The translations under genes and the position numbers were made by a program. From Lachnospiraceae bacterium (lineage in GTDB: Bacteria; Bacillota_A; Clostridia; Lachnospirales; Lachnospiraceae): a DNA stretch of 64,000 nt. Below the pieces are notes generated by a model. That model ran no database searches. It saw nothing but the letters and a program-made list of their open reading frames with translations, and was not told where the DNA came from. The DNA lies in NCBI GenBank assembly GCA_017391465.1, contig JAFOYH010000103.1, forward strand, positions 1 through 64,000, written 5' to 3'. Below, one piece after another: positions 1 through 64,000 of the stretch (its first letter is position 1; each line of letters begins with the position of its first letter).

Positions 1-192
1 AAAGAGGCAGAGGCACCTGTCAGCAAGGTGGCTGAAATCATGGAGATCGCCCCAAAGGCGGTTGCCATGGCAATGGGTATTGCAGTAATGGTTTTGACAA
101 TTCTTAATGCATTGGATGTCAAGTCTGGGATGGTTATGCTGGGGATCGGTCTTGCCTGCGTGGGTATTCATCTAATGAATGATAAAAAGTAA
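1..192 (+). CDS. C-terminal part of an unknown membrane protein (5' end outside the window)
   Basis: The frame is open from the first base and ends at TAA 190-192, giving the last 63 residues of a protein that starts upstream. A charged Glu/Lys stretch is followed by two hydrophobic segments (about residues 19-40 and 43-58) and a short basic end, so it is probably an integral membrane protein with a cytoplasmic C-terminus. I do not recognise the family. A good terminator follows directly, which supports this as a real gene end. Confidence 0.55.
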   Translation, partial: KEAEAPVSKVAEIMEIAPKAVAMAMGIAVMVLTILNALDVKSGMVMLGIGLACVGIHLMNDKK

Positions 193-202
193 TCCTATAT
201 AG

Positions 203-236
203 CAGCCATGCATTGAGGATAGTGCATGGTTGTTTT
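203..236 (+). terminator. Rho-independent terminator of the first gene
   Basis: An inverted repeat pairs 203-212 with 223-232 (core CCATGCA / TGCATGG) and is followed by TTTT. It lies 11 bases after the stop codon of the upstream partial gene. Confidence 0.7.
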
Positions 237-263
237 GCGCTTAAAAAATGTTGTCCCTAATGA

Positions 264-395
264 CAATCACTCGTGTCTGGTAGTCCTATTATACAGGACG
301 GGAAGCTGGTGGGTGCGGTGACTCATGTGCTGGTGAATGATCCGACGCGAGGATATGGGATATTCATTGAGAATATGTTAGAATCAGCAGAATAA
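264..395 (+). pseudogene. spoIVB: 3' remnant of SpoIVB (S55 sporulation peptidase)
   Basis: Codons 264-392 read [20 protein letters not shown] and then [19 protein letters not shown], followed by TAA. This is the unmistakable C-terminal end of SpoIVB, the serine peptidase that triggers sigma-K activation during sporulation, including the Ser-Gly-Ser active-site segment (the usual GMSGSP reads VSGSP here). A stop codon at 261-263 and the terminator of another gene lie directly upstream, so about 90 percent of the protein is missing: no PDZ domain, no catalytic His or Asp, no signal sequence and no start codon. It is followed by its own hairpin terminator. This is a gene relic, not a functional protein; an intact copy may exist elsewhere. 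Confidence 0.85.
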
Positions 396-400
396 TCTCA

Positions 401-443
401 AGTAGGTAATGTAATGAATAGATCATTATGTTACCTGCTTTTT
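401..443 (+). terminator. Terminator following the spoIVB remnant
   Basis: AGTAGGTAA (401-409) pairs with TTACCTGCT (431-439, one G-T pair) and is followed by a T run. The rest of 396-538 is AT-rich leader sequence of the next gene, with no other feature that I can support. Confidence 0.6.
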
Positions 444-538
444 AAAAAAGTGATTGAAATTGCAAACAAACAGCAAGAAATATGAAAACAACTCAATGTT
501 TCTTTTCTATAATTTCATGCAGAGAGAAGGGGCGAACG

Positions 539-1384
539 ATGGAAAATCATATTATGAATATAGAGACAGTCATTGATTATATGGAATCTCACCTTGATGA
601 AAAACTCGATCTGGAAAAGGTGTCAGAAGCAGTTCATTACTCGAAATACTATCTGCACCGTATGTTTACCAATACTGTAGGAATGACGATTCACGATTAT
701 GTTCAGCGACGTCAGTTGACGGAAGCTGCAAGACTGTTGGTATTTTCCTCTAAACCGATTATTGAAGTTGCTTTTATATGCGGTTATGAAAGCCAGCAGT
801 CATTTTCTTCTGCCTTTAAATCCATGTATAAAGTACCACCTGCGCAGTATCGGGACAAAGGAACGTTTTATCCGCTGCAGCTCCGATTTGTGCTGCATAA
901 GAATATTCCATCCAAAGTTTTTACAAAAGAAGATATCTGCATTGCTGAAAGAGGAGATATTCTTGCCTGGATGGATTTGATGCGTTTGGTGATTGATGGA
1001 TATCCTGTCATGGATGAAACGAATTATTTGAATGAGCTTATAAAAGCTATAAAAGAAAAGAGGGCACTGATCTTAAAAGAAGGTAATATTCTGATCGGAG
1101 CTATGATATTTTCCAAGAGCGCCGGAAGTATTGATTTTTTAGGGATTCATCCCCAATATCGGAATCAAGAGTTGCAAAGATTATTTTTAGAAGCACTTAT
1201 GGAAAATTATTTGCCGGGACAGGAAATCAGTATGACTACTTATCGTAAAGGAGATAAAGCAGATACCGGTCATCGTGGTTTGTTGAAAAAACTTGGTTTT
1301 GCAGAGAGGGAATTGCTGATAGAGTTTGGCTATCCAACACAACGATTTGTATTTTGCCCTTCGGAAGAGGAGAAAACAGAATAA
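539..1384 (+). CDS. AraC-family regulator fused to a GNAT-like acetyltransferase domain
   Basis: Residues 1-110 of this 281-residue protein are a two-helix-turn-helix AraC/XylS DNA-binding domain (conserved FICGYESQQSFSSAFK segment). Unlike most AraC proteins, the DNA-binding part is at the N-terminus. Residues from about 130 to the end resemble a GNAT N-acetyltransferase (beta strand IGAMIF, then FLGIHPQYRNQELQRLF as the acetyl-CoA loop region, then GLLKKLGF). I placed the start at ATG 539 because GAAGGGG lies 7 bases upstream; an in-frame ATG at 482 has no ribosome binding site. The stop TAA overlaps the ATG of the next gene (ATAATG), so the two are translationally coupled. It may regulate that neighbour; ligand and substrate are unknown. 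Confidence 0.75.
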   Translation: MENHIMNIETVIDYMESHLDEKLDLEKVSEAVHYSKYYLHRMFTNTVGMTIHDYVQRRQLTEAARLLVFSSKPIIEVAFICGYESQQSFSSAFKSMYKVPPAQYRDKGTFYPLQLRFVLHKNIPSKVFTKEDICIAERGDILAWMDLMRLVIDGYPVMDETNYLNELIKAIKEKRALILKEGNILIGAMIFSKSAGSIDFLGIHPQYRNQELQRLFLEALMENYLPGQEISMTTYRKGDKADTGHRGLLKKLGFAERELLIEFGYPTQRFVFCPSEEEKTE

Positions 1385-2004
1385 TGGCACAAGAAATTAG
1401 ACCTCAGGATACAACAAGAGCATCGGCATACGAATTTTGGATGAAAGCGCCTAACCCGATGGTAACCTTTTTCAAAACTTTGGATGTGACAAATTTAATA
1501 AAAATATCGAAAAGGAAGCATATGAAATTTAATATGCTTCTTGATTTTTGCATCGGAAAAGCAGCGGTTTCTATAAAAGAGTTTTATATACTTCCTGTTG
1601 GCGAAAAGCTGATGGAGTACGAGCGTATTGCTGTGAATACCATTGTAAAAAACAAGACAGGAGAAGTGAGTTCCTGCGATATTTTATATACAGGTAATTT
1701 GGAGAAATTTAATCAGGATTATTTAAAATATACTGTTCAGGTGGCTCAAACTTGCCAGGACAGGGATTTATCTTGTGATTGTATGGTCATCGGAACCTCA
1801 GCGATTATCGATATCGAAATAGATGGTGCAGTTGGGATGAACAGTGGGATTTTCAATAATCCATTCATAATCTGGGGAAGGTACAGGAGAAAGGCATTTC
1901 GATACGATTTACCTGTATCCTTTCAGTTTCATCATACACAAATGGATGGAGCGCATGCAGGGCGATTTTTGAGAAAATTACAAAATGAGATAAATAGACT
2001 CTAA
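1384..2004 (+). CDS. CatA-like (chloramphenicol acetyltransferase family) O-acetyltransferase
   Basis: This 206-residue protein has the CAT/CatA fold signature. The catalytic motif is FHHTQMDGAHAGRF near residues 178-191 (HHxxxDG, with the second His as general base), and the preceding segment RYDLPVSFQF also matches the family. Length is slightly under the 210-220 usual for CatA. Known members acetylate chloramphenicol, but many chromosomal homologues have unknown acceptors, so resistance cannot be inferred. The start at 1384 overlaps the stop of the AraC-GNAT gene and has GAGGAG upstream. Arginine and isoleucine codons (aga, agg, ata) are frequent compared with the highly expressed genes further right, which fits an accessory gene. 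Confidence 0.8.
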   Translation: MAQEIRPQDTTRASAYEFWMKAPNPMVTFFKTLDVTNLIKISKRKHMKFNMLLDFCIGKAAVSIKEFYILPVGEKLMEYERIAVNTIVKNKTGEVSSCDILYTGNLEKFNQDYLKYTVQVAQTCQDRDLSCDCMVIGTSAIIDIEIDGAVGMNSGIFNNPFIIWGRYRRKAFRYDLPVSFQFHHTQMDGAHAGRFLRKLQNEINRL

Positions 2005-2233
2005 AACTGTTATCCTTAATGCCAGTCCTCGAGTAACATGGAATACAAGTAATTGCTTTGAAGATGGCGATACGTTACAAGTGAATGATTACAGTAAATA
2101 TAATTGGACCATGTTTAATCCGGAGGCAAAAAGAATTTGTCACGAAGAAATGTTTCCAGAAGATATGAAGAAAGCATTTGTATTGGGAACAATTTCTCTA
2201 AATCAATTCGAAAAATCATCTTATGAATTCTAA
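2003..2233 (+). pseudogene. Internally deleted remnant of a flavodoxin-family/NADPH-dependent FMN reductase gene
   Basis: The open frame without a start codon begins KTVILNASPR, the typical first strand and FMN-phosphate loop of flavodoxin-like reductases. It passes within about 12 codons to LQVNDYSKYNWTMFNPEAKR and then HEEMFPEDMKKAFVLG, which looks like the C-terminal end of the same family. The roughly 100-150 residues expected between them are absent, and the frame reads into the preceding gene without an ATG. I infer an internal deletion plus loss of the start. Confidence 0.6.
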
Positions 2234-2280
2234 TATGTCTAATTGTTTTTTTATCCTTATATGTTATAATTTAGAACAAA

Positions 2281-2435
2281 TCTTAGTTCGGAAATCTATC
2301 GGAATCTATTTTGCCAATACTACCGCTGTATGTGATGTGGACGCTGATCCGAAAGCACGTAATTGCGTGATTCCTTTATTGATGAAGGTTTCTGAAGGTC
2401 AGATTATTTCTATGGACGAGAAAAGCTGTAACTGA
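2281..2435 (+). pseudogene. Possible fragment of a DUF169-family gene
   Basis: The frame reads VRKSIGIYFANTTAVCDVDA followed by DPKARNCVIPLLMKVSEGQI and ISMDEKSCN before a TGA stop. The CVIPLL...G....DE..C pattern resembles the N-terminal part of DUF169 proteins, which normally continue with CxGG. There is no credible ribosome binding site, and the sequence ends where the conserved domain should continue. An in-frame ATG at 2223 belongs to an unrelated AT-rich lead-in. I consider it a decayed fragment, with moderate doubt. Confidence 0.4.
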
Positions 2436-2536
2436 CAGATAGGATTGTTATTTGTTACTGTACAACTCATTAAAAATGAAACTTAAACATGGTAAGCAAA
2501 AAAATAATAAGAAATGAAAATTTAGGAGGAAAACGA

Positions 2537-3148
2537 ATGACTCAATATGAACGAATGGTCAAAGGGCTTATTTATGATCCGGCAGATTCTGAGATTATGA
2601 AAAAACAAAGTGTATTTCTGGATAAATTGTGGGAATTCAATCAATTAAGACCATCCGATTATGAAAAGAAGCAGAAATATATGCAGGAAGTATTTGGATC
2701 TTGCGGTAAAAACTGTTATATTGAACTTCCTTTACGTGCAAACTGGGGTGGGCATCATTTATATATGGGCTCAGATGTTTATGTAAATTACAATCTTACA
2801 ATTGTTGATGACGGAAATATTTATATTGGAGATAAGGTAATGATTGGACCGAATGTGATTATTGCTACGGCGAATCATCCGATAAATCCAGAGCTTCGTG
2901 CGCGTGGGTTGCAATACAATAAAGATGTGCATATTGGACAGAATACATGGATCGGTGCAAACACGGTGATTGTTCCGGGTATACATATTGGAAAAAATAC
3001 AGTGATTGGCGCAGGAAGTGTTGTTACAAAAGATATTCCAGACAATGTTGTAGCTGTGGGAAATCCCTGCAGAGTTCTCCGACAAGTTTCTGAAAAGGAC
3101 AGTGAATTTTTTTATAAAAAAGAAAAAATTGATTGGGAAAATCTGTAA
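2537..3148 (+). CDS. Maltose/galactoside O-acetyltransferase family (Maa/LacA), left-handed beta-helix
   Basis: This 203-residue protein is an acetyl-CoA-dependent sugar O-acetyltransferase. Residues 1-60 are the Maa N-terminal helical domain (MTQYERMVKGLIYDP). From about 60 to 185 there are hexapeptide repeats, ending GAGSVVTKDIPDNVVAVGNPCRV as in all members. The catalytic histidine is in TANHPI, near residue 115. Length equals the family norm. Start chosen at ATG 2537, 7 bases after AGGAGG; the upstream in-frame ATG at 2489 lacks a ribosome binding site. Such enzymes acetylate maltose, glucose or non-metabolised galactosides; the true acceptor is unknown. Confidence 0.85.
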   Translation: MTQYERMVKGLIYDPADSEIMKKQSVFLDKLWEFNQLRPSDYEKKQKYMQEVFGSCGKNCYIELPLRANWGGHHLYMGSDVYVNYNLTIVDDGNIYIGDKVMIGPNVIIATANHPINPELRARGLQYNKDVHIGQNTWIGANTVIVPGIHIGKNTVIGAGSVVTKDIPDNVVAVGNPCRVLRQVSEKDSEFFYKKEKIDWENL

Positions 3149-3175
3149 ACATCAGACGCTTTAATGCCTGGCTAA

Positions 3176-3373
3176 ATAAAGCCATACGCCTTTTTGATTG
3201 AAAACAAAAAGTATGAATGTTATACTGTTTTCAATGGCAATGAGGCTCTCATAAGAGTAATATACTCTAAATCGTATGAGATGCTGATGGTTTCTGTAAA
3301 ATATACGCGTAAACCGTCGGACTTTTCTATGTTTCAGGGTGTATCTTTTGGAGATGTTTGTGTCGATAGATAA
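3176..3373 (+). pseudogene. Startless open fragment of an unidentified gene
   Basis: A 65-codon frame without an initiation site reads AFLIENKKYECYTVFNGNEA, then a hydrophobic/basic stretch and FSMFQGVSFGDVCVDR before TAA. Its composition looks coding rather than random, but I do not recognise it. It lies among other gene relics, so I list it as a probable decayed 3' fragment. It fills most of the gap between the LacA-like and CPBP genes. Confidence 0.25.
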
Positions 3374-3411
3374 TTCATATTTCTAAAAAAAGTTTCGCTA
3401 TATAGGATTTA

Positions 3412-4131
3412 ATGAGTATGAAGAAATTGTTTGAAAAAGATGAGACATGGTTTGCGATTGTTTGGATTATTATTTATGTACTGGGATTTTCAAATGCGGA
3501 TGCAATATCAGATTCCATAGGCATTCCAAAACTATTAACAGTTCTTGTTGGAATTATTATGATAACCTTTTTGTATGGTTTTATTGTAAAAAACAGTTTA
3601 GAAAGATATTTTGGACTTTGTTCGATTCAGGGTAATTATAAAAAATATCTTTATTTTATTCCGCTGATGATTATCTCCAGTGTCAATCTATGGAATGGCG
3701 TACAATTTAATGGAGGAACCTTGGATACATTTCTTTTTATAGTCAGCATGTGCTTTGTTGGACTGCTTGAAGAAATCATATTTCGAGGGTTATTATTTAA
3801 AGGTATGTGCAAAACGAATGTGTTATCTGCCATTATTGTATCTTCCATTACTTTTGGAATGGGTCATATAGTTAATTTGTTACTAGGTGCACCTGTATTT
3901 GAAACAATACTTCAATTAATATATGCATCGGCTATTGGTTTTTGTTACACGGCTGTTTTTTATACAAGCGGAAGTATATTGCCTTGCATTTTATCACACG
4001 TTATTGTTAATTCGACAAGTATATTCGCAATAGAACCAACAAATAGTTTTCAGATTTTTATGACGGTCGTACAGACGATTCTTGGTGTAGGATATGGCAT
4101 ATGGTTATTAAAGAGCCAGAGATTAAAATAA
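3412..4131 (+). CDS. CPBP-family (Abi/CAAX) intramembrane metalloprotease
   Basis: This 239-residue protein has about eight hydrophobic segments and the three CPBP (ABI) motifs: EEIIFRG with the Glu-Glu and Arg (about residues 121-127), FGMGHIVN with the metal His (about 147-154), and SHVIVNS near residue 196 (HxxxN). Family members are glutamate/histidine metal-dependent membrane proteases, in bacteria often linked to bacteriocin immunity or signalling; no bacteriocin gene is visible nearby. The start at 3412 is followed by a second ATG at 3418, and the ribosome binding site (TAGGA) is weak. Confidence 0.8.
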   Translation: MSMKKLFEKDETWFAIVWIIIYVLGFSNADAISDSIGIPKLLTVLVGIIMITFLYGFIVKNSLERYFGLCSIQGNYKKYLYFIPLMIISSVNLWNGVQFNGGTLDTFLFIVSMCFVGLLEEIIFRGLLFKGMCKTNVLSAIIVSSITFGMGHIVNLLLGAPVFETILQLIYASAIGFCYTAVFYTSGSILPCILSHVIVNSTSIFAIEPTNSFQIFMTVVQTILGVGYGIWLLKSQRLK

Positions 4132-4152
4132 GTTATTGGAGAGAAACGAATT

Positions 4153-4560
4153 ATGATAAAAATGATCAAACATGAATTATGAGAATACAAAAACCATTGC
4201 CTTTCTGGCATCAGCGGTTGTTAATAATCGTTTAAACTGGATAATCGGCAAATGGTTTAAAAATCATCCGGACGGCAAGCTTGCATATGCAACACGTACG
4301 TATGTTTCCACATTTGTGGGACAGTTTTTTGATAATTTTTTGTTTTCAATTATCGTCTTTGTCATTTGCGCGCCAATATTCTGGGATGGTTTTCATTGGA
4401 CTTTGTTACAGTGTACCATGTATGCATTGACTGGAGCTGTTGCTGAGCTGATTATGGAAGTTCTTTTTCGCCTATTGGTTATCAGATTACAAAAAAATGG
4501 CAGGCGGATTCTGTGGGGAAAGAACATCTGGATTTCATAGAAAAGGAGAAGAAAGAATGA
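4153..4560 (+). pseudogene. VUT/YhhQ-type queuosine precursor transporter, broken by deletion and frameshift
   Basis: A start with a good ribosome binding site at 4153 reads MIKMIKHEL and then hits TGA (4180-4182). The sequence then continues with the C-terminal half of a VUT (YhhQ, PF02592-type) transporter: LNWIIGKWF, RTYVSTFVGQFFDNFLFSII, IFWDGFHWTLLQC and AVAELIMEVLF. Near 4465-4475 the frame must shift: the expected ending PIGYQITKKWQADSVGKEHL, DFIEKEKKE, stop (4558-4560) lies in another frame, consistent with loss of one T from the run in gttctttttcgcc. Roughly 90-100 residues between MIKMIKHEL and the surviving part are missing. The TGA overlaps the ATG of the following SDR gene. Confidence 0.8.
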
Positions 4561-5207
4561 AAGTTTTGATTACAGGAACATCACAAGGAATTGGAAAAGC
4601 CATTGCGGAATTGTTTTTGAATAAAGGTCACGAAGTCATAGGAATCGATCGACAGGAAAATCGTATTGAACATTCGGCATATACTCATTTTGTATGTGAT
4701 GTGCGTGATAAAGAATATCTTCCAGATGTTAAGGATGTTGAAATTTTAATTAATAATGCAGGAACTCAAAATGAGGATGATATTGATATTAATCTTAAAG
4801 CGTTAATTTGGATTACAGAAAAATATGGAATTCATCAGGGAATCAGATCTATTTTAAATATTGGATCAGCAAGTGCACATACAGGTGCAGAATTCCCGGA
4901 ATATTGTGCAAGTAAAGGCGGGATTCTGGCTTACACAAAAAATGTTGCTATGCGAATTGCACCCTATGGGGCAACATGTAACAGTTTAGATCCAGGGGGA
5001 GTTTTAACACCTTTAAACGAATGTGTTATGAATGACCAGGTACTCTGGGAAGAAATTATGAATGAAACACCTTTGAAGCGTTGGGCGACTTCGGAAGAAA
5101 TTGCTGAATGGGCATATTTTCTGACGGTAGTTAATGGATTTTGTACCGGTCAGAACATTCTTGTAGATGGTGGTGAGGCTATAAATTATAATTTCGTGTG
5201 GAAATGA
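4557..5207 (+). CDS. Short-chain dehydrogenase/reductase (SDR)
   Basis: This 216-residue classical SDR has TGTSQGIG (residues 6-13) as nucleotide-binding loop, the NNAG motif near residue 70, Ser in NIGSAS near 103, and the catalytic YCASK near 117-121. It ends with the usual PxxR-type region and GQNILVDGG. It should use NAD(P)H on a small carbonyl or alcohol substrate; the substrate cannot be deduced. The start ATG 4557 has GGAGAAG upstream and overlaps (ATGA) the stop of the broken VUT gene, so the SDR still depends on that message. An earlier in-frame ATG at 4497 lies inside the transporter frame and is not used. Confidence 0.85.
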   Translation: MKVLITGTSQGIGKAIAELFLNKGHEVIGIDRQENRIEHSAYTHFVCDVRDKEYLPDVKDVEILINNAGTQNEDDIDINLKALIWITEKYGIHQGIRSILNIGSASAHTGAEFPEYCASKGGILAYTKNVAMRIAPYGATCNSLDPGGVLTPLNECVMNDQVLWEEIMNETPLKRWATSEEIAEWAYFLTVVNGFCTGQNILVDGGEAINYNFVWK

Positions 5208-5269
5208 ATGGAATGATGCATACCGGGATGGCATTCAAAAAGGTTTTTTCTTAAGATTTTCTAAAAAAC

Positions 5270-5298
5270 TTGACATTTTAATTCAGGATGACTATTAT
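5270..5298 (+). promoter_or_regulatory. Sigma-A promoter of the LTA-synthase-like gene
   Basis: TTGACA (5270-5275), a 17-base spacer and TATTAT (5293-5298) give a near-consensus promoter, leaving a roughly 110-base untranslated leader. Confidence 0.7.
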
Positions 5299-5414
5299 AA
5301 AAGTGGTAATGTTAGTGTTTGTATATGTCCTTTGCAAGTGTTGTGAAGGGCGTTTTTTATTCGATTAGAAACTTTATAAATTTAAAGCGATAACGAGTAA
5401 GAGGTGTATGGCAA

Positions 5415-7706
5415 ATGAGAAAACTTCGGTTAAAAAAACCAGATATTAAAGGTATATTTTATAAAATAAAATCCATTCGATGGTCGGATGTAAAAGTCTT
5501 TCGACAGAAACTTCATGAACGTCGTGTTGAACGTATTGAAGCTTATCAGAATAGTGCGTTCGGAAAGACAATGGCACAGGTTAGCGCACAGATGAATCGC
5601 TATTCTTTAATTCTGCATGCCCTATGGGCGATAGTTATTAATTTGACAATTGAGGCCATGTCCAGGCATTCCTTAGGCGAAGCATTGCATTATATGGATT
5701 TTTCAACAAAGGCATTTATGTACAATGCATTTATGATTTTTATGACATTTTCCATTGTGTATGTTTTAAAACGTCGAATATTTGCACGTATTATAATTAG
5801 TTCAGCATGGTTGTTCCTGGGTCTTGTTAACGGTATCATGTTATTTAAGCGTGTAACGCCGTTTAATGCTCAGGATTTAAAGACAATGACAGAAGGATTT
5901 TCTTTGTTTACAAATTATTTCACAAAAGGTCAAATGATGATGATGATCTGTGCTGTTCCATTTGTGATCTTGTTTTTTGTAATGTTCTGGAAGTGTTTGG
6001 GCAAATATAAAGGAAAAATGAATTATTTATTCGGCGTATTTATTATTGCATTATCTTTTGGAAGTTACACATTCCTGACGGACTATGTCATTGAACATCG
6101 TATTGTATCTACATATTTTGCAAATATTGCTTTTGCATATGAGGATTATGGACTTCCATATTGTTTTGCAGCCAGTGTATTTAACGTGGGTATGTCCGAA
6201 CCGAATGGTTATACTGAAGAAATGGTGAAAAAAATTACAGACCAGGGCAAACTGACAGAAACAGTGGCCGATACCGAACTTAGACCAAACGTGATTGTGG
6301 TTCAGTTGGAATCCTTTTTTGATACAACAGAATTTTTGTCTTTACAGACCTCTCAGGATCCGTTACCTTATATTCGCCAATTGGCTGAAAATTATTCTTC
6401 AGGTTATTGTCAGGTGCCGTCCATTGGTGCAGGTACAGCGAACACAGAGTTTGAAGTCATTACAGGGATGAGTCTTCGATATTTTGGACCGGGTGAATAT
6501 CCATATAAAACTTATTTGAAAAAACATACATCTGAAAGTGCAGCAACCGCATTTGCAGAGTTGGGATATGGAACCCATGCGATTCACAATCATAGTGGCA
6601 ATTTTTACAGTCGCGCAAAAGTATTTGACAACATTGGATTTGATACATTTGTTTGTAAAGAATTCATGAACTTTGATACCACACCGAATGGATGGGCAAA
6701 GGATGAAGTTCTCATTGAACATATTGAAGACTGTCTGAATAAGACAGAACATCAGGATTTTGTGTTTACCATTACAGTTCAGGGACATGGAAGTTATCCG
6801 GAAGAAAAGCTCATTCTTTATCCTCAAATTATTGCCAGTGGATTATCCAGTCAGGCTAAAAATAATCAATGGGAATATTATGTGAATCAGGTATATGAGA
6901 TGGATGATTTTGTCGAAAATCTTGTAACTATGATGGAAGAACGAGGTGAGCCAACGGTTATTGTGTTCTATGGTGATCATCTGCCAACCATGGGCTTAGA
7001 AGAAGAAGATATGAAGAGTGGAAGTTTGTTCAATACAAATTATGTGATTTGGGATAACATCGGACTTGAAAAGATTGATGGAACAATTCCAACGTATCAG
7101 TTGATATCCGAAGTTATGAATCGTATTGGATTCCATACAGGAACGATTTTTAATTATCATCAACAGAATAAAGACAGTGAAACATATCTCACAGATTTGG
7201 AGCTTTTGCAGTATGATCTTCTTTTTGGTGATCAGTATGCTTATGATGGAGAACCCGTTATTACAGAAGGACACATTGAGCTTGGAGTGCGTGATACAGA
7301 AGTTATTTTCATTACGCAAAATGAAGAGGGTCATTATACGCTTTATGGAAAGAATTTTACCAAATGGACGCAGGTCTATATTAATGGAGAAAAGCAATCC
7401 CGTAAATTTATTAATGAAAATCGCATTAAACTTAAGAAGAGTGAACTTGAAGAATGGGATGTGGTAACTGTTTGTCAAGTTGGTTCCAGTAATACGATTT
7501 TCCGTGAATCTGCGGAGTATGTTTATTATGATGGCAGTCTGAAACTTTATACCGATGAGTTGAAAGCGGAAAAACTTCTCGCAGAACAGACAATGGCAGA
7601 AGAAACGGAAAGTCTTGAAACAATGAATGAAACAATGGAGACAGGATTTGAAGTGACGAATGTGACTGCAGAAACTGAGAGTGAGAAAACAGAAAATATG
7701 AATTAA
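5415..7706 (+). CDS. Lipoteichoic-acid-synthase-like phosphoglycerol transferase (sulfatase fold)
   Basis: This 763-residue protein has a basic cytoplasmic N-terminus (about 75 residues), five membrane segments between about 80 and 240, then an extracellular sulfatase/LtaS domain. Metal and catalytic motifs are visible: VVQLESF (Glu), GAGTANTEFEVITG with the Thr nucleophile, HSGNFYSR, GWAKDEV and FYGDHLP. It should transfer glycerol phosphate or a related group from a membrane lipid to a surface polymer. It is longer than LtaS (about 640): residues 615-700 look like an added small beta domain (YTLYGKNFTKWTQVYINGEK), followed by a Glu/Thr-rich tail to the end. Monocistronic with its own promoter and terminator. 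Confidence 0.85.
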   Translation: MRKLRLKKPDIKGIFYKIKSIRWSDVKVFRQKLHERRVERIEAYQNSAFGKTMAQVSAQMNRYSLILHALWAIVINLTIEAMSRHSLGEALHYMDFSTKAFMYNAFMIFMTFSIVYVLKRRIFARIIISSAWLFLGLVNGIMLFKRVTPFNAQDLKTMTEGFSLFTNYFTKGQMMMMICAVPFVILFFVMFWKCLGKYKGKMNYLFGVFIIALSFGSYTFLTDYVIEHRIVSTYFANIAFAYEDYGLPYCFAASVFNVGMSEPNGYTEEMVKKITDQGKLTETVADTELRPNVIVVQLESFFDTTEFLSLQTSQDPLPYIRQLAENYSSGYCQVPSIGAGTANTEFEVITGMSLRYFGPGEYPYKTYLKKHTSESAATAFAELGYGTHAIHNHSGNFYSRAKVFDNIGFDTFVCKEFMNFDTTPNGWAKDEVLIEHIEDCLNKTEHQDFVFTITVQGHGSYPEEKLILYPQIIASGLSSQAKNNQWEYYVNQVYEMDDFVENLVTMMEERGEPTVIVFYGDHLPTMGLEEEDMKSGSLFNTNYVIWDNIGLEKIDGTIPTYQLISEVMNRIGFHTGTIFNYHQQNKDSETYLTDLELLQYDLLFGDQYAYDGEPVITEGHIELGVRDTEVIFITQNEEGHYTLYGKNFTKWTQVYINGEKQSRKFINENRIKLKKSELEEWDVVTVCQVGSSNTIFRESAEYVYYDGSLKLYTDELKAEKLLAEQTMAEETESLETMNETMETGFEVTNVTAETESEKTENMN

Positions 7707-7712
7707 ATAACA

Positions 7713-7757
7713 AGAGATACATAGGATATTTCATCGTATGTATCTCTGTTTTTTTAT
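7713..7757. terminator. Bidirectional terminator between LTA-synthase-like gene and RNA methyltransferase
   Basis: AGAGATACATA (7713-7723) pairs perfectly with TATGTATCTCT (7737-7747), followed by a T run. It separates two convergent genes and overlaps the last codon of the minus-strand gene. Confidence 0.75.
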
Positions 7758-8584
7758 TTTCGATTTCCCAATTGCCAAAAAGCAACAGCACTGGCGGCTG
7801 CTACATTAAGAGAGTCTACACCATGAGACATAGGAATAAGAACGGTATAATCGGCATCTTCAATGGTGGAATCGGAAAGACCATCTCCTTCGGTTCCGAG
7901 AATAATAGCCAAACGATCTTCTTCCATAAGTCCCGGATGATCAATAGAAACTGAGTCTTCACGTAAAGCCATGGCGGCTGTTTTAAAACCGAGTTTTCTT
8001 AAGACTTCAACAGAAGTTGGTGTTTGACCGGAACCTTCGTTCGGCATAAAGGTCCATGGAATCTGAAATACAGTTCCCATACTGACACGGGTAGCACGGC
8101 GGTAAAGAGGGTCACTGCAGGCGGGGGTTAAAAGAACCGCATCCATATTTAAAGCAGCCGCAGAACGGAAGATAGCGCCGATATTGGTTGGATTCATAAC
8201 GTTTTCAAGAACGGCGATTCGGCGCTTTCCAGCACAGATCTCTTCAATACTCGGAAGTTTTTTCCTGCGCATAGCGCATAAAAGTCCGCGAGTTAATTTA
8301 AATCCTGTAATCTTTTCAAGTGTTTCAAATTCACCTGAATAAATTGGAATTTCTCCACATCTTTCGATGATCCTTTTTGCCTGGCTTTCGATATGTTTTT
8401 TTTCAACCAGAATAGAGAGTGGTTCATAGCCGGCATTTAGGGCACGTTCAATGACATTGGGACTTTCAGCGATAAAGATGCCAAGGTTCGGCTCATAATA
8501 ATGAAGTAACTGAACTTCAGAGAGTCTGGCATAAATGTCCAGCTCAGGTATATTTAAATCTGTAATTTCAATGATGTTTGCCAT
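7754..8584 (-). CDS. SpoU/TrmH-family RNA 2'-O-methyltransferase
   Basis: This 276-residue enzyme has an N-terminal substrate-binding domain (about residues 1-100) and a C-terminal SPOUT domain with all three motifs: NPTNIGAIFRSAAA (motif 1), ILGTEGDGLS (motif 2) and IPMSHGVDSLNVAAASAVA (motif 3), which forms the knotted S-adenosylmethionine site. Target nucleotide (rRNA or tRNA) is not predictable. I place the start at ATG 8584, 8 bases after GGAG, rather than eight codons upstream. Confidence 0.85.
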   Translation of the reverse strand: MANIIEITDLNIPELDIYARLSEVQLLHYYEPNLGIFIAESPNVIERALNAGYEPLSILVEKKHIESQAKRIIERCGEIPIYSGEFETLEKITGFKLTRGLLCAMRRKKLPSIEEICAGKRRIAVLENVMNPTNIGAIFRSAAALNMDAVLLTPACSDPLYRRATRVSMGTVFQIPWTFMPNEGSGQTPTSVEVLRKLGFKTAAMALREDSVSIDHPGLMEEDRLAIILGTEGDGLSDSTIEDADYTVLIPMSHGVDSLNVAAASAVAFWQLGNRK

Positions 8585-8649
8585 GTAAATCTCCAATCTG
8601 ACACGCAATCACAGAGCACGTCATTCCTAAAAAAATTATATTCATAAAT

Positions 8650-8678
8650 ATTATAGATGTTCCGGTAACATGTGTCAA
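8650..8678 (-). promoter_or_regulatory. Sigma-A promoter of the RNA methyltransferase gene
   Basis: On the minus strand TTGACA (8678-8673), a 17-base spacer and TATAAT (8655-8650) form a perfect consensus promoter about 65 bases before the start codon. It lies back to back with the divergent redox operon. Confidence 0.75.
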
Positions 8679-8744
8679 ATTGAGCTGAGGTTCGGAATCA
8701 GGCGCAGTGCTTATGTACTTTTTTTAAAACTTTCGCACGTTTTC

Positions 8745-8795
8745 TTGTTAAAGTATTAAAAAACTCTGTTAATTTTTCTGTGAGTATGCTATGAT
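8745..8795 (+). promoter_or_regulatory. Promoter region of the redox operon with a possible Rex operator
   Basis: TTGTTAA-AGTA-TTAAAAA at 8745-8762 matches the Rex consensus TTGTTAA-N4-TTAACAA at 13 of 14 positions. TATGAT at 8790-8795 is a likely -10 box; the -35 (TGTTAA, 8767-8772) is poor. Rex is the NADH-sensing repressor of fermentation genes in Clostridia, which fits an NAD(H)-dependent redox operon. A second, weaker half-site (TTAACAA) occurs near 8850. The assignment is by pattern only. Confidence 0.45.
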
Positions 8796-8899
8796 AAAAA
8801 ACACATTTATTAATGTTTTGAATAAAGAAAATAAAATTTAAAAATTTTTAACAAAAAAGTAGTACATAAACACTACTTAGCAGATTAGGAGGACTTATT

Positions 8900-9394
8900 A
8901 TGTGCGAATGTAATTGTCAGGGAACAAAAAGCGATTTGAGTTTACTTGATGCAGTTCTCGAAGAATATGGTCATACATCAACGAATTTGATTACGATTCT
9001 TCAGAAAGCACAGGATATTTACGGTTATTTGCCAAAAGATGTCATGTATTTTGTGGCAGAAAAACTTGGAATTGCTCCGGCAGATGTTGTTGGTGTTGCG
9101 ACATTTTATTCCCAGTTCCGTTTAACACCAATCGGAAAATATCTCATTATGTCATGTCAGGGTACAGCCTGTCATGTTAATGGCAGTGAACGTGTTCGAG
9201 ATGCGATTTCAGAATATTTGGGAATCGGTCATGGTCAGACAACAGAAGATGGTCTTTTTACTCTTGAAAATGTGGCTTGTCTTGGATGTTGTTCTCTTGC
9301 TCCGGTTATTATGATTAATGGTGAAGCTTATGGTAATCTTACACCAGATTCTGCTGTTGCCGTCATTAAAGAATTACAGAAAAAGGAGGCGTAA
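8900..9394 (+). CDS. NuoE-like [2Fe-2S] subunit of a bifurcating NAD(P)H oxidoreductase
   Basis: This 164-residue thioredoxin-fold ferredoxin is homologous to NuoE/HydC/HndA. The four [2Fe-2S] ligands are Cys86, Cys91, Cys127 and Cys131 (SCQGTACHVNG and VACLGCCSLAP). The N-terminus carries two further cysteines (MCECNC) that are unusual. It starts a three-gene operon and is separated from the NuoF-like gene by 3 bases. The start has GGAGG upstream. In such complexes this subunit passes electrons near the flavin of the NuoF-like subunit. Confidence 0.85.
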   Translation: MCECNCQGTKSDLSLLDAVLEEYGHTSTNLITILQKAQDIYGYLPKDVMYFVAEKLGIAPADVVGVATFYSQFRLTPIGKYLIMSCQGTACHVNGSERVRDAISEYLGIGHGQTTEDGLFTLENVACLGCCSLAPVIMINGEAYGNLTPDSAVAVIKELQKKEA

Positions 9395-9397
9395 AAC

Positions 9398-11149
9398 ATG
9401 AGAGTCATTATTGGTGAAGGTTCCTGTGGAATCGCAGCTGGTGCAGGTAAAGTACATGATGCGATCACAGCACTTATGAATGAAAATGAAAACTTTACAC
9501 TTGGAAGCACTGGATGTATCGGTATGTGTTTCCTTGAACCAATCGTAGATTTATACGATGATGATACATTGGTTCGTCGTCTTGTTCATGTTTCTGCGAA
9601 TGATGCTCAGGCGATTGTTGAAGCTGCCAGAACAGGTAACATGAATCTTGTTGATGCAATTACAATTTCCGCAGATGATGAAGAGTTCTTAAAACGTCAG
9701 ACACGTATTGCGCTTCGTCATTGTGGTCTTATTGATCCGGAATCTTTAGAAGATTATAGAAATATAGATGGTTATCAGGCCTTAGAAAAAGTCTTAAAAT
9801 CCATGACACCGGAAGAGGTTATTGAAGAAATCAAAGTGTCTGGTCTTGCCGGACGTGGCGGTGCCGGTTTCCCAACCTGGTTTAAATGGAATGCAGCACG
9901 TCAGAGTGCGGGTAAAGAAAAATATCTCATCTGTAATGCGGATGAAGGGGATCCAGGCGCATTTATGGACCGTGCGGTCATTGAATCAGACCCACACAGC
10001 TTAATTGAAGGTATGCTCATTGGTGCTTATGCCATTGGTGCAACAGAGATGGTTGTTTATGTGCGTGCTGAATATCCATTAGCTATCAAACATCTTGAAA
10101 AAGCCATGGAAGATGCCCGCAAAGCAAATTTACTTGGTGAAAACATCCTTGGTTCCGGTTTTTCATGCGACATGCGTATTAAAGCTGGTGCAGGTGCTTT
10201 TGTATGTGGTGAAGAAACAGCACTTATTGAATCTCTTGAAGGTAAACGTGGTATGCCGCGTCTGAAACCACCTTTCCCAGCACAGAAAGGTTACATGGAT
10301 GAACCATCCAATATCAATAACGTAGAAACATTTGCAAATGTTGCCTGGATTATTAACAATGGCGGTGAAGCATTTGCAGCTATGGGTACAGCAGACAGCA
10401 AGGGTACAAAAGTATTTGCGCTTACAGGAAAGATCAAAAAAGGTGGTCTTGTTGAAATTCCTATGGGTATGACACTCCGTCAGGTTATTTTTGATATCGG
10501 CGGTGGCATTCGTGACAATAAGAAATGTAAAGCAGTTCAGATGGGTGGACCATCCGGCGGATGTATTCCGGAAGAACTTTTAGATACCGTCATTGATTAT
10601 AAAGCTCTTGGCGCGACAGGTGCCATTATGGGTTCCGGTGGTATGGTTGTTATGGATGAGAATACCTGTATGGTCGGTATGGCGAAATTCTTCCTTGATT
10701 TTACTGCAGACGAATCTTGTGGAAAATGTGTTCACTGTCGTATCGGTACAAAACGTATGCAGGAAATTCTGACACGTATTGTTAAAGGTGAAGGCAAAGA
10801 GGGCGATGTGGAGCTTCTTGAAGAACTTTGCGAAGGTATTAAAGACGGTGCTCTTTGCGGTCTTGGTCAGACAGCTCCGAATCCGGTTCTTACAACGATT
10901 CGATATTTCCGCAATGAATATGATGCGCATATCCGTGAAAAGAAATGTCCTGCAAAAGAATGTGTAGAACTTCTTACATACAGCATTAACCCAGAAAAAT
11001 GTATTGGTTGTACTATGTGTGCAAGAAAATGTCCAGTGAAAGCGATTTCCGGTGAAGTGAAGAAACCTCATGTAATCAATCCGGATGTATGTATCCGTTG
11101 TGGACAGTGCTTGAATTCTTGTAAATTTGGTGCAATTAACGTGGAATAA
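9398..11149 (+). CDS. NuoF-like flavin/Fe-S subunit (HydB/HndC type), probable bifurcation site
   Basis: The 583 residues comprise an N-terminal thioredoxin-like [2Fe-2S] domain, here with only three evident cysteines (Cys10, Cys40, Cys44). The NADH/FMN-binding core follows, with AGRGGAGFPTWFKW at about residues 150-163 and CNADEGDPGAF. Next are the [4Fe-4S] motif ESCGKCVHCRIGTKRM and a C-terminal 2x[4Fe-4S] ferredoxin domain (CIGCTMCARKCP and CIRCGQCLNSCK). This is the HydB/HndC architecture, longer than respiratory NuoF. In known bifurcating complexes its FMN splits electrons between NAD and ferredoxin. No hydrogenase subunit lies in this operon; the third gene is GltD-like. Confidence 0.87.
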   Translation: MRVIIGEGSCGIAAGAGKVHDAITALMNENENFTLGSTGCIGMCFLEPIVDLYDDDTLVRRLVHVSANDAQAIVEAARTGNMNLVDAITISADDEEFLKRQTRIALRHCGLIDPESLEDYRNIDGYQALEKVLKSMTPEEVIEEIKVSGLAGRGGAGFPTWFKWNAARQSAGKEKYLICNADEGDPGAFMDRAVIESDPHSLIEGMLIGAYAIGATEMVVYVRAEYPLAIKHLEKAMEDARKANLLGENILGSGFSCDMRIKAGAGAFVCGEETALIESLEGKRGMPRLKPPFPAQKGYMDEPSNINNVETFANVAWIINNGGEAFAAMGTADSKGTKVFALTGKIKKGGLVEIPMGMTLRQVIFDIGGGIRDNKKCKAVQMGGPSGGCIPEELLDTVIDYKALGATGAIMGSGGMVVMDENTCMVGMAKFFLDFTADESCGKCVHCRIGTKRMQEILTRIVKGEGKEGDVELLEELCEGIKDGALCGLGQTAPNPVLTTIRYFRNEYDAHIREKKCPAKECVELLTYSINPEKCIGCTMCARKCPVKAISGEVKKPHVINPDVCIRCGQCLNSCKFGAINVE

Positions 11150-11162
11150 GGAGATTGTTAAG

Positions 11163-13196
11163 ATGGAACAGATTAAAATTACGATAAACGGCCGTGAACT
11201 GACAGGCAGTCGTGGCGAAACAATTCTCAATATCGCCACAGCGAATGGAATTGAAATTCCAAACCTTTGTTATAACGGTAATTTAAAAATATATGGAGCA
11301 TGTGGTCTTTGTCTTGTAGAAGCTGAAGGTATGCCAAAACTTTTACGTGCCTGTGCAACCGTTGCAAATGATGGCATGGTTGTGTCTACAAACACAGATC
11401 GAGTAAAACGTGCAAGAAAAATCGCTATGGAACTTTTAATGAGTGATCATGAAGGCGATTGTAAAGGTCCTTGTCATTTGAATTGTCCTGCGCGTACAGA
11501 TATTCAGGGCTATTTAAAACAGATTGCTATGGGCAATGACAGAGAAGCTGTAAGAATCATTAAAGAAAAGATTCCAATTCCAGCATCCATTGGTCGTGTG
11601 TGCCCACATCCATGTGAATCCAACTGCCGAAGAAGACTCGTGGAAGAACCATTATCGATTGCATTTTTAAAAGCATTTGCAGCAGATCAGGATATGGCTT
11701 CTGAAAATCCATTTACACCTGTGTGTGAACCGGATACAGGAAAGAAAGTAGCTATCATCGGTGGTGGTCCTGCTGGTCTTTCCGCAGCATACTATTTACG
11801 TCTTGCAGGTCATGCAGTGACTATTTACGATGCAATGCCTGAAATGGGTGGTATGCTCCGTTACGGTATTCCTGAATATCGTCTTCCAAAGGCTGTTCTT
11901 CGCAAAGAAGTCGAGTCTATTAAAAAACTTGGTGTTGAGATGAAAAACAATGTCAAAGTTGGTCAGGATATTACATTTGAGGATATTAAGGCAAATGCAG
12001 ACGCAGTGCTTGTTGCTATTGGTGCATGGAAAGGCAGCAGCATCCGTTGTAAAGGCGAAGAACTTGATGGCGTATTAAGCGGTATTGATTTCTTGCGTGA
12101 AGTCAATATGGGTGCACGTCCGGACCTTGGTAAAAATGTGGCTGTTGTCGGTGGTGGTAACACAGCCATGGATGCTTGCCGTACAGCTGTAAGATGCGGT
12201 GCAGAAAATGTCTATGTTGTTTATCGTCGTACACGTGCAGAAGCACCTGCAGAAGATATTGAAATCGAAGAAGCTATTGAAGAAGGTGTACAGTTCTTAT
12301 TCCTTACAAATCCGGATGAGATTATTGGGGATGAAAATGGAAAAGTGAAACAAATTAAACTTCAGGTGATGGAACTTGGTGAACCGGATGCTTCCGGACG
12401 TCGCAGTCCTGTTCCTGTAGAAGGCGTATTTAAAATGCTTGATGTGGATACCGTGATCTCAGCTATTGGTCAGAAATGTCACGCTGAAAGTCTCAGTGTT
12501 GTTGGTATGACAAAAGGTGGCACCATTGAAGCCAATGTTTCCACAATGGCAACATCTGTCGAGGGTGTATTTGCAGCAGGTGACGCAACAAACAAAGGTG
12601 CGTCTATTGCGATTGATGCCATTGCTGAAGGCAACAGAGCAGCAAAAGCTATCGAAGCATATCTTCTTGGCATGCCTATGGATGCTCATGAACCATACTA
12701 TTCTGAACGTAAATTAACAGAAGCTGATTTTGCAGATCATGAAAAAATGGCTCGTGCGATTATGTCTGTGAAAGATCCAGAATATAGAAAAGGCAATTTC
12801 GAAGCTGTTATTAATGGGTTCACAGAAGAACAGGCCAGAAATGAAGCGAAACGTTGTCTTGAATGTGGATGCCACGATTATGAGGACTGTAAGTTGATTC
12901 GCTATGCAAACTTTGATGTCATTCATCCGGAAAGACTTGAAGGTAAGAAACATGAATGTTTCACAGAAACAAAACTTGTTTCTATTGAAAGAGATCAGGG
13001 AAAATGTGTGCTTTGTAACCTTTGTGTCCGTACATGTCGTGAAGAAGCTGGAAAAGGCATCTTAGGACTTGTAGGCCGTGGTTTTGCAACGGTTATTAAA
13101 CCGGAATTCAATAATCCTGAAACAGTGACATTCTGTAAAGATTGTCATAAATGTGCAGATCTTTGTCCAACAGGTGCATTGAAAATTCTTAATTAA
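11163..13196 (+). CDS. Fusion of [2Fe-2S] domain, GltD/NfnB-like NAD(P)-flavoprotein and ferredoxin domain
   Basis: This 677-residue protein begins with a NuoG/HydA-type [2Fe-2S] domain (CYNGNLKIYGACGLC plus a fourth Cys, residues about 37-67). A glutamate-synthase-small-subunit/NfnB-like region follows: Fe-S motif CPHPCESNC, FAD loop GGGPAGLSAAYYL and NAD(P) loop GGGNTAMDA. It ends with two [4Fe-4S] motifs (CVLCNLCVRTC and CKDCHKCADLCP). Together with the NuoE- and NuoF-like genes it matches the Stn (Sporomusa-type Nfn) transhydrogenase, which couples NADH, NADPH and ferredoxin. That identity is inferred from architecture. Start at ATG 11163 with AAGGAG upstream; an in-frame start at 11127 lies inside the previous gene. 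Confidence 0.82.
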   Translation: MEQIKITINGRELTGSRGETILNIATANGIEIPNLCYNGNLKIYGACGLCLVEAEGMPKLLRACATVANDGMVVSTNTDRVKRARKIAMELLMSDHEGDCKGPCHLNCPARTDIQGYLKQIAMGNDREAVRIIKEKIPIPASIGRVCPHPCESNCRRRLVEEPLSIAFLKAFAADQDMASENPFTPVCEPDTGKKVAIIGGGPAGLSAAYYLRLAGHAVTIYDAMPEMGGMLRYGIPEYRLPKAVLRKEVESIKKLGVEMKNNVKVGQDITFEDIKANADAVLVAIGAWKGSSIRCKGEELDGVLSGIDFLREVNMGARPDLGKNVAVVGGGNTAMDACRTAVRCGAENVYVVYRRTRAEAPAEDIEIEEAIEEGVQFLFLTNPDEIIGDENGKVKQIKLQVMELGEPDASGRRSPVPVEGVFKMLDVDTVISAIGQKCHAESLSVVGMTKGGTIEANVSTMATSVEGVFAAGDATNKGASIAIDAIAEGNRAAKAIEAYLLGMPMDAHEPYYSERKLTEADFADHEKMARAIMSVKDPEYRKGNFEAVINGFTEEQARNEAKRCLECGCHDYEDCKLIRYANFDVIHPERLEGKKHECFTETKLVSIERDQGKCVLCNLCVRTCREEAGKGILGLVGRGFATVIKPEFNNPETVTFCKDCHKCADLCPTGALKILN

Positions 13197-13228
13197 AATT
13201 TTTAGATGAATAAAAAATAAGATAAAGC

Positions 13229-13281
13229 TGTGCTTTAAATCATAAACGTTCATAGATTATGGTTTAAAGCACACTTTTTTT
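13229..13281 (+). terminator. Terminator of the redox operon
   Basis: A long stem (TGTGCTTTAAATCATAA near 13229-13245 with TTATGGTTTAAAGCACA near 13257-13273) is followed by TTTTTTT. Confidence 0.75.
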
Positions 13282-13309
13282 GACAAGATTTAACAGCATC
13301 TGCTATAAT
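13280..13309 (+). promoter_or_regulatory. Sigma-A promoter of the ABC-F gene
   Basis: TTGACA (13280-13285), an 18-base spacer and TATAAT (13304-13309) preceded by TGC (extended -10). It overlaps the T run of the preceding terminator. Confidence 0.7.
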
Positions 13310-13377
13310 TGCATCAGCCTGGATATCAGGTGGGATACTAATTATATTTATTACAGTAGATTTAAGGGAGATCAGAT

Positions 13378-15102
13378 ATGATACAGGTAGAAAAACTATC
13401 CTTTAGTTTTCCTGCAAAGGAATTATATAAAAAGGTGTCTTTTGTTTTGGATGATGGACAGCACTGTGCATTTATCGGGAGTAATGGTACAGGCAAAACA
13501 ACATTAGTGGATATGATTATGCATCCGGAGAAGTATCTTTATGATGGAAAGATTATTCGAGATGCACAGGACCGTATTGGATATGTACGACAGTTTTCTA
13601 AAGAAGAAAAAGCTCAGGAAAAAACAGTTTTTGAATTTTTGAGTGAGAAATTCGTGGAAAACCAGAAGAAGACGGAAGATATATGTGCACGCATGGCTGT
13701 TGAAGAGGATTTAGAAACATTGTTAGAGACGTATCAGAAGCTGATGGATGAGTTTCAGTCTATGGATGGCGATAACTACGAAAGCAATATTCATAAACAA
13801 TTAAAACTTATTCATCTTCAGGAACATGTGGATACACCACTTTCTAATTTAAGCAGCGGTGAATATAAACTTCTTCAGATAATGAGAGAGATGCTCTTAC
13901 AGCCAAATCTGTTAATTATGGATGAACCAGATGCTTTTTTGGATTTTGATAATCTAAAAGGTCTTTCAGATCTGATCAATGCCCATAAGGGAACACTTCT
14001 TGTTGTCACTCATAACCGTTATCTTTTGAATACGTGTTTTGATAAGATACTTCATCTTGAAAATGCAGATATACAGGAGTTTGATGGCAATTATATCGAA
14101 TATAATAACTCGATTTTAGAGAAAAAAGTTGAATTACAGGAGAAAGCGGCAGAAGACCAGGCGGAAATTGAGCGAACAGAGCAGATGGTCAAAAAGATGA
14201 CAGATAAGGCGACAAAGATTGACATTGCATCTTTTGGGCGTGCATTAAAGGCGAAGAAAACGCAGCTTGCAAGAGCTGTAGCCAGACAAATCAAAGAACC
14301 TTTTGTAGAAATTCGTCAGCCAAAGATTCATCTTCCGATTGTTGAACAGACCGATGATGCAATTATTCTTAAAATTGACGGTTATCAGGTGGCTTTTAAT
14401 GAGACACTTTTAGATGATGTAAGCTTTGAACTTCATGCCGGTGAAAAAATTGCTGTCGTGGGTGCTAATGGAACCGGTAAAACAACGCTTCTTAGAGATA
14501 TTGTGAAACGTGCAAATTCTGCAATTCATATTGGAAATCATGTAGAAATTGGTTTTTTATCCCAGAATCAGGGAGAAGTGTTCAATGAATCAAATACAGT
14601 CTGCGATGAATTTTTAAATCTTGGATTTGATAATAAAAAACAGGTGGCTGATTATCTCAAAGACTACTGTCTCGAGTCCGATACCCTGGATCAGAAGATT
14701 GATCAGTTATCTGGCGGGGAACAGAATCTGTTACAGGTTGCGAAAATCGCATTATCACATGCAAATTTGCTTCTTTTGGACGAACCATCCAGTCATCTGG
14801 ATATTTATTCTCAGCTCGCTTTGGAAAAGGCAATTTCTGAATATAAAGGTGCTGTACTTATGGTATCTCATGACTTTTATAATATTGTCAATTGTGTCGA
14901 TCGTGTTCTTCTTGTTGAAGATAAGTCCATACGACAGGTGCGTATCCGTACATTTAGACAGAAAGTTTATGAGAAGTATTTTCCAAAGAATTATCTTGAA
15001 AAAGAACAAAAACGTAAAGAACTGGAAATGAAGATTGCATCGGCATTGAAAAAGCATGATGTTGAACTTGCTAAGAAATTGTGTGAAAATCTCGACAAAT
15101 AA
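13378..15102 (+). CDS. ABC-F family ATPase (ribosome-associated)
   Basis: The 574 residues hold two ABC ATPase domains without membrane segments, joined by a charged linker (about residues 235-320), as in the ABC-F family of translation factors. Walker A motifs are GSNGTGKTT (about 34-42) and GANGTGKTT (about 361-369). Walker B motifs are LLIMDEPDAFLD and LLLLDEPSSHLD. The signature motifs are LSSGE in domain 1 and LSGGEQ in domain 2. A basic coiled C-terminal extension follows. Some relatives give antibiotic resistance by ribosome protection, others are housekeeping; the subgroup is not clear here. Confidence 0.85.
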   Translation: MIQVEKLSFSFPAKELYKKVSFVLDDGQHCAFIGSNGTGKTTLVDMIMHPEKYLYDGKIIRDAQDRIGYVRQFSKEEKAQEKTVFEFLSEKFVENQKKTEDICARMAVEEDLETLLETYQKLMDEFQSMDGDNYESNIHKQLKLIHLQEHVDTPLSNLSSGEYKLLQIMREMLLQPNLLIMDEPDAFLDFDNLKGLSDLINAHKGTLLVVTHNRYLLNTCFDKILHLENADIQEFDGNYIEYNNSILEKKVELQEKAAEDQAEIERTEQMVKKMTDKATKIDIASFGRALKAKKTQLARAVARQIKEPFVEIRQPKIHLPIVEQTDDAIILKIDGYQVAFNETLLDDVSFELHAGEKIAVVGANGTGKTTLLRDIVKRANSAIHIGNHVEIGFLSQNQGEVFNESNTVCDEFLNLGFDNKKQVADYLKDYCLESDTLDQKIDQLSGGEQNLLQVAKIALSHANLLLLDEPSSHLDIYSQLALEKAISEYKGAVLMVSHDFYNIVNCVDRVLLVEDKSIRQVRIRTFRQKVYEKYFPKNYLEKEQKRKELEMKIASALKKHDVELAKKLCENLDK

Positions 15103-15136
15103 ACGGTTAATATTTTGATGGGGTTTTGGAAACTAC

Positions 15137-15165
15137 TTGACACGATTTACCGGTGGTTTTAATAT
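15137..15165 (+). promoter_or_regulatory. Sigma-A promoter of the degV-family gene
   Basis: TTGACA (15137-15142), 17-base spacer and TAATAT (15160-15165), 35 bases before the start codon. Confidence 0.65.
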
Positions 15166-15200
15166 GGTTTTATAAATAAATAATTGTGAGGTACAGATAT

Positions 15201-16055
15201 ATGAGCAAGATTATACTTATGGCTGAAACCGGTTCAGATATTAGCAAAGAACTTGCAGCAGAATATAATATTCACATAGTTCCGATGCATGTAAATTTTG
15301 ATGATGAAACATTTGATGATGGAACATTCCCGGTCGAAAAGATTCCTGAATTTTATAGACAGACAGGAAGACTTCCAAAGACCAGTGGATCTACACCAGG
15401 TGATTTTTACAAAGCTTACGAAGAAGTACATGAAAAATATCCGGATGCACATATTTTATACCTGGCATATTCAGCAATTACAACATGTTCTTATCAGAGC
15501 GGTGTGATTGCATCTGAAGATAAAGATTATATTACAATCGTCGATACAAAACAGGTATCTGCAGGGCAGTGTAATGTGGTCATTGAAGTTGCAAAAGCTC
15601 TTCGTGCGAATCCCGAGATGACTGTTGAGGAAGCAGTGGAACTCACACATCGTCTGATGGAACGCGCAAAAATGTGTTTTGTACCGGATAATTTAGAGTT
15701 CTTACGTGCTGGCGGTCGTGTAAGTAATGCAGCTTATATTGGCAGTAAACTTTTAAATATTCATCCATGCATCGAGATTATTGATGGTAAATTAACAGCA
15801 ACCAAAAAATATCGTGGAAAAATGCGTAAAATCGTTGAACAGATGGTGAAAGATTATGCAGAAGAATATAATCTGGACCGCGGAAATCTTTGGATTGTTT
15901 ATGTGACAGGCATTAGTGATGAAATAAAAAATATCGCATATGAAACGGCAAAATCTCTTGGGTTTGAGAATGTTCAGTGGGTGATGTGCGGCGGTGTGAT
16001 CACAACACATGGCGGCCCGGCAGCTATTGGTATAGCAGGATTTTCAAAAGAATAA
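15201..16055 (+). CDS. DegV family fatty-acid-binding protein (FakB-like)
   Basis: This 284-residue DegV-family protein has the typical N-terminus (ETGSDIS), STPGDFYKAY near residue 70, and the loop FLRAGGRVS near 170 that contacts the acyl carboxylate in FakB proteins. Characterised members bind fatty acids and present them to the FakA kinase for phospholipid synthesis; no fakA is in the window. I place the start at ATG 15201 after GAGG; a GTG at 15186 overlaps the ribosome binding site. Confidence 0.85.
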   Translation: MSKIILMAETGSDISKELAAEYNIHIVPMHVNFDDETFDDGTFPVEKIPEFYRQTGRLPKTSGSTPGDFYKAYEEVHEKYPDAHILYLAYSAITTCSYQSGVIASEDKDYITIVDTKQVSAGQCNVVIEVAKALRANPEMTVEEAVELTHRLMERAKMCFVPDNLEFLRAGGRVSNAAYIGSKLLNIHPCIEIIDGKLTATKKYRGKMRKIVEQMVKDYAEEYNLDRGNLWIVYVTGISDEIKNIAYETAKSLGFENVQWVMCGGVITTHGGPAAIGIAGFSKE

Positions 16056-16064
16056 CAGGTGGTT

Positions 16065-16099
16065 GGGACAGTTGATGATAAACTGTCCTTGCTTTTTTT
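16065..16099 (+). terminator. Terminator of the degV-family gene
   Basis: GGACAGTT (16066-16073) pairs with AACTGTCC (16081-16088), followed by TTGC and seven T. Confidence 0.75.
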
Positions 16100-16122
16100 A
16101 TGATATGTTTATAGAATTTTAA

Positions 16123-16151
16123 TTGACTCTGAGTGTACAGAACTTTATCAT
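16123..16151 (+). promoter_or_regulatory. Promoter of the small membrane protein gene
   Basis: TTGACT (16123-16128), 17-base spacer and TATCAT (16146-16151) upstream of the GGGAGG ribosome binding site at 16173-16178. Confidence 0.55.
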
Positions 16152-16205
16152 AAATACGGTATTCTATGAACAGGGAGGAAAAGCATTTTTTGCTTCACAT
16201 TGGAT

Positions 16206-16601
16206 ATGAGAGAATTATTATATTTGATTGTTGAAATTATTGCTGTGATACATAATAAGATTATGAGTTTAAATGATGCATGGGAATATAGTTTTACGGA
16301 TAAAGAACTGCATTTCCTGATTATAGGAATCATTGGCATGCTTATGGTTTTTATGGTTTATCCTGTATTTAAGTGGCTTGCAAATCATAATGCAATTATG
16401 ACGATGACATGGATTTATGTCTTTACTTTGGTGATTGTTTTGACATTTGCCATTGAAATTGGACAAAAAGTCAGTCAGACAGGTGTTATGGAGTTTGCAG
16501 ATATCATGTTTGGCTTGGTTGGCTTTATTGTCATGTTTTCTGTATTTGCTGTAATTCGGCAATTGTTTCATTGGATGTGTAGATTTTTAAGCCAAAAATA
16601 A
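16206..16601 (+). CDS. Small four-helix membrane protein, possibly VanZ-like
   Basis: This protein of about 131 residues has four hydrophobic segments. The segment TFAIEIGQKVSQTGVMEFAD followed by IMFGLVGF resembles the E-Q...D...N/G pattern of VanZ-like proteins, but I am not sure of the family. The start is unclear. The strong GGGAGG (16173-16178) is 27 bases before ATG 16206 and 21 before TTG 16200, while ATT at 16185 is in frame at a perfect 6-base distance. Translation may therefore begin at the rare ATT codon, which would add seven residues. Confidence 0.6.
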   Translation: MRELLYLIVEIIAVIHNKIMSLNDAWEYSFTDKELHFLIIGIIGMLMVFMVYPVFKWLANHNAIMTMTWIYVFTLVIVLTFAIEIGQKVSQTGVMEFADIMFGLVGFIVMFSVFAVIRQLFHWMCRFLSQK

Positions 16602-16736
16602 AAATCATTTTATGAAAAATAGAAAAAATAATATTTCCTATATTTTTTTCTTTTTTGTAGAAATAAGATGTGGTACAATATATGTGTTCAAAATTGAATA
16701 TCAAATTTTTATTTTATAAAGACGGGGGTATCAGAC

Positions 16737-17930
16737 ATGGAAAGAAAAGTCGGAACAGTATCCAGAGGCGTTCGTTGTCCTATCATTCGAGAAGGCGACA
16801 ACCTTGTTGACATCGTAGTAGAAAGCGTATTAGAAGCAGCTGCAAGTGAAGGGTTTGAATTAAGAGACAGAGATGTTATCGGTATTACAGAATCTATCGT
16901 AGCTCGTGCCCAGGGTAATTATGTATCTGTTCAGGACATTGCTGCTGATGTAAAAGCAAAATTAGGTGGAGAAACCGTTGGTGTTATTTTCCCAATCCTT
17001 TCCCGTAACCGTTTTGCGATCAACTTAAAAGGTATCGCAATGGGATGCAAAAAAGTCGTATTAATGTTAAGCTATCCAAGTGATGAAGTTGGTAATGCAT
17101 TACTCACATATGATCAGTTAGACGAAGCTGGCATTAACCCATATTCCGATGTTTTATCTTTGGAAAAATATCGCGAATTATTTGGTGAGAATATTCATGA
17201 ATTCACAGGTGTAGATTATGTTCAGTATTATTCTGACATCATTCGTGAAACAGGTGCTGAAGTAGAAGTTGTCTTTGCTAATCAGGCAAAAACAATTCTT
17301 GATTATACGGACTGTATCATTAACTGTGATATTCATACGAGAGCACGTACAAAACGTCTCTTAAAAGCAGCTGGTGCAAAAGTAGTTTGTGGCTTGGATG
17401 ATATCATGACAGAATCGATCAATGGCAGTGGTTTTAATGCAAAATACGGCCTTTTAGGATCTAATAAAGCAACAGAAAATAAGATTAAATTATTCCCACA
17501 GGAATGTAAAGATCTCGTTGTTGAAATCCAGAATGTTCTCTTACAGAAAACAGGCAAACTTATTGAAGTTATGGTTTATGGTGATGGCGCATTCAAAGAT
17601 CCTCAGGGTAAAATCTGGGAACTTGCTGACCCGGTTGTATCTCCAGCATTTACAGACGGCTTGATTGGTACTCCAAACGAATTAAAACTTAAATATTTAG
17701 CAGATAATGATTTTGCAAACTTAAGTGGTGCTGAATTAAAAGAAGCAATCTCCAACAGTATCAAAGCAAAACAGGATAATCTTGTTGGCAATATGGCTTC
17801 TCAGGGAACAACACCTAGACAGTTGACAGATTTACTTGGTTCTTTGTGTGACCTTACATCCGGTTCCGGTGATAAAGGCACACCGGTTATCTTGATTCAG
17901 GGTTATTTTGATAACTTTACAACAGAATAA
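16737..17930 (+). CDS. CofE-like (coenzyme F420-0:L-glutamate ligase family) protein
   Basis: This 397-residue protein shows the CofE/FbiB N-terminal ligase fold: VRCPIIREGDN, DVIGITESIVARAQGN near residues 61-76, VIFPILSRNRF, and VYGDGAFKDPQGKIWELADP near 280-300. CofE adds glutamates to coenzyme F420, but it is longer than archaeal CofE (about 250) and no F420 genes are visible. Clostridia of this type are not known to make F420, so the true amide-forming substrate is probably different. Monocistronic with a good GGGGG ribosome binding site. Confidence 0.7.
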   Translation: MERKVGTVSRGVRCPIIREGDNLVDIVVESVLEAAASEGFELRDRDVIGITESIVARAQGNYVSVQDIAADVKAKLGGETVGVIFPILSRNRFAINLKGIAMGCKKVVLMLSYPSDEVGNALLTYDQLDEAGINPYSDVLSLEKYRELFGENIHEFTGVDYVQYYSDIIRETGAEVEVVFANQAKTILDYTDCIINCDIHTRARTKRLLKAAGAKVVCGLDDIMTESINGSGFNAKYGLLGSNKATENKIKLFPQECKDLVVEIQNVLLQKTGKLIEVMVYGDGAFKDPQGKIWELADPVVSPAFTDGLIGTPNELKLKYLADNDFANLSGAELKEAISNSIKAKQDNLVGNMASQGTTPRQLTDLLGSLCDLTSGSGDKGTPVILIQGYFDNFTTE

Positions 17931-17951
17931 TTATTTTTGAGAATCATTCGG

Positions 17952-17981
17952 GGCTCGTTCAGTGATTGAATGGGCCTTTTT
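17952..17981 (+). terminator. Terminator after the CofE-like gene
   Basis: GGCTCGTTCA (17952-17961) pairs with TGAATGGGCC (17967-17976) using two G-T pairs, then TTTTT. No clear promoter follows, so the nitroreductase may rely on read-through. Confidence 0.6.
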
Positions 17982-17998
17982 AAACAAGAGGAGAAAAG

Positions 17999-18733
17999 AT
18001 GATGAATGAAATAATTAAACAATTATATGAGCGCAAATCTATGCGTGTTTTTGAAGATAAAGAAATTAAGGCAGAAGATAAAGCTTTAATCCTTGAATCC
18101 GCTGCAATGGCACCAAGTGCAGGGAATCAACAACTGTATACAATATTAGATATTACAGATGAAGCGATTAAAAAACGTCTGGCAGATTCTTGTGATCATC
18201 AGCCGTTCATTGCTGCAGGGAAGATGGTTTTGGTTGTTTGTGCGGATTGTCAGAAATGGTATGAAGCTTTTAAGGCCGCTGGATGCGAACCAAGAAAACC
18301 AGGCGTAGGCGATTTACTTTTGGCTGTTTCCGATGCGAATATAGCTGCCCAGAACATGGTTGTCGCTGCCCAGAGTCTTGGAATTGGTTCCTGTTATATC
18401 GGTGATATTATGGAAAATTGTGAGATTCACAGAGAGATGCTTCAGCTTCCGGAATATGTTTTTCCGGCAGCTATGCTGGTTTTTGGTTATCCAACAAAAC
18501 AACAGATGGAACGTGAAAAACCGCAGCGTGTTGCCATGAAGCACATTGTTCATGAAAATGGTTACAGACACATGGATGGGCAAGAATTAAAAGAAATGCT
18601 GGAGTATAAATCTGGTGTTCAAACATATGAAGCATGGATGAATGCTTTTTGTGAAAGAAAGTTTAATTCAGACTTTTCAAAAGAAATGACACGTTCGGTG
18701 GGAGAATATCTTAAGAATTTTGAAGAAATATAA
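17999..18733 (+). CDS. Nitroreductase-family FMN oxidoreductase
   Basis: This 244-residue protein has the nitroreductase signature: ERKSMRVF near the N-terminus (FMN phosphate contact), APSAGNQQL near residue 36, AQSLGIGSCYIGD near 121, and FGYPTKQQ near 160. It binds FMN and uses NAD(P)H to reduce nitro, quinone or other small substrates that cannot be predicted. Residues after about 190 form an extra helical tail. GGAGAAAAG precedes the start; an alternative ATG follows immediately. Confidence 0.85.
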   Translation: MMNEIIKQLYERKSMRVFEDKEIKAEDKALILESAAMAPSAGNQQLYTILDITDEAIKKRLADSCDHQPFIAAGKMVLVVCADCQKWYEAFKAAGCEPRKPGVGDLLLAVSDANIAAQNMVVAAQSLGIGSCYIGDIMENCEIHREMLQLPEYVFPAAMLVFGYPTKQQMEREKPQRVAMKHIVHENGYRHMDGQELKEMLEYKSGVQTYEAWMNAFCERKFNSDFSKEMTRSVGEYLKNFEEI

Positions 18734-18748
18734 TTGAATATAGAAAAC

Positions 18749-18800
18749 GAAAAGGATATGTTCAGATGAGTCATTAAACTCTAAGAACATATCCTTTTTT
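18749..18800. terminator. Bidirectional terminator between nitroreductase and pot operon
   Basis: AAAAGGATATGTTC (about 18750-18763) pairs with GAACATATCCTTTT (18785-18798). It lies between convergent genes, with A and T runs on both sides. Confidence 0.75.
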
Positions 18801-18807
18801 GAATGAT

Positions 18808-20709
18808 TTAATTTGCATTACTTGCAGCGATTTTAACTCGACTCCAGAGATCGGCAATGACTTTGCGAATCTCTTCGTTATAATTGAAGACTTCATCCTT
18901 TTCATTATCCGTTCTTGGAATATAGGCATTGATTCCTTCGTAATCGCCGCCTTCGCCGTACAATTCATTTAATACTTCTTCATTTGCGGAAGTATATCCG
19001 ACATAGCTGGAGTTATCATAAGCACCTTCATATTCGCAGACATGATTAATAAATGCGTGAGCAAGATCAACATTTTCGGCATTTTTTGGAATGACCATAC
19101 CATCGGACCAGAGATTTGTACCGGATTCTGGCAGATAGAAGCCCATAGATTCGTTTTCGCTCATAACATAGGTTGCATCACCAGAGTAGATTAAACCGAG
19201 AGATTTACGCCCCTGAGCCATGTTGTCGATAATTTCATCAATAACGATTTCAGGCTCCATGGTTTCAACACACTGTACAAGCCATTCATAGGCTGCGTTT
19301 AATTCATCAGCATTTTCGGTATTCATGGAATAACCAAGAGCTTTTAAAGCCATCATGAAAGAATCTCTTTCCGAATCATAAAGATAAATATCACCTTTAT
19401 ATTTTTCATCAAGGAAAATATTAAATCCTTCATTTTTGAGATCTTCAAGGTCAACTTTTGTCGTATCATAAACAATACCTACCATTCCCCAGAAATAAGG
19501 GATGGAGTATTCATTGTTCGGATCATATGGAAGACCGAGAACATCATCCACAAGATTGTCAAGACCGGTTAATTTGGAGTGATCCAGTTTTTGCAAAAGA
19601 TCTTCCTGAATTAAACGTTCAATCATGTAATCACTTGGAACAAGAAGATCATAGGATTCACCATTAGCAACTTTAATATACATCTGTTCATTGGAGTCGA
19701 AAGTATCCATGATGACTGTAGCACCTGTTTTTTCTTCGAAATCCTTAAGAATGTTTTCTCCGGTATATTCACCCCAGTTATAAATATGAAGTGTCTGTCC
19801 TGCATAAGGAAGAGACTCATCATTCATCTTGAATGTGGTAAATCCAAGGAAAATGACAATAATAAAAACAAATGATCCACAAATACCTAGAATGAGTTTG
19901 CGTCCGGCCATTTCCTGTTTTTTCTCCTGTTTTGCATAAAGAATAGGAATAAGGTTGATCATCAATAATGCAAATGTAATGATGACAACAACTAAAGTGG
20001 AAATGGCATTAATACTTGGATTCACACGTTTGCTCATGGTATAAACCATGATACTCAAGTTCTTTACGCCACCGCCTGTAACGAAATAGGAAATAATGAA
20101 ATCGTCAACGGACATAGTAAATGCGATAAGTGCACCGGAAATAATACCGGGTGTAATCTGAGGTACAATGACTTTAACTAAGGCCTGCCAAGGTGTACAT
20201 CCAAGGTCCATAGCTGCATCAGCAAGATTCGGATCCAGAGAACGGATTTTTGGCATAACCGATAAAATAACATAAGGAATACAAAAAGCAATGTGGGCTA
20301 AAAGCATGGTCACGTAGCCCTTTTCGACCTGAAATGTAATGAAAAGAAGCATAAAGCCGATTGCTGTTACTATTTCAGGATTCATCATTGGAAGGTTATT
20401 CACCTGTTCCATGACATCACGAAGAACCTTTTTTGATTTACTCAAACCAATAGCTGTAATTGTTCCAACAATGGTCGAGATAACAGTAGCAATAAGAGCC
20501 ACACTGAAAGTAGTATACAATGCAGACATCATATCGCGGGATTCCAGCATGTGTTGATACCAGCGCAGAGAAAAACCTGTAAAGTTTGTTAATGATTTAC
20601 CTTCGTTAAAGGAAAAGATGATCATATAGATAATTGGAAGGTAGAAGAATAAGATCATCAAAATCATAAGCACAGTTCCAAAAGTACGTTTTTCTTTTTT
20701 CATGATCAA
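18808..20709 (-). CDS. potC: PotC-PotD fusion: polyamine ABC permease joined to substrate-binding protein
   Basis: Residues 1-262 of 633 are a six-helix PotC permease with the ATPase-contacting EAA loop (DAAMDLGCTPWQALVKVIVP, about 164-183). An extra membrane helix (about 272-292) then places a PotD-type binding protein (from about 305: LHIYNWGEYTGENILKDFEE) outside the cell. The binding domain therefore needs no lipoprotein signal. PotD proteins bind spermidine/putrescine with Asp, Glu and Trp residues. Translation probably begins at TTG 20709, six bases after GGAGG and overlapping the potB stop (TTGA); ATG 20703 is the alternative. Last gene of the operon. Confidence 0.88.
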   Translation of the reverse strand: MIMKKEKRTFGTVLMILMILFFYLPIIYMIIFSFNEGKSLTNFTGFSLRWYQHMLESRDMMSALYTTFSVALIATVISTIVGTITAIGLSKSKKVLRDVMEQVNNLPMMNPEIVTAIGFMLLFITFQVEKGYVTMLLAHIAFCIPYVILSVMPKIRSLDPNLADAAMDLGCTPWQALVKVIVPQITPGIISGALIAFTMSVDDFIISYFVTGGGVKNLSIMVYTMSKRVNPSINAISTLVVVIITFALLMINLIPILYAKQEKKQEMAGRKLILGICGSFVFIIVIFLGFTTFKMNDESLPYAGQTLHIYNWGEYTGENILKDFEEKTGATVIMDTFDSNEQMYIKVANGESYDLLVPSDYMIERLIQEDLLQKLDHSKLTGLDNLVDDVLGLPYDPNNEYSIPYFWGMVGIVYDTTKVDLEDLKNEGFNIFLDEKYKGDIYLYDSERDSFMMALKALGYSMNTENADELNAAYEWLVQCVETMEPEIVIDEIIDNMAQGRKSLGLIYSGDATYVMSENESMGFYLPESGTNLWSDGMVIPKNAENVDLAHAFINHVCEYEGAYDNSSYVGYTSANEEVLNELYGEGGDYEGINAYIPRTDNEKDEVFNYNEEIRKVIADLWSRVKIAASNAN

Positions 20710-21539
20710 TCTTCACCTCCGTTGTTTCTTTTTTCAACTTTACGGACGGCAAGCATCATGAGCATCATAATGATCGCCATTATCATAGAGATGGCACTGC
20801 CAAAGTTCCATTCCCCAACTGTAATAAACTGGTTTTCAATCATATTTCCGATGAGGAAATACTGTCCGCCGCCAAGAAGCTTCGGAATAAAGAAGGAGCT
20901 GACTGCTGGTAAAAATACCAGCGTAATACCGTTGATTACTCCGGGAAGTGAGAGTGGGAAGGTAATTCTCCAGAAAGTCTGGAATTTATTTGCGCCAAGG
21001 TCAGCACTCGCTTCCAAAAGTGAATGGTCCATTTTACAGAGAGAGGTATTGATCTGCAAGATCATAAATGGAATAAAGTTGTAGACCATTCCAAGTAAAA
21101 CGGCACCTTCTGTATAGAGAAGTTCAGTTTCACCAAGGCCAAAGAAACCTAAAATCTGCTGAATAATACCGCCTTTACTCAAAAGCCCGATCCATGCATA
21201 GGTACGAACGAGAGCATTGATCCATGTAGGAAGTGTAATACACAATACAAGGATTGCCTGAAGTCGTTCACTGCTATTTGCTATGAAGTGAGCAACCGGA
21301 TAGCCGAGAAGAAGACAGATGATGGTTGTTTTAAGTGCAATCCATAAGGAACGCCAAAGGATTAATAAGAAATCCGGGTCGGTAAAAAATTTGGCATAGT
21401 GTTCTAATGTCAGGGTGAATGAAACGATGCTGTTACCCTGCTGAGTTACAGAGTACATGGCAATAAGTGCCATAGGCAGTACGAGCATCAGAATTGCCCA
21501 GACAATATATGGGACTGCTAATTGAGAAAAGCGTTTCAT
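20706..21539 (-). CDS. potB: PotB: polyamine ABC transporter permease
   Basis: This 277-residue permease has six hydrophobic segments and the EAA loop LLEASADLGANKFQTFWRIT (about residues 177-196), as in PotB/PotH. It pairs with the PotC part of the neighbouring fusion to form the membrane channel for spermidine/putrescine import. Its ATG follows the potA stop with one base overlap region (TTTTAAATG), so translation is coupled, and its own stop overlaps the start of potCD. Confidence 0.87.
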   Translation of the reverse strand: MKRFSQLAVPYIVWAILMLVLPMALIAMYSVTQQGNSIVSFTLTLEHYAKFFTDPDFLLILWRSLWIALKTTIICLLLGYPVAHFIANSSERLQAILVLCITLPTWINALVRTYAWIGLLSKGGIIQQILGFFGLGETELLYTEGAVLLGMVYNFIPFMILQINTSLCKMDHSLLEASADLGANKFQTFWRITFPLSLPGVINGITLVFLPAVSSFFIPKLLGGGQYFLIGNMIENQFITVGEWNFGSAISMIMAIIMMLMMLAVRKVEKRNNGGED

Positions 21540-23117
21540 TTAAAATACAACCTTTGACATAACATGGATATCTTCAGGGAAGAATGTCAGTCCGACCACC
21601 TGACCTACTTCCGTATAATCGGTTGTATGGATTTTAAATTCGCGTCCGGTTGTAGAGAATGTAACTTTGTAAACGCCTTCTTTAATGTCATCCGGATCAA
21701 AATCATAATCTACGCTGATGTCAATGCTTTCATTTTCGTTGCTTAATTTCCAACCCTGAGCATTGGCCCATGTTTTAATATCTGTATCTAAAGCCTGAGA
21801 TTCTGAAATTTCGTCTACGGATTTGAAGAAGTTAAATGCCATGATTGCTTCATTGGCTTTTTCATTTTTAACGAAAGGCTGATTAACAACATAAATATTA
21901 CGTGTAATGCTTGTTCCGCTGGATGTGGAGAATGTCACCGGATAGCAGCCAATTTCTGGTTTAAGATCATAGTCAATTTTCGCAATGGAGATATATTCAT
22001 CATCTTCAGGTGTCCATGCCTGAGCATTGGAAAGTGCAATAATTTCCTTATCATCCAGATCTTTTAAATCTTCAATATCAACGAAGAAATCGTTGGCACT
22101 GATTTTTTCTTTTCCGTTTTCGCTTGTTACATCGCGATTACGAATGATGTGCATTTTGGCGGTAACCGTAGTTCCTGGTACGGTTTCGACGATGATTTCG
22201 TAATGTACACCTTTAAAGAGAACACTTAAAACCTCGCCTGTCATTTTACCTTGTTCGACTTCCACAATATCAATGTCCTCCGGACGGATAACAACATCGA
22301 CTTTTTCGTTTGGTTTGTAGCCAAAGTCGACACAATCAAAGGTTATATCATCAAAACGCACTTTATAATCTTCAATCATGGTGGCAGATATAATGTTGCT
22401 TTCGCCAATAAAGTTGGCAACATAAGAGTTGGCAGGTTCGTTATAAATTTCTTCAGGTGTACCAACCTGTTGGATTTCGCCGCCTTTCATGACAACAATT
22501 TTATCAGACATGGTCAGTGCTTCTTCCTGATCATGGGTTACGAAAATGAAGGTAATACCAACTTCCTGCTGGATACGTTTTAATTCATATTGCATTTCTT
22601 TACGAAGCTTTAAGTCAAGGGCAGCTAATGGCTCATCCAGAAGAAGAACTTTTGGTTCATTGACAAGGGCTCTGGCAATGGCAACACGCTGCTGCTGACC
22701 ACCGGAGAGCAGGGTTGTATTTTTGTTTTCATATCCCTCCAGGCCGATGAGCTTTAACATTTTCATAACTTTCTGTTCAATAACGTCCGGACTCATTTTT
22801 TTGATTTTTAAACCAAACGCAATATTTTCATAGACACTTAAATGCGGAAACAGTGCATATTTCTGGAACACAGTATTTAATTCGCGTTCATAAGGTGGTT
22901 TATCACTGATTTCTTGGCCATCAAACATTACACTGCCTTCGTCTGTATTCAAGAAACCTCCAAGAATTCGAAGTAATGTGGTTTTTCCACAACCACTTGG
23001 ACCAAGTAAGGTTACAAATTCATTTTCATAGATATCCAGATTGATACCTTTTAAAACAACCTGTCCATCAAAACTTTTTACGATATTACGGAATTCAATA
23101 ATTTTTTTAGCTTCCAT
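21540..23117 (-). CDS. potA: PotA: polyamine ABC transporter ATPase with an Ig-like insert in its TOBE domain
   Basis: This 525-residue ATPase, against about 370 for usual PotA, has Walker A GPSGCGKT (39-46), signature LSGGQQQR (137-144), Walker B VLLLDEP (157-163) and H-loop THD near 194. The TOBE region starts normally (IRPEDIDIV, about 277-285) and ends normally ([14 protein letters not shown], about 507-520). Between them, residues about 330-496 are an insertion of two similar beta-rich repeats ([20 protein letters not shown] and [20 protein letters not shown]), like bacterial Ig domains. It provides the energy for the PotB/PotCD importer. Confidence 0.88.
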
Positions 23118-23132
23118 ATCACCTTCCCCTTT

Positions 23133-23666
23133 CTAGAACATTGGCGGCGTGGTAATCCATAGAACCACTGCATCGCTGTTACCATGATTATATAAGTAAT
23201 GACTCGTTCTTCCGTTAATATAAAAGGTTTCTTTGGGCTTTAATTTATAACGTTTGTTTCCTCGCACAAGCGTTATATTTCCTTTTAAGACATAACCAAA
23301 TTCTTCACCAGCATGGGATTGGAGTTCATGACTCTGCTTATGCGGATGGAGAGTTAATACAATGGGTTCCATTTCATTTTTTTGTGCATTTGGAATCACC
23401 CATTCAATGGTGTAATTTTCCTGCGCATCCACGAAAAAATCCTGAGTCGAAAATACAATCTGTTCTTCTTTATCTTCGTGGAAGAATTCAGAAAGATTTG
23501 TGCCCAGAGCTTCCAGAATATCCTCTAATGTAGAAATACTTGGACTGGTCAGATTGCGTTCGACTTGTGATAAAAAGCCTTTGGTCAGCTCACAGCGGGA
23601 AGCGAGATTTTCAAGAGTAAGGTCGTTTTGGAGTCGGAGCTCTTTGATCTTTTTACCGATATCCAT
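23133..23666 (-). CDS. XRE-family regulator with C-terminal cupin domain
   Basis: Residues 5-60 of 177 are a lambda-repressor-like helix-turn-helix (LENLASRCELTKGFLSQVER); residues about 105-175 are a cupin beta barrel (HAGEEFGYVLKGNITLVRGN). This HTH-cupin type (PuuR-like) often controls polyamine or amino-acid metabolism through ligand binding to the cupin. It is the first gene of the pot operon, 15 bases before potA, so it probably senses polyamine and regulates its own operon. AGGAGG precedes ATG 23666. Confidence 0.85.
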   Translation of the reverse strand: MDIGKKIKELRLQNDLTLENLASRCELTKGFLSQVERNLTSPSISTLEDILEALGTNLSEFFHEDKEEQIVFSTQDFFVDAQENYTIEWVIPNAQKNEMEPIVLTLHPHKQSHELQSHAGEEFGYVLKGNITLVRGNKRYKLKPKETFYINGRTSHYLYNHGNSDAVVLWITTPPMF

Positions 23667-23723
23667 AAAACACCTCCTGTTTTATAATATTAAACTTTTA
23701 ATTTACTATTTCGAACGCTTTCT

Positions 23724-23751
23724 ATTATACATGTATGTCGAAAGATTGCAA
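23724..23751 (-). promoter_or_regulatory. Promoter of the XRE-potABCD operon
   Basis: On the minus strand TTGCAA (23751-23746), a 16-base spacer and TATAAT (23729-23724). The rest of 23752-23919 is very AT-rich and shows no further feature that I can support. Confidence 0.55.
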
Positions 23752-23919
23752 TAGGGTTTTAAGTATTTAAACAAAAAATTTAGTATTCGTATACAGGTGA
23801 AATGATAGGATATTATAATCAGTCACAAAAAAATAAGGAATAATAGATAAGACTTGTGAAAATATATAATATTGAATTTGTTTTTTAGTAAAAAAGAAGT
23901 AAATTTTAGTAGAAAAAAC

Positions 23920-23948
23920 TTGAAAGATGAGAAACATGAGGGTATACT
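23920..23948 (+). promoter_or_regulatory. Promoter of the NSS transporter gene
   Basis: TTGAAA (23920-23925), 17-base spacer and TATACT (23943-23948), 30 bases before the start codon. Confidence 0.6.
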
Positions 23949-23978
23949 AAAAATATTGTGAATTTAAGGGGGGAGAGT

Positions 23979-25379
23979 ATGGATAAAAAAGAATCTCGAG
24001 GTAGTTTTACCGGAACGATTGGATTTGTATTAGCAGCGGCCGGCAGTGCGGTTGGATTGGGGAATATTTGGCGTTTTCCATATCTTGCGGCAAAAGATGG
24101 CGGCGGTGTTTTCTTATTATGTTATTTGATTTTGGCGTTGACATTTGGTTTCACTCTTTTGACATCAGAAATTGCTATTGGACGTAAGACAGGACAGAGT
24201 CCTTTGACTGCGTATGGCGTACTTCATTCTAAGATGAAATGGGTAGGAGTTCTTGCCTGTGCCATTCCGATGATGATTTTGCCTTATTATAGCGCCATTG
24301 GAGGCTGGGTATTAAAGTATCTTGCAACATATGTAACCGGTCAGGGGAAAGCTGCAGTTGCTGATGGATATTTTACATCTTTTATCACATCTCAGTGGAG
24401 TCCTATTATCTGGTTTTCGATTTTTCTTGTCCTGACTATGTTAATTGTTTACATGGGTGTTGGTGATGGTATTGAAAAGTTTTCCAAATTTTTAATGCCG
24501 ATTTTATTGGTATTAATTTTGGGAATTGCATTCTTTTCTTTGACGTTAACACATACAGATGTGAATGGAGTAACACGTACAGGATTTGAAGGATTAAAAG
24601 TCTATGTTATTCCAAACTTTAATGGTATGACAGTTAAGAAATTCATTTCTGTACTTATGGATGCTATGGGACAGCTGTTTTATTCGGTAAGTGTGGCCAT
24701 GGGTATCATGATCACATATGGTTCTTATGTAAAAAAAGAAACAAACCTTGTTAAGTCTGTAAATCAGATTGAAATTTTTGATACAGGCGTTGCATTCCTT
24801 GCCGGTATGATGATTGTTCCTGCGGTATATACATTTATGGGAACAGAAGGGATGTCTGCCGGTCCAAGTCTTATGTTTGTATCTTTACCTAAGGTTTTTG
24901 ATGCAATGGGATCTATTGGCGGCATTATAGGTATTGTATTCTTTGTAACGGTTGCTTTTGCAGCATTAACTTCTTCTGTATCGATTATGGAAGCTATTGT
25001 TTCAAGTTTTATGGACAAGTTTCATATAGAGCGTAAAAAAGCAACACTTGTAGTCGCTTTAATTACTGCTATTGTAGGTCTTGTTGTATGTCTTGGTTAT
25101 AATGTTCTTTATTTTGATCTCACACTTCCAAATGGAACGGTTGGTCAGGTGCTTGATGTGTTAGACTATATTAGTAATTATGTGCTCATGCCAATTGTTG
25201 CCATTGCTACATGCATTCTTATTGGATGGATGGTTAAACCAAAGACTGTGATTGATGAAGTAACACTCGGCGGCTGTAAGTTTGGTCGTGAAAAGTTGTA
25301 TATTGTTATGATCAAATATATTACACCGGTACTTCTTGCATTCTTATTCTTACAATCTGTAGGAATTTTGAAAATATAA
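23979..25379 (+). CDS. Sodium-dependent neurotransmitter:sodium symporter (NSS) family transporter
   Basis: This 466-residue membrane protein has 11-12 hydrophobic segments and the NSS signature in helix 1 (AAAGSAVGLGNIWRFPYL, about residues 18-35), with the unwound Gly and Asn that bind Na+ and the amino acid. LeuT-type bacterial members import amino acids such as leucine or tryptophan. I chose ATG 23979, just after GGGGGGAG, rather than the GTG seven codons upstream. Confidence 0.87.
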   Translation: MDKKESRGSFTGTIGFVLAAAGSAVGLGNIWRFPYLAAKDGGGVFLLCYLILALTFGFTLLTSEIAIGRKTGQSPLTAYGVLHSKMKWVGVLACAIPMMILPYYSAIGGWVLKYLATYVTGQGKAAVADGYFTSFITSQWSPIIWFSIFLVLTMLIVYMGVGDGIEKFSKFLMPILLVLILGIAFFSLTLTHTDVNGVTRTGFEGLKVYVIPNFNGMTVKKFISVLMDAMGQLFYSVSVAMGIMITYGSYVKKETNLVKSVNQIEIFDTGVAFLAGMMIVPAVYTFMGTEGMSAGPSLMFVSLPKVFDAMGSIGGIIGIVFFVTVAFAALTSSVSIMEAIVSSFMDKFHIERKKATLVVALITAIVGLVVCLGYNVLYFDLTLPNGTVGQVLDVLDYISNYVLMPIVAIATCILIGWMVKPKTVIDEVTLGGCKFGREKLYIVMIKYITPVLLAFLFLQSVGILKI

Positions 25380-25392
25380 TTAAATCGATGTG

Positions 25393-25428
25393 AAAGACGC
25401 AGATGTTTTTTCTGTGTCTTTTTTTTCT
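25393..25428 (+). terminator. Terminator of the NSS transporter gene
   Basis: AAAGACGCAGA (25393-25403) pairs with TCTGTGTCTTT (25411-25421, one G-T pair), within and before a T run. Confidence 0.7.
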
Positions 25429-25485
25429 TTATAATCTGTGGTAAAATAGGCGAAAATATAGTTTAGACAGAAAGAAGTTTGAAAA

Positions 25486-26919
25486 ATGCAAATGGTATTA
25501 GTCATTTTAGGGATTATTGCTGGATTGATCTGTGTGCTGCTGATTAAGACAGTTATGATCAAGCCGACATCGGCAAAAACAATAAAAATAGAATTGGATC
25601 AGACGGAAAGATCGGATGTCTACGGAGAACGTTTAGCCCGCATGGTTCGTCATGAAACCGTTTCTTACCGAAATCAGCAAAATCGTGCAAAATTTTATGA
25701 ATTTCATAAATTACTGGAAGAATTATTTCCAAATGTTTATACGACATGTGAAAAACATATATTTAATGGAAGTCTTTTGTTTAAATGGTCTGGAAAAAAT
25801 CAGAGCGAACCCGTTCTGCTCATGAGTCATCAGGATGTCGTTGAAGCTGCAGGGAAATGGGATCATGAACCATTTGCCGGAGATATCGATGATGAAGGAC
25901 GTGTTTGGGGACGTGGAACTGTAGATACAAAAGCAAGTCTGTTTTGTATATTCACGGCCGTGGAGGAGTTGATCACTGAAGGATTTGTTCCGGAATGTGA
26001 TGTGTACATTGCAAGCAGCTGTACTGAAGAATGGGGTGGTGAAGGAGCTCCAACAACGGTTGCATATTTAAAAGATCGTGGTATTCGTTTAAAACTTGTT
26101 TTGGATGAAGGCGGTATGGTTGTTCAGAATCCGATGGCTGGAGTTACAGGTACATATGCCATGATGGGGATTGTTGAAAAAGGCTATGGTGACATTCAAT
26201 TTATTGCGAAAAGTAAAGGCGGTCATGCAAGTGCTCCGGGAAAAAACACGCCGTTGGTACGTTTGGGCAAGTTTATGGCAGCAGTAGATAAAAAATCACC
26301 CTTTAAGTTGGAAATGTCCCCTGTTGTTGAGGAACTTTTGAAACGCATGGCACCAAATTGTGACTTTGGAATGCGTTTGCTTTTTTCAAATGTGAATATA
26401 TTTAAACCGTTATTATTAAAAATAATGCCTGCAGTTAGCCCGGTGGCTGGTGCAATGCTTCATACGACATTGGCATTTACCATGGCAAAGGGATCGAATG
26501 GCGCAAATGTTTTACCTCAGGAGGCCAGTGTCATCGGAAACATGCGTTTTATTCAGCATCAGCCAAATGAAGAAAGTATTGAACTTGTACGAAAGATTGC
26601 TGCAAAGTATGATATAGAAACGAAAGTGATTTTTCAGGAACCGCCACATCCTGCGGTAGATTTTAAAGGAAAATCGTTCCGATTGGTTGAATCGGTTATC
26701 CATGAAATTTTTCCGGGGGTTGATCCATGTCCGTATGTGATGACAGGAGGAACAGATGCAAAGTATTACAGTGAAGTTTGTGACAGCTGCATTCGTTTTG
26801 CACCGCTGGTTATTGCACCAGAACAACAGGCCAGTGTGCATGGATTAAATGAAAATATTTTTAAAGGGGCATTGCCAAAAGGCGTTGATTTTTATAAAAT
26901 GGTTATCAAAAGAAGTTAG
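25486..26919 (+). CDS. Membrane-anchored M20 family metallopeptidase
   Basis: This 477-residue protein has an N-terminal hydrophobic segment (residues 2-24) followed by an M20 dipeptidase/carboxypeptidase-type domain. Metal ligands and catalytic residues are visible: LLMSHQDVVEA (His and Asp), GRGTVDTKA (bridging Asp), TEEWGGEGA (general-base Glu), LDEGGM and a late His in SVHGLNE. The domain order fits the human carnosinase-like/PM20D1-like branch with an extended dimerisation insert. The anchored form suggests action at the membrane; substrate unknown. Confidence 0.85.
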   Translation: MQMVLVILGIIAGLICVLLIKTVMIKPTSAKTIKIELDQTERSDVYGERLARMVRHETVSYRNQQNRAKFYEFHKLLEELFPNVYTTCEKHIFNGSLLFKWSGKNQSEPVLLMSHQDVVEAAGKWDHEPFAGDIDDEGRVWGRGTVDTKASLFCIFTAVEELITEGFVPECDVYIASSCTEEWGGEGAPTTVAYLKDRGIRLKLVLDEGGMVVQNPMAGVTGTYAMMGIVEKGYGDIQFIAKSKGGHASAPGKNTPLVRLGKFMAAVDKKSPFKLEMSPVVEELLKRMAPNCDFGMRLLFSNVNIFKPLLLKIMPAVSPVAGAMLHTTLAFTMAKGSNGANVLPQEASVIGNMRFIQHQPNEESIELVRKIAAKYDIETKVIFQEPPHPAVDFKGKSFRLVESVIHEIFPGVDPCPYVMTGGTDAKYYSEVCDSCIRFAPLVIAPEQQASVHGLNENIFKGALPKGVDFYKMVIKRS

Positions 26920-27014
26920 ACGGCTCTATCTTATTGAGACGATAAGTCAAAAAGTATTTAAGTATGAGATAAGGGCATGATATAGAATAATTTCTAAGAC
27001 TAGGAGGAATTACA

Positions 27015-28001
27015 ATGAGCATTAAAGTAGGAATTATGGGATACGGCAATTTAGGTCGTGGAATTGAATGTGCGATTAAACAGAATGCAGATATGGAGCT
27101 TGCAGCTGTTTTTACACGTCGTGCACCTGAAACAGTAAAGATTTTGACAGAAGGTGTAAGTGTTTATCATGTCGATGATATTTTGAATTTGAAAGATAAA
27201 ATTGATGTGCTTATTCTTTGTGGTGGAAGTGCAACGGATCTTCCTGTTCAGACACCGGAGTATGCAAAGTACTTTACAGTAGTAGACAGCTTTGACACAC
27301 ATGCAAAGATTCCGGAACATTTTGCCAATGTGGATGTGTCGGCAAAAGAAAATGGTAATGTTGCAGTGATTTCCTGCGGTTGGGATCCGGGAATGTTTTC
27401 TTTGAATCGTCTCTATGCGAATGCGATTCTTCCAGATGGAAAAGATTATACATTCTGGGGCAAAGGTGTAAGTCAGGGTCATTCGGATGCTATTCGTCGT
27501 ATTGAAGGTGTATTAGATGCAAAACAGTATACGATTCCAGTGGATGAAGCACTTGCGGCTGTGAGAAGTGGTGCGAATCCGGATTTAACAACACGTCAGA
27601 AACATACACGTGAGTGCTTTGTTGTTGCAGCAGAAGATGCGGACAAAGCAAGAATTGAAAGTGAAATCGTAAACATGCCAAACTATTTTGCGGATTATGA
27701 CACAACAGTTCATTTTATTACAATGGAAGAATTAAAACGTGATCACAGTGGCATTCCTCACGGTGGTTTTGTTATTCGTTCCGGAAAAACCGGATGGAAC
27801 GGAGAACATACTCATATTATCGAATATAGTTTGAAATTGGATTCTAATCCGGAATTTACATCCAGTGTGATCGTAGCAGCAGCACGTGCGGCTGTACGTA
27901 TGAAAAAAGAAGGAATGACAGGATGCAAGACCATGTTTGATATTCCACCGGCATATTTAAGCCCACTCTCTGGCGAAGAATTGCGTAAACATTTGTTATA
28001 A
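27015..28001 (+). CDS. ddh: meso-Diaminopimelate dehydrogenase
   Basis: This 328-residue protein matches meso-DAP dehydrogenase throughout: NADPH fold MGYGNLGRGIE (residues 9-19), AVFTRR, and the substrate-binding region with CGWDPGMFSLNRLYANAILP near 119-138 and WGKGVSQGHSDAIRRIEGV. It makes meso-diaminopimelate from tetrahydrodipicolinate in one NADPH-dependent step, for lysine and peptidoglycan. Length equals the family norm. Good AGGAGG ribosome binding site and its own terminator; apparently monocistronic. Confidence 0.92.
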   Translation: MSIKVGIMGYGNLGRGIECAIKQNADMELAAVFTRRAPETVKILTEGVSVYHVDDILNLKDKIDVLILCGGSATDLPVQTPEYAKYFTVVDSFDTHAKIPEHFANVDVSAKENGNVAVISCGWDPGMFSLNRLYANAILPDGKDYTFWGKGVSQGHSDAIRRIEGVLDAKQYTIPVDEALAAVRSGANPDLTTRQKHTRECFVVAAEDADKARIESEIVNMPNYFADYDTTVHFITMEELKRDHSGIPHGGFVIRSGKTGWNGEHTHIIEYSLKLDSNPEFTSSVIVAAARAAVRMKKEGMTGCKTMFDIPPAYLSPLSGEELRKHLL

Positions 28002-28040
28002 TCGAATTGTATTTTGCTGAAAAGATATAGAAAAAACATT

Positions 28041-28081
28041 CAGGCAACTCAAATGCATAAATTTGAGTTGCCTGTTTTTGT
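28041..28081 (+). terminator. Terminator of ddh
   Basis: CAGGCAACTCAAAT pairs with ATTTGAGTTGCCTG (ending 28075), then TTTTT. It also serves the convergent minus-strand genes. Confidence 0.8.
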
Positions 28082-28093
28082 AATAAGACAGCG

Positions 28094-28750
28094 TTATTTT
28101 CCTAATACGATTTTTCTGAAAACGAGATAGGAATAAACGTATAAAAAGATAATAGAACCAAGTAAAAAAGGAACCAGGACAAATTCGATAAAATGGGAAT
28201 TATCTATGAGTGCACCTATGACAAATAAGATTCCCATAATACAAAAAAGAATTCCGCCCATTTTGTGAGTTTTGCGCCATACGTCTTCATTGGCCAGAGT
28301 CCATGGTGTTTTTATACCGAAGAAGTAATTGGAACGTACCTGAGGAATACGATTGCCAAAGGCAATAAACATAATACCAATAGCCACTGGAAGCAGCGTA
28401 TGGATGTTGACATTGTAACCGAGTGCGGCAAGTACACTTAACCAGCTGCATGCGATCAGAAGTAATGTCACACCGATAGTGAACAACAGATAGACATGGA
28501 TGTGTTTTTTATAGTTTTCTTTTCTTGGATCAATCTCTGGTAAGAAGACCATTAAAAATAAAATGATGATTGGTAAAGCTGCCAGAACAAGATCCATGTA
28601 TTTTTGTCCCCAGTTGGAAACTTCACCGCCTGTACTCCATTGGATAGGAATGACATCCGGAAGCATTGGATAAACAAAAATATGTCCAATAAAGGATATT
28701 ATGCACAGAATTAATAATATCCAGGTTGTTTTTGTGAAATGTTTTTTCAT
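28094..28750 (-). CDS. SdpI-like membrane immunity/signalling protein
   Basis: This 218-residue protein has six hydrophobic segments: a DUF1648 N-terminal part (LPDVIPIQWSTGGEVSNWG) and the SdpI signature NYFFGIKTPWTLANEDVW near residues 140-157. In Bacillus subtilis SdpI gives immunity to the SDP toxin and sequesters the repressor SdpR at the membrane. The preceding gene is an SdpR homologue with a 4-base overlap. No toxin gene is present, so this is an orphan pair. Confidence 0.82.
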   Translation of the reverse strand: MKKHFTKTTWILLILCIISFIGHIFVYPMLPDVIPIQWSTGGEVSNWGQKYMDLVLAALPIIILFLMVFLPEIDPRKENYKKHIHVYLLFTIGVTLLLIACSWLSVLAALGYNVNIHTLLPVAIGIMFIAFGNRIPQVRSNYFFGIKTPWTLANEDVWRKTHKMGGILFCIMGILFVIGALIDNSHFIEFVLVPFLLGSIIFLYVYSYLVFRKIVLGK

Positions 28751-29031
28751 AATGAATCCTCCTTGCCTTTTTGCTCTTTCTGTTTGAAATTAAAAAACCA
28801 ACGGATTAAATCTTGGAATATTGTCATATTTAAACTATAGATAATATTCTGTCCCTGACGTTCATCAAGTACCAGCTCGCTGTTTTTTAGAACACTGAGG
28901 TGATGACTGATCGAAGGTTTTGTCATATTAAAATGTTCGGCAATTTCACCGGCGGTCATGTCACGTTCCTGCAATAATTTTAAAATTTGTCGACGTGTCG
29001 GATCGGCTAAAGCCTTAAATGCATTATTCAC
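28747..29031 (-). CDS. SdpR-like ArsR-family autorepressor
   Basis: This 94-residue winged-helix repressor has FKALADPTRRQILKLLQERD at residues 5-24 and a recognition helix in MTKPSISHHLSVLKNSELV. There are no metal-binding cysteines, as in SdpR. Its stop overlaps the sdpI-like ATG (ATGA). A perfect 24-base palindrome lies directly upstream and is the likely operator. Confidence 0.85.
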   Translation of the reverse strand: MNNAFKALADPTRRQILKLLQERDMTAGEIAEHFNMTKPSISHHLSVLKNSELVLDERQGQNIIYSLNMTIFQDLIRWFFNFKQKEQKGKEDSL

Positions 29032-29056
29032 TTAAAAACCTCCTTTCCGGATTTAG

Positions 29057-29080
29057 ATATTTAGATAATTATCTAAATAT
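29057..29080. promoter_or_regulatory. Palindromic operator of the sdpRI-like pair
   Basis: The 24 bases form a perfect inverted repeat with arms ATATTTAGATAA / TTATCTAAATAT, about 25 bases upstream of the repressor start, where autorepression is expected. A further direct copy of ATTTAGATA begins at 29051. Confidence 0.65.
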
Positions 29081-29170
29081 ATGATAGGATGTTTTAAACA
29101 AAAAGTCAATGAGAACATAGATGTACCATGATGAATAAATGAAATTGAATACCAGCGTGATTTAAAAAAC

Positions 29171-29199
29171 TTGACAATAAAAATTTCGATGATTATAAT
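29171..29199 (+). promoter_or_regulatory. Sigma-A promoter of T-box-thrS
   Basis: TTGACA (29171-29176), 17-base spacer and TATAAT (29194-29199): a perfect consensus. Confidence 0.8.
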
Positions 29200-29205
29200 G
29201 AGAAT

Positions 29206-29442
29206 AACGCGATGATGAGACGAGTAGGATATGAAACATCACAGAGAGGGGCCGTTTGCTGGAAGTGCCCTGTTGGGAAATATCTGAAGACTACCTCGGA
29301 GTGGCTCTAATCCAGCCCGGTGATTCCGTTATCATCAAAATGAAGTGGTTTAACGTAAGTTTACTTGCGTAACAAAAAGGGTGGAACCGCGAGAATAACT
29401 CGTCCCTTTCTGTCAGTAATGATAGAAAGTGGACGTTTTTTT
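29206..29442 (+). ncRNA. T-box riboswitch controlling thrS
   Basis: The leader contains the T-box core AGGGTGGAACCGCG (29378-29391). Stem I elements are AGTA near 29222 and, on the 3' side, GAAGACTACC near 29285, where the specifier can be ACT or ACC, both threonine codons. A terminator hairpin follows (CGTCC...TTTCT with AGAAAG...GGACG, 29401-29435, followed by seven T). Uncharged tRNA-Thr should stabilise the antiterminator and allow thrS transcription. Confidence 0.9.
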
Positions 29443-29501
29443 ATGTATCTTTCTATCAAACTGAATTTTTAATACAGAATATGTGAAGGGAGAACAGAAA
29501 C

Positions 29502-31454
29502 ATGAAAGTAACATTAAAAGATGGATCATTCAAAGAATATGATCATGCAATGTCTGTTATTGACATTGCAAAAGATATTTCTGAGGGTTTAGCAAGAGCA
29601 GCATGTGCAGGCGAAGTGAACGGTGAGGTTGTAGATCTTCGTACAGTTGTGGATGCAGATTGTGAACTTGCAATTTTAACATTTGATGACGAAAAAGGTA
29701 AAGCAGCTTTACGTCATACAACATCCCACATTTTAGCTCAGGCTGTCAAACGCTTATATCCAGATGCAAAATGTGCGATTGGACCATCCATTGAATCTGG
29801 TTTTTATTATGACTTTGATATGCCATCTTTAAACAGAGATGATTTAGATAAGATCGAAGCAGAAATGAAGAAAATTATTAAAGAAAATCCGGCGATTGAA
29901 AGATTTGAACTTCCTAGAGCTGAAGCGATTGCTTTAATGAAAGAAAAAGAAGAACCATATAAAGTGGAACTCATCGAAGATTTACCAGAAGACGCAATTA
30001 TTTCTTTCTATAAACAGGGGGATTTTACAGATCTTTGTGCAGGTCCTCATCTTATGTCTATGAAGAATATCAAAGCTTATAAACTTATTTCTTCTTCCGG
30101 TGCTTACTGGAGAGGAAGCGAAAAGAATAAGATGTTAACACGTATTTACGGAACTGCATATACAAAGAAAGCAGATCTTGAAGCACATATGCAGCACCTT
30201 GAAGATATTAAGATGCGTGACCATAATAAACTTGGTCGTGAAATGAAACTTTTCACAACAGTTGATGTTATTGGTCAGGGTCTTCCTCTTATCATGCCAA
30301 ATGGTGTAATCATGATGCAGGAAATGCAGCGTTGGATCGAAGATGAAGAAGCAAAACGCGGTTATGTTCGTACAAAAACACCATTGATGGCTAAGAGCGA
30401 TCTTTATAAGATTTCCGGTCACTGGGATCATTATAAAGATGGTATGTTTGTTCTTGGTGATGAAGAAGTGGATAAAGAAGTATTTGCACTTCGTCCGATG
30501 ACATGTCCATTCCAGTATTATGTATATAAAGCTGAACAGCACAGCTACCGTGATCTTCCAATTCGTTATGGTGAAACATCCACATTATTCCGTAATGAAG
30601 ATTCCGGTGAAATGCACGGTTTAACACGTGTGCGTCAGTTTACAATTTCCGAAGGTCATTTGATCGTAAGACCAGATCAGATGGTTAAAGAGTTTAAGGA
30701 TTGTATCGCACTTGCTCAGCATTGTTTAAAAGTTCTCGGTGTAGAAGAAGATGTCACTTATCATCTTTCTAAATGGGATCCTGAAAATAGAGAAAAATAC
30801 ATTGGCGAGCCGGAAGTTTGGGAAGAAACAGAAGGTCATATCCGTCAGATGTTAAATGAATTAAATATTCCATTTACAGAAGATGTTGGCGAAGCTGCAT
30901 TCTATGGACCAAAAGTTGATATTAATGCTAAGAATGTATATGGTAAAGAAGATACAATGATCACAATTCAGTGGGATGCTTTGCTTGCTGAACAGTTTGA
31001 TATGTATTTCATCGATGAAAATGGCGAAAAGAAACGTCCATACATCATTCATCGTACATCCATGGGATGTTATGAACGTACATTGGCATGGTTAGTGGAA
31101 AAATATGCAGGTTTATTCCCAACATGGCTTTGTCCGGAACAGGTACGTGTATTACCAATCTCTGAAAAATATGAAGCATATGCAGAAAGTGTATTAGCAG
31201 CACTTAAAGATAATGGTATCCGTGCAACAGCAGATCACCGTGCAGAAAAGATTGGTTATAAGATTCGTGAAGCAAGACTTCAGAAGATTCCATACTTACT
31301 TGTTGTAGGTGCAAAAGAAGAAGAAGAAAATCGTGTTTCTGTAAGAAGCCGTTACCTTGGTGATGAAGGACAGAAGGTACTTGATGACTTCATCGATGCC
31401 ATCTGCAAAGAAATTCGTACAAAAGAAATTCGTAAGATTGAAGTAGAGGCATAA
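29502..31454 (+). CDS. thrS: Threonine-tRNA ligase
   Basis: This 650-residue class II synthetase has an N-terminal TGS domain (residues 1-62) and an editing domain with HTTSHILAQAVKRLYP near 70-85 and the zinc-like DLCAGPH near 176. The catalytic core (about 245-540) has the zinc ligands in RPMTCPFQYYVYK and motif 2 RNEDSGEMHGLTRVRQF, and the anticodon-binding domain runs from about 545. Length is normal. Controlled by the T-box upstream; followed after 2 bases by a small membrane-anchored protein gene. Confidence 0.95.
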   Translation: MKVTLKDGSFKEYDHAMSVIDIAKDISEGLARAACAGEVNGEVVDLRTVVDADCELAILTFDDEKGKAALRHTTSHILAQAVKRLYPDAKCAIGPSIESGFYYDFDMPSLNRDDLDKIEAEMKKIIKENPAIERFELPRAEAIALMKEKEEPYKVELIEDLPEDAIISFYKQGDFTDLCAGPHLMSMKNIKAYKLISSSGAYWRGSEKNKMLTRIYGTAYTKKADLEAHMQHLEDIKMRDHNKLGREMKLFTTVDVIGQGLPLIMPNGVIMMQEMQRWIEDEEAKRGYVRTKTPLMAKSDLYKISGHWDHYKDGMFVLGDEEVDKEVFALRPMTCPFQYYVYKAEQHSYRDLPIRYGETSTLFRNEDSGEMHGLTRVRQFTISEGHLIVRPDQMVKEFKDCIALAQHCLKVLGVEEDVTYHLSKWDPENREKYIGEPEVWEETEGHIRQMLNELNIPFTEDVGEAAFYGPKVDINAKNVYGKEDTMITIQWDALLAEQFDMYFIDENGEKKRPYIIHRTSMGCYERTLAWLVEKYAGLFPTWLCPEQVRVLPISEKYEAYAESVLAALKDNGIRATADHRAEKIGYKIREARLQKIPYLLVVGAKEEEENRVSVRSRYLGDEGQKVLDDFIDAICKEIRTKEIRKIEVEA

Positions 31455-31456
31455 GT

Positions 31457-32038
31457 ATGTTTCAGAAATATCGTAAATTAATTATAGCTTTAATTATTGT
31501 CTTCGCAATTCCGGTTTTCATTTTGTTGTGTTGTGACATTACAATAAAAGAAGTAGATGAAAATGCTGAGACGGAAACAGAAACTGTTGTAGAGACTGTA
31601 GATCCTCTGGATGCATCGGCGCTTGTAGCCTTTGATACAGGCAAAGGATTAACAATCAAAATGAGTTCAGAAATGGAAGAAGAAAAATCAGGAGATTATT
31701 CTGTTTATTATTTTGCAGAGAACTTAATGGTATCTGTAAAAAAAGTGACGTTTGAGGAACTTATTGAAGAAGGTACAGCAGATGAAAAGACAACCATTGA
31801 AGAATATATTCAAATGGTGGAAAATGCCAATGAAAATGTATCTTTTACAAAAGATAGTTATGGCAATTTTTCAACGACCTATTCAGCTGCAGATGATAAA
31901 TATGAAATGATTTATTATGTAACTGTACGGAAGGGTTCAGATGCGTTTTGGCTGATCAATTTTGCAGGTCTTGAAGAAGAAAAAGATATACGTATTCCTC
32001 AGTTTGAACTTTGGGGAAGCACAATTGCAGTTCAGTAA
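31457..32038 (+). CDS. Small membrane-anchored protein of unknown function
   Basis: This 193-residue protein has an uncleaved-looking hydrophobic N-terminus (residues 9-27), a Glu/Thr-rich linker (about 33-48) and an extracytoplasmic globular domain with alternating strands (about 55-193). The two cysteines at the end of the helix (LLCCD) do not form a clear lipobox. It is 2 bases after thrS and cotranscribed with it, which tells little about its role. I do not recognise the family. Confidence 0.65.
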   Translation: MFQKYRKLIIALIIVFAIPVFILLCCDITIKEVDENAETETETVVETVDPLDASALVAFDTGKGLTIKMSSEMEEEKSGDYSVYYFAENLMVSVKKVTFEELIEEGTADEKTTIEEYIQMVENANENVSFTKDSYGNFSTTYSAADDKYEMIYYVTVRKGSDAFWLINFAGLEEEKDIRIPQFELWGSTIAVQ

Positions 32039-32097
32039 AATAAATATTTATATAAATTCATCATCGAAAAATAGTTAAAAATGTGAGAGGAATTTGC

Positions 32098-32127
32098 TTG
32101 ACAATGGGTATGTACCTATGTTATTAT
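32098..32127 (+). promoter_or_regulatory. Promoter of infC-rpmI-rplT
   Basis: TTGACA (32098-32103) with TATTAT (32122-32127) at 18 bases, or TTATTA at 17. Confidence 0.6.
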
Positions 32128-32129
32128 CT

Positions 32130-32270
32130 TTAAGGTGTTTAGAACACGATAAGAAAGCAGAGTACTCACTCTCACCTTAGCATTTGGAATGACTCGGGTT
32201 TATATTCAGAAAGATTGGCACAATTGTGTCTTAATGAATGGTGAGTAGTATGCTGCTCACCATTTTTTTA
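32130..32270 (+). ncRNA. Leader of the infC operon, L20-type autoregulatory RNA
   Basis: A roughly 140-base leader ends in an intrinsic terminator (TGGTGAG 32239-32245, CTCACCA 32256-32262, then seven T) before infC. The segment GGTGTTTAGAACACGATAAG with a later GCAGAG...CTCACC has local hairpins. In Firmicutes the infC-rpmI-rplT operon is attenuated by ribosomal protein L20 binding such a leader. I assign this from gene context and the terminator, without a secondary-structure calculation. Confidence 0.6.
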
Positions 32271-32295
32271 ATTGATGAATATGGAGGTGTCAGTT

Positions 32296-32805
32296 ATTAG
32301 CGAATTAATGATCAACGAGCAGATTCGAGACAGGGAAGTACGTTTGATTAATGCAGACGGCGAACAGTTAGGAGTAATGTCCTCTAAGGAAGCCATGAAA
32401 TTAGCAAAAGAAGCTAATCTTGACTTGGTTAAAATTGCTCCAAATGCCAAACCACCGGTATGTAAGATTATTGACTACGGTAAATATCGTTATGAGATGG
32501 CTCGTAAGGAAAAGGAAGCAAAAAAGAAACAGAAAGTGATTGAAGTGAAAGAGATTCGTTTATCTCCAAACATTGATGTCAATGACTTGAATACGAAGAT
32601 GAACCACGCACGTAAGTTTTTACAGGGCGGTAACCGCGTAAAAGTTTCTGTACGTTTCCGTGGACGTGAGTTGGCACATACCGCAACGGGTAAAGTGATT
32701 CTTGATGGATTTGCAGAAAAGTTATCAGATGTTGCAGTAATTGATAAACCAGCTAAGTTGGAAGGCAAGAGCATGGTTATGTTCTTATCAGAAAAACGCA
32801 ATTAA
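32296..32805 (+). CDS. infC: Translation initiation factor IF-3 (ATT start)
   Basis: This 169-residue IF-3 shows ELMINEQIRDREVRLI at the N-terminus, a lysine-rich linker (about 75-87) and the C-terminal domain with KVSVRFRGRELAHTATG. I place the start at ATT 32296 (ATT AGC GAA TTA ATG), 6 bases after GGAGGTG. infC of Bacillus subtilis also begins with ATT AGC, and IF-3 discriminates against such codons, giving autoregulation. Upstream in-frame ATG codons (32272, 32275) overlap or precede the ribosome binding site and are unlikely. Confidence 0.92.
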   Translation: MSELMINEQIRDREVRLINADGEQLGVMSSKEAMKLAKEANLDLVKIAPNAKPPVCKIIDYGKYRYEMARKEKEAKKKQKVIEVKEIRLSPNIDVNDLNTKMNHARKFLQGGNRVKVSVRFRGRELAHTATGKVILDGFAEKLSDVAVIDKPAKLEGKSMVMFLSEKRN

Positions 32806-32835
32806 TCATATGTTAATATTAAGGAGGATACAAAC

Positions 32836-33033
32836 ATGCCAAAGATCAAAACAAGCAGAGCAGCAGCAAAGCGTTTCAAAAAAACAGGTACTGGTAAATT
32901 AAAAAGAATGAAAGCTTACAAGAGCCATATCTTAACAAAGAAATCCAGAAAAACTAAGAGAAATCTTAGAAAAGCAGTGATGACTGATGCTACAAACGCA
33001 AAAGTTATGAAAAAGATTTTACCATACCTTTAA
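32836..33033 (+). CDS. rpmI: Ribosomal protein L35
   Basis: This 65-residue basic protein begins [20 protein letters not shown] and has the L35 block [18 protein letters not shown]. It sits between infC and rplT in the canonical order, with AGGAGG before the start. Confidence 0.95.
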
Positions 33034-33058
33034 TAAGTAGAAACGGAGGAATATAATA

Positions 33059-33415
33059 ATGGCAAGAGTTAAAGGCGGATTAAACGCTAAAAAAAGACAT
33101 AACAGAACTTTAAAGCTGGCTAAAGGTTATAGAGGTGCCAGATCTAAACAGTATAGAGTTGCAAAACAGTCTGTAATGAGAGCATTAACAAGCTCTTTCG
33201 CAGGCAGAAAAGAAAGAAAACGTCAGTTCAGACAGCTTTGGATTGCAAGAATCAACGCTGCTGCAAGAATGAACGGTCTTTCTTACAGCAAATTAATGCA
33301 CGGTTTAAAAGTTGCTGGTGTTGACGTAAACCGTAAAATGCTTTCCGAAATGGCTATCAGTGATGCAGCTGGTTTCACAGCATTATGTGAAGTTGCTAAA
33401 GCTAATTTAGCATAA
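33059..33415 (+). CDS. rplT: Ribosomal protein L20
   Basis: This 118-residue 23S rRNA-binding protein begins [20 protein letters not shown] and has the signature block [20 protein letters not shown] near residues 57-76. Normal length. Last gene of the operon; its product is the expected repressor acting on the leader. Confidence 0.95.
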
Positions 33416-33446
33416 TTCAATTTGAATTATTGTAATGGGTTATTAA

Positions 33447-33480
33447 AAAGATGTCTTGGGTTTTCAGGGCATCTTTTTTT
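33447..33480 (+). terminator. Terminator of the infC operon
   Basis: AAAGATGTC pairs with GGCATCTTT (one G-T pair), followed by TTTTTTT. Confidence 0.75.
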
Positions 33481-33502
33481 ATCCTCATAAAATCGCTCAG
33501 TA

Positions 33503-33531
33503 TTGACAAACGATCATCTGCTGTGCAAAAT
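33503..33531 (+). promoter_or_regulatory. Promoter of the DUF554 gene
   Basis: TTGACA (33503-33508), 17-base spacer and CAAAAT (33526-33531), 32 bases before the start codon. Confidence 0.5.
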
Positions 33532-33562
33532 AGGAGATATCTTAGAAAAAGAGGAATAGATT

Positions 33563-34288
33563 ATGTTTGGAATGGGAACAATCATCAATACGGTGGCTAT
33601 TGTCATTGGAGGGATTTTGGGCTATTTTTTTGGAGGTTTTTTAAAGGAAAGGCACCAGTCGAGTTTAAATATGGCTTGTGGTGTATGCGTTCTGTTTATT
33701 GGTGTTTCCGGGGCATTAGAAGGCATGTTGTCTATTAACGGAGACAGGCTTGTAAGTGGCAATTCCATGTTAGTCATCGTATGTCTTGCTTTAGGAGCAT
33801 TGATTGGAGAAATCATTAATATCGAAGATCGTTTTGAACGTTTTGGCGAATGGTTGAAGATTAAGACCGGAAATGCAAAAGATAAAAACTTTGTAGATGG
33901 ATTTGTAACATCTTCCTTGACTGTATGCATTGGCGCTATGGCCATTGTTGGATCTATACAGGATGGCATTCTTGGAGACTATTCGATTTTGGCTTTGAAG
34001 GCAGTGCTTGACTTGATCATTATTATGGTTATGACATGTTCTATGGGTAAAGGATGTGTTTTTTCTGCGATTCCAGTAGCAGTTTTTCAAGGAACGATCA
34101 CATGTCTTGCAAAAATGATTGAACCATTGATGACAGGAGCAGCTTTGGCGAACTTGTCACTTGTGGGATCTATTTTAATTTTTTGTGTTGGTATGAATCT
34201 TGTTTGGGGTAAGAAAGTGCGTGTAGCCAATTTGCTTCCGGCCATTATCATTGCGGTGGTTTTAGCATTTATGCCGATTAAATTGTAG
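33563..34288 (+). CDS. DUF554 family membrane protein
   Basis: This 241-residue protein has seven or so hydrophobic segments and typical DUF554 motifs: GTIINTVAIVIGGILGYFFG at the N-terminus, LGALIGEIINIEDRFERFGE near residue 75, and FVTSSLTVCIGAMAIVGSIQ near 112-131. It is thought to be a transporter-like protein of unknown substrate (YdfK-type). Monocistronic. Confidence 0.85.
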   Translation: MFGMGTIINTVAIVIGGILGYFFGGFLKERHQSSLNMACGVCVLFIGVSGALEGMLSINGDRLVSGNSMLVIVCLALGALIGEIINIEDRFERFGEWLKIKTGNAKDKNFVDGFVTSSLTVCIGAMAIVGSIQDGILGDYSILALKAVLDLIIIMVMTCSMGKGCVFSAIPVAVFQGTITCLAKMIEPLMTGAALANLSLVGSILIFCVGMNLVWGKKVRVANLLPAIIIAVVLAFMPIKL

Positions 34289-34347
34289 GCATTTCAATGA
34301 ATTGTAGATAATAAATTCAATTGTACAAAAAAAATAAAAAATTATGC

Positions 34348-34376
34348 TTGACAAATGATATAAAATAGATTAAGAT
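34348..34376 (+). promoter_or_regulatory. Promoter of tRNA-Asn
   Basis: TTGACA (34348-34353), 17-base spacer and TAAGAT (34371-34376), 14 bases before the tRNA. Confidence 0.65.
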
Positions 34377-34390
34377 AGTTAAAGTAATAA

Positions 34391-34463
34391 TCCTCGTTAG
34401 CTCAGTCGGTAGAGCGCATGACTGTTAATCATGATGTCGCTGGTTCGAGCCCGGCACGGGGAG
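34391..34463 (+). tRNA. tRNA-Asn (anticodon GTT)
   Basis: A complete cloverleaf: acceptor TCCTCGT / ACGGGGA (one T-G pair), D arm with AGCTCAGTCGGTAGAGC, anticodon loop CTGTTAA with GTT at 34424-34426, and T loop GGTTCGAGCCC. Discriminator G; CCA is not encoded. A strong terminator follows. Confidence 0.95.
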
Positions 34464-34466
34464 CGA

Positions 34467-34498
34467 TAAACCCACTGTTTTTGCAGTGGGTTTTTTGT
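34467..34498 (+). terminator. Terminator of tRNA-Asn
   Basis: AAACCCACTG pairs with CAGTGGGTTT across the loop TTTTTG, followed by further T residues. Confidence 0.8.
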
Positions 34499-34562
34499 TT
34501 AATTTCAAGTTAATATTTGGAAAAAATTTGAGGAAATAAAAGTCCATCGTTGTCAAAATGAT

Positions 34563-34591
34563 TTTACAATGATGGACTGTTTTGTTATAAT
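34563..34591 (+). promoter_or_regulatory. Promoter of the small acidic protein-etfBA unit, overlapped by a hairpin
   Basis: TTTACA (34563-34568), 17-base spacer and TATAAT (34586-34591). A 12-base inverted repeat (GTCCATCGTTGT 34542-34553, ACAATGATGGAC 34566-34577) covers the -35 box and part of the spacer, so it could be an operator or a second terminator for the tRNA. Confidence 0.6.
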
Positions 34592-34640
34592 ACAGAATGT
34601 GAACAGTGTTCTATAATTATAGATAAAAGGAGGTTGTGCC

Positions 34641-34904
34641 ATGTATCAGGTAACGGTAGAAACATATAACAAAAAAAGTAAAGAGATGATTGATCACATG
34701 ACAATTGTGATGGATGATTTTGATACTGGCATAAGACGATTAGAGGATTTACTTTATGGTCTTGATGTAGAATATGATGATATCGAAGGGGACGGCGATA
34801 TGGTCATTGATGATATGTTAATGTGTGCTTCAGAAGAAGAAGAATTTATTGAAGTGCTTGAGGGGAAAAAACATATCTATAAGATTATTGGCAATGAATC
34901 ATAG
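34641..34904 (+). CDS. Small acidic protein of unknown function
   Basis: This 87-residue soluble protein is strongly acidic (repeated Asp/Glu in the middle, DDIEGDGDMVIDDM) and predicted alpha/beta. There are no cysteines apart from one, no membrane segment and no known motif. GGAGG precedes the ATG, and codon use is like its neighbours, so it is a real gene. It lies 56 bases upstream of etfB with no terminator between, suggesting cotranscription. Confidence 0.65.
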   Translation: MYQVTVETYNKKSKEMIDHMTIVMDDFDTGIRRLEDLLYGLDVEYDDIEGDGDMVIDDMLMCASEEEEFIEVLEGKKHIYKIIGNES

Positions 34905-34960
34905 CATAATTTAGGACTAAGTTTCAGAATGATTATATGTTAAACAGGGGAGGTAGTACG

Positions 34961-35767
34961 TTGAAAATTTTAGTATTGGTTAAACAGGTTCCTGATGGAA
35001 AAGAGATTGAGATTGATCCGATAACAAACAATCTCATTCGTGAAGGTGCTCCAAGTATGATTAATCCTTTTGATGCGTATACATTGGAGGTTGCGGTCCG
35101 CATCAAGGAAGTAAGCAAAGATACCGAGATTACTGTTTTGTCTATGGGTCCTATGCAGGCGAAAGAGGTACTTAGATACTGTCTTTCTGTTGGTGCAGAT
35201 CACGCATATCTGTGCAGTGATGAAGAAGTATTTAAAGGATCAGATACATTAGCCACAAGTTACATTCTGGCTTCGACGATTCAGATGATCGAGGAAGAAC
35301 ATGGAAGATTTGATCTTATTTTGGCAGGAAAACAGGCTGTTGACTGTGAAACAGGACAGGTGGGGCCAGAAGTGGCAGCTCACCTTGGCATAGCACAGGT
35401 AACCTATGCACTTGAAGTAACTAATGGCAGTCAAAGTGTTATTGTGAAAAGAAGCAGTGATTATGGATACGACATGGTATCTGTACAGAAACCTTGTCTT
35501 GTTACGGTTGAAAAACCAATATATAATCCACGTTATCCATCGATTAAAAGTAAGATGGAAGCACATAAAAAAGAAATAAAAGTTATTGCATCCAAAGATA
35601 TTCCTGGACTTGACCTGTCCAGATGTGGTGTTCAAGGTTCTCCTACGAGTGTTGACAAAATGTATGCGCCAGTACGTAATAAGCATTGCGTAAAAATTGA
35701 AGAAGAAACGGTGCAGGCATCTGCAGCAAAATTAATAAATTTGCTCATTAATGCAAATAAATTATAA
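34961..35767 (+). CDS. etfB: Electron transfer flavoprotein beta subunit (TTG start)
   Basis: This 268-residue EtfB begins KILVLVKQVPDGKEIEIDP and shows the AMP/FAD-binding signature LILAGKQAVDCETGQVGP near residues 117-134. EtfAB carries electrons between dehydrogenases (or NADH) and other acceptors; clostridial versions can bifurcate. The start is TTG 34961, 8 bases after GGGGAGG; an ATG eight codons upstream lies before that ribosome binding site. No acyl-CoA dehydrogenase is adjacent. etfA follows after 16 bases. Confidence 0.9.
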   Translation: MKILVLVKQVPDGKEIEIDPITNNLIREGAPSMINPFDAYTLEVAVRIKEVSKDTEITVLSMGPMQAKEVLRYCLSVGADHAYLCSDEEVFKGSDTLATSYILASTIQMIEEEHGRFDLILAGKQAVDCETGQVGPEVAAHLGIAQVTYALEVTNGSQSVIVKRSSDYGYDMVSVQKPCLVTVEKPIYNPRYPSIKSKMEAHKKEIKVIASKDIPGLDLSRCGVQGSPTSVDKMYAPVRNKHCVKIEEETVQASAAKLINLLINANKL

Positions 35768-35783
35768 TTAAGGAGGCAAGAAC

Positions 35784-36785
35784 ATGGATAAGAACGAATA
35801 TAAAAATTTATGGGTATATATAGAAGTTGAAGAAAATATTGCCAAGCCAGTTGGATTTGAATTGCTTGCCCCTGCAAGAAAAATAGCAGATAAGATGGAT
35901 CAGAAACTGGTTGCAGTGGTTATTGGCGGTTCTGTTGAGAGCATTGCCAATGAAGCCATTGAATATGGTGCAGATGAGGTATTATTGATTGAAGGTGAAG
36001 AATATTACAATTTCTCAACAGATGCTTATGCTTATGCTTTAGAAACACTTGCTCGTAAGTATAAACCATCCATTATTCTTATGGGTGCCACACGTAATGG
36101 CCGCGATTTTGGCCCGCGCGTTGCCTGCAATCTGAAAACAGGTTTATCTGCAGACTGTACGATCATGGATTATGACAAAGAAAATGGCAATGTAATATGG
36201 ACGCGTCCGGCTTATGGTGGAGATCTTATGGCAGCTATTCTTTGTTCAGATCATCGTCCTCAGATGGGAACAGTGCGTCAGGGTATTTTCAGAAAACCCG
36301 TCAAAAACCGTGATCGCAGTGGTCAGATTATTCGTGAGGATATTCACATTGCAAAAGAGGATATTCGTCTGAAACTCATTGAAAGGGTTAAAGAAGTTGC
36401 AGAGAGAGTTGGGCTTGAAGAGGCAGATGTTATTTTAGCGGCAGGTCGTGGTATTGGAACGGCTGAAAATTATAAGCTGATTGAAGAATATGCTAAAGAA
36501 TTGAATGCAGTTCCGGCTGCGTCCAGAGCGATTGTTGATGCCGGATGGGTCCCTTATGCTTATCAGGTTGGGCAGACAGGTAAAATTGTTTCTCCAAGAG
36601 TTTATATCGCGTGTGGAATTTCCGGGGCAATGAATCATACCATGGGTATGTCTGGTTCGGATTGTATCATAGCAATCAATAAAGATCCAGATGCTCCAAT
36701 TTTTGATATTGCGGATTATGGTATTGTTGGAGATCTTTTTGAAGTGCTTCCGGAATTTGTAAATACATATAAAAAAGCGAAGTAG
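35784..36785 (+). CDS. etfA: Electron transfer flavoprotein alpha subunit
   Basis: This 333-residue EtfA has an N-terminal Rossmann-like domain (about 1-195) and the conserved C-terminal FAD domain. The FAD motifs are AAGRGIG near 219, GQTGKIVSPRVYIACGISGA near 269-288 and INKDPDAPIFDIADYGIVGD near 303-322. There is no N-terminal ferredoxin domain. It forms a heterodimer with EtfB, encoded just upstream; the partner dehydrogenase must be elsewhere. AGGAGG precedes the start. Confidence 0.92.
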   Translation: MDKNEYKNLWVYIEVEENIAKPVGFELLAPARKIADKMDQKLVAVVIGGSVESIANEAIEYGADEVLLIEGEEYYNFSTDAYAYALETLARKYKPSIILMGATRNGRDFGPRVACNLKTGLSADCTIMDYDKENGNVIWTRPAYGGDLMAAILCSDHRPQMGTVRQGIFRKPVKNRDRSGQIIREDIHIAKEDIRLKLIERVKEVAERVGLEEADVILAAGRGIGTAENYKLIEEYAKELNAVPAASRAIVDAGWVPYAYQVGQTGKIVSPRVYIACGISGAMNHTMGMSGSDCIIAINKDPDAPIFDIADYGIVGDLFEVLPEFVNTYKKAK

Positions 36786-36808
36786 AATTTCTGTGAGTTT
36801 AAAAAATC

Positions 36809-36845
36809 AAGAGACAGGATCTTTGTCGGAGAAACTGTCTCTTTT
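36809..36845 (+). terminator. Terminator of the etfBA unit
   Basis: AAGAGACAG (36809-36817) pairs with CTGTCTCTT (36835-36843), with TTTT at the end. Confidence 0.7.
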
Positions 36846-36891
36846 GTATGAAAAATATGAATATTTTATTCAAAAAAATAAATAAAACCAC

Positions 36892-36920
36892 TTGCATTTT
36901 ATAAAAAGGTATGTTATTAT
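36892..36920 (+). promoter_or_regulatory. Promoter of tRNA-Leu copy 1
   Basis: TTGCAT (36892-36897), 17-base spacer and TATTAT (36915-36920). The same arrangement recurs before copy 2. Confidence 0.65.
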
Positions 36921-36945
36921 AAACTACGTTGTGAGTGCAACATAC

Positions 36946-37030
36946 GCAGTTGTGGCGGAATTGGCATACGCGCTAGACTAAGGATCTAGTCCGGGTTAAC
37001 TGGGTACGGGTTCAAGTCCCGTCAACTGCA
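36946..37030 (+). tRNA. tRNA-Leu (anticodon AAG), copy 1
   Basis: An 85-base class II tRNA: acceptor GCAGTTG / CAACTGC, D arm GTGGCGGAATTGGCATACGC, anticodon loop CTAAGGA with AAG at 36980-36982, long variable arm and T arm ACGGGTTCAAGTCCCGT. Discriminator A; CCA is not encoded. It reads CTT leucine codons. An identical copy lies at 38115. Confidence 0.93.
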
Positions 37031-37033
37031 TAG

Positions 37034-37063
37034 AACCGATAGGTATTTGCCTATCGGTTTTTT
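37034..37063 (+). terminator. Terminator of tRNA-Leu copy 1
   Basis: AACCGATAGG pairs with CCTATCGGTT (37050-37059) and a T run follows. It is identical in copy 2. Confidence 0.8.
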
Positions 37064-37164
37064 GCATTAAAGGATATTTCCGTAATGCAAAAAGAGTTAT
37101 ACGAAGGATTCGCACTCGCTTAAAATATTCAGATAAATTTTTAATGGGTTACAAGAGGTGTTTT

Positions 37165-38040
37165 ATGAGAAAGCATATGAATCCGCGTTTGATGTTAATC
37201 ACATCGATGACGATTTTTGGAACAATCGGTCTTTTTGTGCGCAATATTCCAGTATCTTCCGGAGAATTGGCTTTGTACCGTGCTATTTTGGCTGCACTTT
37301 TGATTGGCGGCTTTTTGATGCTGACAAAACAAAGGATACCGTTTTATCGAATTAAGAAAGAGATTCCATTACTTCTAGTATCGGGCATCGCCATGGGAAT
37401 TAACTGGATGCTTCTTTTTGAAGCCTATAAATACACAACAGTGTCTGTGGCTACGTTAAGTTATTATTTTGCTCCGGTTATTGTTATTGTTGCATGCCCG
37501 ATTCTTTTTAAAGAAAAGCTGAGCAATAAACAGATTGTTTGTTTTATCATGTCAACATTGGGACTTGTACTTATTACGGGTATTGGTGATATGGGTGGAA
37601 AGAACAATTTGATAGGAATTCTTTTTGGATTGGGTGCTGCTGTCTTTTATGCAACGGTCATTCTTTTAAATAAATTTATTAAAAATGTTGAAGGGATTCA
37701 TCGAACATTTTTGCAATTTCTTGCGGCTATTATGGTCATGATTCCATATGTGATGATGACAAGTGGTGTGACATTGGAAAGCATGGACAGTATGGGATGG
37801 ATTTGTCTTCTGATTGTCGGACTTATTCATACAGGCGTAACTTATTGTATGTATTTTTCATCATTAAAAGAGATTCCGGGACAGAAAGCAGCGATTTTGA
37901 GTTATATTGATCCATTCGTTGCGGTTGTGATTTCTGTTACAGTTTTGGGTGAAAAGATGACATTTTGTCAGGTTTTTGGCGGTGTTTTAATTCTTGGGTT
38001 TACTTTGTGGAATGAAATATCACCTGAAATCACGAATTAA
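37165..38040 (+). CDS. EamA/DMT-superfamily transporter
   Basis: This 291-residue membrane protein has ten hydrophobic segments arranged as two EamA repeats (helices 1-5 and 6-10), including the typical ends of each repeat (APVIVIVACPILFKEKLS and IDPFVAVVISVTVLGEKMT). DMT transporters of this type usually export amino acids or other metabolites; the substrate is unknown. ATG 37165 has GAGGTG at proper distance; an ATG seven codons upstream has none. It sits between the two tRNA-Leu copies. Confidence 0.85.
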   Translation: MRKHMNPRLMLITSMTIFGTIGLFVRNIPVSSGELALYRAILAALLIGGFLMLTKQRIPFYRIKKEIPLLLVSGIAMGINWMLLFEAYKYTTVSVATLSYYFAPVIVIVACPILFKEKLSNKQIVCFIMSTLGLVLITGIGDMGGKNNLIGILFGLGAAVFYATVILLNKFIKNVEGIHRTFLQFLAAIMVMIPYVMMTSGVTLESMDSMGWICLLIVGLIHTGVTYCMYFSSLKEIPGQKAAILSYIDPFVAVVISVTVLGEKMTFCQVFGGVLILGFTLWNEISPEITN

Positions 38041-38060
38041 ATAAAAAATTAAAAAAAAGC

Positions 38061-38089
38061 TTGCATTTTGTAAAATGATATGATATTAT
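38061..38089 (+). promoter_or_regulatory. Promoter of tRNA-Leu copy 2
   Basis: TTGCAT (38061-38066), 17-base spacer and TATTAT (38084-38089). Confidence 0.65.
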
Positions 38090-38114
38090 AAACTACGTTG
38101 TGAGAACGACATAC

Positions 38115-38199
38115 GCAGTTGTGGCGGAATTGGCATACGCGCTAGACTAAGGATCTAGTCCGGGTTAACTGGGTACGGGTTCAAGTCCCGTCAACTGCA
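38115..38199 (+). tRNA. tRNA-Leu (anticodon AAG), copy 2
   Basis: Base-for-base identical to the 85-base tRNA at 36946. The preceding leader (AAACTACGTTGTGAG) and the following terminator are also conserved, so the whole transcription cassette is duplicated. Confidence 0.93.
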
Positions 38200-38202
38200 T
38201 AG

Positions 38203-38234
38203 AACCGATAGGTATTTGCCTATCGGTTTTTTTG
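38203..38234 (+). terminator. Terminator of tRNA-Leu copy 2
   Basis: The same AACCGATAGG / CCTATCGGTT hairpin followed by seven T. The remainder up to 38413 is AT-rich, with TATAAT near 38380 as a probable -10 box of the next gene. Confidence 0.8.
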
Positions 38235-38413
38235 TTATATGTCAAATTTGATTTAAATAGTTTAATCTTTCTTAATAAATTAAAGCGTTTTTTTATGGAT
38301 ATTCTATAGTTTAAGTTATATAATGAGGTTATTCATAAGAAAAGGGCTCAGACTTTTTTTCTAATTTGGAATAGTGTATAATAAAAACAGATTATGATCA
38401 GGAGGACATAGAT

Positions 38414-39094
38414 ATGAAAAAAATTAAAAGAACAATTGGGTTATTAACGATAATGTGTTTCATGTCAATTTCTTTCACAGCATGTGGTGGTAATAACGTA
38501 CCAGAGAATAAGGACACTGTTGTAGAAGAAGAATCCATTCCGGTGAAAGAAACGGAAGCGGAGACAAAGCCATATTTTGAAGAAACAAGAGATGCGGTCG
38601 ATGTAGAGGTTCCGGATGAAGTGGATGGTTTACGTCCGATTATGTTTGGTCTTTGCAAAGCAATGACAGGCGGTGGAACATATAATCCAGCAGATAACCT
38701 TTTCTATTGGGAAGCATTGTATTCTGCGATTAATGGAAATACATGGGTTCATCCGGACATAAGTCTTGCGGATAATGGTGCGGGATATATGGTTCCGAAG
38801 GTCGTTATGGAAGCGTATGCAAAGGCGATGTTTGCTGATGCGAGCACACTTCCTGAGATTCCATCCAATATGGGGGGCATCCAGTATGTGGAAGAAGAAG
38901 ACAGCTATATGCTTTACAGTGCAGGCGGTTATGTTGGAAACATGGAAATAGAGGCTGTTGAATCAAAGGATGATGGTTACAGTGTATCTGTAGCATTTTA
39001 TGTGAAAAATGGAAATATTGAAAGATATACATTTCAGATGCGTGCCGAAGGGACAGAGCCATTTGCATATGGAATTTACGGCATGACGGAATAA
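38414..39094 (+). CDS. Putative lipoprotein of unknown function
   Basis: This 226-residue protein has a lipoprotein signal peptide (charged KKIKR, hydrophobic core, lipobox FTAC with Cys24). An acidic Glu/Thr linker (about 30-62) and a globular domain (about 65-226) with no motif that I recognise follow. It should be anchored on the outer face of the membrane. It is followed after about 50 bases by a larger membrane-anchored protein, and the two may work together. Good AGGAGG start. Confidence 0.75.
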   Translation: MKKIKRTIGLLTIMCFMSISFTACGGNNVPENKDTVVEEESIPVKETEAETKPYFEETRDAVDVEVPDEVDGLRPIMFGLCKAMTGGGTYNPADNLFYWEALYSAINGNTWVHPDISLADNGAGYMVPKVVMEAYAKAMFADASTLPEIPSNMGGIQYVEEEDSYMLYSAGGYVGNMEIEAVESKDDGYSVSVAFYVKNGNIERYTFQMRAEGTEPFAYGIYGMTE

Positions 39095-39143
39095 ATGATT
39101 GGAATGTGAGATTATGATTGCCTGAAATTTGGAGGTATAAAGT

Positions 39144-40760
39144 ATGAAAAAGATACTGCGCACTGCAGTGATTACGATTTTATTTGCGTTTGTTTCGTTT
39201 TATTTTACATTGCCGGCATTAAATTTACGATCACCAATGTTTTACAGTTGGCTTCTGGAAGTTGCGGTTGTGTATGTGATTGCGTCTTTGGTTGGCACAT
39301 TTTCCATGGAAAATTTAAGAAACCGTACCGTTGATTTTAGCTTTTTGAAGAAAAATGCGAAAATCGGTATTTTTGTGGCAGCGGCATGTATTGCAGCTTT
39401 GGGGGTAGGGAAAGTCATTTCCCATGAATTTTTTAATGCAAGTAAATATCAGCAGTTGATGTTAGTAGAAAATCGTGAATTTGCAGAAGATATTACACAG
39501 ATTTCAATGAATGATGTTCCTATTGTAGATAAAGATTCGGCCATTCGTCTTGGAAATCGTAAGATAGGCGAACTTGTTAACCTGATTTCCCAGTTTGAAG
39601 TGGATGAATATTCGTATTCGTATACACAGATTAATTATAAGGATGTTCCAACACGAGTTGCGCCTTTGCGTTATGGAGATGTGATCAAGTGGTTTAATAA
39701 TCAGTCTGAGGGTATTCCGGGATATATTGCGGTCGATATGACCAGTCAGGATGTGGAACTAGTACAATTAGATAACGGGATGAAATATTCTCCGGGCGAA
39801 TATTTCTTCAGAGATTTGGATCGTCACATTCGTTTTAGTTATCCAACAAAGATTTTCGAAGACTATTCATTTGAAATCGATGATGAAGGACATCCATACT
39901 GGATCTGTCCGGTGATTGAATATACGATCGGTTTATTTGGTGGTCGGGATGTGTCCGGTGTTGTTATTGTAGATGCATGTAATGGTGATTCTGTTTATTA
40001 TGATATAAAAGATGTTCCACAATGGGTAGACATTGCTTATGATGCGGATATTATTGTTGAGCAGATTGATTATTGGGGTAAATATAAAAATGGCTTTATC
40101 AATACGATGTTTGGACAGAAAGATGTTTGTGTGACATCCGGCGGATATAATTATCTTGCAATGGATGATGATGTATGGCTTTATACAGGACTGACATCTG
40201 TTGGAAATGATGAGTCGAATATTGGGCTTGTTTTGGTGAATATGCGTACAAAAGAGGCCAGATATTATATTGTTTCCGGTGCAACGGAATATTCGGCTAT
40301 GGAATCTGCTGAAGGTCAGGTGCAGAATCTGGCTTATAAAGCAACTTTCCCTGTGTTGCTGAATATTGGTGGTCAGCCAACTTATCTGGTTTCTTTAAAA
40401 GACAATGCGGGGCTTGTTAAGAAGTTTGCTTTTGTTAATGTTGAAAAATACCAGCAGGTTGCCATTGGAGATACATTAGATGAGGCATATTCAGTTTATG
40501 TTAAGTTATTATCTTCCAGTCAGATTATTGACACTGAATCTTTAAATGAAATTACAGGTACTGTAAAATATGTTGACACTGCTGTTAAAGAAGGTAATAC
40601 GTATTTTTATGTACAGTTAACAAATTCAGATAAAGTATTTATTGCATCAATTCAGGTGGATGATCTGCTTGCAATATTAAAACCTGAGGATCTGATAACG
40701 ATTAGATATGCAAATTCTGAAGAAACATTTGTCATGATGAATCAGATTGAAAAGAAATAG
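39144..40760 (+). CDS. Large membrane-anchored protein of unknown function
   Basis: This 538-residue protein has three hydrophobic segments near the N-terminus (about residues 6-27, 34-54 and 73-90). A long extracytoplasmic region rich in Tyr, Asp and beta strands follows (about 95-538). Segments such as WICPVIEYTIGLFGGRDVSG and VVIVDACNGDSVYYDI resemble PepSY-like repeats of proteins that handle surface or extracellular substrates, but this is weak. I do not recognise a catalytic motif. It is 8 bases ahead of the NusG-II-domain gene, suggesting an operon running to 41631. Confidence 0.65.
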   Translation: MKKILRTAVITILFAFVSFYFTLPALNLRSPMFYSWLLEVAVVYVIASLVGTFSMENLRNRTVDFSFLKKNAKIGIFVAAACIAALGVGKVISHEFFNASKYQQLMLVENREFAEDITQISMNDVPIVDKDSAIRLGNRKIGELVNLISQFEVDEYSYSYTQINYKDVPTRVAPLRYGDVIKWFNNQSEGIPGYIAVDMTSQDVELVQLDNGMKYSPGEYFFRDLDRHIRFSYPTKIFEDYSFEIDDEGHPYWICPVIEYTIGLFGGRDVSGVVIVDACNGDSVYYDIKDVPQWVDIAYDADIIVEQIDYWGKYKNGFINTMFGQKDVCVTSGGYNYLAMDDDVWLYTGLTSVGNDESNIGLVLVNMRTKEARYYIVSGATEYSAMESAEGQVQNLAYKATFPVLLNIGGQPTYLVSLKDNAGLVKKFAFVNVEKYQQVAIGDTLDEAYSVYVKLLSSSQIIDTESLNEITGTVKYVDTAVKEGNTYFYVQLTNSDKVFIASIQVDDLLAILKPEDLITIRYANSEETFVMMNQIEKK

Positions 40761-40768
40761 AGGCTGCT

Positions 40769-41128
40769 ATGAAAAAAGGGGATTTTATTCTAATTTGTCT
40801 GATGTTGTGTATGGCATGTGTCCTGTTTTGTATGAATTTTTTCGGTGATCATGGGCAAGGTGGAACGGTAACAGTGACAATTGATGGCAAAATTTATGGT
40901 ACCTATGATATGTCGGTGAATCAGGAGATTATCATTGATGAACCCATAGGATATAATCATTTTGTTATTAAAGATGGTATTGTAACTATGATGGAGGCGG
41001 ACTGTCCGGATCAGTATTGTGTAAAACATGCATCCATTCACAGAGAAGGAGAAACCATCGTTTGTTTGCCGCATAAAGTGGTTCTTGAGATTACCGAGAG
41101 CGATGAACAAAGAGAAGTTGATGCGTAG
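40769..41128 (+). CDS. NusG-domain-II-containing membrane-anchored protein
   Basis: This 119-residue protein has an N-terminal membrane segment (about 6-24) followed by a small beta domain typical of NusG_II proteins: GKIYGTYDMSVNQEI, EADCPDQYCVKH near residues 77-88 and ICLPHKVVLEI-like ending (TIVCLPHKVVLEI). The conserved C..xxC..H and Cys-Leu-Pro-His are present. These proteins are usually next to a Gx transporter or ApbE/Rnf-related genes; the function is unknown. The next gene is the Gx transporter, 11 bases away. Confidence 0.8.
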   Translation: MKKGDFILICLMLCMACVLFCMNFFGDHGQGGTVTVTIDGKIYGTYDMSVNQEIIIDEPIGYNHFVIKDGIVTMMEADCPDQYCVKHASIHREGETIVCLPHKVVLEITESDEQREVDA

Positions 41129-41139
41129 GGGATAAAGAG

Positions 41140-41631
41140 ATGTCAAAAAAAGTTGCGATGACAGGGATGTTTGTTGCCCTGGCGATGATATTCAGTTATG
41201 TTGAAGTGCTTATACCCATTAATCTTGGAATTCCGGGGATGAAACTTGGACTTGCCAATTTGGTTGTGGTTGTTACTTTATACACATTGGGAATACAGAC
41301 TGCTTTTGCAGTCTCTGCCGTACGTATCCTGCTGGTTGCCATGACTTTTGGAAGTGTGTCAGCTATGCTCTATAGTCTGGCAGGTGGAATTTTGAGTTTT
41401 TCAGGAATGACATTGTTAAAGAAAATGCCGTGTTTTTCTGTTGTGGGAGTCAGTGCTGCCGGTGGTGTTTTGCATAATGCAGGTCAGCTTGCAGTGGCTA
41501 TGGCGGTTGTTGAGAATGTGAATCTGATCGCCTATTTTCCACCATTGACGGTTGCGGGCACGATTACAGGAACATTGATTGGTTTCGTGTCGCTTAAAGT
41601 GATTCCAAGAGTGAAACCAATGATGAAATAA
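41140..41631 (+). CDS. Gx transporter family (HepT/heptaprenyl diphosphate synthase component I-like) membrane protein
   Basis: This 163-residue protein has five hydrophobic segments and glycine-rich signature stretches (NLGIPGMKLGLANLVVVVTL near residues 27-46, GGVLHNAGQLAVA near 108-120). It resembles ECF-type substrate-binding membrane components and is annotated as Gx transporter or HepST component I. It is the partner of the NusG-II gene just upstream; a synthase subunit is not present. Substrate unknown. Confidence 0.8.
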   Translation: MSKKVAMTGMFVALAMIFSYVEVLIPINLGIPGMKLGLANLVVVVTLYTLGIQTAFAVSAVRILLVAMTFGSVSAMLYSLAGGILSFSGMTLLKKMPCFSVVGVSAAGGVLHNAGQLAVAMAVVENVNLIAYFPPLTVAGTITGTLIGFVSLKVIPRVKPMMK

Positions 41632-41767
41632 TGTTTAGAATCATATAAATTTCTGCTTTTCCATAAATGTGGAATGTGATATGATAAAAATTAAGTGTTT
41701 TTAAATGAACAAAGAGTGGCTTGTACGCTCATATGAAAATAAACTTAAAACGAGGAGTAGATTAAAG

Positions 41768-43228
41768 ATGGATAAGAAAGTCAGAACACGATTTGCACCA
41801 AGTCCAACCGGACGTATGCATGTGGGTAATTTAAGAACAGCATTATATGCTTATTTGATTGCAAAGCATGAAGGTGGAGATTTTCTTTTAAGAATTGAAG
41901 ATACAGACCAGGAACGTTTTGTAGAAGGCGCTGTTGAGATTATCAATCGCACACTTGAAAAAACAGGTTTAATTCACGATGAAGGTCCGGACAAAGATGG
42001 CGGCTGCGGTCCTTATGTTCAGAGCGAACGTCAGGCTGCAGGCATTTATATGGAATATGCTAAGAAATTGGTGGAAAAAGGTGAGGCATATTACTGCTTC
42101 TGTGATAAAGAACGTCTTGAAAGCTTAAAACAGGAAGTGGCCGGCAAAGAAATTATGATGTATGATAAACATTGTTTACACCTTTCTAAAGAAGAAGTGG
42201 AAGAGAAACTTGCAGCAGGTGTACCATTTGTTATTCGTCAGAATAATCCAACAGAAGGAACAACCACATTCCATGATGATATTTATGGTGACATCAGCGT
42301 AGATAATTCCGAATTGGATGACATGGTCCTTATTAAATCTGATGGTTATCCAACGTACAATTTTGCAAACGTCGTTGATGACCATTTAATGGGTATTACA
42401 CATGTTGTCCGTGGTAATGAATATTTATCGTCTTCTCCAAAATATAATCGTCTTTATGAGGCTTTTGGTTGGGAAGTTCCAGTTTATGTTCACTGTCCTT
42501 TGATTACAGATGAAGAACATAAGAAATTAAGTAAACGCAGCGGACATTCTTCGTTTGAAGATTTATTAGATCAGGGATTTGTGAATGAAGCTGTCGTAAA
42601 CTATGTAGCACTTCTTGGATGGAGTCCGGAAGATAACCGTGAAATTTTCTCCCTTGAAGAATTGGCAGAAGTATTTAATTATCATCATATGAGCAAATCT
42701 CCGGCAGTATTTGATATGAATAAGCTGCGCTGGATGAATGGTGAATATATTAAAGCTATGGATTTTGATAGTTTTTATGAAAGAGCCTTACCATTTATGA
42801 AAGAAGTGATTCACAAAGATGTAAACTTCAAAAAGATTGCAGAAATGGTGAAAACACGTATTGAAGTGTTCCCGGATATTCCTGCATTGATTGATTTCTT
42901 TGAAGCTGTGCCAGAATATGATGTGTCAATGTATACTCATAAGAAGATGAAAACAAATGCAGAGACATCCCTGGCTGTATTAAAAGAAATCCTTCCTGTA
43001 CTTGAAGCACATGAAGATTACAATAATGATCCGCTTTATGCATGTCTTGTTGATTTTGTAAAAGAAAAAGGATATAAAAACGGTTATGTGATGTGGCCAA
43101 TCCGTACCGCTGTTTCCGGCAAACAGATGACACCAGCTGGAGCGACAGAAATTATGGAAGTCATTGGTAAGGAAGAATCCATTGCACGTATTAAAGCAGC
43201 CATTGACAAACTGGAAGCATGCAAGTAG
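41768..43228 (+). CDS. gltX: Glutamate-tRNA ligase
   Basis: This 486-residue class I synthetase has the HIGH-equivalent HVGN in [20 protein letters not shown] (about residues 9-28), [28 protein letters not shown], and KLSKRSGH as the KMSKS motif near 257. The C-terminal half-anticodon domains follow. In bacteria lacking GlnRS it may also charge tRNA-Gln; this cannot be decided here. Start at ATG 41768 with GAGGAG; an in-frame ATG at 41705 is too far upstream. The last 10 bases overlap the helicase gene. Confidence 0.93.
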
Positions 43229-45051
43229 ACAGTGCTCAGAAAAAAGCAATTGAACATCACCGGGGACCGATGCTTGTTTTAGCCGGTCCCGGTTCGGGAA
43301 AGACCTTAGTTATTACCCGGAGAACACAGTGGCTTATTGAAAAAGCCGGAGTGGCTCCGGGTAATATTCTTGTGGTGACTTTTACACGGGCAGCGGCGAG
43401 TGAAATGCGAGGCCGATTTGACCGGTTGATGGATGGCCGACATCTGCCGGTGAGTTTTGGGACGTTTCACGCTATATTTTTTACAATTTTGAAATATGCG
43501 TATCAGTATCGAGTTGAAAACATTTTAACAGAAGATGAAAAGTACGGTATTTTACGGGATATCGTCCATCAGATTGATGTTGAGATGGATGACGAAAAAG
43601 ATTTTCTGATAAATATTGCCGGAGAAATTAGTCGGGTTAAAGGCGATTTAATGCCTTTGGAACATTTTTATTCTGCCAATTGTTCAAAGGATGTTTTTGA
43701 TGAAATCTATGAAACTTATAATCGTAAATTGCAGCGTATGCGTCGACTGGATTATGATGACATGCTTGTTCAGACTTGGCAATTGTTTAAAGAGAGACCG
43801 GATATTTTGCAGGCTTGGCAGAAAAAATATACGTATATACTGATTGATGAATTTCAGGATATTAATCGTATACAATATGAAATCATTCGTATGCTTGCCA
43901 ATCCTGAGAATAATCTTTTTGTTGTTGGTGATGATGATCAGTCCATTTATCGATTTCGTGGAGCAAAACCGGAAATATTACTGGGTTTTACACACGATTA
44001 TCCGGATGCAAAGATGACTATACTCAATCATAATTATCGTTCTACAGGCTCGATTGTCAAACGAGCTGAAGCGTTGATTCGTAACAATGTTCATCGATAT
44101 ACGAAGAATATGACGGCAACGCGTGAGATGGGCAGTGAAGTCCTTGTTAAGGCTTTTATTAAACCTGCAGACCAGTATTTGAAGATGATTCGCGAAATTG
44201 TGGATATGCATGAACAAAAAGAGATACCATGGGAAGAGATTGCTATTATTTTTCGAACCAATGTACAGATGTCTGGGTTGGTCGAACAGTTGATGGTGTA
44301 TAATGTTCCATTTGTGATGAAAGATTCTGTACCGAATATTTATCAGCATTGGATTGCAAAAGATATTTTCGCCTATATGAATATTGCATTTGGAGAAAAT
44401 CGAAGAGAAGATTATCTTCGCATTATTAATCGACCAAATCGTTATATTTCAAGGTCTTATCTGGATGAGGATCCAGTCAATTTAAATCATGTCAAAGATT
44501 ATTACGAACACAGGGAATGGATGCTGGATCGGATAGAACAGTTAGAGTATGATTTATACATGTTGGCATCTATGGCACCATATCCTGCCATTCAATACAT
44601 TCGTCAATCCGTCGGATATGAAGAATATTTGAAAGAATATGCGACTTATCGAGGGATTAAGTCAGAAGATTTACTGGAAGTCCTGGATGAGCTGATGGAT
44701 AAGAGCCATGCGTATAAGACATGGGAGGAATGGTTTAAGGCCATTGATCAGTATTCAGAAACATTAAAAATAAAGTCGCGAAGACGATTTGAAGAATCCG
44801 AAGGTATACGTCTTCTGACCATGCACGGAGCAAAAGGTCTGGAATATGATATTGTCTATATTCCAGATGCTAATATGGGGATGACTCCTCATAAAAAAGC
44901 ATTGACAGACTCTGAAAAAGAAGAAGAACGTCGTATGTTTTATGTGGCCATGACCCGTGCAAAACAGGATTTGAGAGTATATTTTACGCGGGAACGTTAT
45001 GGGAAAACAGCAGAAATGTCGTCATTTGTTGGAGAATTTCTTGCTTTTTAG
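43219..45051 (+). CDS. UvrD/Rep-type superfamily 1 helicase
   Basis: This 610-residue helicase has Walker A AGPGSGKT (about residues 22-29), motif Ia [12 protein letters not shown], motif [12 protein letters not shown] (near 211), motif [18 protein letters not shown], motif IV NHNYRST, motif [18 protein letters not shown] and motif [17 protein letters not shown]. It should unwind DNA with 3'-5' polarity. It is shorter than PcrA (about 720), mainly because the C-terminal extension is missing. The start overlaps gltX by 10 bases in another frame (gcATGCAAGTAG), so translation is coupled. Confidence 0.87.
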
Positions 45052-45109
45052 AGGATAATCTGATAGAGTGAGAATATCAAATCACTCAGAAGAAAGTTGA
45101 GGTATTATT

Positions 45110-45430
45110 ATGGAAACATATTCGATCCCGGAAGGAATGGATACAGTAACATTACCATTGGATGATGGCACAGACCTTGTTTGTGATGTGGTTATGATGT
45201 TTACAGTCGATGATCAGGAATATATTGCTTTACTTCCTCCAGATGGTTACGACGAAGAAGGAACTGTTTACTTGTATCGTTATTATGATGCAGAAAAGGA
45301 AGAAGATATTGTTGTAGAAAGCATTGATTCTGATGAAGAATGGGAAAAAGTTGCTGATGCGTATGATGAGATTCTTGACAGTGAAGAATTCAAAGCGTAT
45401 ATGGAACTTGATGAATTATTGAACGATTAA
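45110..45430 (+). CDS. DUF1292 protein, first of a tandem pair
   Basis: This 106-residue acidic protein belongs to the YrzB-like DUF1292 family: TLPLDDGTDLVCDVVMMFTV followed by EYIALLPPDG, then an acidic helical end. Function unknown. The next gene, 24 bases away, is a paralogue with the same layout. It probably shares the gltX-helicase message or has its own weak promoter. Confidence 0.82.
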   Translation: METYSIPEGMDTVTLPLDDGTDLVCDVVMMFTVDDQEYIALLPPDGYDEEGTVYLYRYYDAEKEEDIVVESIDSDEEWEKVADAYDEILDSEEFKAYMELDELLND

Positions 45431-45454
45431 TTAAAGAAAGATGAGGTAATAAAT

Positions 45455-45760
45455 ATGAGTAAATACTATATTCCAGAAGATTTTAACGCATTGGAAGTTC
45501 CATTAGATGATGGTACAGAAGTAACATTTGAAGTGATTATGGTGTTTGAAGTTGAAGGTCGTGAATATATCGCTTTAACTCCAGCAGCAGAAGATGGTGA
45601 AGAAGGCGATGAAGTAGAAGTTACAATGTTCCGTTATGATTCTGGTAAAGACGAAGATATGTTGGAAGACATTGAAACTGAAGAAGAGTTAGATAAAGTA
45701 TATGAAGCATTTGATGAAATTTTCGAAAGCGAAGAATTTCAGGCTGCAATTGAAGAATAA
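45455..45760 (+). CDS. DUF1292 protein, second of a tandem pair
   Basis: This 101-residue acidic protein matches its neighbour: EVPLDDGTEVTFEVIMVFEV, then EYIALTP, then an acidic tail with EEFQAAIEE. The pair arose by tandem duplication and has diverged. Function unknown. A strong hairpin terminator follows. Confidence 0.82.
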   Translation: MSKYYIPEDFNALEVPLDDGTEVTFEVIMVFEVEGREYIALTPAAEDGEEGDEVEVTMFRYDSGKDEDMLEDIETEEELDKVYEAFDEIFESEEFQAAIEE

Positions 45761-45789
45761 TCCAAATTTAATCGGATATGAAAGATGAA

Positions 45790-45828
45790 ACAGGCGATAG
45801 ATTATCAATCTATCGCCTGAATTTTTTT
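45790..45828. terminator. Bidirectional terminator between DUF1292 and LysR genes
   Basis: CAGGCGATAGAT pairs perfectly with ATCTATCGCCTG across TATCA, followed by AATTTTTTT. Confidence 0.8.
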
Positions 45829-45834
45829 ATCCGA

Positions 45835-46713
45835 TTATCCAAGAATATCAATGAAATAGCGTGCGGCTTCGGAAAGCGGTACCTTGTCATTGTATCCAAC
45901 AACCAACTGTCTTGATGGAAGAATTTCTTTTGTTTTGATGATAAACAGATCCGGATCATTATCTGGCAGACAAAAGTCCGGAATAAATGCAAGACCCAGA
46001 CCGATACGCGCAAGATCGATTAAGAGGTCATTACTGCTTAACTCTATTTCAGGAACGAGATCCAGATGGTGTTGTTGGAAGAGACCATGTAAAAATTCAC
46101 TGGTCATACTGATTTTATTCAACATGAGGATAGGATAACCCAGCAATTCTTCCAATTCTAATCGCTTGTTTTTTAAATGAGCAAAAGTATTATTGGCAAT
46201 AAATACATCATGAAAGTCACGGACTTTATGGACGTTACGAATGGCATTGATGCGTGGGTTTGGTGCATTGGTTACGATGAAATCGACCACTTCGTTTTCC
46301 AGAAGATCTACACATTGAGAAGAAGTCGCATTGGTAACTTTGATATGAACATTTGGAAAATGTTCATGAAATTCTTTTAAATAAGGAACAAGAAAGTAGC
46401 GACAGATCGTATCGCTTGCCCCGATACGGAGCTGCCCTCCATTCAATGCGTTGGCATCCATAATCTGATTTTCACCACGAATAATCAAGTTAATGGCAGG
46501 TTCGATATGTTTAAATAATAATTCACCTTCCGGGGTCAGTTTAACACGTTTTGTACTTCGAACAAAAAGGGTTTGATTCAGCTTCTTTTCGAGAGCTTTG
46601 ATGGATTGACTGACTGCAGATTGTGAAATAAACAGTTTCTTTGAAGCTTCTGAAAAGCTCAATGTTTTTGCTACATAAAAGAAGACTTTATAAAGTTCAT
46701 AATTAATATCCAT
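45835..46713 (-). CDS. LysR-family transcriptional regulator
   Basis: Residues 1-60 of 292 are the winged-helix (AKTLSFSEASKKLFISQSAVSQSIKALEKK), followed by a periplasmic-binding-like effector domain (about 90-290). The ligand and targets are unknown. It lies downstream of, and on the same strand as, the ECF S-component gene, with a terminator between. I chose ATG 46713 after GAGGTG rather than the TTG four codons upstream. Confidence 0.87.
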   Translation of the reverse strand: MDINYELYKVFFYVAKTLSFSEASKKLFISQSAVSQSIKALEKKLNQTLFVRSTKRVKLTPEGELLFKHIEPAINLIIRGENQIMDANALNGGQLRIGASDTICRYFLVPYLKEFHEHFPNVHIKVTNATSSQCVDLLENEVVDFIVTNAPNPRINAIRNVHKVRDFHDVFIANNTFAHLKNKRLELEELLGYPILMLNKISMTSEFLHGLFQQHHLDLVPEIELSSNDLLIDLARIGLGLAFIPDFCLPDNDPDLFIIKTKEILPSRQLVVGYNDKVPLSEAARYFIDILG

Positions 46714-46823
46714 AAGACACCTCAATTATTAATCATCTTAATAAATATAAGAAGAAATATTAATATGAATAAATAATAGCATAGGATAAAGAATTCGTAA
46801 ATCTAAATTTTTAATCAGGTGAA

Positions 46824-46856
46824 TAAAAAAGTTCCTGTATCTTCTACAGGAACTTT
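46824..46856 (-). terminator. Terminator of the ECF S-component gene
   Basis: On the minus strand AAAGTTCCTGTA pairs with TACAGGAACTTT around a 6-base loop, followed by T residues. Confidence 0.75.
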
Positions 46857-46862
46857 TGAAAA

Positions 46863-47384
46863 TTATAAAATTGAACGAAAATCTGGTACTTGTTTTAATA
46901 AAGGCAAGAGAATTGAGGATATGATCAGTCCGGAAATACCTTGAATAATGTTCGCTGGAACACTCGCAAGTGCACCGGCACCGTACATAAAGTATTCAAA
47001 AAACAGATATCCAAAAGCAACGGTTAATGTTGAAAAACAACCGGTAATAATGGTTTTGATTAACATTGGTTTGACTTTATTTAAAAGTTTGTGATAGCTG
47101 TAATAACAGATGACAGCGATAAGAGATTTAACAAAAAATGTAATTGGAACATAAATCATGTATCCGCCCATAAAATCAGCAAGTGCAGATCCGATGCCTG
47201 CTGCAAGTGCTCCATGGACTGGACCTAAAAGAATTCCAGATATAACGACAAGAGCGTCTCCCGGATGGATGTATCCGCCAGTTCCAGGTGTCGGAATATG
47301 TAAACTCATGGTTGCTACACAGGTTAATGCTGCAAAAAGTGCAGTAAGAACCATAGATTTTGTTTTTGATACATTTGTTTTCAT
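46863..47384 (-). CDS. ECF transporter S component (vitamin or precursor uptake)
   Basis: This 173-residue protein has six hydrophobic segments. The N-terminal LTALFAALTCVATM carries the small-residue (AxxxA) patch that contacts the ECF T subunit, and the loop GGYIHPGDALVVISGILLGP is typical for the group that includes PF07155-type S components. Its substrate (a vitamin or purine/pyridine derivative) cannot be assigned. No ATPase or T subunit lies nearby, so it probably uses the shared module. Start at 47384 with GGAG at 8 bases, not the GTG three codons upstream. Confidence 0.8.
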   Translation of the reverse strand: MKTNVSKTKSMVLTALFAALTCVATMSLHIPTPGTGGYIHPGDALVVISGILLGPVHGALAAGIGSALADFMGGYMIYVPITFFVKSLIAVICYYSYHKLLNKVKPMLIKTIITGCFSTLTVAFGYLFFEYFMYGAGALASVPANIIQGISGLIISSILLPLLKQVPDFRSIL

Positions 47385-47584
47385 TAATGTCACTCCTTTT
47401 ATTGTCGAATGCTTTATTCGTGAAAATATTTAACGACATTATACTCTAAGGATATGAAAAAAAATATAGGCAATTTCGTTAAAAATAATAAAGTTAATGT
47501 ATTAAAATAAGTCAAAGTAAACAAATTAGTAAAATTAATAAATATAATTAAATATATTAACTTTAATTATGAGTTGTAGAGTGG

Positions 47585-47590
47585 TATAAT
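47585..47590 (+). promoter_or_regulatory. Probable -10 box of purL
   Basis: TATAAT at 47585-47590 with a weak TTTAAT -35 at 17 bases. The region 47394-47640 is very AT-rich, and I see no riboswitch in it. Confidence 0.4.
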
Positions 47591-47643
47591 ATCAATGATA
47601 TAATTGTGATAAATTTATTAAAATAATTTAATGGAGGTACATG

Positions 47644-50600
47644 ATGACTCAGGTAAAACGTATTTATGTTGAAAAGAAACCAGAATATGCTGTAGCTGCT
47701 CAGGATTTGTTGAATGACATTCACAGCTATCTTAATATTCAGTCTGTTACAGGTGTTCGAGTGCTGATTCGTTATGATATTGAAAATATCACAGATACAA
47801 CTTATGACAGTGCAAAAGTGATTGTATTTTCAGAACCACCGGTAGATATATTATATGAAGAAAATCTTCCAAAAACAGAAGATGAAAAAGTATTCTCCGT
47901 TGAATATCTTCCAGGACAGTTTGATCAGAGAGCCGACTCTGCAGAACAGTGTGTAAAACTTTTGAATGAAACGGAAGAACCAATTATTCGTTCTGCAACA
48001 ACTTACCTTTTAAAAGGTAATGTTACAGAAGAAGAACTTGAACGTATTAAAGCTTTTTGTATTAATCCTGTAGATTCCAGAGAAACAAGCCAGGAAAAAC
48101 CAGAAACTCTTGTTCAGAATTTTGAAGATCCTGCGGATGTTGCAGTTTTTGATAACTTCAGAGATATGCCGGAAGCTGAATTAAAGGCATTATATGATTC
48201 TCTTGGTTTGGCTATGACATTTAATGATTTTAAATTTATCCAGGAGTATTATGTTTCAGATGAAAAACGTAATCCGACAGTAACAGAAATTCGTGTACTC
48301 GATACATATTGGTCTGATCATTGTCGTCATACAACATTCCAGACAGAATTAAAAACAATCGAAATCGAAGATGGATATTATCAGAAACCGGTTAAAGATA
48401 CATACGATATGTACATGGCACATCGTGAAGAAATCTTTAAAGGACGTAAAGATAAATTTGTATGTCTTATGGACGTTGCTTTAATGGCAATGCGTAAACT
48501 TAAAAAAGACGGTAAGATGACGGACCAGGAAGAAACTGATGAAATCAATGCATGTAGTATTATTGTTCCTGTTGAAATTGATGGTCAGACAGAAGAATGG
48601 TTGATTAACTTCAAGAACGAAACACATAATCATCCAACAGAAATTGAACCATTTGGTGGTGCTGCAACATGTCTTGGTGGTGCAATTCGAGATCCATTGT
48701 CCGGTCGTACTTATGTATATCAGGCAATGCGCGTTACAGGTGCTGCAGATCCTCGTACTTCTATTAAAGATACAATGGCAGGAAAACTTCCTCAGAGAAA
48801 ACTTGTTACAGAAGCAGCTCATGGTTACAGTTCCTATGGCAACCAGATCGGTCTTGCTACAGGTCTTGTTAATGAAATTTATCATCCAAACTATGCGGCA
48901 AAACGTATGGAAATTGGTGCAGTTATGGCAGCAGCTCCAAGAAGCAATGTAACACGTGCGACCTCTGATCCAGGTGATGTCATCATCTTACTTGGCGGAC
49001 GTACAGGCCGTGACGGTTGTGGCGGTGCAACAGGTTCTTCCAAAGCACATACAGAAGAATCTATTGATACATGTGGTGCAGAAGTTCAGAAAGGTAATGC
49101 ACCTACAGAACGTAAGTTACAGAGACTTTTCCGTAATCCGGAAGTTAGCCGTTTGATTAAGAAATGTAATGACTTTGGTGCGGGTGGCGTTTCCGTAGCT
49201 ATCGGTGAACTTGCTGTTGGTCTTAAGATTAATCTCGATACAGTACCTAAGAAATACGCAGGTCTCGACGGTACAGAATTAGCTATTTCTGAATCTCAGG
49301 AACGTATGGCAGTCGTTATCGATCCAAAAGATGTAGATGCATTTATGGAACATGCAGCTAAAGAAAATCTTGAAGCAACATGTGTTGCCGAAGTTACAGA
49401 ATCTCCACGTCTTGTTATGCAGTGGAGAGGAAAAACAATCGTTGATATTTCCAGAGCATTTCTTGATACGAATGGTGCTCATCAGGAAAATAACGCTTAC
49501 GTTACACTTCCAAATCCGGAAGATAATTACTTCAAGAAAGAAAAAGATGTCACAGATATGAAGAAAGCCTGGCTTTCCAATTTATCAGATTTGAATGTAT
49601 GTTCTCAGAAGGGACTTGTTGAAATGTTCGACAGTTCGATCGGTGCATCTTCCGTATATATGCCTTATGGTGGTAAATATCAGTTGACTCCAGCTCAGTC
49701 TATGATCGCTAAGATTCCTGTATTAAAAGGCAAATGTGATACAGTAACCATGATGAGTTATGGTTTTGATCCATACTTATCTACATGGAGTCCGTATCAT
49801 GGTGCGATTTATGCCGTTGTTCAGTCTGTTGCGAAGATTGTTGCTGCAGGCGGTGATTTGGACAAAATTCACTTTACATTCCAGGAATACTTCCGTCGTA
49901 TGACAGATGATCCTAAAACATGGGGTGAACCATTATCTGCACTTCTTGGTGCTTATAATGCTCAGATTGGCTTTGGTCTTGCATCGATCGGTGGTAAAGA
50001 CTCTATGTCTGGTTCTTTCAATGAAATGAATGTACCTCCAACACTTGTGTCCTTTGCAGTAGATGTTGCAAAACAGCAGGATATCGTGTCATCGGAACTT
50101 AAAGCAGTAGGCAACAAACTTGTTGTATTCTCTGTGAAGAAAGACGAATATGATCTTCCGGATTATGAACAGATGTTGGATATGTATCGTAACATCACGA
50201 AGATGGTGAACGATGGTGTTCTTAAGTCTACATACACTGTTGGTTTTGGTGGTATCGCGGAAGCTGTTTCCAAGATGGCATTTGGTAATAAACTTGGTGT
50301 TGCTATGAATGATAATATGGCAGCAGCAGAACTTTTCAAACCATATTATGGAGATATTGTTGCAGAAGTTGCTCCAGAAGATTTGGATAAGGTAACAGCA
50401 GCGTATACTGTATGTGGTACGATTACAGAAGCTTCGGAATTCACATATAAAGATATGAAAGTGTCTATGGATGAAGCGTTAGCTGCATGGACACAGACAT
50501 TGGAAGAAGTATTCCCTACAAAATCCGGTGTTGAAGAAAAGAAAATCGAAACAGGATTATATACAGCAAAAGATATTTATATCTGCAAACATAAAGTGGC

Positions 50601-51399
50601 TAAACCAAAGGTATTCATTCCGGTATTCCCAGGTACAAACTGTGAATATGATACAATGAAAGCCTTTGAAAAAGCAGGTGCAGATGTTGAAATGCGCGTA
50701 TTCCGTAACTTGAATGAAGGTATGATCCGTGATTCTGTTGATGAGTACGTTAAGGCTATCAATAATGCTCAGATCCTTATGTTCCCAGGTGGATTTAGTG
50801 CCGGTGATGAACCGGATGGTTCCGCAAAATTCATTGCATCTGTATTCCGCAATGAAAAGATCAAAGAAGCTGTTAACCAGCTTTTAAACCAGAGAGATGG
50901 TCTTGCTCTTGGTATCTGTAACGGTTTCCAGGCACTTATTAAACTTGGTCTTGTACCTTATGGTGAAATAACACCTCAGAAAGAAGATTCACCAACACTT
51001 ACAACAAACCATATCGGACGTCATATTTCCAAGATGGTTTATACAAAAGTTGTAACTAATAAATCTCCATGGTTACAGAAAGTTACACCAGGTGATGTTT
51101 TTGCAATTCCTGCATCTCACGGTGAAGGACGTTTTGTGGCTAATGAAGAATGGATTAAGAAATTATTCGAAACAGGCTGTGTAGCTACACAGTATGTGGA
51201 TGTTAATGGCAATCCAACAATGGACGAAGACTTCAATCCAAACGGTTCTTACTTTGCAATTGAAGGTATTACAAGTCCAGATGGCCGTGTTCTTGGTAAG
51301 ATGGCTCACTCTGAACGTATCGGTGATCATGTTGCTATGAATATTACAGGAAATCAGAATCAGCATCTTTTCGAATCGGGTGTTGAATATTTTAAATAA
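47644..51399 (+). CDS. purL: Phosphoribosylformylglycinamidine synthase, single chain
   Basis: This protein of about 1,251 residues covers all domains of the fused enzyme: an N-terminal PurS-like part, two AIRS-type ATP-binding halves (DTYWSDHCRHTTFQTEL near residue 220, NFKNETHNHPTEIEPFGGA near 325) and a C-terminal glutamine amidotransferase. The amidotransferase has PGTNCEYD, the Cys nucleophile in LGICNGFQ and SHGEGRF. It makes FGAM from FGAR, glutamine and ATP in purine synthesis. Gram-positives often have separate PurS/Q/L; many Clostridia have this single-chain form. ATG 47644 is better spaced from GGAGG than ATG 47641. Confidence 0.93.
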   Translation: MTQVKRIYVEKKPEYAVAAQDLLNDIHSYLNIQSVTGVRVLIRYDIENITDTTYDSAKVIVFSEPPVDILYEENLPKTEDEKVFSVEYLPGQFDQRADSAEQCVKLLNETEEPIIRSATTYLLKGNVTEEELERIKAFCINPVDSRETSQEKPETLVQNFEDPADVAVFDNFRDMPEAELKALYDSLGLAMTFNDFKFIQEYYVSDEKRNPTVTEIRVLDTYWSDHCRHTTFQTELKTIEIEDGYYQKPVKDTYDMYMAHREEIFKGRKDKFVCLMDVALMAMRKLKKDGKMTDQEETDEINACSIIVPVEIDGQTEEWLINFKNETHNHPTEIEPFGGAATCLGGAIRDPLSGRTYVYQAMRVTGAADPRTSIKDTMAGKLPQRKLVTEAAHGYSSYGNQIGLATGLVNEIYHPNYAAKRMEIGAVMAAAPRSNVTRATSDPGDVIILLGGRTGRDGCGGATGSSKAHTEESIDTCGAEVQKGNAPTERKLQRLFRNPEVSRLIKKCNDFGAGGVSVAIGELAVGLKINLDTVPKKYAGLDGTELAISESQERMAVVIDPKDVDAFMEHAAKENLEATCVAEVTESPRLVMQWRGKTIVDISRAFLDTNGAHQENNAYVTLPNPEDNYFKKEKDVTDMKKAWLSNLSDLNVCSQKGLVEMFDSSIGASSVYMPYGGKYQLTPAQSMIAKIPVLKGKCDTVTMMSYGFDPYLSTWSPYHGAIYAVVQSVAKIVAAGGDLDKIHFTFQEYFRRMTDDPKTWGEPLSALLGAYNAQIGFGLASIGGKDSMSGSFNEMNVPPTLVSFAVDVAKQQDIVSSELKAVGNKLVVFSVKKDEYDLPDYEQMLDMYRNITKMVNDGVLKSTYTVGFGGIAEAVSKMAFGNKLGVAMNDNMAAAELFKPYYGDIVAEVAPEDLDKVTAAYTVCGTITEASEFTYKDMKVSMDEALAAWTQTLEEVFPTKSGVEEKKIETGLYTAKDIYICKHKVAKPKVFIPVFPGTNCEYDTMKAFEKAGADVEMRVFRNLNEGMIRDSVDEYVKAINNAQILMFPGGFSAGDEPDGSAKFIASVFRNEKIKEAVNQLLNQRDGLALGICNGFQALIKLGLVPYGEITPQKEDSPTLTTNHIGRHISKMVYTKVVTNKSPWLQKVTPGDVFAIPASHGEGRFVANEEWIKKLFETGCVATQYVDVNGNPTMDEDFNPNGSYFAIEGITSPDGRVLGKMAHSERIGDHVAMNITGNQNQHLFESGVEYFK

Positions 51400-51416
51400 T
51401 AATAAATAAACTATAT

Positions 51417-51459
51417 AAGCTCTCCTTTGTCATTTTATGTGGCAAAGGAGAGCTTTTTT
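51417..51459 (+). terminator. Terminator of purL
   Basis: AGCTCTCCTTTG pairs with CAAAGGAGAGCT, followed by six T. Confidence 0.85.
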
Positions 51460-51494
51460 GTCACATTATGTCAAATTTGGCAGATGAATTGTGA

Positions 51495-51523
51495 TTGATA
51501 AGCATGTATCACTACTGTATAAT
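51495..51523 (+). promoter_or_regulatory. Promoter of the SipW-dependent surface protein cluster
   Basis: TTGATA (51495-51500), 17-base spacer and TATAAT (51518-51523). It gives a leader of about 160 bases before the first gene. Confidence 0.65.
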
Positions 51524-51529
51524 TGAAAT

Positions 51530-51693
51530 TGTCAGGAAGGTCCTTCTAACCAACCTCTTTCTATCTATATCTTCGAAGATATTCTTTTATTCAATACTTT
51601 GTTCAAAGTGATTTTTCATTAAATATGTAAAAATAAATGATCGATCTTATAATTCAATTAAAAATTCAGAGATAAATTCATTGGAGGGAAAAT
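51530..51693 (+). other. Long 5' leader of the surface protein cluster with two inverted repeats
   Basis: The leader carries GAAGG-T-CCTTC (51536-51546) close to the expected transcription start and a perfect 16-base palindrome ATATCTTCGAAGATAT (51567-51582). The latter is not followed by a T run long enough for a good terminator. They could be operator sites or RNA structure. The rest is AT-rich. Confidence 0.4.
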
Positions 51694-52413
51694 ATGAAGA
51701 AAAATAAAACAAAAACGATGGGATTAATGGCTTTACTTATTGGAACAATGTCCATTGGAGGTATCATGGCGTATTTCACAGATGGAGATACAGCAACCAA
51801 TACATTTACGGTTGGTAAAATTTCCATTGATCTTCAGGAACCGGAATGGGTTCCGCCGACTGAAATTGTTCCTCAGCAGGAATTTAAGAAGGATCCTCAG
51901 ATTAAAAATGATGGGTTAAATGATGCATTTGTTTTCCTGAAAGTCACAGTTCCATATGACAATGTGGTTACAGCAAATGAAGATGGAAGTAAAAACGATG
52001 CCAAAGATACAGAACTTTTTACATATGATGTCAAAGAAGGATGGACAGAACTTGTATCAAAACAGGTGAAAGATTCCAATGCAAAAACGATTACCCATTT
52101 GTATGCTTATACAGGCGGTCAGCCATCAACGATGGAATCTTTAGCGGTTAATGCAAGCACTCCAAAATTATTTGATTATGTTCGTTTTGCTAACATTGTA
52201 GAAGATCAGCAAATTGAGGCTGCCACATTAAATATTGTAGTTGATGCATTTGCCATTCAGACAACAAATTTAAATGATGGAAAAACTACATTCGATGGCG
52301 ACAACAGTGATGGAACAGTTACGCCGATGGAAGTTTGGAGTATTCTTGAAAAACAGAGTCCTTCTTTAGAGGTGTCTGTGAACGAAGAAATCCATACGGA
52401 TATTAAAAAATAA
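51694..52413 (+). CDS. SipW-signal (TasA/camelysin/BsaA-like) surface protein 1
   Basis: This 239-residue protein has the SipW-dependent signal: hydrophobic LMALLIGTMSIGGIMAYFTD followed by the conserved N..FTVG block (residues about 10-41). The rest is a beta-rich domain (residues 42-235) like camelysin/TasA, with DPQIKNDGLNDAFVFLKVTV as the typical central strand. Such proteins are cut by a SipW-type peptidase and form matrix fibres or surface layers. It opens a five-gene unit ending in a SipW peptidase. GGAGGG precedes the start. Confidence 0.8.
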   Translation: MKKNKTKTMGLMALLIGTMSIGGIMAYFTDGDTATNTFTVGKISIDLQEPEWVPPTEIVPQQEFKKDPQIKNDGLNDAFVFLKVTVPYDNVVTANEDGSKNDAKDTELFTYDVKEGWTELVSKQVKDSNAKTITHLYAYTGGQPSTMESLAVNASTPKLFDYVRFANIVEDQQIEAATLNIVVDAFAIQTTNLNDGKTTFDGDNSDGTVTPMEVWSILEKQSPSLEVSVNEEIHTDIKK

Positions 52414-52436
52414 AGAAAAAATCGTGGGTGATTTAA

Positions 52437-52961
52437 ATGAAGAAAAAAATACCAGTACTCGTATTGGGGTTGGCAATATTAGGCTGCACACTGTTTTCAA
52501 TTTCTACAATTACAGCGTATCTGGCAGATGGTGACTCTGCCAGAAATCCAATTGTTGTAGGTGGAAATCATATAAGTATCGAGGAAGACTTTCAGCCAGA
52601 AGCGATTAAACCAGGAGGCAAAATTACAAAAAAGGTTCGAATAAAAAATGAGGGTCCGAATCGTTGTTTTATACGTGCACGTGTTGTTTTTTCGGATAGT
52701 CAAATCGGACAGTATGCAAATATTGACTGGAATCTTAAAGACTGGGTTTATGATTCTACAGACGAATATTATTACTATACATCAGCGTTAGATCGAGAGG
52801 ACGTTACTTCCTGGCTGATGACAGCGATTCAATTTAATGAAAATATGCCCGCAGAAGATATAGAAGAAGTGGATGTGATTGTTTATGCAGAAAGTTATCA
52901 ATCCTTTGGTTTTTTAGATTATAAAGAAGCATGGGCAGATTATCAGTCGAATCTCAAATAA
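52437..52961 (+). CDS. SipW-signal (TasA-like) surface protein 2
   Basis: This 174-residue smaller relative of its neighbour has a signal (LVLGLAILGCTLFSISTITA, then YLADGDSARNPIVVGGNHIS) and the camelysin-type domain with KKVRIKNEGPNRCFIRARVV near residues 65-84. One extra feature is the YYYYTSALDRED segment. It probably assembles with, or caps, the fibres made by protein 1, as TapA does for TasA in Bacillus; that is an inference from size and order only. Confidence 0.75.
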   Translation: MKKKIPVLVLGLAILGCTLFSISTITAYLADGDSARNPIVVGGNHISIEEDFQPEAIKPGGKITKKVRIKNEGPNRCFIRARVVFSDSQIGQYANIDWNLKDWVYDSTDEYYYYTSALDREDVTSWLMTAIQFNENMPAEDIEEVDVIVYAESYQSFGFLDYKEAWADYQSNLK

Positions 52962-52980
52962 ACGGAAGGAGATGTATGTT

Positions 52981-54123
52981 GTGCGAAAAAGTGTTTGTAA
53001 TGCATTGATATGTCTTGGTTTGATTTTGGGTGTTGGAGGAACATCTGTTTATGCACATACACAAGTTTCTGTTGAAAATCATTTCTCAACAGGTGTTGTT
53101 GATATTGAACTGGAAGAGTATACCCTTCAGCATGGGAAGGAAGTTCCATGGGAAAATAATATAAACTGTGTTTTACCTGGACAGGATATTTATAAAACGC
53201 CTCGCATCATCAATGAAGGCAATGATTGTTATGTTAGAGCAAATGTTCGTTTTATGAATGCGTTATTATCAGTGGATTCTATTTATGGAATGCCAGATTC
53301 GTGGATTTTGGCACCGGACGGATATTATTATTATACAGATGTCCTATTATCCGGAGAAAGTGTTGATTTGTTCGAAGGGTTCAAGTTGCCGGAAGATTTT
53401 GAACAAAATATGGAAGAATCGATGTTTGAACTTCAGATTCAGGTAGATGCTGTCCAAAGTGATCATTTCACTCCGAATTATTCCTTGGATCATCCATGGG
53501 GCAATATTGAAATTCAGAACTGTACGAAAGAAGATATGTATGAATTATCCACATTTAAGCAAAAGGATTATTTGACATTTTGCATTACATATGAAGGTAA
53601 AAGCAAACGTTTAATAACAAACGAGGAAGACTTTTTTAAAAATTTTCCAGTGTTGCTGCCTGGAGATATCTATGAAGAACAATTGGAATTTTCCAATGAT
53701 AGTGAGGAACCAGTGAATCTTTATTTTCGAACAAAGGCTTTGGATGGAACAGAACTTTTGGATAAAGTAATGTTAAAAATTAAGAAAAATATTTATGGTG
53801 AAGAAGAAGTGATTTATGAGGGACCCATTCGAGCAACAGATCTTGCTGAAAATATCTTGCTGGGAACTGTACAATCAGGGGAATCCGGGTGTATGATTTA
53901 TGAAATTTATGTTCCAGAATCATTAGATAACGAGTATACACTTATGGAAGATGAAGTAGTTTGGATTTTTTCTACAGAACCGGTTGCAGAAATTGATGCA
54001 GTACCAACGGGTGATCATACAATTCACATGAGTTTAATCATGTTATGTTCAGGTTTTATATTGATTATGTTAGCTATGGGTATGCGTCTATATGAGAAAG
54101 CGAGGATGAGAAATGGTCAGTAA
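52981..54123 (+). CDS. Membrane-anchored relative of the TasA-like proteins
   Basis: This 380-residue protein has an N-terminal signal (about residues 5-25, ending YAHTQ) and two similar beta domains. The first has PRIINEGNDCYVRANVRFMN and YYYYTDVL as in protein 2; the second has EEQLEFSNDSEEPVNLYFRT. A C-terminal membrane helix (MSLIMLCSGFILIMLAMGM) and a basic tail follow. It could be the membrane anchor of the fibre. I place the start at GTG 52981; the ATG at 52972 touches the ribosome binding site (GGAAGGAG) without spacing. Its end overlaps the next gene by 11 bases. Confidence 0.7.
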   Translation: MRKSVCNALICLGLILGVGGTSVYAHTQVSVENHFSTGVVDIELEEYTLQHGKEVPWENNINCVLPGQDIYKTPRIINEGNDCYVRANVRFMNALLSVDSIYGMPDSWILAPDGYYYYTDVLLSGESVDLFEGFKLPEDFEQNMEESMFELQIQVDAVQSDHFTPNYSLDHPWGNIEIQNCTKEDMYELSTFKQKDYLTFCITYEGKSKRLITNEEDFFKNFPVLLPGDIYEEQLEFSNDSEEPVNLYFRTKALDGTELLDKVMLKIKKNIYGEEEVIYEGPIRATDLAENILLGTVQSGESGCMIYEIYVPESLDNEYTLMEDEVVWIFSTEPVAEIDAVPTGDHTIHMSLIMLCSGFILIMLAMGMRLYEKARMRNGQ

Positions 54124-56212
54124 TATAAAAATTAAAAGAATCCTGTTTTGCATCATTGGTTTGATTTTTATGCTAAGTTCAGCTTTTTCATATGTGTATG
54201 CATCTGAAACGAAAACGGAAAAAGAAGATATGATTCAAGAGTCAGAGACCATATCTATAGAAAGTGTTTTTATAGAAAGTGTTTTTGAAACATACGAATC
54301 TGAGTTGGAAACGGAAACATATGAATCAAATCCTGAGACAGAAGAAGTAGAGACGAAAGACACGGAGGTTTTGGAAACTGTAAATTCTGAAGAGAATGTC
54401 GCAGAATCCGAAGCGGATGAACTTAAAGAACTTACAGAGGATGCCATAAAACAGGTTTTAGGATATTATCATTTTATTCTGACTTATGATGATCTAATGC
54501 GGTTAGAAAAAGAAGGTTATGATATTTCGAGGTTTAGTGAGGCGACTGTTTTCGAAGAAATGGCTTCTATTCCAATGCTTCGTAGTTTGCCTGTAGAGCA
54601 TGATGTAACTCATGTGGGTCAGGCGTCAGTTTCGTATTCTAAATTAGATGCAGATAAATTATATTTATTTGGTTCAAACAGTTATTATAAAAATGGAGCT
54701 TATACAAGAATTTATGGGACAAAAAAACGTATAACTATAGGATCAAAAGTTTATATCGGTTTTTGTTTTGAACCTTCAGGGACGGATCCAATGGCGGATA
54801 CTCTATTGGATTGTTACCGTTTAAATAATCGTCCAGATATCGTTAAAGCACTTTACTATGGGTATGGTGGACCAGAATTCGAAACCGGAGGATTTAAAAC
54901 ATTATTAGATAATATTGGTTCGGATAATTCTTATTTTTATAGTGGTGGAAGAGAAAATTGTTACGAAGTATTAACGCATTGTTTGATTGGAAAACTTTAT
55001 GGTGATTCAGCATGGGCGATGGGGTTATCTCAGGAATCTGCAGATGCTGTTGTGACAATGGAGGATATGTTAAAAAAACTTCCTGGACCAGTAGATCCTG
55101 TGATTTCGTTACAGAGACATGATGGAAAGTCCATTCAAAATGAAGAAACGTATATTGAAAATGGATATCAGAGAACAACGACGTTGAAAGTGACTGGAGA
55201 TTCTAGAAACAATCTTCAACTTAAACTTCCAAAAGGTGTAGAAGCAGTTGATGGTGGCGCGAAAGTTTACTCTGGAACTTTTTCGCTGGCTGGAGGAACA
55301 TATTTTTATCTGAGAGCAAATATAAATTATAGCGGTGTATATGATTCGGGAAATATAAAGGGAGCTTACAGTACAAGCTATGTTCCTTATATGATCTTTG
55401 GAGGTGAAGGAACAAAACAGGATTGCGGTACTTTGTTTTCGGAAAGTTATTCGGCGACCACTTCAATGAGTGTTGTATTTAAAGCTACGACTGGAAACCT
55501 TGTATTAACGAAGATTTCTTCGGATTCAAAAATAATCAATGATGAAGTTAATTATAGTCTGAGTGGTGCAAAATATGGGGTATATAGTAATTCATCGTGT
55601 ACACAATCGGTTGGATTATTAACAACAACTTCCAGTGGATTGACCAATACACTTTCATTAAGTGAAGGAATTTATTATGTTAAAGAAATCGAAGCATCCA
55701 AAGGCTATCATTTGGACACAAATGTCTATAAAGTCGTTGTGAATAGCGGAAAAAAAACTGAATTAAAGGTAAAGGAAGATCCTGTTTTAGGTAAGATATG
55801 TTTAACTAAGGTTATTCATGCAAATGATATTAATTTTGATAATGGCAATCCTATGTTTATGTTTAAGCTGACATATACGGATTCTCAAAATAATGTTCGT
55901 ACATGGTATGAAATTGTAGATTTTACAAAATCTTATGTGGATACACATACAGATGAAAGTGGAGATGTCAGTTTAACGGTTGAATTTGACGAATTAATTG
56001 CAGGAACATATAAAGCATATGAATTAGAAACCAGCAGATATACTCTTGAATCGATCACTCATTTAAAAAATGGTGTAAAAATGAACGATACAGTGAAATT
56101 TACGTTGTCGACATCTGATCAAATGGAAGGAAAGGCAAGGTTTACAAATGATAACTATGAGCAGCAAAATTTCTCGGATTCTGCCAAAGTGATTAATGTA
56201 TTAAAAAAATAG
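54113..56212 (+). CDS. Thioester/SpaA-domain surface protein without a sorting signal
   Basis: The 699 residues begin with a signal peptide (about 8-30). A Glu/Thr/Ser-rich stalk (31-108) follows, then a domain with GFCFEPSGTDP (Cys218) and ALYYGYGGP (246-254) as in thioester (TQXA) adhesin domains. A middle beta region runs about 325-460, then a SpaA/Cna-B-like domain (461-555: GNLVLTKISS with Lys, YYVKEIEASKGY with Glu) and a second one (560-680). Thioester domains bind host or matrix targets covalently; isopeptide domains stiffen. It ends INVLKK, without LPXTG or a membrane helix, so anchoring must use another route. Confidence 0.75.
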   Translation: MVSNIKIKRILFCIIGLIFMLSSAFSYVYASETKTEKEDMIQESETISIESVFIESVFETYESELETETYESNPETEEVETKDTEVLETVNSEENVAESEADELKELTEDAIKQVLGYYHFILTYDDLMRLEKEGYDISRFSEATVFEEMASIPMLRSLPVEHDVTHVGQASVSYSKLDADKLYLFGSNSYYKNGAYTRIYGTKKRITIGSKVYIGFCFEPSGTDPMADTLLDCYRLNNRPDIVKALYYGYGGPEFETGGFKTLLDNIGSDNSYFYSGGRENCYEVLTHCLIGKLYGDSAWAMGLSQESADAVVTMEDMLKKLPGPVDPVISLQRHDGKSIQNEETYIENGYQRTTTLKVTGDSRNNLQLKLPKGVEAVDGGAKVYSGTFSLAGGTYFYLRANINYSGVYDSGNIKGAYSTSYVPYMIFGGEGTKQDCGTLFSESYSATTSMSVVFKATTGNLVLTKISSDSKIINDEVNYSLSGAKYGVYSNSSCTQSVGLLTTTSSGLTNTLSLSEGIYYVKEIEASKGYHLDTNVYKVVVNSGKKTELKVKEDPVLGKICLTKVIHANDINFDNGNPMFMFKLTYTDSQNNVRTWYEIVDFTKSYVDTHTDESGDVSLTVEFDELIAGTYKAYELETSRYTLESITHLKNGVKMNDTVKFTLSTSDQMEGKARFTNDNYEQQNFSDSAKVINVLKK

Positions 56213-56269
56213 GAGGAAAGCAGGGGTGTCTTATGAGACAGCCCTGTATGTTTATATAAGGAAAAGAGA

Positions 56270-56776
56270 ATGAGGAATATTTGTATTATTATAAAACGAT
56301 TACTAACATTTATCATTCATTTAATGTATAGATTGGGTTGGTTTTGTGTTTTTATAATCGTTTGTATTTATTTAGCACGGTTTATGGGCATCCAATCGTA
56401 TATTGTTCGTTCGGGATCTATGGAACCTGGCATGCCAACGGGGAGTATATGTATGGTTGATACAAAATATGAATTTGAAAAAATCAGAGTCAATGATGTT
56501 ATTGCTTTTCGAATGGGAAATAATCTGGTGACACATCGAGTGATTCAGATGACAGAAGATGGATTTATTACAAAAGGTGATCATAATGAAGTGGATGATG
56601 GACTGACAACAACGGAAGAAAACTATGTTGGAAAGAATATAATGATAATCCCGTGTTTGGGATATATTTTGTCCTGGATTCAGACAATAAAAGGAAAAAT
56701 CATTATTGTGACAGTTGCTTTATCTATACTTGTAATTCAGATGATAATGAGACAAGTATCGAATGGAGAGACATAG
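56270..56776 (+). CDS. sipW: SipW-type signal peptidase I (Ser-His)
   Basis: This 168-residue membrane peptidase has an N-terminal helix (about 20-37), the serine motif YIVRSGSMEPGMPTGS with Ser50, and TKGDHNEVDD near 101-110. A C-terminal helix spans about 138-162. In place of the lysine of ordinary signal peptidases it has His89 in VTHRVI, as in SipW and the eukaryotic/archaeal type. Its substrates are expected to be the two TasA-like proteins upstream, whose signals have the matching form. It is followed by a terminator. Confidence 0.85.
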   Translation: MRNICIIIKRLLTFIIHLMYRLGWFCVFIIVCIYLARFMGIQSYIVRSGSMEPGMPTGSICMVDTKYEFEKIRVNDVIAFRMGNNLVTHRVIQMTEDGFITKGDHNEVDDGLTTTEENYVGKNIMIIPCLGYILSWIQTIKGKIIIVTVALSILVIQMIMRQVSNGET

Positions 56777-56796
56777 AAACAATGAACAAAACAAAA

Positions 56797-56845
56797 AGGA
56801 TGTGTGTTCGATTCTTTTTTAATCGGACATACATCCTTTTCTTTT
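56797..56845. terminator. Bidirectional terminator after sipW
   Basis: AGGATGTGTGTTCGATT pairs with AATCGGACATACATCCT with few mismatches, and a T run follows. It separates the cluster from the convergent CorC-like gene. Confidence 0.7.
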
Positions 56846-58151
56846 ATTTTTGATCTGGTCTCATGTTCGATTCAGGTTCTGTTAAATAAACGTGAATGGT
56901 ATCGATTCGGTTTTTGTCCATTTTTTCAATGACAAAACGAATATAATCTTCGGTGATTTCTTCACCTACTGTAGGAATGTGTTCAAGAATATTAATCATA
57001 TGGCCGGCAATAGAATCATAATCATCGGATTCGATGTGACAGCCAAAGGTTTCGTTGATATCATCAAGACGTGTAGAACCATCTACCAGATATTCGCTTG
57101 TATTTACTTTTTTTATTGGATCTTCTTCATCATCATCGTATTCATCACGAATTTCGCCGACAATTTCTTCGAGAAGATCTTCAAGAGTGATTATACCGGC
57201 AGTAGCACCGTATTCATCCAAAACAATGGAGATATTAATGGAATTTTCACGCATCTGAATTAATAAATCCGATGTTTTTTGATATTCATAAGTAAAATAA
57301 GGTTCACGGAGTAAATCTAAAATATTAAAATTTTCCTTACTTCCTTCGTAATTGAAAAAATCCTTTAAAGTGACAATACCAATGACATTATCTTTGGTGT
57401 CTTCGTACACTGGAATTCGGCTGTACATATCCTTCTTAAAAACATGACGCAAGGTATCGTAAGTTATATCGCTTGGAACAGAAACCATATCAATACGTGG
57501 AACCATGACATCTTTGGCAAGAGAATCACCAAAATCCACGACATTATTGATCATTTCTTTTTCTTCACTCTCTAAAACCCCTTCTTCGTGACTCACATCA
57601 ATAATGGTAAGGAGTTCGTTTTCTGTCATGATTCGTTCCTTACCCGTATACTTCATTCCCAGAAGTTTCATCAAGGCAAAGGAAATCTTATTCATGATAA
57701 ATATGAGCGGAGTGAATAAAACAGTCATCCAATAAATGGGCTTAATATAGATAAAGCATATGCGTTCTGCAGCTTTTGTAGCGATATTTTTGGGAGTAAT
57801 CTCTCCAAAAATAAGAACAACAAGAGTTAGTATACCAGTTGTAATACCGATCGCAGTCGCTGTTTTTGAAACCATGCCCATATTAGACATAATTCGGGTC
57901 ACCATCGTTGTTGCTAAAGATGATGCGGTTAAATTGACAATATTATTACCAATTAAAATTGCACCAAGCAATTTTTGAGGTTCTTCAATAATCTGACGAA
58001 CCAGTGCGGCGTTTGGCCGACCCTCCTCCTCAAATGTTCGAATACGAATTTTGTTTACGGTCGTAAATGCCGTTTCTGCTGATGAGAAGAAAGCGGATAA
58101 AAAAATAAGAATAATCAATATAATTAGCTGCACCGTACTCGCGGGATCCAA
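56844..58151 (-). CDS. HlyC/CorC (CNNM-like) family membrane protein
   Basis: The 435 residues are a DUF21 membrane domain (residues 1-190, four hydrophobic segments, SAFFSSAETAFTTVNKIRIR near 19-38), two CBS domains (about 205-325, VMVPRIDMVSVP and IVLDEYGATAGIITLEDLLE) and a C-terminal CorC_HlyC domain (about 345-425). The family is linked to magnesium or cobalt efflux/resistance. The reading frame begins with TTG 58151; the ribosome binding site GGAG is about 11 bases upstream, somewhat far. Confidence 0.87.
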   Translation of the reverse strand: MDPASTVQLIILIILIFLSAFFSSAETAFTTVNKIRIRTFEEEGRPNAALVRQIIEEPQKLLGAILIGNNIVNLTASSLATTMVTRIMSNMGMVSKTATAIGITTGILTLVVLIFGEITPKNIATKAAERICFIYIKPIYWMTVLFTPLIFIMNKISFALMKLLGMKYTGKERIMTENELLTIIDVSHEEGVLESEEKEMINNVVDFGDSLAKDVMVPRIDMVSVPSDITYDTLRHVFKKDMYSRIPVYEDTKDNVIGIVTLKDFFNYEGSKENFNILDLLREPYFTYEYQKTSDLLIQMRENSINISIVLDEYGATAGIITLEDLLEEIVGEIRDEYDDDEEDPIKKVNTSEYLVDGSTRLDDINETFGCHIESDDYDSIAGHMINILEHIPTVGEEITEDYIRFVIEKMDKNRIDTIHVYLTEPESNMRPDQK

Positions 58152-58347
58152 AATAAAATCATCTCCTGTAAATAAAAATTAATAATGAAAATTATCTCAT
58201 TATTTGATAAAGATTTTATCTTATATACACATGATTGTCAAGAAATAAGGAGAAAACCGACATTTGTACTTGTCATTGCAAAGAAATCATTGTACAATAA
58301 TTACTGATTCTGTATTTTGCTTTAAAGGGGTTATTAAGGGAGGCACT

Positions 58348-58935
58348 ATGCGTAAAAAATCACATATTTCACTGGCGAATCATATGTTGGATGAATTCAA
58401 AGATGATGCTTTATTAGCACATTCTTTTATGTTCCAGTTTGGCAGCCTTTTACCGGATCTTGTTCCATCTTTTATAACCAAAAAACACAGTATGGATACA
58501 ACATTTGATATTTTAGAGGAGAAACTTCGTAAAGTAATAGATGCTTATGACGGACAGGAAGGGCTTTCTATGCTTTTGTGTAAAGACCTTGGGGTTGTGA
58601 CTCATTATATTGCCGATTATTTTACGTTGCCTCATAATCATAAATTTACCGGTAATTTAAAGGATCATGTAACTTACGAAGAGGTACTTAAACATGCCAT
58701 GCGTCGTTACGTGCGCCAGGCGTATGTAGCTAATCAGCCGTTGATTCGAATGCGAATGTCGTCCGTCGACGATATCTGCACATTTATTAAAAATTGCCAT
58801 AAAGAATATATTAGAATGACAATGGGTGGTCAGGATATTGACTGTAGACATAGTGTTGAAGTATGCCGTCAGGTTTTAGAAGCAGTATTAGCATTGCTTC
58901 ATCAGCAGCAGTATGATTGTGTACATGCAGCCTGA
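58348..58935 (+). CDS. Zinc-dependent phospholipase C-like protein
   Basis: This 195-residue protein carries the histidine/aspartate pattern of the zinc-dependent phospholipase C/S1-P1 nuclease fold: HISLANHMLDE at the start, FQFGSLLPDLVPS near 32-44, DLGVVTHYIADYFTLPHNHK near 90-109. It has no signal peptide, so it acts inside the cell or is not a secreted lipase. Substrate unknown. The start is ATG 58348 with GGGAGG; an upstream in-frame ATG at 58264 lacks one. Confidence 0.75.
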   Translation: MRKKSHISLANHMLDEFKDDALLAHSFMFQFGSLLPDLVPSFITKKHSMDTTFDILEEKLRKVIDAYDGQEGLSMLLCKDLGVVTHYIADYFTLPHNHKFTGNLKDHVTYEEVLKHAMRRYVRQAYVANQPLIRMRMSSVDDICTFIKNCHKEYIRMTMGGQDIDCRHSVEVCRQVLEAVLALLHQQQYDCVHAA

Positions 58936-58963
58936 ATACAGTTTTTATAGAAATAATGCGGAG

Positions 58964-58994
58964 GCACTTTGACATCCATGTTAAAGTGCTTTTT
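58964..58994 (+). terminator. Hairpin terminator/attenuator before metNIQ
   Basis: GCACTTTGACA (58964-58974) pairs with TGTTAAAGTGC (58979-58989) around a 4-base loop, followed by TTTTT. It lies 25 bases before metN; no separate metN promoter or SAM riboswitch is visible downstream of it. Confidence 0.7.
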
Positions 58995-59019
58995 ACAATA
59001 TTGAGAAGAGGATGATAAG

Positions 59020-60030
59020 ATGGAACCAATGATTAAAATTGAACATCTGGATAAAACATTTATGGGAAAAACCCAGACGGTTTATGCATTAAAAGATATT
59101 AATCTGGATATTCAAAAAGGGGACATTTTCGGGATCATTGGTATGAGTGGTGCCGGAAAAAGTACATTAATTCGTTGTATGAATTTCTTGGAACGTCCAA
59201 CAAATGGGACGGTTAAGATTGATGGTCAGGATCTTGCAGCAATGACTGACAGGGAATTACGTAAAACAAGACAGGAAGTTGCGATGATCTTCCAGCATTT
59301 TAATTTACTGCAGCAGCGTAATGTCCGTGGGAATATTGCATTTTCAATGGAAATTGCGGGGATGAAGAAGGCAGATATAGAAAAACGTATTGATGAACTT
59401 TTAGAGATTGTTGATCTGAAAGACCGTGCGTTGATGTATCCGGCACAGCTTTCAGGTGGACAGAAGCAGCGCGTAGCCATTGCGCGTGCTCTTGCTACAA
59501 ATCCGAAGATTATTCTTTGTGACGAAGCGACAAGTGCATTGGATCCTGCAACGACACAATCGATTCTTGCACTTTTAAAAGATATCAATCAACGCTATGG
59601 AATTACGATTGTTATTATTACACACGAAATGAGTGTTGTCGAAAGTATTTGTTCGCATGTTGCTATTATTGACGGTGGTCAGCTTGCAGAAGTGGGAACG
59701 GTTGAAAAAGTATTTACACAGCCGGAATCCAGAGTAGCAAAGAAGATTATTTATCAGAAGTCTGCGGAATCGGATGGCGTTCTTGGAAAACGTTGTATTC
59801 GTATCGTATTTGATGGAAAATCTTCCTATGAACCGGTTATTTCTAATTTAATTATGGAATGCAAGATTGCTGTGAATATTATGTTTGCCGATACAAAAGA
59901 TATTGATGGTAAAGCCTATGGACATATGATTTTACAGCTCCCGGAAGATAAGATTCAGGGTGATAAGGCAATTTATTATCTTCGTTCAAAAAATCTTGTT
60001 GTAGAGGAGTTGGATAATTATGTTGTTTAG
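59020..60030 (+). CDS. metN: Methionine ABC transporter ATPase
   Basis: This 336-residue ATPase has Walker A GMSGAGKST (about 40-48), signature LSGGQKQRVAIA (near 145) and Walker B IILCDEAT. The C-terminal NIL domain (about 262-336) is the methionine-sensing regulatory domain of MetN. It powers uptake of D/L-methionine by MetI with the MetQ lipoprotein. The last 11 bases overlap metI. Confidence 0.9.
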   Translation: MEPMIKIEHLDKTFMGKTQTVYALKDINLDIQKGDIFGIIGMSGAGKSTLIRCMNFLERPTNGTVKIDGQDLAAMTDRELRKTRQEVAMIFQHFNLLQQRNVRGNIAFSMEIAGMKKADIEKRIDELLEIVDLKDRALMYPAQLSGGQKQRVAIARALATNPKIILCDEATSALDPATTQSILALLKDINQRYGITIVIITHEMSVVESICSHVAIIDGGQLAEVGTVEKVFTQPESRVAKKIIYQKSAESDGVLGKRCIRIVFDGKSSYEPVISNLIMECKIAVNIMFADTKDIDGKAYGHMILQLPEDKIQGDKAIYYLRSKNLVVEELDNYVV

Positions 60031-60688
60031 TGCAGATATTTGGGCAATGATTGGGGAAGGTATTCTGGATACCTTATATATGGTTTTATTTTCAACCGCT
60101 TTTGCATATATATTTGGTTTGCCAATTGCGATTGCATTGGTTATAACCCGTAAAGATGGTTTACGTCCGTTGTCGATGGTCAATATGATCATTGACACGG
60201 TTGTAAATATATTGCGTTCCGTGCCATTCTTGATTCTTATGATTCTGGTAACACCGCTGATGCGTCTGATTGCCGGAAAAGGTTATGGACCAACAGCAAC
60301 AATTGTCGCGTTAGTTGTTGCTGCAGCACCTTATGTTGCCCGTATGATTGAGTCCTCTCTTTTGGAGGTGGATCCAGGGGTGATTGAAGCAGCACTTAGT
60401 ATGGGCGCTTCAACAAAAACTATTATTTTTAAGGTTCTCCTTCCAGAAGCAAAGACTTCACTTATTGTGGGCTGTACAATTTCTATCGGAACTATTCTTG
60501 GATATTCCGCTATGGCAGGTGCACTTGGAGCCGGAGGTCTTGGAGATATCGCCATTCGTTATGGATATAATCGTTACGAATTCGATATTTTGATTGTGAC
60601 GGTAATATTACTTGTCATTCTCGTACAGATTTTCCAAATGATCGGTATGGCCATTTCCAAGAAGACAGACAAGAGAATTCGGGAGTAG
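60020..60688 (+). CDS. metI: Methionine ABC transporter permease
   Basis: This 222-residue permease has five membrane segments and the EAA-type loop VIEAALSMGASTKTIIFKVLLP (near residues 121-142). The start overlaps metN in another frame, with GAGGAG upstream, so expression is coupled. Confidence 0.9.
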   Translation: MLFSADIWAMIGEGILDTLYMVLFSTAFAYIFGLPIAIALVITRKDGLRPLSMVNMIIDTVVNILRSVPFLILMILVTPLMRLIAGKGYGPTATIVALVVAAAPYVARMIESSLLEVDPGVIEAALSMGASTKTIIFKVLLPEAKTSLIVGCTISIGTILGYSAMAGALGAGGLGDIAIRYGYNRYEFDILIVTVILLVILVQIFQMIGMAISKKTDKRIRE

Positions 60689-60712
60689 TAAAAAAGAAAG
60701 GAAGTATAAGAC

Positions 60713-61540
60713 ATGAAAAAAGGATTAGCATTATTATTAGCAGCTGTATTGTGTGTAGCAGCATTTACTGGATGTGGTAATTCCAATGCAGAAACTAAAG
60801 CAGCAGATGAAACTGTAAAATTAACAGTCGCAGCATCTCCAACTCCACATGCAGAAATCTTAAACGAAGCTAAAGCATTATTAGCAGACAAAGGCATCGA
60901 ACTTGAAGTAATCGAATTTACAGATTATGTTCAGCCAAACCTTGTTGTAGATGAAGGGGATATTGATGCAAACTATTTCCAGCATACACCATATTTGGAC
61001 AGCTTCAATGAAGAACAGGGTACAGCACTTGTTTCTGCAGGTTCTATTCATTATGAACCATTGGGAATTTATCCTGGCAAATCCAATGATTTAGCGAATA
61101 TCCCTGAAGGTGCAACAATTGTTGTTCCTAATGATACAACAAACGAAGCAAGAGCTTTAATGCTTCTTGAAGTTAATGGTATCATTACATTAAAAGAAGG
61201 TGCTGGATTAAAAGCAACAAAGATGGATATTGTTGAAAATCCATATAATGTTGAAATTGTAGAAATGGAAGCAGCACAGGTTGCAAAACAGGCACCAGAC
61301 GTAGATTTTGTTGTTGTTAACGGTAACTATGCACTTTTAGCAGAGTTTTCAATCGAAGATGCATTGGCAATTGAAGAAGCCGATTCCGAAGCAGCAAAAA
61401 CATATGCAAATATTATCGCTGTTCGTGAAGGTGATGAAACAAGAGCTGACATTCAGACATTAATCGAAGTGCTTAAGAGCGATGAAATCAAATCCTACAT
61501 TGAAGCTACATATGCAGGAGCTGTATTACCAACAGAATAA
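60713..61540 (+). CDS. metQ: Methionine-binding lipoprotein
   Basis: This 275-residue NlpA/MetQ-type protein has a lipoprotein signal with lipobox FTGC (Cys21), then LTVAASPTPHAEILNEAKAL and the domain motifs YVQPNLVVDEGDIDANYFQH near 75-94. It binds methionine and delivers it to MetNI. A hairpin (GCGGTCG...CGACCGC, 61557-61582) follows. Confidence 0.9.
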   Translation: MKKGLALLLAAVLCVAAFTGCGNSNAETKAADETVKLTVAASPTPHAEILNEAKALLADKGIELEVIEFTDYVQPNLVVDEGDIDANYFQHTPYLDSFNEEQGTALVSAGSIHYEPLGIYPGKSNDLANIPEGATIVVPNDTTNEARALMLLEVNGIITLKEGAGLKATKMDIVENPYNVEIVEMEAAQVAKQAPDVDFVVVNGNYALLAEFSIEDALAIEEADSEAAKTYANIIAVREGDETRADIQTLIEVLKSDEIKSYIEATYAGAVLPTE

Positions 61541-61614
61541 TTTTGGCAGATATACGGCGGTCGGAAATATTTTCGACCGCTATTTTGCCTATAAATAATA
61601 AGGAGAGAAAGTAC

Positions 61615-62301
61615 ATGGAGAATCTCTTGGGCAGTTTAAAAAGAGAGAATAAAGAACGTGAAAAGCGTTTGATCATCGCAGACCGAAAACTTATTTCTGA
61701 TATGGTTGCGTATATTAAAACACGTAAAATCTGTGAATATGATGTGGAACTTATTCGTAAAAAGATTATTCGCAATGCACTTAGAATGTATGGGAATAAA
61801 AAAAGAAGTTTTCAGGATACAGTAGGCGATGATTTTCGTGATTATTGTGATCAGCTATGTGTTGGTATGCGTCCTGCAGCAACGAAAGAAATTGTGTTAT
61901 CTAAAGGGATTACGTTAGTTTTAGCCATAGCTTTAATGTATGCGGCACGTTTGATTGATGTATTTATTACTGGAGGCAATTTTTTTAAATCGCCTGTAGA
62001 TATTAATTTTGGATTTATTACGGTAACAATTACTTTGATTGTGGGAATTGGTTTTACATATATGTATGTGGCAAAACTTGTCAGTCAAACCGGACAGCAG
62101 ATGACGCACAAGCAATCTTTTGGAATGATTGGAATTCTTGCTGTAATTATGCTTGTTTCTGCGGCTTGTGCCATTTATTTGAGTCATATCCATTTGTTTT
62201 ATGTGGAATGGTGGCTGCCAGTTTTAATTTTAGCTGTTGTTTATAGCATTATGAGATATTTATATATTCAATATGAAAATAAGTTGGCAAAATCTGCTTG
62301 A
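61615..62301 (+). CDS. Four-helix membrane protein of unknown function
   Basis: This 228-residue protein has a charged cytoplasmic N-terminal domain (about 1-95, helical, rich in Lys/Arg/Glu) and four hydrophobic segments in the rest. It resembles DUF1129/DUF1700-like helical-plus-membrane proteins only in layout. No catalytic motif is visible. ATG 61615 is preceded by AAGGAG; the in-frame ATG at 61543 is not. It may be cotranscribed with metNIQ by read-through. Confidence 0.65.
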   Translation: MENLLGSLKRENKEREKRLIIADRKLISDMVAYIKTRKICEYDVELIRKKIIRNALRMYGNKKRSFQDTVGDDFRDYCDQLCVGMRPAATKEIVLSKGITLVLAIALMYAARLIDVFITGGNFFKSPVDINFGFITVTITLIVGIGFTYMYVAKLVSQTGQQMTHKQSFGMIGILAVIMLVSAACAIYLSHIHLFYVEWWLPVLILAVVYSIMRYLYIQYENKLAKSA

Positions 62302-62326
62302 TTATCAATGGAACATGTGTTATACT
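62298..62326 (+). promoter_or_regulatory. Promoter of thrC
   Basis: TTGATT (62298-62303), 17-base spacer and TATACT (62321-62326), 54 bases before the start codon. Confidence 0.6.
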
Positions 62327-62379
62327 GTGGAAAATTAGCGAGCTAAAGTGAAGAAGCGTAAAAGAAAGAGGGATAAAAG

Positions 62380-63867
62380 ATGGACTTAACATATACAAGC
62401 ACACGCGGGCAGGGTGGAACAGTAACCGCATCTCAGGCGATTTTAAAAGGGCTTGCAGATGATGGTGGTTTATATGTGCCTACATCCCTTCCAAAGTTGG
62501 AAGTATCTATGGAAAAAATGGCACAGATGAGTTATGCTGAGGTGGCATACGAAGTTATGAAACTGTTTCTTACAGATTTTACAGAGGAAGAGTTGAAGAA
62601 CTGTATTGCTAATGCCTACGATTCAAAATTTGATACAGAAATCATTGCACCGATAGTTCAAGCGGATGGTGCATACTATTTGGAACTTTTCCATGGTAAT
62701 ACCATTGCTTTTAAGGATATGGCTCTGTCCATTTTGCCACATTTAATGACAACTGCGGCAAAGAAAAATCAAGTAAATAATGAAATCGTAATTCTTACAG
62801 CAACTTCTGGTGATACAGGAAAGGCTGCAATGGCTGGTTTTGCAGATGTTCCTGGAACACGAATTATTGTCTTTTATCCAAAAGACGGTGTAAGTCCTGT
62901 TCAGGAAAAACAGATGGTCACACAAAAAGGTGAGAATACATTTGTTGTAGGTATTAAAGGTAATTTTGATGACGCTCAGACAGGCGTTAAAAAAATGTTT
63001 AATGATCAGGTACTTGCAGCGGATCTTGCAAAAGCCGGTTTTCAGTTTTCATCTGCCAATTCAATCAATATTGGTCGTTTGGTGCCACAGGTTGTCTATT
63101 ATGTTTATGCATATGCAACATTAGTTAAAAATAATCAGATTAAAAATGGCGATTTGATTAATATTACAGTGCCTACAGGTAACTTTGGAAATATTCTTGC
63201 GGCTTATTATGCAAAACTTATAGGTCTTCCAGTGGATCAATTAATCTGCGCATCGAATACAAATAAAGTTTTATTTGATTTCTTTATAACAGGTACGTAT
63301 GATAAAAAACGAGATTTTATGGTGACATCTTCACCATCTATGGATATTTTAATTTCAAGTAATCTTGAACGTTTAATTTATCGAATTGCTGGAAATGATG
63401 CACAAAAGAATGCGGAAATGATGCAGGCTCTTTCTGGTGCAGGTGAATATACAATTACGGAAGAGATGAAAAAGGGTCTTTCTGATTTTTATGGAAACTA
63501 TGCAGATGAAAAAGAAACTGCAGAATCAATTAAAGATCTTTATGAAAAAACAGGTTATGTGATTGACACACATACGGCTGTAGCAACTTCTGTATATAAA
63601 AAGTATGTAGCAGATACACAGGATACAAAACCAACCATTATTGCATCTACAGCAAGTCCGTATAAGTTCGCTCGAAGTGTTATGAAGGCCATTGATGAAA
63701 AATATGATTCCTTGAGTGAATTTGAGTTGGTTGATGAATTAGTTAAGATTTCCAATACAAAAGAACCGGATGCTGTTAAAGAAATTCGTACAGCACCTGT
63801 TCGTCATAATAATGTATGTGAAGTGGAAGCAATGGAAGCTACTGTAAAAACATGGCTTGGACTTTAA
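62380..63867 (+). CDS. thrC: Threonine synthase
   Basis: This 495-residue PLP enzyme has the PLP-lysine motif FHGNTIAFKDMALSILP (Lys near residue 113), ATSGDTGKAAMAGF near 140 as phosphate loop and SANSINIGRLVPQ near 225-237. It converts O-phosphohomoserine to threonine. The N-terminal domain and length place it in the longer (yeast/E. coli-like) class of threonine synthases. It has its own promoter and terminator; no other threonine genes are adjacent. Confidence 0.93.
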   Translation: MDLTYTSTRGQGGTVTASQAILKGLADDGGLYVPTSLPKLEVSMEKMAQMSYAEVAYEVMKLFLTDFTEEELKNCIANAYDSKFDTEIIAPIVQADGAYYLELFHGNTIAFKDMALSILPHLMTTAAKKNQVNNEIVILTATSGDTGKAAMAGFADVPGTRIIVFYPKDGVSPVQEKQMVTQKGENTFVVGIKGNFDDAQTGVKKMFNDQVLAADLAKAGFQFSSANSINIGRLVPQVVYYVYAYATLVKNNQIKNGDLINITVPTGNFGNILAAYYAKLIGLPVDQLICASNTNKVLFDFFITGTYDKKRDFMVTSSPSMDILISSNLERLIYRIAGNDAQKNAEMMQALSGAGEYTITEEMKKGLSDFYGNYADEKETAESIKDLYEKTGYVIDTHTAVATSVYKKYVADTQDTKPTIIASTASPYKFARSVMKAIDEKYDSLSEFELVDELVKISNTKEPDAVKEIRTAPVRHNNVCEVEAMEATVKTWLGL

Positions 63868-63895
63868 TTATTAGTGAATATAATTTATTGTAAAA

Positions 63896-63935
63896 AATTC
63901 TCTGAAACAGATGAGTGTTTCAGAGAATTTTTTTT
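63896..63935 (+). terminator. Terminator of thrC
   Basis: ATTCTCTGAAAC pairs with GTTTCAGAGAAT, followed by seven T. The remaining bases to 64000 are AT-rich without a visible gene. Confidence 0.85.
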
Positions 63936-64000
63936 AGTATCAAGCATATACTTATAATATCTTAAACAGAGAAACATTGATAATAAAGTATAAAAATAGA

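Follow-up and report, generated by a model that had tools for sequence, protein, structure and literature searches.

A predicted TasA-type fibre cluster with an anchor-free thioester adhesin in a Lachnospiraceae genome

How might an adhesin without a sorting signal be kept on the surface of a bacterium? The question is raised by five genes in the window, a stretch of 64,000 nucleotides from a Lachnospiraceae genome (contig JAFOYH010000103.1), where genes for TasA-like proteins, a SipW-type signal peptidase and a thioester-type adhesin adjoin. Searching open-licence PubMed Central texts for the combination of TasA/SipW with a thioester adhesin yielded no match among the listings. Statements on known systems refer to excerpts of the papers cited.

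Gene set, control signals and family membership

The five open reading frames occupy positions 51694-56776 of the plus strand, each where the initial annotation had placed it, with short gaps or an overlap between them (Table 1); the claim of five genes in one direction holds. One promoter-like site precedes the genes, but such sites are not in excess across the region (23 found against 25.9 expected from shuffles). The cluster closes with a strong terminator. A second strong hairpin precedes sipW, and equal transcription of this gene can therefore not be assumed. An Rfam search 5' of TAS1 gave no riboswitch or leader family at gathering score. The cluster is flanked in the window by a PurL-type gene and a CNNM gene. 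Conjugative-element cargo as a general rule was rejected on account of this position.

Table 1. Features of the cluster in the window
Feature	Position	Strand	Description	Support
Terminator-like hairpin, upstream FGAR-AT/PurL-type gene	51417..51455	+	Separates PurL-type gene from cluster	
Promoter-like site	51495..51523	+	TTGATA-17-TATAAT	11/12 consensus matches only
TAS1	51694..52413	+	TasA/BsaA-like, 239 aa, putative fibre subunit	M73 5.9e-8 and TIGR04088, above cut-off
TAS1 residues 27-38 (YFTDGDTATNTF)	51772..51807	+	Matches TasA donor strand, holds Asn36	Alignment A5
TAS2	52437..52961	+	Small TasA-like, 174 aa, putative minor fibre subunit	TIGR04090 1.1e-11, M73 0.0034, both below cut-off
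TAS3	52972..54123	+	383 aa, TasA relative with two domains, putative base anchored to the wall	
TAS3 sorting-signal-like end	54001..54120	+	VPTGD, hydrophobic stretch, basic tail	
Adhesin	54113..56212	+	699 aa: signal peptide, Glu/Thr-rich stretch, class II thioester, SpaA/CnaB, C-terminal domain, tail	
Class II thioester domain region, residues 167-459	54611..55489	+	Cys218 at 54764-54766, Gln436 at 55418-55420	
SpaA/CnaB-type domain, residues 460-559	55490..55789	+		Pfam match 480-555
C-terminal domain A3, residues 560-681	55790..56155	+	CnaB-like, Glu637, Asn679	Common to adhesins of such clusters
C-terminal tail, residues 682-699, ends NFSDSAKVINVLKK	56156..56209	+	Resembles TasA donor strand; Asn695	
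Hairpin between adhesin and sipW	56220..56247	+	No U-run	-18.6 kcal/mol, z -4.57
SipW-type signal peptidase	56270..56776	+	168 aa, Ser50/His89	TIGR02228 5.8e-26, above cut-off
Cluster terminator hairpin	56794..56840	+	Strong, after last gene	z -7.66

The peptidase scores 91.3 bits with TIGR02228 (ER/archaeal-type signal peptidase I, cut-off 51.85). Its Ser50 lies in SMEP and its His89 in THRV, in agreement with the initial reading as a Ser-His SipW peptidase; the Bacillus SipW equivalog NF046067 gives 80.3 bits, below its cut-off of 190. Two TasA/camelysin-like proteins with SipW-type signals had also been annotated. This applies to TAS1, which exceeds the cut-offs of Pfam M73 (camelysin; 33.2 against 22.5 bits) and of the SipW-type signal model TIGR04088 (24.9 against 19), whereas TAS2 matches its families only below their cut-offs. 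M73 yields 17.7 bits for TAS2 and 13.6 bits for TAS3, and with the BsaA model TIGR04090 (cut-off 60) all three proteins stay below (38.5, 44.9 and 31.6 bits for TAS1, TAS2 and TAS3). Judged by family alignments, TAS2 and TAS3 are TasA relatives, although they are not filed as M73 members. A TAS1 profile found no match among solved structures at E 0.1.

TasA of B. subtilis polymerises by donor-strand exchange, with residues 28-38 as the donor strand (PMC9674648; letters verified against 8aur). The donor segment of the cluster has an Asn where B. subtilis TasA has Ala37. In 53 distant TasA-like proteins, gathered with profiles that contain the conserved residues themselves, the best-conserved residues are a Lys (52), a Glu (52) and the donor-strand Asn (50); of the alignments used for residue counts, the TAS1 and TAS2 sets have 28 rows in common and the set for TAS2 alone has 39 rows. 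The three residues may constitute an isopeptide-type triad.

The adhesin head and the end of TAS3

The adhesin passes the Pfam cut-offs for TED_2 and SpaA. Its predicted model has the class II fold with a beta-sandwich insert and matches TIE proteins and thioester domains, with 6fwv and 6fwy as top structural matches; the thioester and SpaA folds first assigned to this 699-residue protein thus recur in its predicted structure. The putative bond-forming Cys218 and Gln436 are kept in 13 of 13 aligned proteins. At the place of the TQxxPhiW motif we find T288-H289-C290-L291-I292-G293, position 289 being His in 11 of the 13 proteins aligned. A dead thioester, with His289 replacing the TQxA Gln, was considered and dropped, because in class II domains the bond-forming Gln sits later, on the strand after the class II insert (PMC6194298), and the candidate Gln436 is conserved in all 13. 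The Gln and Trp of the motif are, moreover, not essential for the thioester bond (PMC6194298). As annotated before, the last 60 residues hold no sortase signal (LPXTG).

BaTIE, EfmTIE86 and SaTIE share this plan: a class II thioester domain, with conserved Cys and Gln, precedes CnaB domains. Those proteins are sortase-anchored (PMC6194298), whereas the cluster adhesin, devoid of a sorting signal, ends in A3 and the tail. TIEpLS20, from plasmid pLS20 of B. subtilis, is likewise a thioester adhesin of class II that lacks a sorting signal, and its hold on the cell is posed as an open question (PMC8092201). Unlike the cluster adhesin it belongs to the conjugation system of a plasmid, and the excerpted text mentions no link to TasA or SipW (PMC8092201).

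TAS3 had been described as a TasA relative with a C-terminal membrane anchor. The relationship stands, but the plain anchor was set aside: the protein follows the sortase-substrate pattern (xxTG(D), a hydrophobic stretch and a basic C-terminal tail), and all 34 homologues in alignment A1 have T346-G347-D348. With this sortase-type signal, TAS3 is likelier to be the wall anchor. In 30 of 40 census loci, a rough automatic selection of sorting signals gave TG at the TAS3 end. Sortase is present in 16 of 18 TAS3 genomes tested; a PF04203 search found none in G004 and G367, both with TAS3, and there a plain membrane anchor may apply. At L016-L019 TWD/TSD replaces TGD, at L117 and L118 choline-binding-type wall-binding repeats take the place of the sorting-signal end, and at L107 a sortase gene adjoins the adhesin gene. 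The predicted TAS3 model, whose second domain is the candidate TasA jellyroll, matches TasA structures with a score barely above the level of chance matches, and TasA is absent from Foldseek's own top 50.

Conservation of the cluster and the adhesin C-terminus

The distribution of TAS3 is patchy (32 of 397 family genomes). Within 6 kb of 39 mapped TAS3-family loci we find TAS1 in 35, TAS2 in 31, SipW in 34 and the A3 adhesin in 27, so the gene set is conserved in relatives, as the initial annotation would predict. A3 and TAS3 occur together in 25 genomes (Fisher p 2.7e-29). The adhesin slot holds several head types, of which the thioester head is one. In one genome (G001) TAS1-TAS2-TAS3-adhesin lies at one contig end and the adhesin end-sipW-CNNM at another, its CNNM protein being 83% identical to that of the window. 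Neighbours differ elsewhere: L002 adjoins PrgI, ParA and a HerA-type gene, and L006 a T2SSE ATPase.

Aligning the adhesin ends of the window and 24 loci reveals one C-terminal domain with a similar tail, despite different heads; Asn695 is present in 25 of 25 and Asn679 in 24 of 25. At E 1e-8, A3 turns up at 32 places in the 397 family genomes, spread over 29 of them, and at 7 places (one repeated) in as many of the 391 class genomes. All 38 distinct places adjoin TasA-like and/or SipW genes, and none lies away from them in either sample at this threshold; at least 15 of the 38 come from genomes that contributed no sequence to A3. Compared with Pfam/NCBIfam, A3 gives only weak DUF7601 and DUF5979 matches (in 6/25 and 5/25), and its sole match among solved structures, at E 0.86, is at chance level.

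The tail resembles the segment by which TasA subunits are joined. In counts for which motif patterns chose the segments, the best site of a TAS1/TAS2 donor-strand profile falls within the last 60 positions in 23 of the 36 adhesins, against 2.5 expected, a number that none of 1000 column-permuted profiles attained; in 21 it coincides exactly with the tail. Conversely, a tail profile hits the N-terminal segment of TAS1 in 40 of 43 proteins (11.7 expected) and that of TAS2 in 29 of 38 (13.2 expected), with a weak result for TAS3 (11 of 40, 6.6 expected). A further comparison of tail and donor strand, its segments also chosen by motif patterns, was partly circular and was repeated with alignment-derived blocks. 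This profile-profile alignment gives the same register, and for TAS1 and TAS2 each 0 of 60 shuffles were as good. When all of A3 serves as query, TAS1 matches best at a different stretch and not at the donor segment. Large adhesins at five loci (L006, L007, L011, L013, L099) carry A3 and the motif internally, with several hundred residues beyond, so a free C-terminal end is apparently not always needed. The adhesin end of L005 is degenerate and the L150 adhesin is without the motif. A donor segment at the N-terminus of LamG/Flg_new-type neighbours (L010, L016-L019) was rejected, since the profile gave it no preference.

Proposed assembly, alternatives and meaning

Summarizing, the cluster probably specifies a wall-linked TasA-type fibre that presents an exchangeable adhesin, docked by a tail mimicking the donor strand. 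SipW would cleave the signal peptides off the three TasA-family proteins, and TAS1 (with TAS2) would form the shaft through donor-strand exchange as in TasA. TAS3, which combines a TasA-like with an Ig-like domain and carries the TGD signal, would link the fibre to the wall. The anchor-free class II thioester/SpaA adhesin would leave the cell via an ordinary signal peptide and be attached by A3 and the tail. Given that the first donor strand in B. subtilis comes from TapA (PMC10151520), the adhesin could prime the fibre and thereby occupy its free end. The earlier suggestion that fibre proteins hold the adhesin thus gains specific support from the A3 and tail sequences; the docking partner of the adhesin, assembly, polarity and wall anchoring are inferred. 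Predicted SipW-processed TasA-family subunits are shared with the B. subtilis TasA-TapA-SipW system; in contrast, no TapA homologue was identified, and in its stead the cluster encodes a TasA relative with a sortase-type signal, along with a thioester adhesin.

It might be argued that two systems merely lie side by side: a matrix fibre of TAS1-TAS3 and SipW, and a free or matrix-retained, co-regulated adhesin that binds wall or matrix polysaccharide via its C-terminal domain. Depending on the locus, the adhesin gene precedes the TAS genes, stands among them or follows them, and 12 of 39 TAS3 loci are without the A3 adhesin (including L010, L015-L019, L117 and L118). However, in the 397 family and 391 class genomes A3 adjoins these genes wherever it was found at E 1e-8 even though the heads swap, and its tail resembles the TAS joining strand, which renders this arrangement unlikely. 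The tail could also be part of the CnaB-like domain, as its last strand or isopeptide partner, with the TasA likeness a convergence on a short Asp/Asn/Phe motif. The motif covers only 12 positions and stays with the domain even where internal, and in six later loci the profile's best site is at the tail in only 2 adhesins (within the last 60 positions in 1 more). Nevertheless, the model places residues 682-699 outside the domain, albeit at low confidence (pLDDT 53-58), the domain has its own Asn679 besides Asn695, and shuffled controls never match the similarity to the TAS1/TAS2 N-terminus; we regard convergence as improbable.

Somewhat unlikely too is an anchor-free matrix fibre like that of C. 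perfringens, in which case TAS3 would be a separate wall protein whose role is limited to nucleating or regulating the fibre. The sipW-bsaABCRSD operon is a comparable clostridial SipW/TasA-like set with further secreted proteins. BsaA is mostly extracellular and polymerises without srtB, and the excerpt describes no thioester-head adhesin there (PMC7395162); TapA, moreover, is a nucleator and not a permanent fibre part (PMC10151520). Yet TAS3 is itself TasA-like, its family keeping the same Asn, Glu and Lys (34, 34 and 32 of 34), and it lies near TAS1 in nearly all mapped loci (35/39).

Returning to the wall-linked fibre, its joints could be covalent, a reading we hold only tentatively: an isopeptide bond between the donor-strand Asn of one subunit and the conserved Lys of its neighbour, aided by the conserved Glu, would lock the subunits, and the tail Asn would be joined likewise, giving every fibre a covalent, adhesin-primed end. 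The archaeal thread Saci_0406 is similarly a donor-strand filament with a proposed inter-subunit isopeptide bond (PMC9715654). There the bond runs from Asn57 to the N-terminal Asp24 two subunits away, and the excerpt shows no adhesin of the present kind (PMC9715654). Such joints would account for B. subtilis TasA, with Ala37 and no Asn, as a non-covalent relative. They would also account for BsaA polymers, which assemble in E. coli too and resist SDS, heat or boiling and formic acid (PMC7395162), and would supply a testable mechanism for this resistance without sortase.

If the proposal is true, it offers a testable mechanism for the surface retention of class II thioester adhesins that have no sorting signal, a question raised for TIEpLS20 (PMC8092201). 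The tail and A3 domain provide a sequence handle for finding such adhesins. TasA-type fibres in many Clostridia would then be, beyond matrix material, adhesin-presenting appendages with an exchangeable head, pilus-like in architecture but made of other parts.

Gene content and distribution of the cluster

The five open reading frames of the cluster lie on a single strand, with a PurL-type gene on one side and a convergent CNNM-type gene on the other. TAS1, the first of the three TasA-related proteins (239 aa), scores above cut-off against two models, Pfam camelysin and SipW-signal, and TAS2 (174 aa) and TAS3 (383 aa) show sub-cut-off matches to the same families. The fourth gene encodes the adhesin (699 aa; TED_2 and SpaA matches above cut-off) and the fifth a signal peptidase of the SipW kind (Ser50/His89). 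Upstream of TAS1 is a promoter-like site, and the cluster closes with a strong terminator behind sipW; an RNA family search of the region upstream of the cluster yielded no known family. The strong hairpin between the adhesin and sipW genes could serve in processing or attenuation of the transcript.

Features located in the window and at compared loci
Feature	Location	Strand	Remarks
Five-ORF cluster	window 51694-56776	+	ORFs, single strand
Adhesin/sipW intergenic hairpin	window 56220-56247	+	-18.6 kcal/mol, z -4.57, without U-run
T-box leader	window 29203-29410
tRNA match	window 36946-37030		85 bases
tRNA match	window 38115-38199		85 bases, equal score, 1.2 kb from the former
Cluster beside ParA-, PrgI- and HerA-type genes	L002:1955-21143
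Sortase gene	L107:5911-6741	-	PF04203, 6.8e-9
TAS3 relative	L117:9586-11178		531 aa
TAS3 relative	L118:9468-11060		531 aa

A scan of genome contigs for the TAS3 family retrieved 20 loci. The cluster is accessory, because TAS3 is present in 32 of 397 genomes (E 1e-20) of the family to which G001 belongs (the Frisingicoccus sp. bin with locus L001) and in one of five genomes of its genus. Within 6 kb of TAS3 and on the same strand, TAS1 is found at 35 of the 39 mapped loci, SipW at 34, TAS2 at 31 and an adhesin with the common C-terminal domain at 27; all four accompany TAS3 at 24. The gene order of the window recurs in G001, split over two contigs, and the CNNM protein at the corresponding place is 83% identical to that of the window. 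Given this match in order and neighbour, both clusters occupy the same chromosomal site.

Three further loci (L009, L012 and L111) carry adhesins of 547, 821 and 780 aa while the flanking proteins appear similar by eye, as if heads had been exchanged at one chromosomal site. The genes adjoining the L002 cluster suggest a conjugative element, and at L006 a T2SSE-type ATPase lies upstream of the cluster. Two of these loci are from culturable relatives, L012 from Oliverpabstia intestinalis and L002 from Mediterraneibacter agrestimuris.

Variable heads on a common C-terminal domain

Heads above cut-off are of the TED_2 type in the window and at L001, L096, L105 and L114, of the TED type at L009 and L112, of the VWA type at L002 and L153, and of the AgI/II C2 type at L004 and L101. 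Several other cluster adhesins contain SpaA repeats only, or no known domain. Despite these differing heads, the window and 24 loci have in common a C-terminal domain, some 120 residues long, and the tail (residues 682-699 of the window adhesin). The domain is absent from Pfam and NCBIfam, except for a weak likeness to DUF7601/DUF5979.

Profile searches place the domain at 32 sites in 29 of the 397 family genomes and at seven sites in seven of 391 class genomes, one of these sites being already in the family count. TasA-like and/or SipW genes adjoin it at all 38 distinct places, and in these 397 and 391 genomes (E 1e-8) it is never found away from such clusters. The same adjacency holds in 15 of 15 genomes (nine from the family sample, six from the class sample), which contributed no profile sequence and were absent from the earlier locus map. 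TAS3 and the domain occur together in 25 of 397 genomes (Fisher p 2.7e-29, uncorrected for kinship).

Likeness of the adhesin tail to the TasA donor strand

As described in PMC9674648, TasA subunits join by insertion of residues 28-38 into the next subunit, with F29, I32 and F39 buried. Residues 27-38 of TAS1 (YFTDGDTATNTF) align with TasA 28-39 (AFNDIKSKDATF; letters verified against 8aur). The window adhesin ends in NFSDSAKVINVL, and tails of other adhesins read AFTDTDLCVNHF, YFTDKTMKTNSI and NFSHTDVTVNHF. On sequence grounds, the tail resembles the donor strand. In 23 of 36 adhesins (expected 2.5), the best site of a profile built from the TAS1 and TAS2 segments falls among the final 60 positions, precisely at the tail in 21 of these; 1000 column-permuted profiles gave a mean of 4.2 and a maximum of 16. 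Conversely, when the tail profile is run against the TAS proteins, its pick is the N-terminal segment for 40 of 43 TAS1 proteins (expected 11.7) and 29 of 38 TAS2 proteins (expected 13.2), but for only 11 of 40 TAS3 proteins (expected 6.6). With alignment blocks chosen independently of any motif, hhalign gives 17.0 for TAS1 (shuffle mean 7.0) and 16.7 for TAS2 (7.4); the register is unchanged and none of 60 shuffles was as good in either case.

Against this likeness, a whole-domain query favours a different TAS1 stretch, the tail is the best profile site in only two of six later loci, and domain and motif are internal in five large adhesins. The tail is loose in the predicted adhesin model (pLDDT 53-58).

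Adhesin-like neighbours at L010, L016, L018 and L019 (703-788 aa) open with an apparent SipW-type signal and then a donor-like segment, although the donor profile does not single out the latter; they may represent an N-terminal version of the tail attachment.

A possible covalent joint and the proposed fibre

An isopeptide bond triad comprises Lys and Asn plus Glu. The TAS1 alignment (47 rows) shows Asn36 in 45 rows, Glu49 in 46 and Lys66 in 45; the equivalent residues occur in 39, 38 and 39 of 39 rows for TAS2 alone, and in 34, 34 and 32 of 34 rows for TAS3. The 120 closer TAS1 homologues do not discriminate, since many positions are invariant. In a more distant set of 53 proteins, drawn from 18 other loci, Lys (52), Glu (52) and Asn (50) are the most conserved positions over residues 1-150 of TAS1, with Asn tied with one Ala. 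The adhesin tail carries the Asn in 25 of 25 cases. Because the Asn of the TAS proteins lies within the donor segment, any isopeptide bond would join two subunits, and we hypothesize from these alignments an inter-subunit Lys-Asn lock assisted by Glu. Conserved Asn, Glu and Lys can also serve other roles, and TasA of B. subtilis retains the Glu (Glu50) and the Lys (Lys68), with Ala37 in the Asn position. BsaA polymers of C. perfringens are described as resistant to SDS, boiling and formic acid, and they form in E. coli and require no sortase; the authors state that a structure is required to explain these properties (PMC7395162). An archaeal filament of the donor-strand type with an inter-subunit isopeptide bond is already known (PMC9715654), and a term search of the isopeptide survey PMC12617251 returned neither TasA nor camelysin.

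In the proposed fibre, SipW would release TAS1, TAS2 and TAS3; TAS1, with TAS2, would make up the shaft, TAS3 would attach it to the wall, and the adhesin would be held through its tail. The first strand in B. subtilis is supplied by TapA, according to PMC9674648 and PMC10151520; a donor-only adhesin could therefore prime the fibre and sit at its free end. Fibre polarity and partners are as we infer them.

A sortase gene lies immediately beside the adhesin at L107, the only such case noticed, and choline-binding-type repeats replace the sorting signal in the TAS3 relatives of L117 and L118. No sortase (PF04203) was found in G004 and G367, the genomes of L004 and L101; their TAS3 has a V(D/E)TGD end.

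The arrangement was not found in searches of the open-licence literature. Its components are of known kinds; their combination, the conserved domain proposed for docking with its donor-like tail, and the Asn-Glu-Lys triad together set it apart as a new variant.
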